The notes below the pieces were generated by a model that did no database searches, was not told where the DNA came from, and was given only the letters and a program-made list of their open reading frames with translations. From the NCBI GenBank assembly GCA_903885635.1, contig CAISJE010000078.1:1-39297 (forward strand): a DNA stretch of 39,297 nucleotides, written 5' to 3'. This DNA is from an uncultured bacterium (GTDB lineage Bacteria > Cyanobacteriota > Vampirovibrionia > Gastranaerophilales > Gastranaerophilaceae). Below, piece after piece: positions 1 through 39,297 of this stretch (position 1 is its first letter; the number at the start of each line of letters is the position of its first letter). The position numbers and the translations under genes were made by a program.

Positions 1-43
1 GACTTTATTTTTTACAAAAAATTACAATTCGGCGTCGTATTTT

Positions 44-240
44 GTCCTCCCCTTGAGGGAGGACCGAAATCTTTGATTTCGAGGAGGGGTAAAAAGCGTT
101 GATTTTATTGCATTTACCCCCCACCCTAGCCCTCACCCCTCTCACTCCCTCCTGCGGAGCTGCGCCGACAGGGTCACTCGCCTCATTCTTCGGCGGTTCC
201 CTTTGTCAAGGGGGGAGGGAACGCCCTCACCAATTTTCTT
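44..240. repeat. hairpin-rich dispersed repeat mosaic
   Basis: Gene-free sequence. Two adjacent hairpins are visible: GTCCTCCC (44-51) pairs with GGGAGGAC (57-64), and CGAAATC (65-71) pairs with GATTTCG (75-81). Positions 167-207 are a perfect 41-nt reverse complement of 23699-23739, so this is a dispersed repeat. An open frame of 68 codons at 99-305 runs through the repeat and has no protein-like features. No gene is seen in 1-563. Confidence 0.75.
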
Positions 241-384
241 TCGCAAAGTTTTTTAAAAATTATTTACCATTTAAAGTCAATATTGACAGCTATTTTAGAC
301 TATAGACTGCAAGATTCCTGCGAGTTAATCGATTAATCGATATCCTGATCCGTAGTGCTCGTGTCGCTCGCACACGGCTCAAGA

Positions 385-404
385 GAGTCTCGCCTTCGGC
401 ACCA
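385..404 (+). other. 3'-terminal fragment of a tRNA-Leu (possible attachment-site remnant)
   Basis: The 20 nt GAGTCTCGCCTTCGGCACCA read as the end of a tRNA: T-stem 3' strand CTCGC, acceptor 3' strand CTTCGGC, discriminator A, then CCA. CTTCGGC would pair with GCCGAAG, a common 5' acceptor strand of bacterial tRNA-Leu. No GCCGAAG and no matching T-arm 5' half lie upstream, so only the 3' end is present. A terminator follows directly, as expected downstream of a tRNA. Integrative elements often leave such 3' tRNA ends at their att sites. The identification rests on a short stretch. Confidence 0.5.
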
Positions 405-410
405 TATTTA

Positions 411-437
411 AAAAACAACCTTTAGGGGTTGTTTTTT
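411..437 (+). terminator. rho-independent terminator after the tRNA fragment
   Basis: AAAAACAACC (411-420) pairs with GGTTGTTTTT (427-436) around a 6-nt loop and runs into a T tract. It lies 6 nt after the CCA of the tRNA fragment and was probably that tRNA gene's terminator. Confidence 0.7.
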
Positions 438-563
438 TATGCGCAGCTTTATTAAGCGAGCCCTCGAACTGAAAGTTGTTTAAGACACTTGATAACATTG
501 ACAAACCCTGTTCGGTAAAAACGTAAGGCAAATATTTACGTCCTCACCCTTATAACTTCCCAT

Positions 564-1844
564 TCATTTATCCAAAGGTAAACTGAACCAAAAGCTGCTC
601 CCTTTTTTAATTTGAGATTTAAAAGAAATTTCTCCTTTATGAGCATCAGTAATCATTTTACATAAAGCAAGTCCGACACCCGAGCCCAATTGACGTTTAA
701 GCTGACTTCTGTTCACTTGAGAGAAAAAATCAAATATTTTATCATAATTTCTTTTACTGATACCATCTCCGGTATCCATTATTTCAAAGAAAAATTTATC
801 ATCTTTAATGTAGTTAAAAATATTTATTTTACCATTTTGCTTGTTAAATTTTATAGCGTTTGACAAAAGATTATATATAAGTTGCCTAAATCTTTTTACA
901 TCTGCTGATATTCTTATATCGCTGAGCGTATAACTCAAATCAATATTTTTTTCTTTAATCATCGCTTCAAGCGTATTTATAATTTGGATAGTTTCATTTT
1001 TGGGACTAAATATAGAGTAATTTAACTCTAAGGATTTATACTGCGACTTGGAAACATCAAGAATGTCCTCAATAAGCGTCAACAAATGCTTGGCGCTCTG
1101 CAAGATATTTTGGGTATACTTAACATTCTCCGAATTTTTATTCTTTGACCCGAGAATTTCCGTAAAACCAATAATTGCATTGAGCGGAGTTTTAAATTCA
1201 TGTGAAATTCCAGCCAAAAACTCAATTTTATGTTTATTTTGCTTTTCAGATTCTTGATATAAAGAAATATTTTCCAAAATGAGCGCAATATGTTCAGGAA
1301 ATATATTAACAAAATGGATATTTTCTTGATAAAAATTAGAATCTTCTTTTATTAACATCAAATATCCCCAAAAAATCTTTGAATATAAGATGGGTACAAT
1401 TATAAATTCTTTACCTGAAATAGATTTAAAATATTTGGATATATATTCCACATCCGCGGCTTTTTCTAAAAACTTAACGCACTCACAATTGATGCTATCA
1501 ATAAAATTCATCAATTCTTTTTTACGTGTGAGCCCCTCATAAGAAATTTTCTTGAACTCAATTGTACTATTATCTTGGTTAAAAAGGCAACAACAACAGA
1601 CTTTGGAATTTGTTAATTTTAAAAATCCATCACAAATCGTTTTACATAATTTATTTTTTTCCTTAATTGAATTAAGTTTTTTGAGCAATAAATTTATAAA
1701 GGACCAGTTTTCCTCAACTTCAAGAAATTTATTGACATATTTAAAAGTTTCAAGTCTGGCAAGTTCTAATGATTTGACAAGTTCATCTTTGGACAAGTCC
1801 TTAAAGCATTCTTCAGATATTAATTCCCGATTTTTATGTGTCAT
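564..1844 (-). CDS. cytosolic GAF-domain sensor histidine kinase
   Basis: Orphan two-component sensor kinase; no response regulator lies nearby. With the start at 1844 (426 aa) an AAAGGA site sits 6 nt upstream; a longer in-frame start at 1922 would overlap the divergent gene. The N-terminal third is helical. A GAF-like domain spans about residues 60-195. A HisKA dimerisation domain has the H-box ISHEFKTPLNAIIGF (phospho-acceptor His215). The HATPase_c domain has N-box NLLSNAIKFN (about 325-334), G1 box DTGDGIS (357-363) and G2 box GSGVGLAL (387-394). I see no transmembrane segment, so the signal is probably intracellular. Four consecutive cysteines (83-86) lie in the GAF region and could bind metal or sense redox state, which is inference. 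Confidence 0.88.
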   Translation of the reverse strand: MTHKNRELISEECFKDLSKDELVKSLELARLETFKYVNKFLEVEENWSFINLLLKKLNSIKEKNKLCKTICDGFLKLTNSKVCCCCLFNQDNSTIEFKKISYEGLTRKKELMNFIDSINCECVKFLEKAADVEYISKYFKSISGKEFIIVPILYSKIFWGYLMLIKEDSNFYQENIHFVNIFPEHIALILENISLYQESEKQNKHKIEFLAGISHEFKTPLNAIIGFTEILGSKNKNSENVKYTQNILQSAKHLLTLIEDILDVSKSQYKSLELNYSIFSPKNETIQIINTLEAMIKEKNIDLSYTLSDIRISADVKRFRQLIYNLLSNAIKFNKQNGKINIFNYIKDDKFFFEIMDTGDGISKRNYDKIFDFFSQVNRSQLKRQLGSGVGLALCKMITDAHKGEISFKSQIKKGSSFWFSLPLDK

Positions 1845-1873
1845 AAAAAATCCTTTAATTAAAGTCTCTTTAA

Positions 1874-1913
1874 AGTATACTACAAAAAAATGAATTTGTG
1901 TTAAAATAAAAAA
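1874..1913. promoter_or_regulatory. divergent promoters between histidine kinase and 107-aa gene
   Basis: On the minus strand TATACT (1874-1879) is a plausible -10 for the kinase. On the plus strand TG-T-TAAAAT (1899-1907) is an extended -10 ending 6 nt before the ATG at 1914, which predicts a leaderless message. The two promoters share a 69-nt spacer, so the two genes may be co-regulated. Confidence 0.5.
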
Positions 1914-2237
1914 ATGAAGCAATCCAGATGGTATGATAAAAATTCTGATTTACAAGATATCGTTGAATTAATTCGACGGGTCGATAGACCTATTCAAAAG
2001 AATATAGCGCAAGATATTCTACAAATTTTAATGACGGATTTTAATCTTAATTTAGATGACAAAATTAATGCCACAAGCAAAAATTACAACTGTAAATGCA
2101 ATAGATGGCATGACCAAAACATTGATTTATTTACTTCTTTTGAAATCATAAAAGGCTTTTCGCCTGAACTGCAAACATCATTGGCTCAAAAAGTCAAGAC
2201 ATCAATGTTATTAACATGCCTGTCAGAAAGCATGTAA
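1914..2237 (+). CDS. 107-aa protein with two RW(Y/H)D repeats, function unknown
   Basis: I do not recognise a named family. The protein is an internal duplication: residues 5-40 (RWYDKNSDLQDIVELI...) align with residues 64-99 (RWHDQNIDLFTSFEII...), sharing the RW-x-D-x-N-x-DL start and a helical AQ-containing second half. The two units are joined by a linker containing a CKC pair. There is no signal peptide or membrane segment, so it is probably a small cytosolic helical protein. There is no Shine-Dalgarno site; an extended -10 ends 6 nt before the ATG. It is divergent from the histidine kinase and lies 13 nt upstream of the SDR gene, so it may share a transcript with the latter. Confidence 0.7.
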   Translation: MKQSRWYDKNSDLQDIVELIRRVDRPIQKNIAQDILQILMTDFNLNLDDKINATSKNYNCKCNRWHDQNIDLFTSFEIIKGFSPELQTSLAQKVKTSMLLTCLSESM

Positions 2238-2250
2238 TCTGGAGTAAATT

Positions 2251-2988
2251 ATGACGCATTCAAGCAAAAATATTCTTATAACCGGTGCTTCCAGAGGCAT
2301 AGGGGAGCAAATAGCAAAAGGACTTGCAAACGAAGGTTATAATTTGTTTTTGACTTCAAAAAATGAAGAACTTTTAAAAAAAACCTCCGATAAAATTGGG
2401 GCAAGCAAATATTGTGCTTGTGATTTATCGAATGAAGGGGATTTAGAAAAGCTTGCGAAATTTATTGAAAAAAATTCTATTGATATCCTTATCAATAACG
2501 CAGGAGAATATATTTACGGCGAAATCGAAAAAATGGATTATGGGCAAATTTCAAATATTTTCAAAACCAATTTGCTTGCCCCGACTTACCTTTGTTCAAT
2601 CGCGGTCAAAAATATGAAACAAAAAAATTGGGGCAGGATTATAAATATCGGCTCAATCAGCGGTGTTATGGGAGAGGCTTATGCGAGCCTTTATTCGAGC
2701 TCCAAATCAGGTCTTATAGGTTTAACAAAAGCGTTAGCGCTTGAACTTGCGCCATATAACATTACACTAAACACGATAAATCCGGGTTGGGTTGAAACCG
2801 AATTGGGGCTAAAATCCATCGCAGAAAGCGAGTTTTCTTTATCTGAAATCATTGAAACAATCCCGCAAAAAAGGTTTGTGGACCCAAAAGAGGTTGAAAG
2901 ACTTGTGAATTATTTGATTTCACAAGATGCAAGAGGGATTACGGGTCAGTCAATCAACCTATGCGCAGGTTTGAGTGTGGGGATTTAA
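2251..2988 (+). CDS. short-chain dehydrogenase/reductase, FabG-like
   Basis: NAD(P)-dependent Rossmann-fold oxidoreductase of the classical SDR family, 245 aa as usual. Visible are the cofactor motif TGASRGIG (11-18), NNAG (82-85) and the catalytic triad Ser135, Tyr148, Lys152 (YSSSK). The INPGWVETEL segment and the C-terminal GITGQSINLCAG stretch resemble 3-oxoacyl-ACP reductases. The substrate cannot be fixed from sequence: fatty-acid synthesis (FabG) is possible, but no fab gene is near. GGAG lies 8 nt upstream of the ATG. The 3' end overlaps the convergent TOPRIM gene by 4 bp. Confidence 0.88.
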   Translation: MTHSSKNILITGASRGIGEQIAKGLANEGYNLFLTSKNEELLKKTSDKIGASKYCACDLSNEGDLEKLAKFIEKNSIDILINNAGEYIYGEIEKMDYGQISNIFKTNLLAPTYLCSIAVKNMKQKNWGRIINIGSISGVMGEAYASLYSSSKSGLIGLTKALALELAPYNITLNTINPGWVETELGLKSIAESEFSLSEIIETIPQKRFVDPKEVERLVNYLISQDARGITGQSINLCAGLSVGI

Positions 2989-3977
2989 TTCAACGCAAAA
3001 ATAACCGCCCTGATTTCTTCCGATAAATCCTGCGGTCTTAATACATTTTTAGACACAAGCGAAGCGAATTCAGCCTTTTTAAACTCCATGCCTCGTGCTT
3101 TAAAAATTTCGCCCAAAACCTTAGTCATAGGCATATTTTTTCTTAAATCTTCCAATAACACAGAAGAATAATTTCTGAAATGTCTGTTTAATGTCCTTTT
3201 TAATAAATTCAACGGTAAAATATCTTCAAATTCTCCGCCCTCAAGCACATACACTTTATCTTGCGGACGTAATTTAGGAACGATTTCTTGAAAATTCTCT
3301 TTCGCATCGTTATCTAATAAAACAAATATCGGCAATTTAAGTGTATCGGCAAATTGATAAAAAAGCTTAACCACCTGATTTTTTCCGCCTGCAGAAATTA
3401 CGTTTATACCCGCTTCATCAAAATTAAGCCCGCTTATCCGTGCAAATTTCGGGAGCAAAATCTCCTCGGTAATCCCCTCAACTATAACTATTTTTTCAAT
3501 CGGGAATTTTAGCCCGCAAGCCTTCCTGTTTTTAGCCTGTTCCTCACTATAAGACAAGGATTTTAGCCATTTAAGGTTTAGCGGCAAGTTTTTATCATCA
3601 ATTAATTCTATCGCTGACTTGTAATCAATTTTATTTTCAAGTAATTTTTGAACGTTTGCATCTATTTTAAAAACAGATTTTTCATATTTTAAAAGCTTAG
3701 AATTTATTCTAAAATCTTTCGACAGCTCAATATTTAAAGACTTCAACGATAAATTAAAAATATCCTCTACCAATTGTACTAAAATTTCGTAACTCATTAA
3801 ATCAAGTTGAATTTTTTTGAATTTAGGGTGAACAAGATTTGAGGTTACAATCTCCTTAAATACCCTTAAATATTTATCCTCAGTGTATTTAAAGCGGGTC
3901 AGTCTATCCAACGATATGATTATTTGTGATTTTGTGAGCGGTTTTATTTTAAAATTTTCTTCCAATCCCATATCCAT
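2985..3977 (-). CDS. stand-alone OLD-family TOPRIM protein (putative nuclease)
   Basis: The C-terminal half carries an OLD-type TOPRIM domain: EGITEEILLP (167-176, metal-binding Glu167), SAGGKN (195-200), LLDNDA (220-225, Asp222 and Asp224) and EGGEFED (246-252). OLD nucleases normally have an N-terminal ABC-type ATPase. Here the first 150 residues show no Walker motif and are helical and lysine-rich. It is therefore either a TOPRIM-only relative or a diverged product that lost its ATPase. Metal-dependent DNA cleavage is inferred from the family. The start is uncertain between Met1 (3977) and Met3 (3971). It is convergent with the SDR gene; its upstream neighbour, the cysteine peptidase gene, is divergent. 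Confidence 0.72.
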   Translation of the reverse strand: MDMGLEENFKIKPLTKSQIIISLDRLTRFKYTEDKYLRVFKEIVTSNLVHPKFKKIQLDLMSYEILVQLVEDIFNLSLKSLNIELSKDFRINSKLLKYEKSVFKIDANVQKLLENKIDYKSAIELIDDKNLPLNLKWLKSLSYSEEQAKNRKACGLKFPIEKIVIVEGITEEILLPKFARISGLNFDEAGINVISAGGKNQVVKLFYQFADTLKLPIFVLLDNDAKENFQEIVPKLRPQDKVYVLEGGEFEDILPLNLLKRTLNRHFRNYSSVLLEDLRKNMPMTKVLGEIFKARGMEFKKAEFASLVSKNVLRPQDLSEEIRAVIFALN

Positions 3978-4079
3978 CCAAAAAAGTTTTGTAACCTTTC
4001 TTATAAAATGTACCTCAAAGTAGCAATTTTTAAAATGTTTTGTTTTTTAATATAATATAACATAAAGTGTGGGAAAAAA

Positions 4080-5501
4080 GTGTATTCATTAAACATTTCT
4101 CAAAACAGAATTTATAATGTTGCGACGCAGAACATTCAAAAGGCTGATAATGAAACTCCTTCTGCGCAAACTTCGCCTATGCAAAGTCCAACGATTTCCT
4201 CGCCTTCTTTCAGAGGAGAGCAGCCCGCACCTGCATTAGCATTAAGAACCGAGCTTGCGGGAAAAGAAGAAAAAAATAAATATTTCGAGCTTATTTCTAA
4301 TCTGGATGGCAAGGATAAAAAAACTGTTGAAAAACTGTTGAAAAACGGTATTTTGTTAAATACAAATTCTAACGATAAATCAAGTACTTTAGATAATTTA
4401 CATAAAATAATAACAAATCCCCGAGCTGACGGATTAGACCCCAAAGTCGTTTTAAAAGAAACAATTACAACTATCGCAAACCCTTTTGTAATAACTCAAC
4501 AATTTGGAGATATTCCCCAAAGATATGTAAAGGAAGTTCTTAAAGTCGCTCATAAAAACGCAAATTCTTCATCAAATTTACTTAAACAAGCCCAAGCAAA
4601 CTCGTTAAAAGATGGGATTAATGAACAAACCATTGATGTTCAACATTCGGGCGATTGTGTTGCGGCGAGTATTGAATTTAATTTAGCCAAGAAAATGCCT
4701 GCCGAATTCGCCAGATTTGCCCAAGAATTGAGCTCCCCAAAAATTTCTGTAGAAAAAACTATTCAGTTAAAAAACCTTGCAAATAATACTCTTGATGCGG
4801 TTTGGTTGCTGAATGCGTTTGAAGTACCTTATCAAATGAATAATTTTAATTCGGCTAAATTAACCTTGGCACCTGATAAAAACGCTATTATAAGAGCCCA
4901 AATCCAAAATTCGAATAAGGACACACTGGAACGTTCTTTAGTTGACGTATTAATGCAGTCAACGTTTATGAATGTAGGTTCTCAACAAACATATAACTCG
5001 CTTACCGACGATAGGCAAGGGAAATTTAACGACAGTAATAAAGGTTTAATCGAGTTTGAAAAAACATTTACAGAATCAGTCGTGGAAGATAAAAATAAAA
5101 TTTCAGTCACTTACCAAATTATAGACGAAAATGCTAGATTAACAGGATATGAAACGGATTTCAATACAATCAAAAAACACCTTCTCGATTCGCTTGCCAT
5201 GGGCGAAAATGTTATTATAGGCTACACGCAGGTTGATAATAACAATGAAATTTTGAACGGTCACGAAATTACCATTATCGGAGCAAGACAGGAGAAAAAC
5301 GGTAAATTAACATTCATTTGCAACGATACGGATGACGATAACCCGAACCCGATAGAATATTCCGAGGATTATATCATCCCAAAAATCCACCATGCCGGCT
5401 TACCTCAAGCGGTGGTAGAAAAAGATGTTCAATTTGTAGACAATTGGGTTGACGGAGTTAACGCATATAAAAAAGCTAAAAGTGAAATACGGAAAAGTTG
5501 A
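4080..5501 (+). CDS. C39/papain-like cysteine peptidase, unusual N-terminus
   Basis: 473 aa. A papain-type active site can be read: QHSGDCVAAS with Cys193 preceded by a Gln (oxyanion-hole position), NGHEITIIG with His395, and CNDTDDDNP with Asn415/Asp416. This order and spacing fit the C39-like peptidase fold, but I cannot assign a named subfamily or substrate. Residues 1-55 are low-complexity, rich in Ser, Pro and Gln, and contain SPSFRGE (41-47). There is no hydrophobic signal peptide. The gene starts with GTG; TATAAT (4051-4056) lies upstream and only a weak GGGA site precedes the start. It appears monocistronic. Confidence 0.65.
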   Translation: MYSLNISQNRIYNVATQNIQKADNETPSAQTSPMQSPTISSPSFRGEQPAPALALRTELAGKEEKNKYFELISNLDGKDKKTVEKLLKNGILLNTNSNDKSSTLDNLHKIITNPRADGLDPKVVLKETITTIANPFVITQQFGDIPQRYVKEVLKVAHKNANSSSNLLKQAQANSLKDGINEQTIDVQHSGDCVAASIEFNLAKKMPAEFARFAQELSSPKISVEKTIQLKNLANNTLDAVWLLNAFEVPYQMNNFNSAKLTLAPDKNAIIRAQIQNSNKDTLERSLVDVLMQSTFMNVGSQQTYNSLTDDRQGKFNDSNKGLIEFEKTFTESVVEDKNKISVTYQIIDENARLTGYETDFNTIKKHLLDSLAMGENVIIGYTQVDNNNEILNGHEITIIGARQEKNGKLTFICNDTDDDNPNPIEYSEDYIIPKIHHAGLPQAVVEKDVQFVDNWVDGVNAYKKAKSEIRKS

Positions 5502-5572
5502 AAAGTAGGTTGATACCGAATTGCAAACCCGACAACATAAAGCTAACAAATTAAAAGCTAATCCTCAAACCA

Positions 5573-5812
5573 TTAATAATTTTTGGCAATTTTTGAACCT
5601 GTAAAAAGAAAATATCCTGTCGTAAATAACACAGACCCAAGAACAATATAAACACTTGTCCAAAGCGCATTTTTTCGTTGCCGTTCGTACTCTTTGTTAT
5701 AACTACTTTGATATGGAATTTGAGTACTATGCCTAAACTGTATTCGTTGAGCTTTTCTTCTCGGATCTTTTGTAGCAACACCCGAGCTAAGACCACTAAC
5801 CTGTGTAATCAT
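5573..5812 (-). CDS. small single-pass membrane protein, 79 aa
   Basis: Unknown family. Residues 1-50 are polar and basic (KDPRRKAQRIQ), followed by a single hydrophobic segment at about 52-72 (WTSVYIVLGSVLFTTGYFLF) and a short basic tail, suggesting an N-in anchor. AGGTGA lies 4 nt before the ATG and a good promoter lies 49 nt upstream, which favours this frame over an overlapping one on the same strand at 5551-5796. Confidence 0.7.
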   Translation of the reverse strand: MITQVSGLSSGVATKDPRRKAQRIQFRHSTQIPYQSSYNKEYERQRKNALWTSVYIVLGSVLFTTGYFLFTGSKIAKNY

Positions 5813-5867
5813 AACTTCACCTAAAATAAACTATATATAAACAGAGAACACTTTTTTTACTTCCCGC

Positions 5868-5896
5868 ATTATAACAGATAATCGATAAAAATACAA
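5868..5896 (-). promoter_or_regulatory. sigma-70-type promoter for the 79-aa membrane protein
   Basis: Read on the minus strand, TTGTAT (5896-5891) is separated by 17 nt from TATAAT (5873-5868). The predicted start site is near 5861, giving a leader of about 49 nt with a Shine-Dalgarno site. Confidence 0.65.
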
Positions 5897-5965
5897 GAGG
5901 GCAGAATAATGTTAGGTCAAATGTATTAAAATCAACAAATAATGAAAAATATCTGACGGTCATTG

Positions 5966-6778
5966 TTAAATTATCAATTTATATACTTCATTTTTATTTA
6001 CATTATAAAGTGTTGCAAGAATTGTTGAAATTTCTTTGGTGCTGAATTTTTTCTGTCTTAATTGATTTATTTTTGCCAAAATTTCTATTTCAGAAAATTC
6101 TACATCCTCTTGTTTATAAACCATGACAACGATTTCACCTTTTAAAACATTATTTTTATAATATTCTATAATGTTTTGAACTTTATCCACAACAATTTCT
6201 TCAAACATTTTGGTTAATTCTCTTCCAACTGCAACCTTTGCGTCCAAATTGAATTTTTTAACATATTCCAATGTTTTTAGTAACCTGTTGGGCGATTCGT
6301 AAAAAATAGTGTTAGTGTGAGCAAATTTCTGTAAAATCGCCAAAATTTGTCCTTCCGATTTTGGTAAAAACCCGACAAATGCAAATTCTTCACCGCCTTT
6401 TGGCACCTGCGAAAGAAAGGTCGTGACGGCAGATGCCCCCGCAAGCGCGGTTATTTTTATATCATTTTTTCTCAACTCCTCGATTAAAACCGCCCCAGGG
6501 TCACAGATTAAAGGAGTTCCTGCATCTGACACAAGCGCAACGGTTTTACCCTCATTTAACAGGCTTAAAAACAACTTTATACGCTCTTTTTCGTTAAATT
6601 TATGATAAGAAATTGATTTTGTTTTAATTTCATAGTGATTAAGCAATTTTTGGGTAACTCTGGAATCCTCACAAGCTATAACATCAACGGATTTTAACAC
6701 TTCAATCGCCCGTAGCGTAATATCTTTCAAATTTCCGATAGGTGTCGGAACAATATAAAACTGTGCATTATTTTTCAT
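5966..6778 (-). CDS. rsmI: 16S rRNA (cytidine-1402-2'-O)-methyltransferase RsmI
   Basis: Methylates the ribose of C1402 in the decoding centre of 16S rRNA using S-adenosylmethionine. The family hallmarks are clear: VPTPIGNLKDITLRA near the N-terminus, ACEDSR, YHKFNEKER, LVSDAGTPLICDPG and GASAVTTFLSQVPKGGEEFAFVGFLPK. The length (270 aa) is normal. It lies downstream of the rpo operon but is separated from it by a strong terminator and has its own promoter (TTGCCA-17-TACTAT). The -10 ends exactly 6 nt before the ATG, and I see no Shine-Dalgarno site, so the mRNA is probably leaderless. Confidence 0.95.
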   Translation of the reverse strand: MKNNAQFYIVPTPIGNLKDITLRAIEVLKSVDVIACEDSRVTQKLLNHYEIKTKSISYHKFNEKERIKLFLSLLNEGKTVALVSDAGTPLICDPGAVLIEELRKNDIKITALAGASAVTTFLSQVPKGGEEFAFVGFLPKSEGQILAILQKFAHTNTIFYESPNRLLKTLEYVKKFNLDAKVAVGRELTKMFEEIVVDKVQNIIEYYKNNVLKGEIVVMVYKQEDVEFSEIEILAKINQLRQKKFSTKEISTILATLYNVNKNEVYKLII

Positions 6779-6784
6779 AAATTC

Positions 6785-6813
6785 ATAGTAACAAAAATTA
6801 ATTCAAGTGGCAA
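6785..6813 (-). promoter_or_regulatory. rsmI promoter, leaderless geometry
   Basis: On the minus strand TTGCCA (6813-6808), a 17-nt spacer and TACTAT (6790-6785) are followed by only GAATTT before the ATG. The predicted +1 is the A of the start codon. Confidence 0.65.
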
Positions 6814-6821
6814 GGGCAACA

Positions 6822-6864
6822 AAGAATTAAGACCGATTTGCTCCGCAAATCGGTCTTAATTCTT
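6822..6864 (-). terminator. terminator of the rpoB-rpoC1-rpoC2 operon
   Basis: A perfect 20-bp stem (6822-6841 with 6845-6864) and a 3-nt loop begin 19 nt after the rpoC2 stop codon. The T tract is short, but the stem is the strongest hairpin at a gene end in this window. It separates rpoC2 from rsmI. Confidence 0.8.
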
Positions 6865-6883
6865 TATATTGTATATTTTAATA

Positions 6884-9800
6884 TTACTCGATTGTTAAAT
6901 CAGGAGCACCGAACATTCCTTCAATTTCTTCCAAAATTGCAGAAGGCTTTCTTGCTTGATTTCTCGCAGCAGCACGTCTCAATGCTTCTCTGTCTTTTTC
7001 TTCACTCGCATTTGTCAAGTGGTGATATCCAGTACCAGCAGGGATTAAACGACCGATGATAACGTTTTCTTTCAATCCTCTTAGTAAGTCTTTCTTCCCC
7101 TCAACAGCAGCTTCCGTAAGGATTCTTGTCGTTTCTTGGAATGACGCGGCTGAGATGAAACTTTCAGTATTCAAACTCGCCTTGGTAATACCAAGCAATA
7201 AATGCTCACATTCAGCCCCAACAAGTCCTGCTTCTTTTGCCAATTTATTTTCAGCTTCAAACTGCTGAATTTCAACAAGTTCACCCTGTAATAATTTTGT
7301 ATCCCCAGGCTCAAGAACTTTTACCTTCTTAGTCATTTGTCTTACAATTATTTCAACGTGCTTATCGGCGATTTCAACCCCTTGAGAACGATATACTCTT
7401 TGTACCTCATCCACCAAGTACTGTTGTGCCGCCTCAGGACCTTTTAATCTGATTACGTCATGAGGGTTCAAAGGTCCGCTTGTGATTGGTTGACCTTTTG
7501 TTATTTTTTGCTTGTCTGCAACAATAATATTTGAATCGATTGCATATTTAATTTCGGTTCTGCCGTTTTCACTAACCAAATATAATCTAGGCATATCATC
7601 CTCGATTTCAATTTCAGCAACACCATCAAATTCAGCCAAAATAGAACATTCTTTCGGTTTTCTTCCTTCCAAAAGTTCCTCAACTCTCGGCAAACCCTGA
7701 ACGATATCACCGGTTTTTTGTCTTTCAAATACCAACGTAGCAAGCATATCACCTCTTAATACAAGAGCTCCTGAATCTACCTGTAACATTGTACCCGGAG
7801 ATATTAAATAAGGACGTCCCGTTCTGATAACAACTTCCGTTTTGGATACTTTAAGAACTTGTCCTGAAACAGTTGTTTTTTCGCCACTTTCAGCAACAAT
7901 TGAATCCAGTCTGATAAAATCACCTTCTTTTACACAAGCTTTTGCTTTGATAGGTAATTTAATTTCATAACTATCACAAATTAACAATAATCTTCTTGCC
8001 TCAGATTTGTCATTTTTAATCGAAGCCACACTATCGTGGATAGCAAGAACTTGAGTTTTTGCAACAGGCGTTTTAGGCTTAATTATCTGTCCGTGTTTTA
8101 CCAATAATTCAGTTTGAAGTGAAGAAGATAACTTAGAGCTGCCTTCAATTTCACGACGGACAATTAATGTTTCCAACACAACTACTTTTAAATGATTTTT
8201 GCTGTCTAATTCAACCATGCCCTTAAGGTGAGATAAATACCCCTGCATTTGAAGAACTAAGCTTGTTCTTGTTAAAGTCGCACCGTCAAGATTTCTTACT
8301 CTTGCTCCATCTTTATATTGAAGTTGGGTTACAGGAACAATATCAATCAATTCGTCTGTTGTATCAAATTTTATAGAAACATCTTTTTGTTGTATATTCA
8401 AAATTTGAACAGGTCTAACCAAAATCTGGATTGGTTGATTTGCAATATGTTCCTCGTCAACGGATAAACTCGCGTCTAAATCTTCATCCAAATCATCTAT
8501 GTTCAAATCATCTATATCCGATTCCATAATAGTTACAATAGAAGTCTCTTTCGCCTTAACCCCAGCGGCAATTACAGTACCTTTTTGGACGATTTCGCCT
8601 TCTTCAACTTTTAATTCACTGACACTTGACAGAGAATGGATTTCCCCCGGTCTGATTGTAATTTCATGGATAATATCATTACATTCTTTCAATTCAACGA
8701 TACCGTCGATATGACAATAGATGTCTTTAACAACTTCTGTTCCTGCAACAACGAATGTTCCGGATTCAACCATTTTTAAACCTGAATCCTTGCTTATTTG
8801 ATGAATTTCTTCAGGAACAAACACAACATTACCTGTTTTTGTAATAATCTGATTTTCATCAACTTCTACATCCACATATCTGATTTCACCGCTCGATTGA
8901 ACTGAACATTCATCATCGATTAATTCGGCAATAATCATTCCATTTTCGACGGTTGTATCAACAGGAGATTTTACAATATATTTTTCGCCTGTTTCATCGA
9001 CAACCCAAAGTTGTTCTTTTTTAGTTTGTTCAAATTTTGCATTCGAAGGCATTAAAGAAGCGATTACGATTGTAAGCTCTTTACCTTGAACAATTTTCTT
9101 AATTTTCTTTCCTTCAAATTGAACATCGTCAATGATTAAATCTTCGCCAACTCTAACCTCACCGCCATGTTCTGATATTGTTAAAGTTTCAGCAAGCTTA
9201 TCACCTTTTGAAAGTTTTTGTTCATCTTTAACAAGAACTTTAGAACCACCCGGCAAATTATAAACATCTCCACCCAAAACCCAAACAATTCCGTTTTTAT
9301 TAGATGTTCTTGAAATGTTCCCTTGTCTGTCTTTCTTTTCATCTGCGATAAAATCTTCGAACAAAACTTCCCCTGACAAATCAGCAGTAATATCTTTTGT
9401 TGCCTTTTCTGTTAAACGGCTACCCTCACCTTGGCTACCAGGTTCAAAATCGGCTAAAATTTCGCCTTTTTTAATACTCATTCCGTTTGTAACCAAAATT
9501 CTTGACCCTGCAGGAATGTGGTATTTTGTAGAGCCTTTTGAAGTCTTAACTTCCATATCAGCTTCATAAGTCGCAACCTGTACAACATCCCCGTGTCTTG
9601 TTCTCAATTCACGAGACTTAATCTTAGAAACAATTTCACCTGCTTCTTTAGCAATAATTCGTTTAGTCGCAGCAGCCCCCTTGAATACACCGCCTGTGTG
9701 GAACGTTCTCATTGTTAGCTGTGTTCCGGGTTCACCGATTGATTGTGCCGCAATAATACCGATTGCTTCGCCGACATCAACCATTTTTTGAGTCGTCATA

Positions 9801-10726
9801 GCCCATCCGTAACATTTTTGGCAAACCCCGTATTCTAAACCGCATGTCAAACCTGAACGAACATTCAACTCATTTAAGTCTAACTTCGCAACTTTTTTGA
9901 CATCCTCTCTGTCAAGAGTTGTTCCTGATTTGATTAAAACTTTTCCGTCTTCACCGATAATATCTTCGGCAATAGTTCTTCCCAACAATCTATCTGAAAG
10001 AGGGACAATATTTTTTTCACCGTCAGAAATGGATTTCATTCTGATACATTTGTCAGTATGACAATCAACATCTCTAATGATAACATCTTGAGCAACGTCA
10101 ACCAAACGTCTTGTCAAATAACCTGAATCGGCTGTTTTTAACGCTGTATCTACAAGCCCTTTTCTCGCACCGTATGAGGAGATGATATATTCCGTAACGG
10201 ATAAACCTTCTTTAAAGTTTGATTTAATCGGTAAATCGATGATTTGCCCCTGCGCATCTGCCATCAAACCACGCATCCCAACCAATTGCGATACCTGTGA
10301 AAGATTCCCTCTCGCTCCGGAAAAAGCCATCATGTATACAGGGTTTAATTTATCAAAATTCTTAACTACACACTCTGTCAACTTGGAAGTTGTTTCAGAC
10401 CAAGTGTCGATAACCTTTGTATATCTTTCAACTTCTGTAATTTCACCTTTTAAATATCTGTGAGTAGATTTATCAATTTCAGCTTCTGCCTGTCTTAATA
10501 AATCTTTTTTATCGGGAGGAACTTCTAAATCAGCAATCGAAATTGTTGTACCGGCTTTGGTAGCATATTTATATCCCAAGTTTTTAAGGCTGTTAGCCAA
10601 AGTCGCTGTTTTCGCACCGCCAAATTCAAGATATATTTGCAATAAAAGATTATTCAAAGATTTTTTATCAATAATCTTGTTGATATAATCCAAAGATTTT
10701 TTTGTATTTTTATACTTTGTTTCCAT
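6884..10726 (-). CDS. rpoC2: RNA polymerase beta-prime subunit, C-terminal part (cyanobacterial-type RpoC2)
   Basis: Carries the C-terminal part of beta-prime, separate from rpoC1 as in Cyanobacteria and plastids. Visible are SGARGN (136-141), the second zinc site (Cys222, Cys295, Cys302, Cys305), AAQSIGEPGTQLTMRTFHTGG (326-346) leading into the trigger-loop region, and TGDIVQGLPRVEELLEGRKP (1005-1024). About 658 residues lie between HTGG and TGDI, against roughly 200 in Escherichia coli; this is the size of the cyanobacterial SI3 insertion. It consists of repeated beta-rich (sandwich-barrel-like) modules. GAGG lies about 8 nt before the ATG. It follows rpoC1 after a 177-nt spacer containing a dispersed repeat. 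Confidence 0.97.
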   Translation of the reverse strand: METKYKNTKKSLDYINKIIDKKSLNNLLLQIYLEFGGAKTATLANSLKNLGYKYATKAGTTISIADLEVPPDKKDLLRQAEAEIDKSTHRYLKGEITEVERYTKVIDTWSETTSKLTECVVKNFDKLNPVYMMAFSGARGNLSQVSQLVGMRGLMADAQGQIIDLPIKSNFKEGLSVTEYIISSYGARKGLVDTALKTADSGYLTRRLVDVAQDVIIRDVDCHTDKCIRMKSISDGEKNIVPLSDRLLGRTIAEDIIGEDGKVLIKSGTTLDREDVKKVAKLDLNELNVRSGLTCGLEYGVCQKCYGWAMTTQKMVDVGEAIGIIAAQSIGEPGTQLTMRTFHTGGVFKGAAATKRIIAKEAGEIVSKIKSRELRTRHGDVVQVATYEADMEVKTSKGSTKYHIPAGSRILVTNGMSIKKGEILADFEPGSQGEGSRLTEKATKDITADLSGEVLFEDFIADEKKDRQGNISRTSNKNGIVWVLGGDVYNLPGGSKVLVKDEQKLSKGDKLAETLTISEHGGEVRVGEDLIIDDVQFEGKKIKKIVQGKELTIVIASLMPSNAKFEQTKKEQLWVVDETGEKYIVKSPVDTTVENGMIIAELIDDECSVQSSGEIRYVDVEVDENQIITKTGNVVFVPEEIHQISKDSGLKMVESGTFVVAGTEVVKDIYCHIDGIVELKECNDIIHEITIRPGEIHSLSSVSELKVEEGEIVQKGTVIAAGVKAKETSIVTIMESDIDDLNIDDLDEDLDASLSVDEEHIANQPIQILVRPVQILNIQQKDVSIKFDTTDELIDIVPVTQLQYKDGARVRNLDGATLTRTSLVLQMQGYLSHLKGMVELDSKNHLKVVVLETLIVRREIEGSSKLSSSLQTELLVKHGQIIKPKTPVAKTQVLAIHDSVASIKNDKSEARRLLLICDSYEIKLPIKAKACVKEGDFIRLDSIVAESGEKTTVSGQVLKVSKTEVVIRTGRPYLISPGTMLQVDSGALVLRGDMLATLVFERQKTGDIVQGLPRVEELLEGRKPKECSILAEFDGVAEIEIEDDMPRLYLVSENGRTEIKYAIDSNIIVADKQKITKGQPITSGPLNPHDVIRLKGPEAAQQYLVDEVQRVYRSQGVEIADKHVEIIVRQMTKKVKVLEPGDTKLLQGELVEIQQFEAENKLAKEAGLVGAECEHLLLGITKASLNTESFISAASFQETTRILTEAAVEGKKDLLRGLKENVIIGRLIPAGTGYHHLTNASEEKDREALRRAAARNQARKPSAILEEIEGMFGAPDLTIE

Positions 10727-10784
10727 TTTTTCAACCTCAACACGAAATTTTTGAAATTCCGCCTTTACTAACTCTATTGTTTTA

Positions 10785-10890
10785 CTACTAACTTTTTCGA
10801 TTTGTCGGCTTACCAGCCTAATTGCACTCGGGCATTGTTTCGTTGACCCTCAATTATTTTGACTTCCCGCTCGCATCTCCTTTGCTTGGA
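10785..10890. repeat. dispersed repeat inside the rpo operon (rpoC1-rpoC2 spacer)
   Basis: Positions 10785-10830 align with 34881-34925 (about 85% by eye: CTACTAACTTTTTCG..., ending ATTGCACTCG). Positions 10868-10886 (CGCTCGCATCTCCTTTGCT) are identical to 35050-35068. The two outer modules are thus shared with the element upstream of flhB, while the inner part differs in length (37 versus 124 nt). It explains the unusually long spacer between two subunit genes of one operon. Confidence 0.75.
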
Positions 10891-10903
10891 AGCCCTTCAC
10901 TTC

Positions 10904-12616
10904 TCAGCCTAATACCGCTTCTCTAACAGCTTCGTTGAATAGAATTCTGCCAACGGTGGTTTCAATTCTTTCGTTCTGTTCATCCCTTACGATAATTTTA
11001 TCGTGAAGCTTTATAACCCCAACTTCTAAAGCAGAAATGGCATCTCTAAAATTAAAGAAATATCCCTTAATCGGTTCTTCTTCATTTTTCAATATAGTCA
11101 AGTAATACATACCCAAAACCATATCCTGAGAAGGAGTGATAATCGGTTTCCCTGTCGCAGGAGCCAAAATATTGTTAGTGGCAAGCATTAACATTCTTGC
11201 TTCAGTTTGAGCTTCGATTGACAAAGGAACGTGAACGGCCATTTGGTCACCGTCGAAATCGGCGTTAAACGCTGTACAAACAAGTGGATGCAACTGGATT
11301 GCTCTACCTTCTACCAAAACCGGCTCAAATGCTTGAATACCAAGTCTGTGCAAGGTTGGTGCACGGTTTAACATAACCGGATGTCCGTCAATGACTTCTT
11401 CCAAAATATCCCAAACAATTGCCTCGGAACGCTCGATTTTCTTTTTCGCAGATTTAATGTTTTGTACATACCCGCGTTCGATTAATTTATTTACGACAAA
11501 CGGCTTGAATAATTCAATCGCCATTTCTTTCGGCAAACCGCACTGGTTTAAGCTTAATTGAGGTCCGACTACGATAACCGAACGTCCTGAATAATCAACA
11601 CGTTTTCCTAACAAATTCTGTCTGAAACGACCCTGCTTACCTTCAATAATATTTGAAAGTGATTTTAAAGGTCTGTTATTTGGACCAACGACTGTTCTTC
11701 CACGTCTTCCGTTATCGATTAAAGCGTCCACCGCTTCTTGTAACATTCTTTTTTCGTTTCTCACGATAATTTCAGGTGCACCCATTTCCAATAATCTTGC
11801 TAAACGATTGTTTCTGTTGATTACACGTCTGTACAAATCGTTTAAATCAGATGTTGCAAATCTTCCACCGTCTAACTGGACCATAGGTCTTAAATCAGGA
11901 GGAGTTACAGGCAATACATCCATTATCATCCAAGTCGGTTCTGTGTCGCTTGAAATTAGAGAATCAAGCAGTCTCAATTTCTTAATCAACTTACTTTTTC
12001 TTTGAACCGAACCTATAGGACCTTCAAGTTCTTTTCTGATATCTTCGGCAATTTCTTTTATATTAAGTTCTGCGAGCAAATCTTTAATCGCTTCGGCACC
12101 TATTCCAACTTTTAATCCGGATTCTTCATTTTCTGTTAAATAGTCTTCATAATCTTCCTCACCAAGAAGTTGGAATTTTTTGAACGTGCTTTCAGCAGGC
12201 TCCATTACAATATAATTATTGAAGTAAATAACTTGTTCCAAGTCTTTCAAAGATATATCCAACAACAATCCCAAATAGCTTGGAATACCTTTTAAAAACC
12301 AAATATGGCTGACAGGCGCAGCAAGCTTAATGTGACCCATACGGTGTCTACGCACTTTTGAATCAGTGACCTCAACGCCGCATCTTTCGCAGATAATACC
12401 CTTGTGTCTTACTCTTTTATATTTTCCGCAATAACATTCCCAGTCCTTTGACGGCCCGAAAATTCTTTCGCAGAACAAACCGTCACGCTCAGGTTTAAGC
12501 GTACGATAATTTATGGTTTCAGGTTTTGTTACCTCACCGTAAGACCATTTCATAACTCTTTCGGGTGAAGCTATACTAACCCTTATATAATCAAAATAAT
12601 CAATACTTGTAGACAA
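10904..12616 (-). CDS. rpoC1: RNA polymerase gamma / N-terminal beta-prime subunit (RpoC1)
   Basis: N-terminal part of beta-prime with the catalytic centre. The zinc site is Cys61, Cys63, Cys76, Cys79 (CYCGKY...CERCG). The Mg-binding NADFDGDQM motif is at about 449-457, and [15 protein letters not shown] precedes it. The protein ends at [10 protein letters not shown], where cyanobacterial RpoC1 proteins also end, and RpoC2 starts separately, so the split is genuine and not a frameshift. The start codon is TTG, preceded by AAGGAG at 7 nt. It lies 112 nt after rpoB. Confidence 0.97.
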
Positions 12617-12633
12617 TGTCGTTCTCCTTTATG

Positions 12634-12728
12634 TTGTCGGGCAAGTATGCCCGACCTACTTTACTTTTTGTTTTGGTAAACGGTAATCGGTAAACGGTGA
12701 ACGGATTTACTGTTTACCGTTTACTGTT
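12634..12728. repeat. palindrome plus heptamer repeats in the rpoB-rpoC1 spacer
   Basis: GTCGGGCAAGTATGCCCGAC (12636-12655) is a hairpin of a type also found at 35291-35310 and near 39100. Next to it (12675-12726) are GTAAACG-type heptamers in both orientations (GTAAACGGTAATCGGTAAACG... and ...TTTACCGTTTACTG), which can fold back on each other. On the minus-strand transcript this lies between the rpoB stop and the rpoC1 Shine-Dalgarno site. No T tract follows, so it is not an obvious terminator; it could stabilise mRNA ends. Confidence 0.75.
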
Positions 12729-15700
12729 TTATAGTTCGCCAAATGTTGCAGGTGTCTCAAAGAAGTTGATATTCAACAACTCTGAATCGATATCCGATAA
12801 AGTTCTTTTTGGAGCGGATTTTCTTAAATCGTCCAAATCACTCATTAAGTCAACTTCTATGCCATCTTTTTTGGCAACGGTAATGTCCAAACCGATACTT
12901 TGCAATTCTCTTACAAGTACCTTGAATGACTCAGGAATTCCCGGTCTTGGAATGTTATCACCCTTAACAATAGCTTCATAAGCTCTGTTTCTTCCGTTAA
13001 CGTCATCTGATTTAATCGTAAGCATTTCCTGTAAAGTATAAGCCGCGCCGTAAGCTTCAAGTGCCCAAACTTCCATCTCACCGAATCTTTGACCACCGAA
13101 TTGAGCTTTACCGCCCAACGGTTGTTGAGTTACAAGTGAATAAGGACCTGTGCTTCTCGCGTGGATTTTATCATCAACAAGGTGGACAAGTTTCAAGATG
13201 TAAGAAACACCGACTGCAACTGGCTGATCAAAGGCTTCGCCCGTTCTTCCGTCAAGCAGCATCACTTTTCCGTCTTCTCTAACCCAGTCACAACCTGATT
13301 CTTTAATCCCTTTCAAAAGCTCTGCCTTTGTAGCGATTTCGGACTGATTGTCGCCATACATTTCATCAAACGGAGGCGCTTCATAGTAATTCCCTGTTAA
13401 ATAAGAAGCTAAGCCAAGTAAACATTCATAAGTCTGTCCAACGTTCATCCGTGAAGGAACCCCAAGAGGATTCAATACGATATCAACAGGCGTTCCGTCC
13501 GGCAAGAAAGGCATATCATTTTTAGGTAAAATTCTTGAAACGATACCTTTGTTTCCATGACGACCTGAAAGTTTATCACCTACAGAAACTTTACGTTTTT
13601 GAGCGATATAAACTCTGATTACAGTGTTCGCGCCCGGTGGTAATTCGTCACCCTTTTCTCTGTCAAATACCTTAACGTCAAGTACTCTGCCGCCTTCGCC
13701 GTGAGGAACACGTAAGGAATTATCTTTTACATCTCTTGCTTTTTCGGCAAAGATTGCTCTTAACAATTTTTCTTCAGGCGGGTGTTCAGATTCCCCTTTC
13801 GGAGTAACTTTACCGACCAAAATATCATCAGCATAAACTCTTGCCCCTATTCTTACAATCCCTCTTTCGTCCAAATGTCTTAAAGACTCTTCTGAAACGT
13901 TAGGTATTTCTCTTGTAATTTCTTCAGGTCCGAGTTTTGTTTGTCTTGCATCTATTTCTAATTTTTCAATGTGAACAGATGTAAAAATATCATCATGAAC
14001 GCATCTTTCAGAAAGCAAAATCGCATCCTCAAAGTTATAACCTTCCCAAGGCATATAAGCCAAAAGAACGTTTTTACCAAGTGATAAATCTCCGCAACTT
14101 GTAGACGCCCCGTCTGCTATTACATCGCCTGCTCTAAGCACATCACCTTCTCTTACAATCGGTCTTTGGTTGATACAAGTATCTTGGTTACTTCTCAAAT
14201 ATTTTACAAGCTGATGAATATGGAGCTTGCCTGCTTTATCTTTAATAGTAACTTCTTCGCCAACAACTCTTTCAACAGTACCGTCAACAGCCGCAACCGC
14301 TACCATACCTGAATCTTTTGCCGCTCTGGCTTCCAGACCTGTTCCGACAACCGGTCTTTGGGTTATTAACAATGGCACAGCCTGACGTTGCATGTTTGAA
14401 CCCATCAACGCTCTGTTTGCGTCATCGTGCTCAATGAACGGAATTAAAGATGTTGCAACAGAGATAATCTGAATAGGTGAAACACCCATATAGTCAACTT
14501 TTGTCGATTCACCCATCGTAAATTCTGAACGATAACGAACAGGAACATATTCGTGTTTTATGCTTTTTGTATTTTTATTTAACTGAATATCAGAAGGTGC
14601 AATACGGTAATTTTCTTCTTCATCTGCTGATAAATAGTGAACCTCATCCGTTACAATCCCATCTGTTACAACGAAGAACGGGGATTCAATAAATCCGTAA
14701 TCATTAACCTTCGCATGAGTAGCCAAAGAGCCTATCAAACCAGCGTTTGGACCTTCAGGAGTTTCAACCGGACAAATTCTTCCGTAGTGTGAAGGGTGAA
14801 TATCACGAACCGCAAAGCCCGCTCTTTCTCTCATCAAGCCACCGGGTCCTAAAGCTGAAATTCTTCTCTTGTGAGTTAATTCGGCAAGCGGATTAGTTTG
14901 GTCCATAAACTGTGATAATTGCGAAGAACCAAAGAATTCTTTCAAAGACGCAATCAAAGGTTTTGTGTTTAAAAGATTTAAAGGTGTTAAAGTTTCTGAA
15001 TCTTGAAGAGTCATTCTTTCTTTAACAATTCTTTCAATTCTTGATAAACCCACTCTGAACTGGTTTTGAAGCAATTCGCCCACTGAACGGATTCTTCTGT
15101 TTCCTAAGTGGTCGATATCATCAATCGTTCCTTCATCATAAGTTAAATTAATCAAATATTCTATTGAAGCCACGATATCTTGAACCGTCAAAGTTCTTTG
15201 AGAATTTTGAACGTTCAAATTAAGTTTTTTGTTTAACTTATAACGACCAACTCTTCCGATATCATATTTTTTCTCATCAAAGAATCTTGCTTCCAAAATT
15301 GAACGTCCACCTTGAGGAGATGCAGGATCGCCCGGTCTCAATTTTTTATAAACTTCAACTAAAGCATCATCCGTAGTCTCTGAGGTATCTTTTTCAAGAG
15401 TTCTTTTCAAAAATTCTGAGTGGGTAAACAATGTTTCCATTTCAGAAACCGTAATCCCCATTGCTTTCAACAAAGTTGTAGCGAGGATTTTTCTATTTTT
15501 ATCAATCTTAACGTAAACCAAATCATTAGAATCAGTTTCGATTTTTAACCATGCTCCGCGGTTAGGAATTAAAGTTGCGTTGTACAAACGTTTTCCCGTC
15601 GGAGAAACTTCTCTTTTGAAATAAACTCCCGGAGAACGAACGATTTGAGAAACGATTACACGTTCCGCGCCGTTCACGATAAATGTCCCTTTATCAGTCA

Positions 15701-16049
15701 TTGTAGGGATATCGCCTATGTAAACTTCCTGTTCTTTAATCTCGCCGCTATCACGGTTAACAAGTCTAATCATTACACGAAGCTGTTTCGCATAAGTTGC
15801 GTCATGGATTCGAGCTTCTTCAATTGTATATTTCGGGTTATCAAATGTATAATTTGGTAAAAAATGCAGTTCCAATCTGCCTGTATAGTCCTTAATAGGA
15901 GAAAAAGAAAGTAATTCCTCTTTCAAACCTTCTTTTAAGAACCATTCAAAAGATTTTTTTTGCACTTCAATTAGGTCAGGTAAATCATCTAATCTGGTAT
16001 TCGGGATACCCATAGGAGTTACTCTTTTTGCATATTTTGTTGTCGACAT
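12729..16049 (-). CDS. rpoB: RNA polymerase beta subunit
   Basis: 1106 aa, first gene of rpoB-rpoC1-rpoC2. The rifampicin-binding region (about residues 371-405: [15 protein letters not shown] then [14 protein letters not shown]) has the susceptible-type residues. Other hallmarks are [26 protein letters not shown]-like [13 protein letters not shown] with its active-centre lysines, and [24 protein letters not shown] near the C-terminus. GAGGTG lies 5 nt before the ATG. No rplJ or rplL lies upstream, unlike the arrangement in many other bacteria. Confidence 0.98.
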
Positions 16050-16123
16050 TAATTCACCTCGTCTATGTTTGTGGCGTACGTACTATAAAATTTTGCTATT
16101 TATTCTTTTGGCTAAATGTACTT

Positions 16124-16151
16124 ATTTTAGCATAATAAGCATGTTATACAA
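16124..16151 (-). promoter_or_regulatory. rpoBC1C2 operon promoter
   Basis: On the minus strand TTGTAT (16151-16146), a 16-nt spacer and TAAAAT (16129-16124) with an extended TGC just before it. The predicted start is near 16117, giving a leader of about 68 nt. The 16050-16431 gap otherwise holds this promoter and the operator pair of the divergent gene; no gene or RNA is seen. Confidence 0.65.
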
Positions 16152-16351
16152 TCGTACTACTTCAATAATCATAGTCAAGAAGAATTTGTATTATTTAAAA
16201 TTTAAACACACAATTCGTTACAATCGGTCGTTTTGCGGGATTAAGAAACGCTAAAAACATTGCCAATTGTTGCTTTGCCTGTCAAGTGGGGAAAATAAAT
16301 AAAATCGACCGTATTTTTTTGTATATCCATTATTTGTAAACGAATGTAACG

Positions 16352-16385
16352 AAAGTATATACTTTGCGCAATTAAGTATATACTT
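16352..16385. promoter_or_regulatory. paired palindromic operators upstream of the 130-aa gene
   Basis: Two copies of the self-complementary sequence AAGTATATACTT lie at 16353-16364 and 16374-16385, with centres 21 bp apart, about two helical turns. Together they form a larger inverted repeat with 17-nt arms (16348-16364 and 16374-16390). This looks like a double site for a dimeric repressor. The second copy would overlap the -35 area if TATATA (16397-16402) is the -10 of the downstream gene. Confidence 0.6.
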
Positions 16386-16431
16386 TCGTTTTTATTTATA
16401 TATGTGTACTTAAAATAGAGGTAAAATAAAC

Positions 16432-16824
16432 ATGTCTTACGCAGGTATTCAAGCAACAGTTAATTTTTATACAATGAGAGAAGCAGATCTTACGAATGAA
16501 TTGTCTGATATAATGACGAGTATAACGCAAGCAAGCGGTCAAACAATCAACCTTGTAACATCAACAAACGACCAAAAAAGCGTCATAAGAAACTCTGCCG
16601 CCCCTGATTCTACCGAATATAAAACTCAAATGGATCAAATTAGTGGTCAATATGAGGTTAAATTGGCACAAATAACAGATTGGGAAAGTCAACTGGAAAC
16701 AAGAAAACAAGCTCTTGAAACAGAAATTCAGGCAACTACCTCATACAAGGAAAGTTTCAAGACAGCCTTAAAACAAAATATCCAAAGCGATTATAAATAC
16801 GGCGGTGGCGCAGCTACTAAATAA
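16432..16824 (+). CDS. 130-aa helical (coiled-coil) protein, function unknown
   Basis: No family recognised. The protein is almost entirely helical, polar and without cysteine: residues 14-40 and 66-115 have heptad-like patterns, separated by a Ser/Thr/Asn-rich linker, and the C-terminus is YGGGAATK. There is no signal peptide. Small helical, cysteine-free proteins of this kind are seen among flagellar and type III secretion substrates, and flhB is in the window, but that link is inference. AGAGG lies 10 nt before the ATG. The gene is monocistronic, with a strong terminator and a double operator upstream, suggesting tight regulation. Confidence 0.75.
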   Translation: MSYAGIQATVNFYTMREADLTNELSDIMTSITQASGQTINLVTSTNDQKSVIRNSAAPDSTEYKTQMDQISGQYEVKLAQITDWESQLETRKQALETEIQATTSYKESFKTALKQNIQSDYKYGGGAATK

Positions 16825-16845
16825 AAAGATAAAGGATACAAAGAC

Positions 16846-16871
16846 AAAAAAGAGGCAATTGCCTCTTTTTT
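16846..16871 (+). terminator. terminator of the 130-aa gene
   Basis: A 26-nt perfect palindrome (AAAAAAGAGGCAATTGCCTC then T6) 21 nt after the stop codon. It lies immediately before the -10 of the next gene (16876-16881). Confidence 0.85.
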
Positions 16872-16887
16872 GGTTTATAATTGCTCT

Positions 16888-17895
16888 ATGATAAAAAATA
16901 ATTTTAAAAATAATAAATTAGGGGCGTTTATTGTCCCGACAGGAATTGGGGCTTCAATCGGCGGATATGCAGGAGATGCAAGCACTTGGGCAAGAAGATT
17001 TGCCCAACACGCAGCCATGATTGTAAATCCCAATGTCGTAAACGCGGGTGCATTTTCAGGGATTACCCCAAATATGCTTTATGTTGAGGGTTATGCTTTA
17101 GACGAATTTTTCAAGGGCAAGGTGAATTTACAGCCATCGATAAAAAATAAAATCGGTGTGATTTTTGACAAGGGAATTTCTCAAAATGTCTTAAATATTC
17201 ATTTGAACACGATAAATGCGGTAAAAACAGTTTACGATATAGATATAATCTATGAAATTACCCCCGAGGCCGTAGAGGTTATTTTTTTTGTGGATAATTC
17301 CGGCATCTCTACAGGAAAAGTAAAAAATATTGAAACTCTTTTGTGCACTGCCAAAAATCTTTTGCAAAAAGGCGCCAATGCAATTGCCGTAGTTTGTAAA
17401 TTTAATGAAGCCAATCAACAAAATCACGAATATGAGAATGGACTTGGTGTTGACCCGATAGGCGGAGTTGAGGCGATAATTTCGCATTACCTGTCAAAAG
17501 AATTAAAAATCCCTGTAGCTCATGCTCCTGCGTTTGAAGATTTTTCGATTTCGACAAAAATAGTCGACCCGAAATCGAGTGCGGAGTATATTACGCCTAC
17601 ATTTTTACCTTGTATTTTAATCGGCTTAAATCAGGCACCTTTAATATCAAACTCAAAAAATGCAATAAAAATAGCCGATTTGGATTTTCTCGTAATGCCC
17701 CACAATGCTCTGGGCTCTACTCCCGTATTTGAAGCAATTAAGAGAGGGATAAAAGTTTTTGCGGTTAGGGAAAATCACTCGGTTTTAAATGTTACAAAAA
17801 AAGCTTTGGCTATTGATAATGTGATAGAAGTGGATACTTACGAAGAGTGCTTGGAGCTTGTAAAAAAATTATCTTGTGAAACAATCTATTGTTAA
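16888..17895 (+). CDS. DUF3326 family protein
   Basis: The N-terminal VPTGIGASIGGYAGDASTWA (16-35 of the ATG form), NPNVVNAG, NMLYVEGYALDEFF and IGVIFDKGI match my knowledge of DUF3326, a family of unknown function common in cyanobacteria and plants. The C-terminal half contains GVDPIGGVEAIISHYLS and LVMPHNALGSTPVFEAI, which look like ligand-binding glycine-rich loops. No reaction can be named. The ATG at 16888 is chosen because TATAAT (16876-16881) ends 6 nt before it; an in-frame TTG at 16870 would start upstream of that -10. No Shine-Dalgarno site is seen. The 3' end overlaps the convergent rsmD gene by 27 bp. Confidence 0.78.
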   Translation: MIKNNFKNNKLGAFIVPTGIGASIGGYAGDASTWARRFAQHAAMIVNPNVVNAGAFSGITPNMLYVEGYALDEFFKGKVNLQPSIKNKIGVIFDKGISQNVLNIHLNTINAVKTVYDIDIIYEITPEAVEVIFFVDNSGISTGKVKNIETLLCTAKNLLQKGANAIAVVCKFNEANQQNHEYENGLGVDPIGGVEAIISHYLSKELKIPVAHAPAFEDFSISTKIVDPKSSAEYITPTFLPCILIGLNQAPLISNSKNAIKIADLDFLVMPHNALGSTPVFEAIKRGIKVFAVRENHSVLNVTKKALAIDNVIEVDTYEECLELVKKLSCETIYC

Positions 17896-18411
17896 AAAAG
17901 TCACAAATTTACCCGAATATTTTTTCTGTTTAATTAATTCAAATCCAAAATCATTCCAACAAATTTCAGTAACATGTTCTAAAATAACTACGCCATTGTC
18001 TTTCAATAACGAGTCTTTTTTAATTTTTTCGAGACTTTTTTCATAAATCCCGCTGAAATAAGGTGGATCAAGGTATATTACATCAAACTGCTTTTTAATT
18101 TTTTGTTCTAAGCTGTCCCCAATGATTAAATTTGGTGCTATTTTTATATTTTCATAATTTCCCTTTAAAATTTTAGCGACTTTGGGATTTTTCTCCAACG
18201 CCAAAACAGATTCAAATCCGCGAGAAAGTGCCTCAAGCCCCATAATTCCGGAACCTGCAAACATATCCAAAAAAGTTTTACTATTAAAATCCATCATAGA
18301 AAAAAGCGTGTTGAAAATACTTTCTCTAATCTTTGACAAAGTAGGTCGAACTATTTTTTCATCAGGTGCCGTAACCTTACGCCCCTTGTAAATCCCTGCG
18401 GTTATAATCAT
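17869..18411 (-). CDS. rsmD: 16S rRNA (guanine-966-N2)-methyltransferase RsmD
   Basis: SAM-dependent N2-methylation of G966 in 16S rRNA. The 180-aa length is typical. The N-terminal ITAGIYKGRKV and RPTLSKIRESIFN are RsmD signatures, FLDMFAGSGIMGLEALSRG (47-65) is the SAM-binding motif and DPPY (115-118) is the catalytic motif. The -10 TATAAT lies 6 nt before the ATG with no Shine-Dalgarno site. It is the second rRNA methyltransferase gene here, after rsmI, that appears to be leaderless. Confidence 0.94.
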   Translation of the reverse strand: MIITAGIYKGRKVTAPDEKIVRPTLSKIRESIFNTLFSMMDFNSKTFLDMFAGSGIMGLEALSRGFESVLALEKNPKVAKILKGNYENIKIAPNLIIGDSLEQKIKKQFDVIYLDPPYFSGIYEKSLEKIKKDSLLKDNGVVILEHVTEICWNDFGFELIKQKKYSGKFVTFLTIDCFTR

Positions 18412-18417
18412 AAACAG

Positions 18418-18447
18418 ATTATAGCAAAAACATAGGAGGGGTGTCTA
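18418..18447 (-). promoter_or_regulatory. rsmD promoter, leaderless geometry
   Basis: On the minus strand TAGACA (18447-18442), an 18-nt spacer and TATAAT (18423-18418), then CTGTTT and the ATG. The +1 is predicted at the start codon. Confidence 0.65.
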
Positions 18448-18502
18448 CGAAATTTCTGTAAAAAATATTCCTCTTTAACGGGGATGAGGGTAGTTAATGA
18501 TT

Positions 18503-18706
18503 TTAATTATTGCTTAATACAAGTCTAAAAGTCGCCAAATTTTTAATAGACAACATTCTATGTTTATTGTGTTGCGCTTCAGATATATTAAATATTCTAA
18601 CCATACGTTGAATTTCTTCAACATCTTTTCTTGAGTTGAATGTATATACATTACAGATTGGATCTGAGACTACTGACATTAGGGTATTTAATTCTTGTTC
18701 TTTCAT
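18503..18706 (-). CDS. small 67-aa protein, function unknown
   Basis: The frame is open further upstream (to 18829), but the ATG at 18706 has a GAGGA site 5 nt ahead and the upstream extension is unlike a real N-terminus. Residues 30-60 (DVEEIQRMVRIFNISEAQHNKHRML) could form a helix-turn-helix-like pair of helices, but I cannot assign a family. No signal peptide or membrane segment. It is divergent from the BlaI-like repressor operon and may share its control region. Confidence 0.6.
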   Translation of the reverse strand: MKEQELNTLMSVVSDPICNVYTFNSRKDVEEIQRMVRIFNISEAQHNKHRMLSIKNLATFRLVLSNN

Positions 18707-18829
18707 AGCTTCCTCATAAAATATTATATATATTAATAAAAACAATCGTACTAAAATAATTGCCTTTTTTGTTAGTAATTGTAAAGAAATACTGCGAAAT
18801 TTCATATCTACTTCACCATTCGCCCCCAC

Positions 18830-18867
18830 TTGTTTTTTTTCTTTTTTGTATTACTATGTTGATAGTA
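18830..18867 (+). promoter_or_regulatory. promoter with BlaI-type operator
   Basis: TTGTTT (18830-18835), a 16-nt spacer and TACTAT (18852-18857). The -10 is also the left arm of the perfect dyad TACTAT-GTTG-ATAGTA (18852-18867). BlaI/MecI/CopY repressors bind short dyads with TAC...GTA ends, so this is a candidate autoregulatory operator for the BlaI-like gene 33 nt downstream. Confidence 0.55.
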
Positions 18868-18900
18868 GTTCCCTCAAGCTAAGAATGGAGAAATAATATT

Positions 18901-19242
18901 ATGGTTTATGGCATCCTTGAAATAGAAATTATGAACGCCATTTGGCAACTGCAAGAACAGAATGAAGACGCAAATATCTCGGTTGCAGACATTGTTAAAA
19001 CTTTGAATAATAACGATATAGAAAGAGCTTACACAACAATCAAAACTGTTATGGATAGATTAGACTCAAAGGGAGTTTTAGTCAGATATAGAAGTGGGAA
19101 AAAATTCTTTTACAGAAGCACCATTGATAAAAATGAAGCTTCAAAAAAAGCTGTAGAAGAAATTTTAAACCAGTTTTTTGAAGGAAATTACGTCCATCTG
19201 TTAAGGTTTATAGAAAAAGAAGCAGAAAACCTTCCGGTGTAA
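18901..19242 (+). CDS. BlaI/MecI/CopY-family transcriptional repressor
   Basis: 113-aa winged-helix repressor. The N-terminus (LEIEIMNAIWQLQ), SVADIVKTL, AYTTIKTVMDRLDSKGVLVRYR (43-64, recognition helix and wing) and FFYRSTI match the family. The C-terminal dimerisation helix with the usual cleavage region is short. No BlaR1/MecR1 (M56) sensor or beta-lactamase lies nearby, so the inducer is unknown. GGAG lies 10 nt before the ATG, and a dyad overlaps the promoter. It is the first gene of a three-gene run with the 123-aa protein and the TadE-like protein, implying that it controls a pilus- or envelope-related operon. Confidence 0.85.
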   Translation: MVYGILEIEIMNAIWQLQEQNEDANISVADIVKTLNNNDIERAYTTIKTVMDRLDSKGVLVRYRSGKKFFYRSTIDKNEASKKAVEEILNQFFEGNYVHLLRFIEKEAENLPV

Positions 19243-19251
19243 TCCTTAACA

Positions 19252-19623
19252 ATGATTAAACCAAAATATAAAGAAGAAAGAAAAATTGTTTCAAGGCTAA
19301 TTTATATGGTTTTAGCCGAAACTTTGCATGTAAAAGAAGCTATTTTAAAATTTCCTAAAGATATAAATGATGACACAATTAAAACTGCTTATCATGCTCT
19401 TATTCATCTTGAGGCAGACGAAGAGTTTCGTAAAAAAGATTTGGATTACAAAGATGAACAAGATGACTATTTGGAATTTATAGCGGAGATTTTACAAACA
19501 GGCAACGCTCTTCCACAAAATATCATTAGAAGTTATAATAAATATTATGAAAATATCAACACTCCTTATTCAGAAAGCATGAAAGGTTTAATAAAAAGTT
19601 TATGCAGATTTTTAAACGTGTAA
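19252..19623 (+). CDS. 123-aa helical protein in the BlaI-TadE operon, function unknown
   Basis: No family recognised. The protein is charged and helical (for example HALIHLEADEEFRKKD and DEQDDYLEFIAEIL) with no membrane segment, signal peptide or cysteine-rich motif except one Cys near the end. It begins 9 nt after the BlaI-like stop codon without an obvious Shine-Dalgarno site and overlaps the TadE-like gene by 22 bp, so all three are probably translated from one message. It could be a cytosolic partner of the operon's regulator or pilin; that is inference. Confidence 0.7.
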   Translation: MIKPKYKEERKIVSRLIYMVLAETLHVKEAILKFPKDINDDTIKTAYHALIHLEADEEFRKKDLDYKDEQDDYLEFIAEILQTGNALPQNIIRSYNKYYENINTPYSESMKGLIKSLCRFLNV

Positions 19624-20165
19624 TTAATCAGAGAAAACCGGCACAAAATTTAATTGAATTTATTTTTGTATTTCCGATTTTAATATTCTTAACACTGATA
19701 ATTTTTGAGACGGCTCTTTTTTGGCAGGACGTGAATTCCATTTACAATTTAAATGCGGAAATAAACGCAAATGTAGCGCTCATAGAACCTTCAGGTATGA
19801 TGTTGGGTGACACTTGTGCTGCTGCAACGAAAGCTTTAGCTATTTTGGAAACCAAAGATTCTATGATTTCATTGAATAATCCCGTTTATAGTAAAATTAT
19901 TTTAGATGGGAATGAACCTTTTTCATTATACAAATATTATGCGAATACGATTACCGTTGGTGGGGAGATAAAACCGCAAATTATTTTATGGGTGGATTGC
20001 AGAAACCCTTTTGAAAAAGGAATAATAACTCAATTGGAATTTTATCACAAAACTCTGATTATAAAAGCAACAATCCCAAATTTCAGCGGAGGTGAAGGAA
20101 TTGTCGTAATCCCTGAAAATATTTTTGTTGCAAGTCCAAAACTAAACACAATTAAACATTACTAA
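19602..20165 (+). CDS. TadE-like pseudopilin
   Basis: 187 aa. The N-terminus (KRVINQRKPAQNLIEFIFVF then a hydrophobic run to about residue 40) has the TadE/TadG pattern: short basic leader, AQ-x-x-x-EF motif with the Glu five residues after the likely processing site, then a membrane helix. The rest (GDTCAAATKALAIL..., two Cys at about 69 and 129) would be extracytoplasmic. In Tad systems such proteins are minor components of tight-adherence pili and are cleaved by a prepilin peptidase. No other tad gene is in the window. It overlaps the convergent membrane-protein gene by 4 bp. Confidence 0.68.
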   Translation: MQIFKRVINQRKPAQNLIEFIFVFPILIFLTLIIFETALFWQDVNSIYNLNAEINANVALIEPSGMMLGDTCAAATKALAILETKDSMISLNNPVYSKIILDGNEPFSLYKYYANTITVGGEIKPQIILWVDCRNPFEKGIITQLEFYHKTLIIKATIPNFSGGEGIVVIPENIFVASPKLNTIKHY

Positions 20166-21421
20166 TGAGGGATTTTATCTAAAGGATTATTTTTTATATC
20201 ATCCTTTAGAATTTTATTTAAAACCGAGGGTAAGGCAAAACCAAGCAGCCCCATATTCGCAAATAAAGTTAACCAGTAGATTCCCGCTCCAATATTTTTT
20301 GTTCTCTGGATTATCTTTGGCTCAATTCCTTTTAAATCGTTTAATTTCGTAAAATCCTTCGGTTGCAAGCTGATTTTATTGAAAAAATTCGGTTTGGTTT
20401 TAAACTTTGCTCTATCCATTATTTGAGTCTTCAAAAACATATCCGATAATCGACCTAAAATATTGTTCAATAAAAAATCCCCGCCAAAAAATACAACAAG
20501 GCTGCTTCCATGTCTGATTGCTCTATCCTTTTGTTCATATTTATCTCTGGAGGATATTATTGCCGAAGGATAGTCGCAAAGCAGCCATATTGCCCCGAAA
20601 ATAAATTTTGACGGGTATATTCCTTTGGTGTAGTCAAAACTCTTAGGAATTTTTTTGACAAAATTGAGTATTCCGCCTTTACTTTTTAACCCTTTCGTCA
20701 CGAGTTTAGGGAAGATTATTGCAGGGATTATACCAATTAGTCCTGATGTTATTAATTTTTTATTTTTTTCTTTTTCGTGTTTTTGGGCGTTCAATTTTGA
20801 TTGTTGTTCACTCATCATGTTATATGTAGCAGAAAACCCATGGCGTTTTGTTCTTAATTTAGTTATTTCAGTCCCCACCCACGGAATAGCACACCACATT
20901 AAGGCAGTCGCCAAAAAGTCGGCAAAAAGGACATCTTCATGGGTTTTAAGTAACCGGTTTTTTAAGTCTTCTTTATCCGAAAATCTGTTGAGAATATTCT
21001 TAAAATCTTCTTGTACTTTTATTTTTTTGCCTGCTTTTTCAGCCTCCAGTTCTAATTTTTCCGCAGTTTCCATAATCCCATCTTCCATAAATTTAGCACT
21101 TTGGGTAAGATATTTTTTTGAAACTTCTATTATTTTTCTTTCATTATTAACGAGCTTGTTAACAACTCCGTTTCGGGCTAAAAATGTTTTATTAAAAAAC
21201 GGAAGTAGGATGTAAGGAGCCAAAAATGCAGATACAAAATATAGGCTCTGAATTACTCCTCTTTCTATTTTTTCATCATTATTGTTGGACATAATAATTT
21301 GAGGTCCGGCAAGCCCTCCGAGATCAAGCAATCCTCTGTTAAGAATAGTGTTTTCTTGTATTCTTGCCGTTACATTATAAACAGCCTGAGATTTAAAAGT
21401 AGTTTTATCTTTAACCTGCAT
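20162..21421 (-). CDS. large multi-pass membrane protein with N-terminal TFK motif, unknown
   Basis: About 419 aa from the ATG at 21421. In-frame starts at 21427 and a TTG at 21442 are possible, but TATTAT ends exactly 6 nt before 21421. Hydrophobic segments lie at roughly 60-80, 165-185, 225-245, 280-300, 325-345 and 385-405. A long charged helical stretch (about 95-155: KLELEAEKAGKKIKVQEDF) separates the first two. I cannot name a family. The N-terminus MQVKDKTTFKSQ has the same S/T-F-K pattern as the M16 and cysteine peptidases of this window. The rest includes a LGGLAGPQ motif and SSRDKYEQKDRAIRHGSS. Confidence 0.72.
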   Translation of the reverse strand: MQVKDKTTFKSQAVYNVTARIQENTILNRGLLDLGGLAGPQIIMSNNNDEKIERGVIQSLYFVSAFLAPYILLPFFNKTFLARNGVVNKLVNNERKIIEVSKKYLTQSAKFMEDGIMETAEKLELEAEKAGKKIKVQEDFKNILNRFSDKEDLKNRLLKTHEDVLFADFLATALMWCAIPWVGTEITKLRTKRHGFSATYNMMSEQQSKLNAQKHEKEKNKKLITSGLIGIIPAIIFPKLVTKGLKSKGGILNFVKKIPKSFDYTKGIYPSKFIFGAIWLLCDYPSAIISSRDKYEQKDRAIRHGSSLVVFFGGDFLLNNILGRLSDMFLKTQIMDRAKFKTKPNFFNKISLQPKDFTKLNDLKGIEPKIIQRTKNIGAGIYWLTLFANMGLLGFALPSVLNKILKDDIKNNPLDKIPH

Positions 21422-21475
21422 ATTCATATAATACTTGAACAAAAAAAAAGTTGCTACCGGTTGAAAAATTCAGGG

Positions 21476-22927
21476 TTAATTATGACTATTTGTTAAGGAA
21501 TTTGCTTCAGCTTCTATAGGATTGCTTACTAACGGAGAATTTGTGCCATTCAATCTTTCCAAAGTTGCCTTCTCTCTCGCTTTGTTCCATAAGAAATAAA
21601 CAGGTACCCCCGCAAGCGTAATTAAAAATCCGGGTAACGTATACATTGGTTTATAAAACGCTAAACAACCTACGATATAGGTCGAAATAGCTATGAAAGA
21701 TATCGCAAAGAAACTGTTAATTCTTAAAGCTTTGCTGGATTCAGGGAATTTTTTTCTATAAACAAATATCCCAACCATGGTAATTATATAAAATATTAAA
21801 GAAGCAAAGATTACAAAATCTAAAAGTTGAGTGTAATTTCCCCAAGCAATAAGTGCCGTAATCCAAGCAAACTGGAACCAAAGAGAATTGACGGGAACTT
21901 TGGTTTTTCTGTTTATAACCGCCAAGCTCCTGAAGAACAATCTATCTTTGGCCATTTTGTAATAAACTCTAGCCCCTGCCATAACCATACCGTTCGCACA
22001 ACCAAACGCTGAAATCATGATTATAACGGCGATTATTTTTTTGCCGATTTCACCAAAGATTGCGTTCATTGAAACCGCTGCAACAATATCTTCAGACGCC
22101 GTCTGTATTGCACCGATTGGAGTTGAAATTACATAGATTATATTTACCAACACATAAAGGGCAACGACCATGCCTACACCATAAGCGAGTGCTTTTTTAA
22201 CATTCTTTTCGGGTTCTTTGATTTCGCCAGCGATAAATGTTATATTATTCCAGCTGATTGAAGCAAACAAAGCACCTACCGTAGCCGTTGAAACTTTGGC
22301 TATATCCGAAAAATGAAAAGAAAACGTACTTAGTGCAAAATTTGAATGAATCACATCCCAATTTAAACCAAACACCAAACCGCATACTATAATCGCCACA
22401 ATAGATAAAAGTTTTGTAACTGTAAACAAATTTTGGGTAATCATGCCGTATTCAATTCCACGAGAATTGATATATGTCAGGATAAAAATGGTTAGCACTG
22501 CAAAAAATTGTTGGGTGGAAAAATGGATGACCCCGAGTTGAAAAAGCATGTGATGAGAATTTATTGCAGGAATTAAAAGCCCTGTAAACTTAGCAAAAGC
22601 AACGCTTATTGCCGCAATAGTTCCCGCTTGGATTACCAAAAACAGTGTCCAACCGAATAAAAAAGCCACTTTATCATTGTATATCTTTTTAAGATACATA
22701 TATTGTCCGCCTTCGTCAGGAATATTTGCCGCGAGTTCACCATAGGCTATAGCTCCGCAAAAAGACACAAATCCGGCTACAATCCAAACAACCAAAAGCA
22801 AAATCGCCGAATTAACCTGCCTTGATATATCTGCGGATACAAGAAAAATTCCGCAACCAATCATTGAGCCGGCTACTATTGAGATAGAGTCGGACAATGA
22901 TAATGTTCTTTTCATTTCATTACTCAT
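21476..22927 (-). CDS. APC-family amino acid permease
   Basis: 483 aa with about 12 transmembrane segments, typical of the amino acid-polyamine-organocation superfamily. TM1 has the unwound substrate-binding motif GSMIGCGIFL (20-29), followed by GGQYMYLKKIY and GWTLFLVIQAG. TM6 contains FASISWNNITFIAGEIKEPEKN, and ANGMVMAGARVYYKMAKD is the conserved TM8/loop. It resembles bacterial amino acid exchangers of the LAT/YfnA kind. Substrate specificity cannot be set. AAGGA lies 7 nt before the ATG. It is monocistronic, with a long repeat-rich region upstream. Confidence 0.9.
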   Translation of the reverse strand: MSNEMKRTLSLSDSISIVAGSMIGCGIFLVSADISRQVNSAILLLVVWIVAGFVSFCGAIAYGELAANIPDEGGQYMYLKKIYNDKVAFLFGWTLFLVIQAGTIAAISVAFAKFTGLLIPAINSHHMLFQLGVIHFSTQQFFAVLTIFILTYINSRGIEYGMITQNLFTVTKLLSIVAIIVCGLVFGLNWDVIHSNFALSTFSFHFSDIAKVSTATVGALFASISWNNITFIAGEIKEPEKNVKKALAYGVGMVVALYVLVNIIYVISTPIGAIQTASEDIVAAVSMNAIFGEIGKKIIAVIIMISAFGCANGMVMAGARVYYKMAKDRLFFRSLAVINRKTKVPVNSLWFQFAWITALIAWGNYTQLLDFVIFASLIFYIITMVGIFVYRKKFPESSKALRINSFFAISFIAISTYIVGCLAFYKPMYTLPGFLITLAGVPVYFLWNKAREKATLERLNGTNSPLVSNPIEAEANSLTNSHN

Positions 22928-23417
22928 TTAAATTCCTTCCGATTGAATGTTTGAATAGATTCGCTAGTGGTGTGGGTAAAAAATTCCTCTTTAGACTATC
23001 GTAGAACGGTTTACTTCCCCTTAAAATTTTAATTTAAACAAGCAGGCTTGTAAAGAGAAAGGTAAATATGTCTTTACAAGTCTGATAACAAGGTAGCTAA
23101 TCACCGGAAAGTGACATAGAAATAAGTTAGTAAAATGTTAATATAGTTGAATATTAAGGCATGATAAACCCTGAAGGTCAAGCATGGTAAGACAAAGCGT
23201 GGCAATAACAACATCCAACGTCACGTCATCTTGAATTGACTGCTTTTCAAGGCGAAAGATTGAGCCGTAGAAAATGTCCCTATGCGGGTATTTCAGGATT
23301 TAACCGACGTAATTCACTGGAAAGAAGCTGATACAAGTTCAGCACGACATGGGAAAGAGTGCCTGACGGCGAGTTTGCGTCTCGCAGTTGCCGTCATTGC
23401 GAGGCGAGGGGTTCGAC
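22928..23417. other. gene-free stretch with an inverted repeat and a weakly repeated segment
   Basis: No coding frame with protein character is seen on either strand. CTTGTAAAGA (23047-23056) pairs with TCTTTACAAG (23071-23080) and lies about 120 nt upstream of the permease start, so it could be an operator or RNA hairpin. Positions 23092-23130 (GGTAGCTAATCACC...) resemble 39157-39195. The segment 23140-23330 is unexplained; I looked for tmRNA, RNase P, SRP and tRNA hallmarks and saw none. Confidence 0.5.
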
Positions 23418-23472
23418 GGGTAAACGGTAAGCTGTGAACGGTGAACGGTGAACGGTGAACGGCGGCAACAAG
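23418..23472 (+). repeat. GTGAACG/GTAAACG heptamer tandem repeat
   Basis: GGTAAACGGTAAGCTGTGAA followed by four tandem GTGAACG units and ending GGCGGCAACAAG. The same heptamer array with the same GGCGGCAACAAG end occurs at 39032-39092 and, inverted, at 35314-35369. Just upstream (23392-23420) is GTCATTGCGAGGCGAGGGG, which recurs at 23536-23555. Confidence 0.8.
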
Positions 23473-23633
23473 CCCGAAAAGTGAGAGGTGAGAGTTTTGC
23501 AAATCTCGCTTACTTTTTCATCTTCCGCTGCATGTGTCATTGCGAGGCGAGGGGTTTTTAGGTGGAAAACCGATGCGGGAACGAAGCAATCTCGTTTCAG
23601 GTTGTGTAAAAACTAATTTTCAAAAAGCTTACC

Positions 23634-23784
23634 GAGCTTTTTACCTCTCCCTTGCGGAGAGGTCGACTTTCTTCGTGAGCGGAAGCCCGCGAACGCTAGA
23701 CAAAGGGAACCGCCGAAGAATGAGGCGAGTGACCCTGTCCTACGTAAGGGAAAGTCGGGTGAGGGTTAATTGCAATCAGAGCAA
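23634..23784 (+). repeat. dispersed mosaic repeat ending at the metK fragment
   Basis: Contains the hairpin CCTCTCCCTTGCGGAGAGG, GTCGACTTTC, GAGCGGAAGCCCGCGA and the end GGGTTAATTGCAATCA. The outer parts match 39206-39297. The inner 23699-23739 is the perfect reverse complement of 167-207. The copy at the window's right edge lacks that inner module, so the family is modular. The open frame 23534-23899 runs across this repeat and is not a gene. Confidence 0.78.
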
Positions 23785-24198
23785 GCTTTTTCGGGTAAAG
23801 ACCCTACAAAGGTTGACCGTTCAGCGGCTTATGCGGCGAGATGGGTGGCTAAAAACATCGTTGCGGCGGGCTTGGCTGAAAAATGCGAACTCTAATTAGC
23901 TTATGCGATTGGGGTTGCGGAGCCGATTTCTGTGATGGTGGATACTTTCGGAACGGGAAATTGTCCTGATGAGGAAATTTGTTGCCTTGTCAAGCAAAAC
24001 TTTGACCTAAGACCTGCGGCGATTATTAATCAGTTTGATTTGAGGGGCTTACCTGCTAAGAATGACGGTAAATTTTACCAAAAATTAGCGGCTTACGGAC
24101 ATATGGGCAGAACGGATTTTGATGTTCCTTGGGAGAATACCGACAAGGCTCAGGATTTGAGAGAACAATCAACTTTGGGCTGTTCTTGCTCTAAATAA
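23785..24198 (+). pseudogene. metK: metK (S-adenosylmethionine synthetase) C-terminal remnant with nonsense codon
   Basis: The frame reads [20 protein letters not shown], then [16 protein letters not shown], a TAA stop (23893-23895), [20 protein letters not shown] and on to [20 protein letters not shown]. This is the last third of MetK, including the conserved C-terminal domain, against about 400 aa for the full enzyme. The stop replaces a codon that is normally Gln (CAA to TAA would do it); no frameshift is needed. Everything 5' of the GGGAFSG segment is missing and is replaced by dispersed repeat sequence. It is a non-functional copy; a full metK must exist elsewhere. Confidence 0.9.
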
Positions 24199-24221
24199 GT
24201 AAAAAGCAAAATGTAAAAAGT

Positions 24222-24252
24222 AAAAAGCGAGCGGTGACGTTCGCTTTTTTTT
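24222..24252 (+). terminator. terminator downstream of the metK remnant
   Basis: AAAAAGCGA (24222-24230) pairs with TCGCTTTTT (24241-24249) followed by more T. It is probably the original metK terminator. A module GCTGAACAGGTGAATAGGTG then GTTTTGC...CGCTTACTTTCCCC (24264-24314) follows; related copies lie near 23485-23516 and 35128-35170. Confidence 0.7.
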
Positions 24253-24338
24253 GGCTGAAAAGCTGAACAGGTGAATAGGTGAATAGTTTTGCAATTTTCG
24301 CTTACTTTCCCCTTTTTATACCAAATTGACATAAATAC

Positions 24339-24367
24339 TTGATTTATTGTAGCCTATCGGTTACAAT
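24339..24367 (+). promoter_or_regulatory. toxin-antitoxin promoter, leaderless geometry
   Basis: TTGATT (24339-24344), a 17-nt spacer and TACAAT (24362-24367), then only AAATTT before the ATG at 24374. The +1 falls on the toxin start codon. Confidence 0.7.
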
Positions 24368-24373
24368 AAATTT

Positions 24374-24706
24374 ATGAAAGAAATTTATTTTTATAAAACG
24401 CTAACCAACAAAGTACCTTTTAAAATCTGGTACGATGGATTAGACAATAGTTCGCAAATTATTATTGATAAAAGATTGAATAAAGTATCCCGAGGATTAT
24501 ATGGCGAATGTAAACAAATTTCTTCTGAGTTATGCGAATTAAAATTCAATAACGGACTAAGAATATATTATACAGAAACCGATAAATATATCGTGATATT
24601 ATTCAATGGTGGCAATAAACAAAGACAGTCAAGTGATATTAAAAAAGCTAAAGAGTATTTAATTGAATATAAGGAACAAAAAAATGAATACAAAAAAGAA
24701 AAATGA
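24374..24706 (+). CDS. RelE/ParE-superfamily toxin of the HigB-like 'addiction module killer' type
   Basis: 110 aa. The family pattern is visible: FKIWYDGL (16-23), RLNKVSRGLYGECKQIS (34-50), ELKFNNGLRIYY (55-66) and ILFNGGNKQRQSSDIKKA (75-92). Members of this group cleave mRNA, usually at the ribosome, and are neutralised by a downstream helix-turn-helix antitoxin. The toxin-first order and 23-bp overlap with the next gene fit this. The gene has no Shine-Dalgarno site; the promoter -10 is 6 nt from the ATG. The C-terminal tail (KEQKNEYKKEK) is lysine-rich. Confidence 0.85.
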   Translation: MKEIYFYKTLTNKVPFKIWYDGLDNSSQIIIDKRLNKVSRGLYGECKQISSELCELKFNNGLRIYYTETDKYIVILFNGGNKQRQSSDIKKAKEYLIEYKEQKNEYKKEK

Positions 24707-25004
24707 AACATTTCCAAAATTTGACGAGCATTTAAAAGACAGATTGAAAGATTCTGTTTATGCTAAGTTATGGGTTGAAAGTCTGTTAGAAGAATATTCT
24801 CAAACAAAAGATATTAATACCTTGATTTATGATTTAAAACCATTAATTGAAACGTCTTATACCATTTGTGGTTTTGCCAAAAAAATCGGAGTACACCGCA
24901 TTACATTATATAAAATATTTTCAAGAAAAATGTTGCCGAGCCTTGAGATATTAAACAAAATGTTTAGCGGTTTAGGCTATAATTTATTGTTGAAAATTTC
25001 TTAA
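24684..25004 (+). CDS. helix-turn-helix antitoxin (HigA-like)
   Basis: 106 aa from the ATG at 24684, which has AAGGA about 8 nt upstream; an in-frame ATG at 24663 has no such site. The N-terminus FPKFDEHLKDRLKD resembles the toxin-binding arm of addiction-module antidotes. Residues 61-95 (FAKKIGVHRITLYKIFS then LPSLEILNKMFSGLGY) form a lambda-repressor-like HTH, which normally binds the operon promoter for autoregulation. It overlaps the toxin gene, so translation may be coupled, but it also has its own ribosome-binding site. Confidence 0.85.
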   Translation: MNTKKKNETFPKFDEHLKDRLKDSVYAKLWVESLLEEYSQTKDINTLIYDLKPLIETSYTICGFAKKIGVHRITLYKIFSRKMLPSLEILNKMFSGLGYNLLLKIS

Positions 25005-25055
25005 ATTCCCTTTGATTGTTCATGCTATAATCTTGAAATAGAAACGGAGGAAGTT

Positions 25056-25454
25056 ATGAAAGAAAAAGCAGTTAATTATTATAAACAGGGATATTCATGC
25101 TCGGAGAGCGTTGTACAGGCGGCAGTAGATAAAAATTTGTGCGACAAGAGTTTACTCGCAGTGGCGACAGTGTTTTCTGGCGGAATGTCATCAGGTTGCA
25201 TCTGCGGAGCGGTTGCAGGGGCACAAATGGTTTTAGGTGCAAATTTCGGCAAAAACAATGATTGTTCAAACGAAGAAACAGCACGTGCAAAAGCAAAAGA
25301 ATTTATTGAGGGGTTTAAAATGAAACGCAAAGCCACATGTTGCAAGGTTTTATCAGCAGGCTATGATTTTCAGAGTGCAGAAAGAAAACAAAATTGTGCT
25401 TTATTGGTTGAAGAATGTAGCGAAATTTTAGAAAACTTAGTCGGAAAAAACTAA
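25056..25454 (+). CDS. C_GCAxxG_C_C family redox protein
   Basis: 132 aa. The arrangement YSCSESV (Cys15), GCICGAVAGA (Cys48, Cys50), CSNEE (Cys70), TCC (Cys95-96), Cys114 and Cys121 matches the family named for its C, GCAxxG, C, C pattern, thought to bind metal or act in redox chemistry. The central motif here is GCICGAVAG. TATAAT (25026-25031) and GGAGG 5 nt before the ATG give a standard start. First of four tightly packed genes; its stop overlaps the crcB start (TAATG). Confidence 0.8.
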   Translation: MKEKAVNYYKQGYSCSESVVQAAVDKNLCDKSLLAVATVFSGGMSSGCICGAVAGAQMVLGANFGKNNDCSNEETARAKAKEFIEGFKMKRKATCCKVLSAGYDFQSAERKQNCALLVEECSEILENLVGKN

Positions 25455-25825
25455 TGTTAAATATTCTTGCAATATTTTTTGGCGGTGGGCTTGGCTCGTT
25501 GAGCCGTTACGGAATTGCTGTTTTGCTAAAGGCTTACAGCATGGATTTTCCGTTTGCAACACTCAGTGTAAATATTATAGGAAGCTTAATCTTAGGGTTT
25601 GCGGTGGCTTTATTTTGGAATAAAGCACCAATGCACAATACGTTAAAACTCGCTATAACCGTCGGGTTTTGCGGTGGGCTGACAACTTTTAGCACTTTTT
25701 CGTGGGAAACATTCGACTTAATCAAAAATGGAGAATTTTTGTTAGCCTTGCTTTATACTGTTATAAGCGTTATTGTTTGTTTGTTAGCGATAAGTTTAGG
25801 AGCATTTTTGTCAAAATATGTATAA
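25454..25825 (+). CDS. crcB: fluoride channel CrcB/Fluc
   Basis: 123 aa with four transmembrane helices. The GGGLGSLSRYG (10-20, Arg18), SVNIIGSLILGF (38-49, Asn40) and GFCGGLTTFSTFS (71-83, the Phe-box and Na-binding break) motifs are characteristic of Fluc dual-topology fluoride channels. It exports F- to protect the cell. There is no fluoride riboswitch signature in the short 25005-25055 gap. It starts within the previous gene's stop codon and overlaps the next gene by 8 bp, so translation is probably coupled. Confidence 0.92.
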   Translation: MLNILAIFFGGGLGSLSRYGIAVLLKAYSMDFPFATLSVNIIGSLILGFAVALFWNKAPMHNTLKLAITVGFCGGLTTFSTFSWETFDLIKNGEFLLALLYTVISVIVCLLAISLGAFLSKYV

Positions 25826-26750
25826 ACAATCGTTTAAAAAAAGAGTTTTATTTGTCGGTGTTCCTGATATGGCGTATGTTTGTCTTGATGGATTGCATAT
25901 GTCGGGGGTCAATATTGTTGGGGTATTGGGGGCAAAAAAAGAACATCCGACCTACGACTCTTTCAAACAATTCGCTCAATTACGTAAGCTTAATTTTATT
26001 GATTATGAAACATTAGACGACACTTTTTTTATAAATAAAATTAGGAATTTGCAGGCTGATATTGCTGTTGTTTGTTCTTTTAACCATAAAATTCCGCAAA
26101 TTTTTCTTGATTCGGTTAAAGACGGGTTTATAAATGTTCACCCCTCGCTTTTGCCAAAATACAGGGGCGCAAATCCTTATTCTGCGGTGATTATTAACGA
26201 TGAAAAAGAAACCGGTGTTACTTTACATTTTATGGACGAAAACTTTGATACGGGAGATATAATTTCTCAAAAAAAAATAGCCATATCTAAAATCGAAACC
26301 ATGGGAACTTTATTCAATCGGTTAAACATGCTTGCTTTTAACATGCTTTTAGAAACATTAAAACAATATGAAGTAAGTGAATTAAAAGGAAAGAAACAAC
26401 CTGAAGGAATATTTATAAAAGGTAAAGTGATTAACGAAGATTTATCACTTATTGATTACGAAAAAACGGCAAAGGAAATAGAGCGTTTTATTCGAGCTTT
26501 AAACCCGTTTTTTATTGCCACAACTGAGTTTAGAGATAATATTGTGAAAATTTTTGCGGCAGAAACAACCAATGAAAAATCAAAAGAAGACACAGGAACA
26601 ATTGTAAAAATTGACAACGATAAATTCTACATCACGACAAAAGACGGACTGCTGGCTCCGACTGTTTTACAGTTCGGAAGCTTTTTTGTGGGAACTCCAA
26701 AAGATTTTATAAATATTTTAAACCCCCAAATAGGAGAAAAATTTGTATGA
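25818..26750 (+). CDS. formyltransferase, methionyl-tRNA formyltransferase-like
   Basis: 310 aa. The N-terminal formyltransferase fold has the catalytic triad Asn106, His108 (NVHPSLLPKYRG) and Asp144 (FDTGDII), with VTLHFMDENFDTGD typical of 10-formyltetrahydrofolate-dependent enzymes. A C-terminal beta-rich domain (about 200-310) resembles Formyl_trans_C of Fmt and ArnA. Its start (RVLFVGVPDMAYVCLDGL) departs from the usual Fmt FMGTPDFA signature, so it may be a paralogue acting on another amine (sugar or antibiotic type) rather than Met-tRNA. It overlaps crcB by 8 bp and the next gene by 4 bp (ATGA). Confidence 0.78.
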   Translation: MYKQSFKKRVLFVGVPDMAYVCLDGLHMSGVNIVGVLGAKKEHPTYDSFKQFAQLRKLNFIDYETLDDTFFINKIRNLQADIAVVCSFNHKIPQIFLDSVKDGFINVHPSLLPKYRGANPYSAVIINDEKETGVTLHFMDENFDTGDIISQKKIAISKIETMGTLFNRLNMLAFNMLLETLKQYEVSELKGKKQPEGIFIKGKVINEDLSLIDYEKTAKEIERFIRALNPFFIATTEFRDNIVKIFAAETTNEKSKEDTGTIVKIDNDKFYITTKDGLLAPTVLQFGSFFVGTPKDFINILNPQIGEKFV

Positions 26751-27580
26751 TAGATAAACTTAATTTTTTAACTGCCGGAATTCCTTTAAGAACTGAACCC
26801 AAAGATTACAAAAATGCTTTTAGGGTTTTAGAGGAAATGAAACTTGACGGCATTGAGTTGGAATTTGTCCATGGGGTTCGAATGTCTGAAAATTCTCAAG
26901 AAGTTGTTAAGACAATTTCTAAAGAAAAAAATATGATTGTTACAGCCCACGGACCATATTACATCAATTTAAATTCAAAAGAACAGGAAAAAATTGACGC
27001 AAGTGTGGTAAGAATTATTGACACTGCGCTTATGGCGGATAAAGTCGGGGCTTATAGCATAACGTACCATGCGGCATTTTACATGGGGAACGACAAAAAA
27101 ATCGTATTTGACAGAGTAAGCAAACAAACTGAACGGATAATTGATATCGTTGAAAAAGAAAGTTTAAAAGTCTGGATACGTCCGGAGACAACGGGTAAAG
27201 TCACTCAATGGGGTGATTTAGACGAAATAATTGCTCTTTCAAAAGAATTTAAACAAGTCTTACCTTGCGTGGATTTCTCGCATCTACATGCCAGAAGTGG
27301 AGGCGGATTTAATACTTACGATGATTTTTGTAATATTTTAGACAAAATAGGTTCGCAAATCGGACAATATGCACTTGATAATTTTCACGGGCATTTAGCA
27401 GGGATTGCTTATTCCGACAAAGGTGAAAAAAATCACCTGGAACTTGAAAACTCGGATATGAATTATAAGGATTTGCTCAAGGCTTTGAAAGAATTTGATG
27501 TAAAAGGCGCATTGGTGTGTGAAAGTCCAAATATTGAGGCAGATTGTAAATTAATAAAAGATTTTTACTTGAATATTTAA
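26747..27580 (+). CDS. AP endonuclease family 2 (endonuclease IV-like) TIM barrel
   Basis: 277 aa. Candidate metal ligands in endonuclease IV order: His68 (TAHGPYYINL), His108 (TYHAAFYMG), Glu147 (RPETTGK), Asp176 and His179 (VDFSHLHAR), His214/His216 (NFHGH), His230 and Glu259 (CESPNIE). These fit a zinc-dependent AP endonuclease that incises at abasic sites. The protein is closer in style to the archaeal-like Nfo variants than to E. coli Nfo; a sugar isomerase-like role within the same fold cannot be excluded. It ends 3 nt before the convergent small membrane protein gene. Confidence 0.8.
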   Translation: MIDKLNFLTAGIPLRTEPKDYKNAFRVLEEMKLDGIELEFVHGVRMSENSQEVVKTISKEKNMIVTAHGPYYINLNSKEQEKIDASVVRIIDTALMADKVGAYSITYHAAFYMGNDKKIVFDRVSKQTERIIDIVEKESLKVWIRPETTGKVTQWGDLDEIIALSKEFKQVLPCVDFSHLHARSGGGFNTYDDFCNILDKIGSQIGQYALDNFHGHLAGIAYSDKGEKNHLELENSDMNYKDLLKALKEFDVKGALVCESPNIEADCKLIKDFYLNI

Positions 27581-27583
27581 AAC

Positions 27584-27784
27584 TTATTTATCTAAAGATT
27601 CTTGTTGCTCTTGTTGCATTTGGCGTGCCTGATTTACCTGCCTGATTGCCTCGTTTTGAACTTGATTGACTTCGTTTATTGTCTTTTTATCAACACCGGT
27701 TGGAGATTTTGGATTAAAATGAGCGAGTGGGTTAATCATCCAAATCACAATTGCAATAATTATTACTATTAAAAAATTTAACAT
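27584..27784 (-). CDS. small membrane protein, 66 aa, downstream of proS
   Basis: One N-terminal transmembrane helix (residues 2-20, LNFLIVIIIAIVIWMINPL) followed by a Gln/Asn-rich coiled-coil tail (VNQVQNEAIRQVNQARQMQQ). Its ATG overlaps the last 7 nt of proS, so it is probably co-translated with it. No family recognised. No homologous function can be claimed. Confidence 0.7.
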   Translation of the reverse strand: MLNFLIVIIIAIVIWMINPLAHFNPKSPTGVDKKTINEVNQVQNEAIRQVNQARQMQQEQQESLDK

Positions 27785-29499
27785 GTTAGGTCAACCATTT
27801 GCTTAATTGCTTCATCAGGTGTCAATGTAACCATTTCACCAGTTTTGCGTGTTTTGAACTCAACCAAACCTTCCTGAATGGTTTTTCCAACGGTAATTCT
27901 GTATGGAAACCCTATTAAATCGGCATCCTTGAACTTCACGCCCGCACGTTCGTCCCTGTCGTCAATCACAACCTCAACGCCTTTTGCTAAAAGTTCTGAA
28001 TAAATCTCGTTCGCAACTTTTACCTGAAGCTCGTCTTTAATATTGGCTGGAATAATTATTACCTGATAAGGTGCGATTGAATCAGGCCAAATAATCCCGT
28101 TTTCGTCGTGAAATTTTTCTACAGCGGCAGCGGCTGTTCTTGAAATCCCGATTCCGTAGCAACCCATGACATAAGGTTTTGACTTGCCATCAACATCCGT
28201 AAATACAGCGTTCATCGGTTTTGAATATTTAGTTCCGAGCTTAAAAATATTTCCGACTTCAATCCCTTGCGTAACCTTTAAAGTAGCACCGCAAATCGTA
28301 CAAAAATCATCTTGTTCAACAAGCCTTATATCAAAAAACTCTTTTCTTTCAGGAATATCCACCCCAAAATTCGCTCCCACAAGGTGTTTGTCTGTTTGAT
28401 TACAGCCTACGACAAAGTTTTTCAAGTCTTTTACAGTTTCATCGGCAATAACCCTTACTCCCTGAATTCCCACAGGTCCGATAAAGCCCACTTGTGCGTC
28501 AAACCCTTTTTCAATCATTAATTCCTGAATTTCTCCGGAAGTCGCAATTCTAAGTTCTTTAGCTTTCAGTGCGTTTTTCAATTTTGTTTCTTCGACCGTT
28601 TTATCCGCTCGAATAAGCACTAAAACAGGCTTTTTATCTGCAATGTAAACCAAAGTTTTTAAGATTACGGATGGCGGAACTTTCAAAAATTCAACGAGGT
28701 CGTTAATTGTTTTTGTGTTTTGGGTGTCAATGATTTCAGGTTTGCTGAACCCACCGTCGGTAACGACTTGTGGCAAATTAGAAACGGCATGGTCTGAGTT
28801 TGCTGCATAATCACATTCTTCGCAATAAAAAACATCGTTTTCGCCTGCATCGGTGTCGATTATGACCATAAACTCATGGCTTACGCTACCGCCGATTGCA
28901 CCTGAATCCGATTGAACCATTTTTGTTTCCAATCCACAGCGGTTAAAAATGTTTTTATAAGCCTGTGCCATGCTTTTATATTCTTTGTCAAGCCCTGCTT
29001 CGTCAATATCAAAGCTGTAAGCGTCTTTCATAATGAATTCACGCCCTCTCAAAAGCCCGAAACGAGGTCTGATTTCATCCCTGAACTTTGATTGGATTTG
29101 GTACAAATTGACAGGCATTTGTTTGTAGGATTTTATTCCGTCACGTGCGATTGCGGTAATAACTTCTTCATGCGTTGGTCCAAGGCACATTCCCCTATCG
29201 TGGCGGTCTTTCAAACGCATAAGTTCACGTCCGTAAACCTCCCAGCGTCCTGATTCTTCCCAGAGTTCCTGAGGCTGAACAAAAGGCATCAAAAGCTCTT
29301 GAGCGCCTGCTTTGTCCATTTCTTCTCGGACAATATTTTCAACTTTTCTCAAAACTTTCCACATTAACGGCAAATAATTGTACACGCCGCTCGCTAGTTT
29401 CCTTATATATCCTGCTCTTGCAAGCATTTTATGTGACATTACCTCCGCATCTGATGGAAACTCTCTTAGAGTTTGCACAAAAAGTTTTGACATTTTCAT
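27778..29499 (-). CDS. proS: prolyl-tRNA synthetase (bacterial type with editing insertion)
   Basis: Class II aminoacyl-tRNA synthetase, 573 aa. Motif 1 (ASGVYNYLPLMWKVL...), motif 2 (FRDEIRPRFGLLRGREFIMK split as RDEIRPRFGLLRGREF) and motif 3 (GCYGIGISRTAAAAVE) are visible. The INS editing domain between motifs 2 and 3 (about 220-385) marks the bacterial form, which hydrolyses Ala-tRNA(Pro). The anticodon-binding domain is C-terminal (VEVVIDDRDERAGVKFKDAD). AAAGGA lies 9 nt before the ATG at 29499; Met3 is an alternative. Upstream neighbour gmk is divergent. Confidence 0.96.
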   Translation of the reverse strand: MKMSKLFVQTLREFPSDAEVMSHKMLARAGYIRKLASGVYNYLPLMWKVLRKVENIVREEMDKAGAQELLMPFVQPQELWEESGRWEVYGRELMRLKDRHDRGMCLGPTHEEVITAIARDGIKSYKQMPVNLYQIQSKFRDEIRPRFGLLRGREFIMKDAYSFDIDEAGLDKEYKSMAQAYKNIFNRCGLETKMVQSDSGAIGGSVSHEFMVIIDTDAGENDVFYCEECDYAANSDHAVSNLPQVVTDGGFSKPEIIDTQNTKTINDLVEFLKVPPSVILKTLVYIADKKPVLVLIRADKTVEETKLKNALKAKELRIATSGEIQELMIEKGFDAQVGFIGPVGIQGVRVIADETVKDLKNFVVGCNQTDKHLVGANFGVDIPERKEFFDIRLVEQDDFCTICGATLKVTQGIEVGNIFKLGTKYSKPMNAVFTDVDGKSKPYVMGCYGIGISRTAAAAVEKFHDENGIIWPDSIAPYQVIIIPANIKDELQVKVANEIYSELLAKGVEVVIDDRDERAGVKFKDADLIGFPYRITVGKTIQEGLVEFKTRKTGEMVTLTPDEAIKQMVDLTC

Positions 29500-29591
29500 A
29501 ATCGTTATTCCTTTTATTATTTTTCAAACTTATTTTACCATAAAATCAAAGTAGACTCTTGTTTTTGTCAAATTTGGTGTATAATTTATTT

Positions 29592-30167
29592 ATGCAAAAT
29601 ATGGCTGAACAGAAAAAATTATTTGTAATTTCAGGCTCGTCAGGGGTCGGAAAAGGCACTGTCATTGGCGGTTTCCTAAAAAGAAACCCTGAATTTAAAC
29701 TCTCCATTTCCTACACAACAAGAGAAAAAAGAGAGGGAGAAGTTGAGGGCGTAAATTATTTTTATGTTTCAAAAGAAGAATTTTTAAACAGTGTAAAAAA
29801 TAATGAATTCCTTGAGTGGGCGGAGTTTTCAGGCAACTATTACGGAACAAAAAGAGAATTTGTTCAAAAATGTCTGCGTGAAAATATAAACTTGATTTTA
29901 GAAATAGAAACTCAAGGTGCTTTGCAAGTCAAAGATAAAATGTCCGAATCTGTTTTAATTTTTATAGTTCCGCCGTCTTATCAGGATTTGGAATTTAGGC
30001 TCAGAAACCGCAAAACAGAAAGCGAGGAGGCTATTACCAAACGGCTTGATTTTGTTAAATTTGAGATACAAAACTCCGAACGTTTTGATTACAGAATTGT
30101 GAACGATAAAGTTGAAAATACCATATTTGAATTGGAAAGAATTATAAAGAGCGAAGGAACTTATTGA
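29592..30167 (+). CDS. gmk: guanylate kinase
   Basis: Phosphorylates GMP to GDP. The P-loop GSSGVGKGT (15-23), SYTTREKREGEVEGVNYFYV (GMP-binding region), EWAEFSGNYYGT and the lid-region RLRNRKTESEE are typical. The ATG at 29592 is chosen because TATAAT (29580-29585) ends 6 nt upstream and no Shine-Dalgarno site is present; an in-frame ATG at 29559 would lie upstream of the -10. About 191 aa, close to the family norm. coaBC follows with an overlapping stop/start, as in many bacteria where gmk, rpoZ and coaBC are adjacent; rpoZ is absent here. Confidence 0.95.
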   Translation: MQNMAEQKKLFVISGSSGVGKGTVIGGFLKRNPEFKLSISYTTREKREGEVEGVNYFYVSKEEFLNSVKNNEFLEWAEFSGNYYGTKREFVQKCLRENINLILEIETQGALQVKDKMSESVLIFIVPPSYQDLEFRLRNRKTESEEAITKRLDFVKFEIQNSERFDYRIVNDKVENTIFELERIIKSEGTY

Positions 30168-31345
30168 TGATGCTCAAAGGTAAAAACGTGCTAATCGGTA
30201 TAACCGCAGGGATTGCAGCTTATAAAGTTTGTGATTTAATTCGTTTGTATAAACGTAACGGAGCGAATGTCAAGGTTATTGCCACCGAAAATTCGCTTAA
30301 TTTTGTGACAAAATTAACCTTGCAGACCCTAAGCCAAAACCCAGTAGCGATTGAACAGTTTGATGTTGAGGACTTTAAGCCTGAACATATTTCGCTTGCC
30401 GATGAGGCGGATATTTTTGTCATCGCACCTATAGGTGCGAATACGATTTCAAAGCTGGCAACAGGCATTTGCGATAATTTATTAACCTCCGTCGCCTGTG
30501 CTTTTAAAAACCCGATAATCCTCGCTCCTGCAATGAATTGCAATATGTGGGAGAATAAAATTATTCAAAATAATTTGGAGAAATTAAAAGAATTGAACTA
30601 TTACGTTCTTGAGCCGGAAGAAGGATTTTTAGCCTGCGGATACAACGGTAACGGGCGTTTGTGCTCAATCGAAAAGATTTTTGATACCTCGGTTGAAATT
30701 TTAAACACTAAAAAAAAACTTTTAAATAAAAAAATAGTTATAACTGCAGGCGGAACAAAAGAAAAAATCGATACAGTAAGATTTATTTCTAATTTTTCCT
30801 CCGGAAAAATGGGGATAGCACTCGCTGACGAGGCTCATAAGCTTGGTGCAGAGGTTGTTTTGATTTCTACAGTAGAAGCTCAAAAACCTTACAGAATTGA
30901 ATATGTTCAATCAGCAATCGAAATGCAAAAAGCCGTCGAAAACGAATTTAAAACTGCCGATTGTTTAATCATGGCGGCTGCCGTAGCCGATTATCGGGCA
31001 AAAGAAATTGCCGATACCAAAATAAAAAAAACTTCTGCAGACGAAATATCCATCAATTTGATTAAAAATCCCGATATCCTGAAAGAAATTTCTGCCAACA
31101 GAGTTCAAGAACAACTGGTAGTAGGATTTTGTGCAGAAAGTGAAAATGTTCTGGAATTTGCGAAAGAAAAAATTCAAAAAAAAGGCTGTGATTTTTTAAT
31201 CGCAAATGATGTATCTCGTTCAGATATAGGGTTTTCAAGTGATTATAACGAAATTTATATAATAGATAAGAAATTAAACGTTGAAAAAATAGAACGTGCA
31301 CCAAAAACAATAATCGCAAAAAAAATTCTTCAAGAAATATTTTGA
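30167..31345 (+). CDS. coaBC: bifunctional phosphopantothenoylcysteine decarboxylase / synthetase
   Basis: Coenzyme A biosynthesis: CoaB ligates cysteine to 4'-phosphopantothenate, CoaC decarboxylates the product. CoaC half: GITAGIAAYKVCDLIR, the HISLADEADIFVIAPIGANT stretch with the catalytic His, PAMNCNMW, and GFLACGYNGNGRL with the active-site Cys. CoaB half from about residue 190: TAGGTKEKIDTVRFISNFSS, ALADEAHKLGA, AAAVADYRAKE. The ATG at 30167 (TGATG overlap with the gmk stop) has AAGGA 8 nt upstream; a TTG at 30164 is in frame but unnecessary. Confidence 0.95.
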   Translation: MMLKGKNVLIGITAGIAAYKVCDLIRLYKRNGANVKVIATENSLNFVTKLTLQTLSQNPVAIEQFDVEDFKPEHISLADEADIFVIAPIGANTISKLATGICDNLLTSVACAFKNPIILAPAMNCNMWENKIIQNNLEKLKELNYYVLEPEEGFLACGYNGNGRLCSIEKIFDTSVEILNTKKKLLNKKIVITAGGTKEKIDTVRFISNFSSGKMGIALADEAHKLGAEVVLISTVEAQKPYRIEYVQSAIEMQKAVENEFKTADCLIMAAAVADYRAKEIADTKIKKTSADEISINLIKNPDILKEISANRVQEQLVVGFCAESENVLEFAKEKIQKKGCDFLIANDVSRSDIGFSSDYNEIYIIDKKLNVEKIERAPKTIIAKKILQEIF

Positions 31346-31360
31346 GTCACAAAATCAGTA

Positions 31361-31537
31361 TTAAAATAAATCATACAATTCATTGGCGGTGCTGTGCAAT
31401 ATTTCGCTGAATTCTACTAAACGGGCAATTTCTTTAGAAGTTTCCATAAAATTATCGCAATATCCGCACAAAACTGCCGTCAGGCTATCAAGCCTGAGTG
31501 TTATATCTGAAAGCTGTTTCATTGTTTCTTCGTCCAT
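31361..31537 (-). CDS. 58-aa helical protein, function unknown
   Basis: A short gene supported by a GAGG site 7 nt before the ATG and an intact frame: MDEETMKQLSDITLRLDSLT at the N-terminus, a CGYC pair near the middle and ELYDLF at the C-terminus. It is predicted helical, with an amphipathic heptad-like pattern. It ends 15 nt from the convergent coaBC and is divergent from a 51-aa ribbon-helix-helix gene. No family recognised. Confidence 0.6.
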   Translation of the reverse strand: MDEETMKQLSDITLRLDSLTAVLCGYCDNFMETSKEIARLVEFSEILHSTANELYDLF

Positions 31538-31555
31538 TATTTAACCTCGCTGTAT

Positions 31556-31586
31556 AAATAGTTTACCAACTAATGATAAACTATTT
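31556..31586. promoter_or_regulatory. inverted repeat between the divergent 58-aa and RHH genes
   Basis: AAATAGTTTA (31556-31565) pairs with TAAACTATTT (31577-31586), loop 11 nt. Its position between divergent genes, one encoding a probable ribbon-helix-helix protein, makes it a candidate operator. Confidence 0.45.
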
Positions 31587-31657
31587 GCAATTGAAATTAT
31601 ATAAAATATAGGGTAAGATTTACATAAGTTTATAATGTATTGATAAGGGGTATGTAA

Positions 31658-31813
31658 ATGACGATAAGAGATGAAAATCAGAGATTTGTGATGATAATAG
31701 AAAAAAAGATTTTTGAGCAATTCAAAATACTGGCTCAAGAGGAAAAACGTTCCGCAAGTAATTTTGCAGCAAAGATATTGACAGATTATGTTGAAAAAAA
31801 TAAGGCGTTGTGA
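31658..31813 (+). CDS. 51-aa ribbon-helix-helix-like DNA-binding protein
   Basis: A short frame with AAGGGG 7-8 nt before the ATG and TATAAT (31631-31636) upstream. The sequence QRFVMIIEKKIFEQFKILAQ, EEKRSASNFAAKILTDYVEK has the Arc/MetJ/CopG layout: a beta-strand with alternating hydrophobics, helix A, a turn with S-x-S, helix B. It is probably an autoregulatory repressor. It ends 7 nt before nif3, so it may control that gene as well as itself. No toxin partner is seen. Confidence 0.65.
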   Translation: MTIRDENQRFVMIIEKKIFEQFKILAQEEKRSASNFAAKILTDYVEKNKAL

Positions 31814-31820
31814 AAAATAA

Positions 31821-32522
31821 ATGAATATAAAAAAAATCACCGACATAATCGAAAATTTTGCACCGCTTGAATTGCAGGAGTCTTGGGATTGTTCTGGCTT
31901 TTTGGTGGATTTGGGCGAAAAAGACGTAAATAAAATTCTTCTTTGCCTTAGTGTTACGGAAAAAATTGTCAATCAGGCGGTGGAAAATAATTGCGATATG
32001 ATAATCGCTCATCATCCTTTGTTTAGCATGCCTGTGGCGTTTAATAAAGGGATTTCGATTTATTCTGCTCATACGAATTTAGATAAAGCTGAAGGTGGAA
32101 CAACCGACACGTTAATCGAGTTACTTGGTTTTGGTAAGGCGCAAAAAATCGGAGATTTTTTGCGCCTTACCGACTTACAGGCAGAAATAACATTGAACAG
32201 TTTTATTCAACTTTTAAAAGAAAAACTTAACCTTCAACATATTCGTGTCGTAAATAATTTCGACAAACAAAAAGTCAAAAAAATAGCTTTTTGTGCTGGA
32301 AGCGGGGCGGACTTTTTAAGTGAAGCCCAAAGCGTAAATGCCGACATCATTGTAACGGGAGATGTAAAGTATCATTGCGCATTAGATAGTGATGTTATAA
32401 TAATAGATATAGGGCATTTTGAAAGCGAATATCCTGTTTTAGTAAAAATTGAAAAGTTATTACAACCATTAAATTTAGAGGTGTTGATTGCGGATGAAAA
32501 AAGTCCTTTTATTATTTATTAG
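31821..32522 (+). CDS. NIF3/YbgI family dinuclear metal protein
   Basis: 233 aa, slightly shorter than the usual 250. Metal-binding motifs: AHHPLF (His64, His65), SAHTNLD (His84, Asp88) and GHFESE near the C-terminus. The family forms a toroidal hexamer with two metals per subunit. It has been linked to GTP cyclohydrolase I type 2 activity, but its true role is unsettled. It directly follows the RHH gene (7-nt gap) and overlaps the secreted-protein gene by 29 bp. A perfect 18-bp inverted repeat lies inside the coding region. Confidence 0.9.
   Translation: MNIKKITDIIENFAPLELQESWDCSGFLVDLGEKDVNKILLCLSVTEKIVNQAVENNCDMIIAHHPLFSMPVAFNKGISIYSAHTNLDKAEGGTTDTLIELLGFGKAQKIGDFLRLTDLQAEITLNSFIQLLKEKLNLQHIRVVNNFDKQKVKKIAFCAGSGADFLSEAQSVNADIIVTGDVKYHCALDSDVIIIDIGHFESEYPVLVKIEKLLQPLNLEVLIADEKSPFIIY
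32133..32171 (+). repeat. 18-bp perfect hairpin inside nif3
   Basis: GGTAAGGCGCAAAAAATC (32133-32150), loop GGA, and GATTTTTTGCGCCTTACC (32154-32171). It encodes GKAQKIGDFLRLT in frame. A by-eye alignment with E. coli YbgI needs no insertion here, so it does not look like an inserted coding palindrome. Confidence 0.85.
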
Positions 32523-33039
32523 TTTGTTTTTAGCACAGGCAACTTTTGCTTATGAAACGGTACTTATTGACTTTCCACCTTATCAGGGCTGGCATGCCGT
32601 TTATTATAGCGAGCAAAATCGAGAAGCTATTTTACAATACGTTCCGCTTAATCAAACAGCCGAAAACTGGACTAGAGCATTAATATTTCATTCATATAAA
32701 AATTCAAAAAAAAGTGCCACCAAGTTTCTGGATAGAAGCACCATGGAAATGGAGTCAAAAAATTCTTCCCAGCTTTATAAATATACAAAATATGATGAAA
32801 TGGATTCGATTGCAGTAAGATGTATAGAAAAAAATTCTTTAATCCCTACTCAATGTGAGATTTACAGAGTTTCAAAGTCTTTTGAGGGGCTTATTTCTAT
32901 GCATTACATAAACAAAAATATGGAAGATTACATAAAAACATATAAACTCTGGCATCAGATAATTAAAAACATTAGGATTTACCGCAGCTATTACAGAACG
33001 GATAGAATTTTAGACAAAGCCACTACGTTTGAATTGTAG
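32494..33039 (+). CDS. secreted protein of unknown function, 181 aa
   Basis: A clear Sec signal peptide (MKKVLLLFISLFLAQATFA, cleavage expected before YETV). The mature part of about 162 aa has two Cys (about 110 and 121, around RCIEKN and TQCEIYR) that could form a disulfide, plus many aromatic residues. No lipobox and no family recognised. The ATG at 32494 has GAGGTG 10 nt upstream; a TTG two codons earlier is in frame. It is translationally linked to nif3 (29-bp overlap). Confidence 0.75.
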   Translation: MKKVLLLFISLFLAQATFAYETVLIDFPPYQGWHAVYYSEQNREAILQYVPLNQTAENWTRALIFHSYKNSKKSATKFLDRSTMEMESKNSSQLYKYTKYDEMDSIAVRCIEKNSLIPTQCEIYRVSKSFEGLISMHYINKNMEDYIKTYKLWHQIIKNIRIYRSYYRTDRILDKATTFEL

Positions 33040-33045
33040 CGTAGT

Positions 33046-33708
33046 TTAATAATCGTACTGTTCTTTTGTCTGTAAATATTCCCTGATGCTATTCAAGGAG
33101 GATTGGACAATTCTGGTAATCCTTGAGGAGGAAAGCCCAACCTGTCTTGCGATATCTTTTACCTGCATGTTTCTGTAAAATCTATACTCAACTATTGTTC
33201 TATCTTTTTGAGGTAAAGTAGAAATTGCCTCTCTAATCATTCTGCCCATTTCAGTTATTTCTGCCTTTTCATCAGGCATCGCCGACATGTCTTTAAGAAA
33301 GTCAAACGGGGAATCGTTGTCCGAAGAAGCCGCTGCTAAGCTATCAATGGAAAGAATTGTTTCATAAATAGCCTCCCTGACTTTGCCGGGTGAAATATCC
33401 AATCCTTCAGCATCTTCAATGTTTCCGTCGGTACTTTCTTCGGATTTTGTGTGCTTAAGCGAGTACCATTTGTAACGATTTCTTAACTCATTTCGAATCG
33501 CCCATCTCACCGCGGTACCAATGTAGGCCGAATTATATTTTTCAAGTTGTTCAGGCGTTTTGTTTTTAACCATTGATTGCACTGCAATAATGCCTATGCT
33601 TACCAGTTCTTCATACTCAATCATGTGAGACGGAATACGATGATGCTCAACCTTGGCAACTTTTTGTATTATATCTAAGTATTCTTTAATTTTTGATTTT
33701 TCTTGCAT
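33046..33708 (-). CDS. sigma-28 (FliA/WhiG)-type RNA polymerase sigma factor
   Basis: 220 aa. Region 2: RIPSHMIEYEELVSIGIIAV (24-43) and YIGTAVRWAIRNELRNRYKW. Region 3 (about 100-140) is poorly conserved and includes a Ser/Asp-rich insert (AAASSDNDSPFDFLKD). Region 4: AISTLPQKDRTIVEYRFYRN then VKDIARQVGLSSSRITRIVQ. The pattern fits FliA-like factors more than stress sigma factors. It begins 12 nt after the flhB stop codon, so the two are in one operon, which supports a flagellar or type III secretion role. No anti-sigma factor is seen. Confidence 0.82.
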   Translation of the reverse strand: MQEKSKIKEYLDIIQKVAKVEHHRIPSHMIEYEELVSIGIIAVQSMVKNKTPEQLEKYNSAYIGTAVRWAIRNELRNRYKWYSLKHTKSEESTDGNIEDAEGLDISPGKVREAIYETILSIDSLAAASSDNDSPFDFLKDMSAMPDEKAEITEMGRMIREAISTLPQKDRTIVEYRFYRNMQVKDIARQVGLSSSRITRIVQSSLNSIREYLQTKEQYDY

Positions 33709-33720
33709 TGTCGTGTTTAT

Positions 33721-34824
33721 TTAGTTCTCTCTCTCTTGCTCTGTCTTGTTTTCTATTCTACCTTGAGTTTGATTATTTTTCAAGTTATATACAAAAAGTA
33801 AAATTTCAGCAACCGCTTTGTATAAATCAGGAGGGATTAATTGGTTCAGTTCCACCATTCGAAATAAAGCCCTTGCAACAGGCGGATTGTCTATTATCGG
33901 AATCCCATTTTCCTGTGCTATTTTTATGATTTTTTTCGCTATAAGTTCTGTCCCTTTTGCAATAAGCATGGGCGATTCCATCTCTTGTGCAACATATTTT
34001 AATGCACAGGCAACGTGAGTCGGGTTGCGTACTACAAAATCTGCTGTAGCCGTAGCATCCATCATGCTTCGTTGTAACATTTGCATCCGTCGTTGACGAA
34101 GTGCAGCCTTTACATTCGGGTCACCTTCGGTGTTTTTGTATTCGTCTTTGATTTCCTTAAAGGACATTTTCTGATCCTTCATAAATTTCCAACGAGTAAC
34201 CATGTAATCAGCGCCCGCAATAACCAAAAATGCAATACAGGCTTTAAACACAAATTCTACTATCAGTTTTCCGAATTCAATCATAACCGCAAAATTATTG
34301 TCAATAGAAGCCAGTCTCAAAATACTTTCGATATGCGCCGAATAAACACTCCAACCAATCCAGCCTAAAATTATTACTTTCATAATATTTTTCAATAATT
34401 CAAATAACGTTTTCACCGACATTATATTTTTAAAGTATTTTGTCGGATTAAGTTTATCAAGCTTAGGCACTAGCGGTGCAGTTGAAACCAAAGGTCCAAC
34501 CTGTATAAAATCCGCCAAAATAGCAACAAGCCAAGCAATAAATAATACAGGCGCAATGATTAAAAACAACGCAACAATAGTTATAGTAAAAATATAAGGA
34601 AGCCCAATGTCGTTTAAATGCTGGTTCGGAATCTGTTCATAACACAGCACAAAAAGCTTTGTTATCTGATCCCAAATAAACGGCGCAAGTGCATAAATCG
34701 CAGAAAACAAAATAAGCAACGAAAGGGCTGTTGAAAAATCCTTTGATTTAACAACCTGACCTTCTTTTTTTGCCTGCTCGAGTTTTCGAGGCGTGGCATC
34801 AAACTGTTTATCTTCATCACCCAT
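33721..34824 (-). CDS. flhB: FlhB/SctU family export-switch protein
   Basis: 367 aa. The cytosolic start FDATPRKLEQAKKEGQVVKS (8-27) is classical, and four transmembrane helices lie at about 31-52, 78-105, 145-165 and 186-206. The C-terminal domain has the autocleavage motif NPTH (267-270), at almost the same position as in E. coli FlhB, followed by VACALKY. It controls the substrate switch of the flagellar export apparatus. A non-flagellar type III homologue (SctU) is possible, but pairing with a FliA-like sigma factor favours flagella. No other flagellar gene is present in the window. Confidence 0.9.
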   Translation of the reverse strand: MGDEDKQFDATPRKLEQAKKEGQVVKSKDFSTALSLLILFSAIYALAPFIWDQITKLFVLCYEQIPNQHLNDIGLPYIFTITIVALFLIIAPVLFIAWLVAILADFIQVGPLVSTAPLVPKLDKLNPTKYFKNIMSVKTLFELLKNIMKVIILGWIGWSVYSAHIESILRLASIDNNFAVMIEFGKLIVEFVFKACIAFLVIAGADYMVTRWKFMKDQKMSFKEIKDEYKNTEGDPNVKAALRQRRMQMLQRSMMDATATADFVVRNPTHVACALKYVAQEMESPMLIAKGTELIAKKIIKIAQENGIPIIDNPPVARALFRMVELNQLIPPDLYKAVAEILLFVYNLKNNQTQGRIENKTEQEREN

Positions 34825-34880
34825 TTTTTACCATTACACCTATTGGTTTTGCTTGCGCCTTTACAAGCTTTTTCGAGTGC

Positions 34881-35068
34881 CTACTAATTTTTTCGTTTTG
34901 ACGGCTTACTAGCTTATTGCACTCGCTGATTTTTGCTCTAGCCCTCATTTTAAATGAGGTTCGCCCGCTGTCTTGAATTATCGGCAGTTCGGGAAAGTGT
35001 GATTTCCCTCACAGGGTCGAGTTTCGCTTCTCTCACTCTTGCCGAAATTCGCTCGCATCTCCTTTGCT
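34881..35068. repeat. dispersed repeat upstream of flhB, related to the rpoC1-rpoC2 spacer
   Basis: Outer modules 34881-34925 and 35050-35068 match 10785-10830 and 10868-10886. The inner part contains CCTCATTTTAAATGAGG (34943-34959) and other short palindromes. The flhB promoter must lie within or beyond this element; none is obvious. Confidence 0.72.
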
Positions 35069-35072
35069 AGGA

Positions 35073-35369
35073 AAACCTTGGGCTTGTTGTCGGTGCGGTT
35101 GAATCCGCACCCTACCGTCCTTTTGGTTGAACAGTTGAAAAGTTTTGCTGTTCTTGCTTACTTTTCCCTTTTTGCTTTTTCCTCTATGTCTTTGCTTTTT
35201 TGTCGGTGGGTTAGGGAATCCACCCTACTTTAACGCTTTGCCTTGTTGTCGGTGCGGTTGAATCCGCACCCTACCTTATTACTTTTTGTTGTCGGGCTGG
35301 AAAGCCCGACCTACTTGTTGCCGCCGTTCACCGTTCACCGTTTACCGTTCGCCGTTCGCCGTTTACTCG
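35073..35369. repeat. palindrome and heptamer repeat cluster
   Basis: Three hairpins of the form GTGCGGTTGAATCCGCAC (35090-35107 and again at 35250-35267; a GTGGG variant at 35205-35220), GTCGGGCTGGAAAGCCCGAC (35291-35310), then CCGTTCAC/CCGTTTAC heptamers to 35366. The part 35250-35325 is an inverted copy (about 74 of 76 nt by eye) of 39082-39157, on the other side of deoC and the M16 gene. No gene is seen in 34825-35397. Confidence 0.8.
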
Positions 35370-35397
35370 TAATCCGCTACTCACCATTTTACCACAA

Positions 35398-36051
35398 TTA
35401 CTCTTGAACAATCACAACGCCCGAGCTCGTTCCTAATCTTGCCGCCCCAGCTTTTATCATTTCCAACGCCTTTTGCTTATCACGAATTCCGCCTGAAGCT
35501 TTTACCTGAAGCCCGTAGGGCGAAACTAGGTTGTACATAAGTTCAACGTCTTCGACTTTTGCACCGACTCCGTTTTTGACAAACCCTGTTGAGGTTTTGA
35601 CAAAATCAGCCTTGGCATTTATGCACAATTCACAAGCTTTTTTAATTTCTTCTTTGGTCAATAAATCTGTTTCAAGGATTACTTTTAGTATTTTACCTCG
35701 ACAAGCTTCCCTAACTGTTTCGATATCTTTTTGAACCGCTTGATAATCCTTGTCTTTAAGCATTGAGACATTAATTACCATATCAATCTCATCTGCGCCG
35801 TCTTCGACTGCTGATTTTGTTTCGTAGGCTTTGACTTCCGATTTTGTTGCACCAAGTGGAAAGCCGACCACCGTAACTATTTTTACATCAGATTTTTTTA
35901 AATATTCTTTTGCAAATTCAACATTTACCGGATTTATGCAAACTCCTAAAAATTTGTATTCAATCGCTTCATCAAAAAGTTTTACAAATTCTTCTTGTAT
36001 TGCATCCTGCTTCAAAAGGGTATGTTCAATATATTTGTTCAAGCTGTTCAT
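35398..36051 (-). CDS. deoC: deoxyribose-phosphate aldolase
   Basis: Cleaves 2-deoxyribose-5-phosphate to glyceraldehyde-3-phosphate and acetaldehyde in deoxynucleoside catabolism. 217 aa TIM barrel. Asp90 (ADEIDMVIN), the Schiff-base Lys152 (DFVKTSTGF) and Lys184 (VKASGGIR) are all present. Other hallmarks are VGFPLGATKSEVKAYET and ARLGTSSG. TACAAT (36064-36059 on the minus strand) lies 7 nt before the ATG and no Shine-Dalgarno site is seen, so this may also be a leaderless gene. No other deo gene is adjacent. Confidence 0.95.
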   Translation of the reverse strand: MNSLNKYIEHTLLKQDAIQEEFVKLFDEAIEYKFLGVCINPVNVEFAKEYLKKSDVKIVTVVGFPLGATKSEVKAYETKSAVEDGADEIDMVINVSMLKDKDYQAVQKDIETVREACRGKILKVILETDLLTKEEIKKACELCINAKADFVKTSTGFVKNGVGAKVEDVELMYNLVSPYGLQVKASGGIRDKQKALEMIKAGAARLGTSSGVVIVQE

Positions 36052-36184
36052 AAAATTTATTGTATTACAAAAAAAGTCTGTTTTTACCGATTTGTTTAAA
36101 AAATATTAAGATAATTCAAAAAACTAACAAAAAAAGTTTCTCTTGTGTTTTAAATATTATATAGACAGTGTGTAAGGTTTTCAA

Positions 36185-39022
36185 GTGAACATAAATCCAA
36201 TTCAAATAAGTTTTAAGGCTAATCTGGAAGTGACAAAAGTACCTCAAAGTGCTACTGTTACGACTAATCCGATGCAGAAATCATCACAAGATTTGCAAAA
36301 CCCTACGCCTGATTATAATGTTAAAGTACCTCTTAAATATGTTTCATTAGGAAAACAGGAGCTTCCGGAGTCAACAATGGCTCATCTTTACAAGCTTGAA
36401 ACCGGACAAAGGGTAGTCATTATACCTAAAAAAGGACCTACCATTGTTAAAACCTATGTCAATGTAGGCTCTATGAACGAACCTGACAGGGTTAGAGGAA
36501 TTAGTCACTTTATCGAACACAATTTGTTTAACGGTTCAGATGGGCTTGAGGCGGGTGAATTTTTTGCAACCGTAAATAAGATGGGCGCAAATACTAACGC
36601 TTCAACGGGGTTTGCGGCAACTGATTATTATATCGCATCTAATTTATTAAAGAAAAATGACCTTGAAACAGAGATTAAAATCCATGCCAACATGATTGAA
36701 ACGCCCAAATTCGCTGAAAATATGCTCGAAAAAGAAAAAGGACCTGTTACATCAGAAATAAATATGATTTTGGATGACCCTGAAAATATCGCGATAAACA
36801 ATACTCTGAAATTACTTTACAATATAGATTCCACTTCCAAAGATATAATCGGCGGAACAGTAGAGAATATTAACAATTTAACAAAAGAAGATGTCATAGA
36901 TTATTACAAAAGAAATTACTATCCCGCAAATATGGTTACCGTAATCTCAGGTGAAGTCGAACCTGAAACGACAATGCCCTTAATCTCAAAATACTTTCGT
37001 TCAACCAATACAAATCCAAAACCGAGAAACTTTGAAAAATTAGTGCCAATTCAAGAAACAACCAGAAATGATTTTATTTCCGACAAAACAACAGGAGCAA
37101 TCGTAAGCATAGGTTTCAATGGGCCTCAAAATAACAATACAAAAGACAAAATTCTTTTAGATGCTTTCCAGTTTTTCCTCGTAGGGTCAAGTGTTGCAAG
37201 GTTGAACAAGTCTTTGCAAGAAATTCAGACTAATGCATTTATATCCTCCGACAGAATCAGTACAAGACCTCAAGACAATATGGTTGTTTTATTTTCGACC
37301 CAAACATCGGAGGGTAATGTAGAAAACGCAATTAAAACAGTATTTAAAGAAATTGCCGACCTTGAAACAAATCCGCCTACAGATAAAGAGCTTAATATCG
37401 TTAAAAAGAAATTAAAACTCAATCTGGCTCAAGTTTTTGAAAGTTCAAACATTATTAATACGGTTGTCGGAACAAGCATGCTTGATAATGATTTAAAAAG
37501 TGTAAGCGAATTTGAGAACGTAATTGATAATTTATCTGCACAGGATATTGTAAATTTTGCGAAAAAATATTTTGATTTAAATAAGGTCGCAATCACTGTT
37601 GTTCATCCCGATTCGGCTGATATGCAATCTATTAATCAAAATTATCAGAGGGTTCATCATCTTTCTTTTACCGGAAATAGTGACCAAATAAATCATAAAG
37701 AGGCTATAAATGTCGATAAAATTAAAAAATTTGTAACTACAAATAATTTTTCTGTTGTTACGAACGAAAGTGATAAAAATATCGCAACTTTTGATTTAAG
37801 CTTGTCCGCAGATGCGCCTGCTAACGTAAAACCCGGCGTAGCTAATATTTTATCAATAATGCTTAATCGCGGTTCAAAATTTAAAGATGAAAAAAAATTC
37901 TTCACAAACCTTGAAGATCAAGGAATTCAAACATCATTTGATGCAAATAGAAGAGCAATCATGGTAAATTCAATGTTTCTCCCATGTGATGGAGTTAATG
38001 CAATTCAAAGCACAAAAGAAGTATTGTTAAATCCAAGATTAACGGAAGAAGATTTGAATTTTGCTAAAACCTTTTTGAGAGAAAAACTTCAGAATATTCC
38101 TAAAAATTCACAAGAAAAACTTTTAGCAGAAATGTTCAAAGGGCAATTCTATGGGTCAACTACCGATGATATTCTTAAAAATCTTGATGATATCCAATTA
38201 AGCGATATTCAAGGTCTTTATCAATACATTATAAATAATGCCCAAGGACAGATTGCAATTTCTGCGCCTTTTGAAAAAAATCCAAATTTAAAAAATGACT
38301 TATTCAAAGAATTATCCACAGATTTTCCGAGCCTAAAACCTTCAAAACCAAATTTGTTTAATGGCTACGTTTCGGTTAAAGATAAAAATATCGTGATACA
38401 GGAGCATAATAAATCACAAGCTGAAATCCAGATGGGATATAAGTTTAAGACCAATGATAACTTAAAAGATTCCATAACATTTGACCTTTTAAATACCATA
38501 TTGGGCGGAACTTTTTCTTCAAGATTGTTCTCTGATTTACGAGAACAACAAAAACTTGCCTATCAAGTAAATTCTAAAATAGGCTATTTTGATAATTCAG
38601 GGTTTATGTCTTTGTATATCAAAACAACAACCGATGATCCTCAGACAAAAACGACAAGCTATGAAAATGTCCAAAAATCTTTAGACGGGTTCAATCACCA
38701 TATTCAAAAGCTTATGAGCGAAACGGTTTCAGAGGCAGAATTGGAAAGTGCAAAACTCACTTTAAAAAACAAAATTTTAAATTATTCTGAACTGACCGCA
38801 GATAAAAATGTTTCGCTTCTACTCGGTCTAAAGTCTCCTTATGGTGTTTCACAAGACAATCAAGCTTTGGACTTAATCGACAAAATAACGGTTGAGGATA
38901 TTAAAGCGGCAGCAAATTATATTTTCAAAACAACTCCGACAGTTTCGATTGTTGCGACCAAAAACACCACCGACAATAATATGGATTATTTGAAATCTTT
39001 GGGGAACGTGGTTTTAGGGTGA
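36185..39022 (+). CDS. double-domain M16 (pitrilysin-type) zinc metallopeptidase
   Basis: 945 aa, equal to two tandem M16 halves. The first half has the inverted zinc motif HFIEH (His108, Glu111, His112) with Glu184 and Glu191, spaced 7 apart as the two glutamates of pitrilysin are. The second half lacks the zinc motif but has the substrate-binding GGTFSSRLFSDLREQQKLAY stretch with the Arg/Tyr pair typical of inactive M16 partners. The N-terminus MNINPIQISFKANLEVTKVP and the Ser/Gln/Pro-rich segment to residue 50 are extra. There is no classical signal peptide. The start is GTG with AAGG about 8 nt upstream. Confidence 0.9.
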   Translation: MNINPIQISFKANLEVTKVPQSATVTTNPMQKSSQDLQNPTPDYNVKVPLKYVSLGKQELPESTMAHLYKLETGQRVVIIPKKGPTIVKTYVNVGSMNEPDRVRGISHFIEHNLFNGSDGLEAGEFFATVNKMGANTNASTGFAATDYYIASNLLKKNDLETEIKIHANMIETPKFAENMLEKEKGPVTSEINMILDDPENIAINNTLKLLYNIDSTSKDIIGGTVENINNLTKEDVIDYYKRNYYPANMVTVISGEVEPETTMPLISKYFRSTNTNPKPRNFEKLVPIQETTRNDFISDKTTGAIVSIGFNGPQNNNTKDKILLDAFQFFLVGSSVARLNKSLQEIQTNAFISSDRISTRPQDNMVVLFSTQTSEGNVENAIKTVFKEIADLETNPPTDKELNIVKKKLKLNLAQVFESSNIINTVVGTSMLDNDLKSVSEFENVIDNLSAQDIVNFAKKYFDLNKVAITVVHPDSADMQSINQNYQRVHHLSFTGNSDQINHKEAINVDKIKKFVTTNNFSVVTNESDKNIATFDLSLSADAPANVKPGVANILSIMLNRGSKFKDEKKFFTNLEDQGIQTSFDANRRAIMVNSMFLPCDGVNAIQSTKEVLLNPRLTEEDLNFAKTFLREKLQNIPKNSQEKLLAEMFKGQFYGSTTDDILKNLDDIQLSDIQGLYQYIINNAQGQIAISAPFEKNPNLKNDLFKELSTDFPSLKPSKPNLFNGYVSVKDKNIVIQEHNKSQAEIQMGYKFKTNDNLKDSITFDLLNTILGGTFSSRLFSDLREQQKLAYQVNSKIGYFDNSGFMSLYIKTTTDDPQTKTTSYENVQKSLDGFNHHIQKLMSETVSEAELESAKLTLKNKILNYSELTADKNVSLLLGLKSPYGVSQDNQALDLIDKITVEDIKAAANYIFKTTPTVSIVATKNTTDNNMDYLKSLGNVVLG

Positions 39023-39031
39023 GTGAGGGAC

Positions 39032-39297
39032 GGGTAAACGGTAAACGGGGAACGGTGAATGGTAAACGGTAAACGGTAAACGGCGGCAACAAGTAGGTCG
39101 GGCTTTCCAGCCCGACAACAAAAAGTAATAAGGTAGAGTGCGGATTTAACCGCACCGGTAACTAATCACCAGAAATTAACATTGTCATAAGTCAGGATTT
39201 AGCGAGCTTTTCACCTCTTCCTTGCGGAGAGGTCGACTTTCAGCACGAGCGGAAGCCCGCGAGTGTTAGAAAGTCGGGGGAGGGTTAATTTCAATCA
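39032..39297 (+). repeat. heptamer array, hairpins and mosaic repeat at the right edge
   Basis: 39032-39081 consists of GTAAACG/GTGAATG/GGGAACG heptamers, ending GGCGGCAACAAG. Then GTCGGGCTTTCCAGCCCGAC (39098-39117) and GTGCGGATTTAACCGCAC (39138-39155) hairpins, a segment like 23092-23130 (39157-39195), and the mosaic repeat like 23634-23782 (39206-39297), which continues to the window end. No gene. Confidence 0.8.

What the first reader, a model, noticed from the sequence alone, without database searches (positions are those of the whole stretch)
16348..16431. Double palindromic operator spaced two helical turns apart before an unknown helical protein
AAGTATATACTT occurs twice with centres 21 bp apart and together forms a 17-bp-arm inverted repeat. 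The downstream 130-aa coiled-coil gene is monocistronic with a strong terminator. This is the best-defined repressor site in the window, yet its regulator is unknown.
Basis: seen in the sequence. Interest (0 to 1): 0.5.

Follow-up and report, generated by a model that had tools for sequence, protein, structure and literature searches.

The report
Composite promoter with paired palindromes
Two identical DNA palindromes sit inside a larger, strongly conserved promoter that many non-photosynthetic relatives of cyanobacteria use for a group of unknown small proteins, possibly ones sent out of the cell by a second, flagellum-type secretion machine.

Summary
In detail: AAGTATATACTT at 16353-16364 and 16374-16385, centres 21 bp apart, inside a perfect 17-bp-arm inverted repeat. 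The exact pair is unique in the genome and kept in the two nearest orthologs. Gastranaerophilales: an HLR1-like 10-bp direct repeat (16333-16350, perfect match to the cyanobacterial RpaB consensus), a (T/C)G(A/C)AAT(T/C) element lying between the palindromes, then, after 16 bp, a TTTATATA-like element. A model built without the palindrome bearers picks this spot out of the window. The promoter occurs 3-21 times in each of 22 genomes, before mostly signal-less helical or Ser/Asn-rich proteins; ten representatives are unknown to Pfam. The 130-aa protein is a predicted helical hairpin. The window also encodes a second FlhB plus a FliA-type sigma; all 43 relatives tested have the matching second FlhA, flagellated or not. 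GTATATAC in the upstream gap recurs in two more promoters of the same genome, so the palindromes are probably operators of an unknown dimeric regulator; repression is likelier than activation. Sense, regulator, sigma and export are inferred.

The parts
16333..16350 (+). HLR1-like direct repeat TTTGTAAACGAATGTAAC (10-bp pitch), putative OmpR/RpaB-type activator box
   Evidence: perfect match to the reverse complement of the HLR1 consensus, only perfect match in the window; same box in regulon sites
16348..16390 (.). 17-bp-arm inverted repeat, loop 9, containing both palindromes
16353..16364 (.). palindrome 1 AAGTATATACTT, in the gap between the HLR1-like box and the -35-like element
   Evidence: kept in L003/L081 (one substitution) and L004/L082
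16366..16373 (+). GCGCAATT, the window's form of the conserved (T/C)G(A/C)AAT(T/C) -35-like element
   Evidence: box scan places it here with the usual 16-bp downstream gap and one extra base upstream; R1 alignment
16374..16385 (.). palindrome 2 AAGTATATACTT, between the -35-like and -10-like elements
16390..16404 (+). TTTTATTTATATATG, predicted -10-like region
   Evidence: box 3 of the promoter class; R1 match 16332-16406
16417..16422 (+). Shine-Dalgarno-like AGAGGT
   Evidence: sequence
16432..16824 (+). 130-aa helical-hairpin protein, candidate export substrate (inference)
   Evidence: ORF; AF2 helices 3-55 and 61-124, mean pLDDT 88.9; homologs
16845..16872 (.). terminator-like hairpin, called on both strands
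33046..33708 (-). FliA/WhiG-type sigma factor, candidate sigma of the regulon (inference)
   Evidence: NCBIfam TIGR02479 E 6.9e-22, 78 bits, below its cut-off of 189.6; ortholog at 67% identity or more in 41 of 43 genomes
33721..34824 (-). FlhB of the second export apparatus, adjacent to the sigma gene
   Evidence: PF01312; next to the sigma in 12 of 12 loci, own included; 35.5% identical to the other FlhB of the same genome

Best explanation
The site is the control region of one gene of an order-wide regulon. An OmpR-family (RpaB-like) response regulator binds the HLR1-like repeat at 16333-16350 and helps RNA polymerase start at a core promoter made of the GCAATT element (16366-16373) and the TTTATATA-like element 16 bp downstream (16390-16404). 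The polymerase may carry the FliA-type sigma encoded beside flhB in this window. In the clade of the window species, a dimeric regulator of unknown identity binds the two AAGTATATACTT palindromes, two helical turns apart on either side of the -35-like element, and most likely blocks polymerase. The product is a helical-hairpin protein that is probably exported by the second flagellar-type apparatus. Shown: palindromes, composite promoter, its recurrence, conservation, existence of the second apparatus genes. Inferred: which protein binds each element, repression, sigma, export.
For: Composite promoter: 78 of 81 ortholog upstreams score over 12 with one ungapped 79-base profile (iterated on them) whose end lies 10-24 bp before the start codon; R1, built without the window, L081 or L082, hits 16332-16406 at 20.2 bits, E 1.7e-5, next best 9.4, and E 6.8e-4 against the genome; box scan 34.4 against at most 15.6 in 3.9 Mb of mononucleotide-shuffled sequence. 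Strict pattern: 21 hits against 0 reversed-control hits in 8 genomes (7 with a hit), 19 of 21 of the same length. R2, partly trained on these, finds 3-21 sites in each of 22 genomes at E<=1e-4. HLR1: window perfect, 39 of 167 class sites perfect, 58 with one mismatch, repeat offset peak at 10 bp; consensus from passages of PMC11633204. Palindromes: exact GTATATAC in gap 1 of 5 of 205 sites (expected 0.1) and gap 2 of 20 (0.1), both 2 (0.00); 14 of 30 sites of five genomes against 2 of 137 others in gap 1. Products: 0 of 67 with an N-terminal hydrophobic stretch against 31% of 141 other ORFs. Second apparatus.
Against: No transcription start, binding or expression data. The exact pair stands before this gene in only 3 genomes; the other 78 ortholog upstreams do without it. 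The five genomes were grouped after seeing the hits, and G078 and G319 entered through a palindrome search. GTATATAC is often part of the -10 region in sister promoters (30 of 205 sites at offset 9, up to one mismatch), so it may be core-promoter sequence rather than an operator. The RpaB-like regulator scores 206 bits, below the curated 330 and level with MtrA at 205.6. No site scoring 20 or more lies in the 149 kb of export-apparatus, sigma and flagellin loci rescanned; one at 19.5 does (L199:14287). The g12 ortholog is divergent from a flagellar motor operon motA-motB-fliL-fliM, a link to the ordinary flagellum rather than the second apparatus. Regulon and second apparatus are both present in every genome searched for both, so co-occurrence does not discriminate. 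The class boxes were used to find the sites, so spacing and box statistics are partly circular.
Confidence: 0.5

Rival explanations
1. The palindromes are the site of an activator, for example a MerR-like protein that binds between badly spaced -35 and -10 elements and untwists the promoter.
For: Palindrome 2 lies between the -35-like and -10-like elements, whose spacing (TGAAAT-N18-TTTATA) is at the long end for a sigma70-type promoter (the norm is recalled).
Against: 199 of 205 class sites have the same gap (scan penalised other gaps) while only 6 have GTATATAC within one mismatch in both gaps, so the spacing does not require the palindromes; two palindromes, one upstream of -35, are not the MerR layout (recalled).
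Confidence: 0.15
2. GTATATAC is not an operator but a core-promoter or flexible-DNA element read by sigma or polymerase; the perfect pair is an accident of duplication of this element.
For: GTATATA-CTTTATATA is a frequent form of the -10 region (30 of 205 sites at offset 9).
Against: In the window both copies stand at other positions, are perfect 12-mers, and are kept 24 of 24 between genera; gap-1 copies are rare outside five genomes, 2 of 137 (post hoc grouping).
Confidence: 0.25
3. The inverted repeat acts as RNA: a 5'-UTR hairpin or a terminator.
For: A strong hairpin can form: -23.1 kcal/mol for 16330-16435, z -3.0, followed by T-rich DNA.
Against: Only 4 of 17 stem pairs are G-C; the -10-like element lies downstream of it, so it should not be transcribed; the terminator scan did not call it; 78 of 81 ortholog upstreams lack the pair; the stretch 16396-16480 is unstructured, z +1.4.
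Confidence: 0.05
4. The regulon has nothing to do with the second export apparatus; the products are cytoplasmic helical proteins, or serve the ordinary flagellum.
For: No class site of score 20 or more in the apparatus loci rescanned; the g12 ortholog stands beside motA-motB-fliL-fliM; helical hairpins are common and PDB matches are generic, best E 0.09.
Against: No N-terminal hydrophobic stretch in 67 products (2 have a membrane-like stretch elsewhere) and Ser/Thr/Asn/Gln-rich starts; sigma-flhB pairing; of 23 genomes in the set that carry the gene at E<1e-8, 17 have no flagellin, which speaks against a role in the ordinary flagellum.
Confidence: 0.3

Closest known systems
RpaB / HLR1 promoters of cyanobacteria
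   Same: 18-mer direct repeat with 10-bp pitch, same consensus; RpaB activates when bound about 50-100 nt upstream of the start (PMC11633204, passages)
   Different: host order is described as non-photosynthetic; targets are unknown helical proteins, not photosynthesis genes; regulator orthology below curated cut-off
Tandem-palindrome repressor operators (lambda/BlaI type, recalled)
   Same: two identical dyads two helical turns apart flanking the -35-like element
   Different: regulator unknown; limited to one clade; superposed on an activator-type promoter
FliA-dependent late flagellar/T3SS genes (recalled)
   Same: FliA-type sigma next to flhB; substrate-like genes carry the promoter, the structural loci rescanned do not at score 20 or more
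   Different: promoter is not TAAAGTTT-N11-GCCGATAA (recalled); products are not flagellins
Partial flagellar gene sets of Gastranaerophilales (PMC4040986, PMC5877343, passages)
   Same: flagellar genes kept in members judged non-motile were noted before
   Different: here part of them resolved as a separate export gate (FlhA, FlhB, FliP, FliE-FliF-FliH, rod-like proteins) present in flagellin-positive genomes too, beside the flagellar one

Membership tests
HLR1/RpaB-type promoter | match to (G/T)TTACA(T/A)(T/A)NN(G/T)TTACA(T/A)(T/A) | tested here: met
   window 16333-16350 perfect on the reverse strand; 39 of 167 sites perfect, 58 one, 61 two, 6 three, 3 four mismatches; background 7 exact in 0.51 Mb of fetched loci (both strands, class sites not removed), 0 in 0.76 Mb shuffled
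HLR1/RpaB-type promoter | RpaB present in the genome | tested here: inconclusive
   OmpR-family regulator 3.3 kb from class-B flhA: best NCBIfam model RpaB, 206 bits, cut-off 330; MtrA 205.6. The genome was not searched for a better candidate
HLR1/RpaB-type promoter | regulator binds the site | not testable with these tools
   needs EMSA or footprint
dimeric-repressor operator | dyad symmetry beyond chance | tested here: met
   two other long inverted repeats exist in the window
dimeric-repressor operator | overlaps core promoter | tested here: met
   flanks the element at 16366-16373
dimeric-repressor operator | conserved in orthologs | tested here: inconclusive
   kept in the 2 nearest, absent from the 78 others (at least 7 of 24 mismatches)
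dimeric-repressor operator | further sites or autoregulated regulator in the genome | tested here: inconclusive
   no second pair, single sites not enriched; gap-1 element in 3 of 6 G000 promoters of the class, window included; no regulator gene found
sigma28 (FliA) promoter | TAAAGTTT-N11-GCCGATAA (recalled) | tested here: not met
   core is (T/C)G(A/C)AAT(T/C)-N16-(C/T)TTTATATA
type III export substrate | no Sec signal or membrane segment | tested here: met
   0 of 67 products with an N-terminal hydrophobic stretch; 2 of 67 with a membrane-like stretch elsewhere (hydropathy only)
type III export substrate | apparatus-dependent secretion | not testable with these tools
   experiment needed
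known protein family (Pfam) | match above curated cut-off | tested here: not met
   window protein and 10 regulon representatives
T3SS needle/rod/translocator fold | significant structural match | tested here: inconclusive
   helical hairpin; IpaB 74-242 and YscO among generic coiled coils, best E of any match 0.09; Z 11-12 shared by unrelated coiled coils
intrinsic terminator / RNA element | G+C-rich transcribed stem plus T run | tested here: not met
   4 of 17 pairs G-C; not called by the scan that called 16845-16872; lies upstream of the -10-like element

The most novel reading that the evidence does not exclude
Ca. Gastranaerophilales carry, besides or instead of a flagellum, a second hook-less flagellar-type secretion machine with its own FlhA, FlhB, FliP, FliE-FliF-FliH operon and FliA-type sigma, feeding a regulon of unknown helical substrates (the window protein being a minimal, hairpin-only one) whose promoters are read by a cyanobacterial RpaB-type response regulator repurposed from light control; the paired palindromes add a clade-specific second switch.
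Probability: 0.4. Interest if true: 0.85.

Novelty: new variant of a known kind. Interest (0 to 1): 0.6.

Why it matters
It turns an orphan palindrome into an entry point to a regulon. The promoter signature names, by sequence alone, a set of unknown proteins in a gut and environmental lineage next to the cyanobacteria, and may link them to a conserved export apparatus whose genes earlier work counted among incomplete flagella. If the RpaB link holds, it shows what this regulator does in cells without photosynthesis. The literature searches run here listed no title on a type III secretion system in this group; only titles and abstract starts were seen, apart from passages of seven papers.

Tried and rejected
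Exact-pair search in the own genome: none beyond the window's. Pair pattern with up to 3 mismatches in 383 family genomes: 14 genomes hit, 10 by the reversed control; only G000, G015, G011 (this gene) and G078 (another gene) looked meaningful on reading eight of the loci.

RNA hairpin/terminator reading: rejected because the -10-like element lies downstream and 78 of 81 ortholog upstreams lack the pair.

BlaI-family repressor at 18901-19242 as the regulator: considered only for its nearness; not tested.

Flagellin promoters as members of the class: five flagellin upstreams read by eye (one with an uncertain start), none showed the TGTAAC/TGAAAT boxes.

Remote homology of the window family to three other regulon families: HHalign probability 25%, 35% and 2.5%, weak C-terminal similarity only for the first two. 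Structure search: best E 0.09; absence from the VIA list excludes nothing.

My first scan put zero penalty on the wrong gap length; repeated with the right one (which failed on saving after printing the window and shuffle scores; one search is the full run). The scan penalises unusual gaps and its boxes were learnt from sites found by a pattern, so the 199-of-205 gap count leans towards the usual spacing; the strict pattern allowed 9 by 11 gap lengths and still gave 19 of 21 hits of 51 bases. Dropped before counts: sites scoring under 28 (167 of 205 kept); one search used only ATG starts within 90 bp and collapsed products with the same first ten residues, so many of the 67 are still relatives of each other. 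Without G078 and G319 (own arithmetic) the gap-1 element is in 8 of 15 sites. One search listed apparatus loci from a list with duplicates removed; one search rescanned them directly (149 kb), which added the 19.5 site.

Full report
Observation. They are not chance: 0 of 60 first-order Markov copies of the window gave an inverted repeat with arms of 14 or more, and 0 of 100 a repeated 12-nt palindrome (three or more letters) 12-40 bp apart. The window holds two other inverted repeats with arms of 14 or more, at 6821-6865 and 32133-32171, with 3-nt loops. The two copies are the only exact ones in the 2.28-Mb genome, and no other pair exists with up to 3 mismatches.

Who it is. The nearest named matches are MAGs labelled uncultured bacterium Kiruna2_bin-1131 (96% identity) and Candidatus Gastranaerophilales STE_97 (57%); many of the 80 loci listed carry Gastranaerophilales labels. 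The rpoC gene is split in two ORFs, a cyanobacterial trait (recalled).

Orthologs. The 130-aa protein has matches in 133 of 191 family genomes at E<=0.001; the weakest may be chance coiled-coil hits. Of 81 upstream regions (80 named loci plus the window's own), 78 score over 12 with one ungapped 79-base profile: (A/T)TGTTAACAAATGTAACaAA, about 10 bases, TTGAAATC, 17-18 bases, TTTATATA, then the start codon 10-24 bases after the profile's end. The other three (L002 = window, L081, L082) are exactly the palindrome bearers: 0, 1 and 0 of 24 mismatches to the pair, against 7 or more in the other 78. They keep the same layout: HLR1-like box, palindrome, element 2 (GCGCAATT in the window and L081, CTGAAATT in L082), palindrome, -10-like element.

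Independent test. Model R1, built from 37 sites without those three, gives its best match in the window at 16332-16406 (20.2 bits, E 1.7e-5; runner-up 9.4 bits) and E 6.8e-4 against the whole genome. A three-box scan gives 34.4 for the site, 8.4 for the next in the window, and at most 15.6 in 3.9 Mb of mononucleotide-shuffled sequence. Against the other-genus ortholog, identity is 46 of 55 columns in the block -100 to -45, 31 of 48 from -45 to the start codon, and 49 of 89 and 36 of 77 further upstream; shuffled sequence gives 45%. The palindrome pair is identical, 24 of 24; the sister species has one substitution in palindrome 1.

Regulon. The strict pattern had 21 hits in 8 genomes (7 with a hit) against 0 for the reversed control. 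R2, trained partly on sites of these genomes and without a control run, found 3 to 21 sites at E<=1e-4 in each of 22 genomes. In the loci fetched by then, 205 unique sites score 20 or more: element 2 is TGAAA in 143, GCAAT in 54, other in 8; the gap to the -10-like box is 16 in 199; the gap upstream is 10 in 160 and 11 in 37, the longer gap going with GCAAT. These counts lean towards the usual spacing because the scan penalises other gaps. A fixed element-2/-10 distance with a slightly flexible upstream box is what a polymerase-bound core plus a separate activator would give (inference).

Upstream box. The cyanobacterial HLR1 consensus, read in passages of PMC11633204, is matched perfectly on the reverse strand at 16333-16350, the only perfect match in the window; two other places have one mismatch. 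Over 167 sites scoring 28 or more, mismatches are 0 in 39, 1 in 58, 2 in 61, 3 in 6, 4 in 3, and the upstream half-site peaks at a 10-bp offset (4.88 of 6 matches; next 3.30 at 9). An OmpR-family regulator lies 3.3 kb from class-B flhA in this genome; its best NCBIfam model is RpaB, but at 206 bits against a cut-off of 330 and level with MtrA. About 230 bp before it is a weak class-like site (19.5), and 67 bp before it an HLR1-like repeat with one mismatch. This is a lead, not an identification.

Palindromes within the regulon. Exact GTATATAC occurs in the upstream gap of 5 sites (expected 0.1) and the downstream gap of 20 (expected 0.1), in both of 2 (expected 0.00); with up to one mismatch 15, 39 and 6 against 1.2, 1.9 and 0.01 (200 mononucleotide shuffles of each gap). 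Most downstream ones abut the -10-like box (30 at offset 9), a position different from the window's. The upstream ones are concentrated in five genomes: 14 of 30 sites against 2 of 137 elsewhere. That grouping is post hoc, sites are not independent, and two of the five genomes came in by a palindrome search; in the three that did not, 8 of 15. In the window's genome 3 of 6 sites carry it: the window's, one before a 121-aa gene (C196), and one (C172) whose downstream gene is unclear. So the element is not private to this gene, though the perfect pair is.

Product. AlphaFold2 on 58 sequences predicts a two-helix hairpin (3-55, 61-124; mean pLDDT 88.9). Solved-structure matches are generic coiled coils, among them IpaB 74-242 and YscO, none significant. 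Pfam has no family above cut-off for it or for ten other regulon products; one shows a sub-threshold needle-family match, E 0.0033. Of 67 products, none has an N-terminal hydrophobic stretch, against 31% of 141 background ORFs; 2 have a membrane-like stretch elsewhere, against 37%; the first 25 residues hold 33% Ser/Thr/Asn/Gln against 19% (many are relatives of each other).

Second export apparatus. In 43 genomes FlhA falls into two groups by score: one in all 43 (one genome partial, one in two pieces), the other in 18, all among the 19 flagellin-positive genomes. In the window's genome the two are 37.5% identical. The universal group sits in an operon FliE-FliF-unknown-FliH-FlhA in the three genomes looked at, named by Pfam in G000 and by resemblance in G172 and G011, except FliE of G172, also by Pfam. 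FliP has one copy in 12 of 12 flagellin-negative and two full copies in 8 of 8 flagellin-positive genomes. In the same 12, rod/hook C-terminal domains occur only in frames up to 269 aa; frames of 448-578 aa, the size expected of hook and hook-associated proteins, occur only in the flagellin-positive ones. 'Hook-less' is inferred from this. The window's FlhB belongs to the universal set: in the 12 best sigma loci (own included) it adjoins the FliA-type sigma, 70-98% identical in the other 11, three of them from flagellin-negative genomes, while the FlhB next to class-A FlhA at C166 is 35.5% identical. The sigma has orthologs at 67% identity or more in 41 of 43 genomes, and a second FliA-like paralog (35-44%) occurs in 42 of 43.

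Link of gene and apparatus. Of 23 genomes in the 43-genome set that carry the gene at E<1e-8, 17 have no flagellin, so the gene does not follow the ordinary flagellum. Against this, the g12 ortholog stands divergent from motA-motB-fliL-fliM (Pfam), and no class site of score 20 or more lies in the apparatus loci rescanned.

Mechanism and limits. I take the site as a composite promoter with an RpaB-like activator box and, in this clade, a double operator that would cover the core element if bound. What binds, in which sense, and whether the product is exported are not shown. The sigma assignment rests only on the sigma-flhB pairing and the absence of this promoter from the five flagellin upstreams and the apparatus loci read here.

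Prior knowledge. PMC4040986 and PMC5877343 (passages) report partial flagellar gene sets in Gastranaerophilales and infer loss of flagella in some. PMC4451040 (passages) describes a type IV, not a type III, system in Vampirovibrio, and PMC9029806 (passages) lists flagella only; neither text holds 'type III'. PMC12199754 and PMC12403147 (passages) do not name the group. Searches listed no title on such a system or promoter here.

Noticed in passing
G000:C180:14233-16209 (L199) and C166:21620-23605 (L201): Two FlhA classes; one in 43 of 43 genomes, the other in 18, all flagellin-positive.
   Followed up: yes
L200:2112-3587 (-): A protein of about 490 aa holding only the C-terminal part of FlhA (PF00771 315-654); similar partial matches in 40 of 43 genomes by the listing.
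   Followed up: no
L199:7506-8474 (+): 323-aa protein between FliF and FliH of the class-B operon without a Pfam match (E<=0.01) or NCBIfam match (E<=1e-5).
   Followed up: no
L199:14285-14470 (+): Weak class-like promoter (19.5) and an HLR1-like repeat with one mismatch upstream of the RpaB-like regulator gene at 14520: possible autoregulation.
   Followed up: partly
window 6884-12616 (-): rpoC split into two genes as in cyanobacteria (trait recalled).
   Followed up: no
window 18901-19242 (+): BlaI/CopY-family repressor; upstream a weak HLR1-like half promoter (18767-18794) and ATGTATATACAT at 18640-18651.
   Followed up: partly
L196, L197 flagellin upstream regions: TAAACTTT...GATGATAA, sigma28-like by eye (consensus recalled), unlike the regulon promoter.
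   Followed up: partly
L178:1602-2537 and window 16432-16824: Several regulon products end in a similar short motif; some have a variable middle part between terminal helix-like stretches, reminiscent of axial proteins; similarity weak.
   Followed up: partly
L082:546-3981 (-): motA-motB-fliL-fliM operon divergent from the g12 ortholog.
   Followed up: yes
window 16870-17895 (+): DUF3326 gene downstream, also seen next to the gene in several fetched loci (by resemblance in the loci).
   Followed up: no
window 6821-6865 and 32133-32171: Two further long inverted repeats (arms 21 and 18, loop 3).
   Followed up: no
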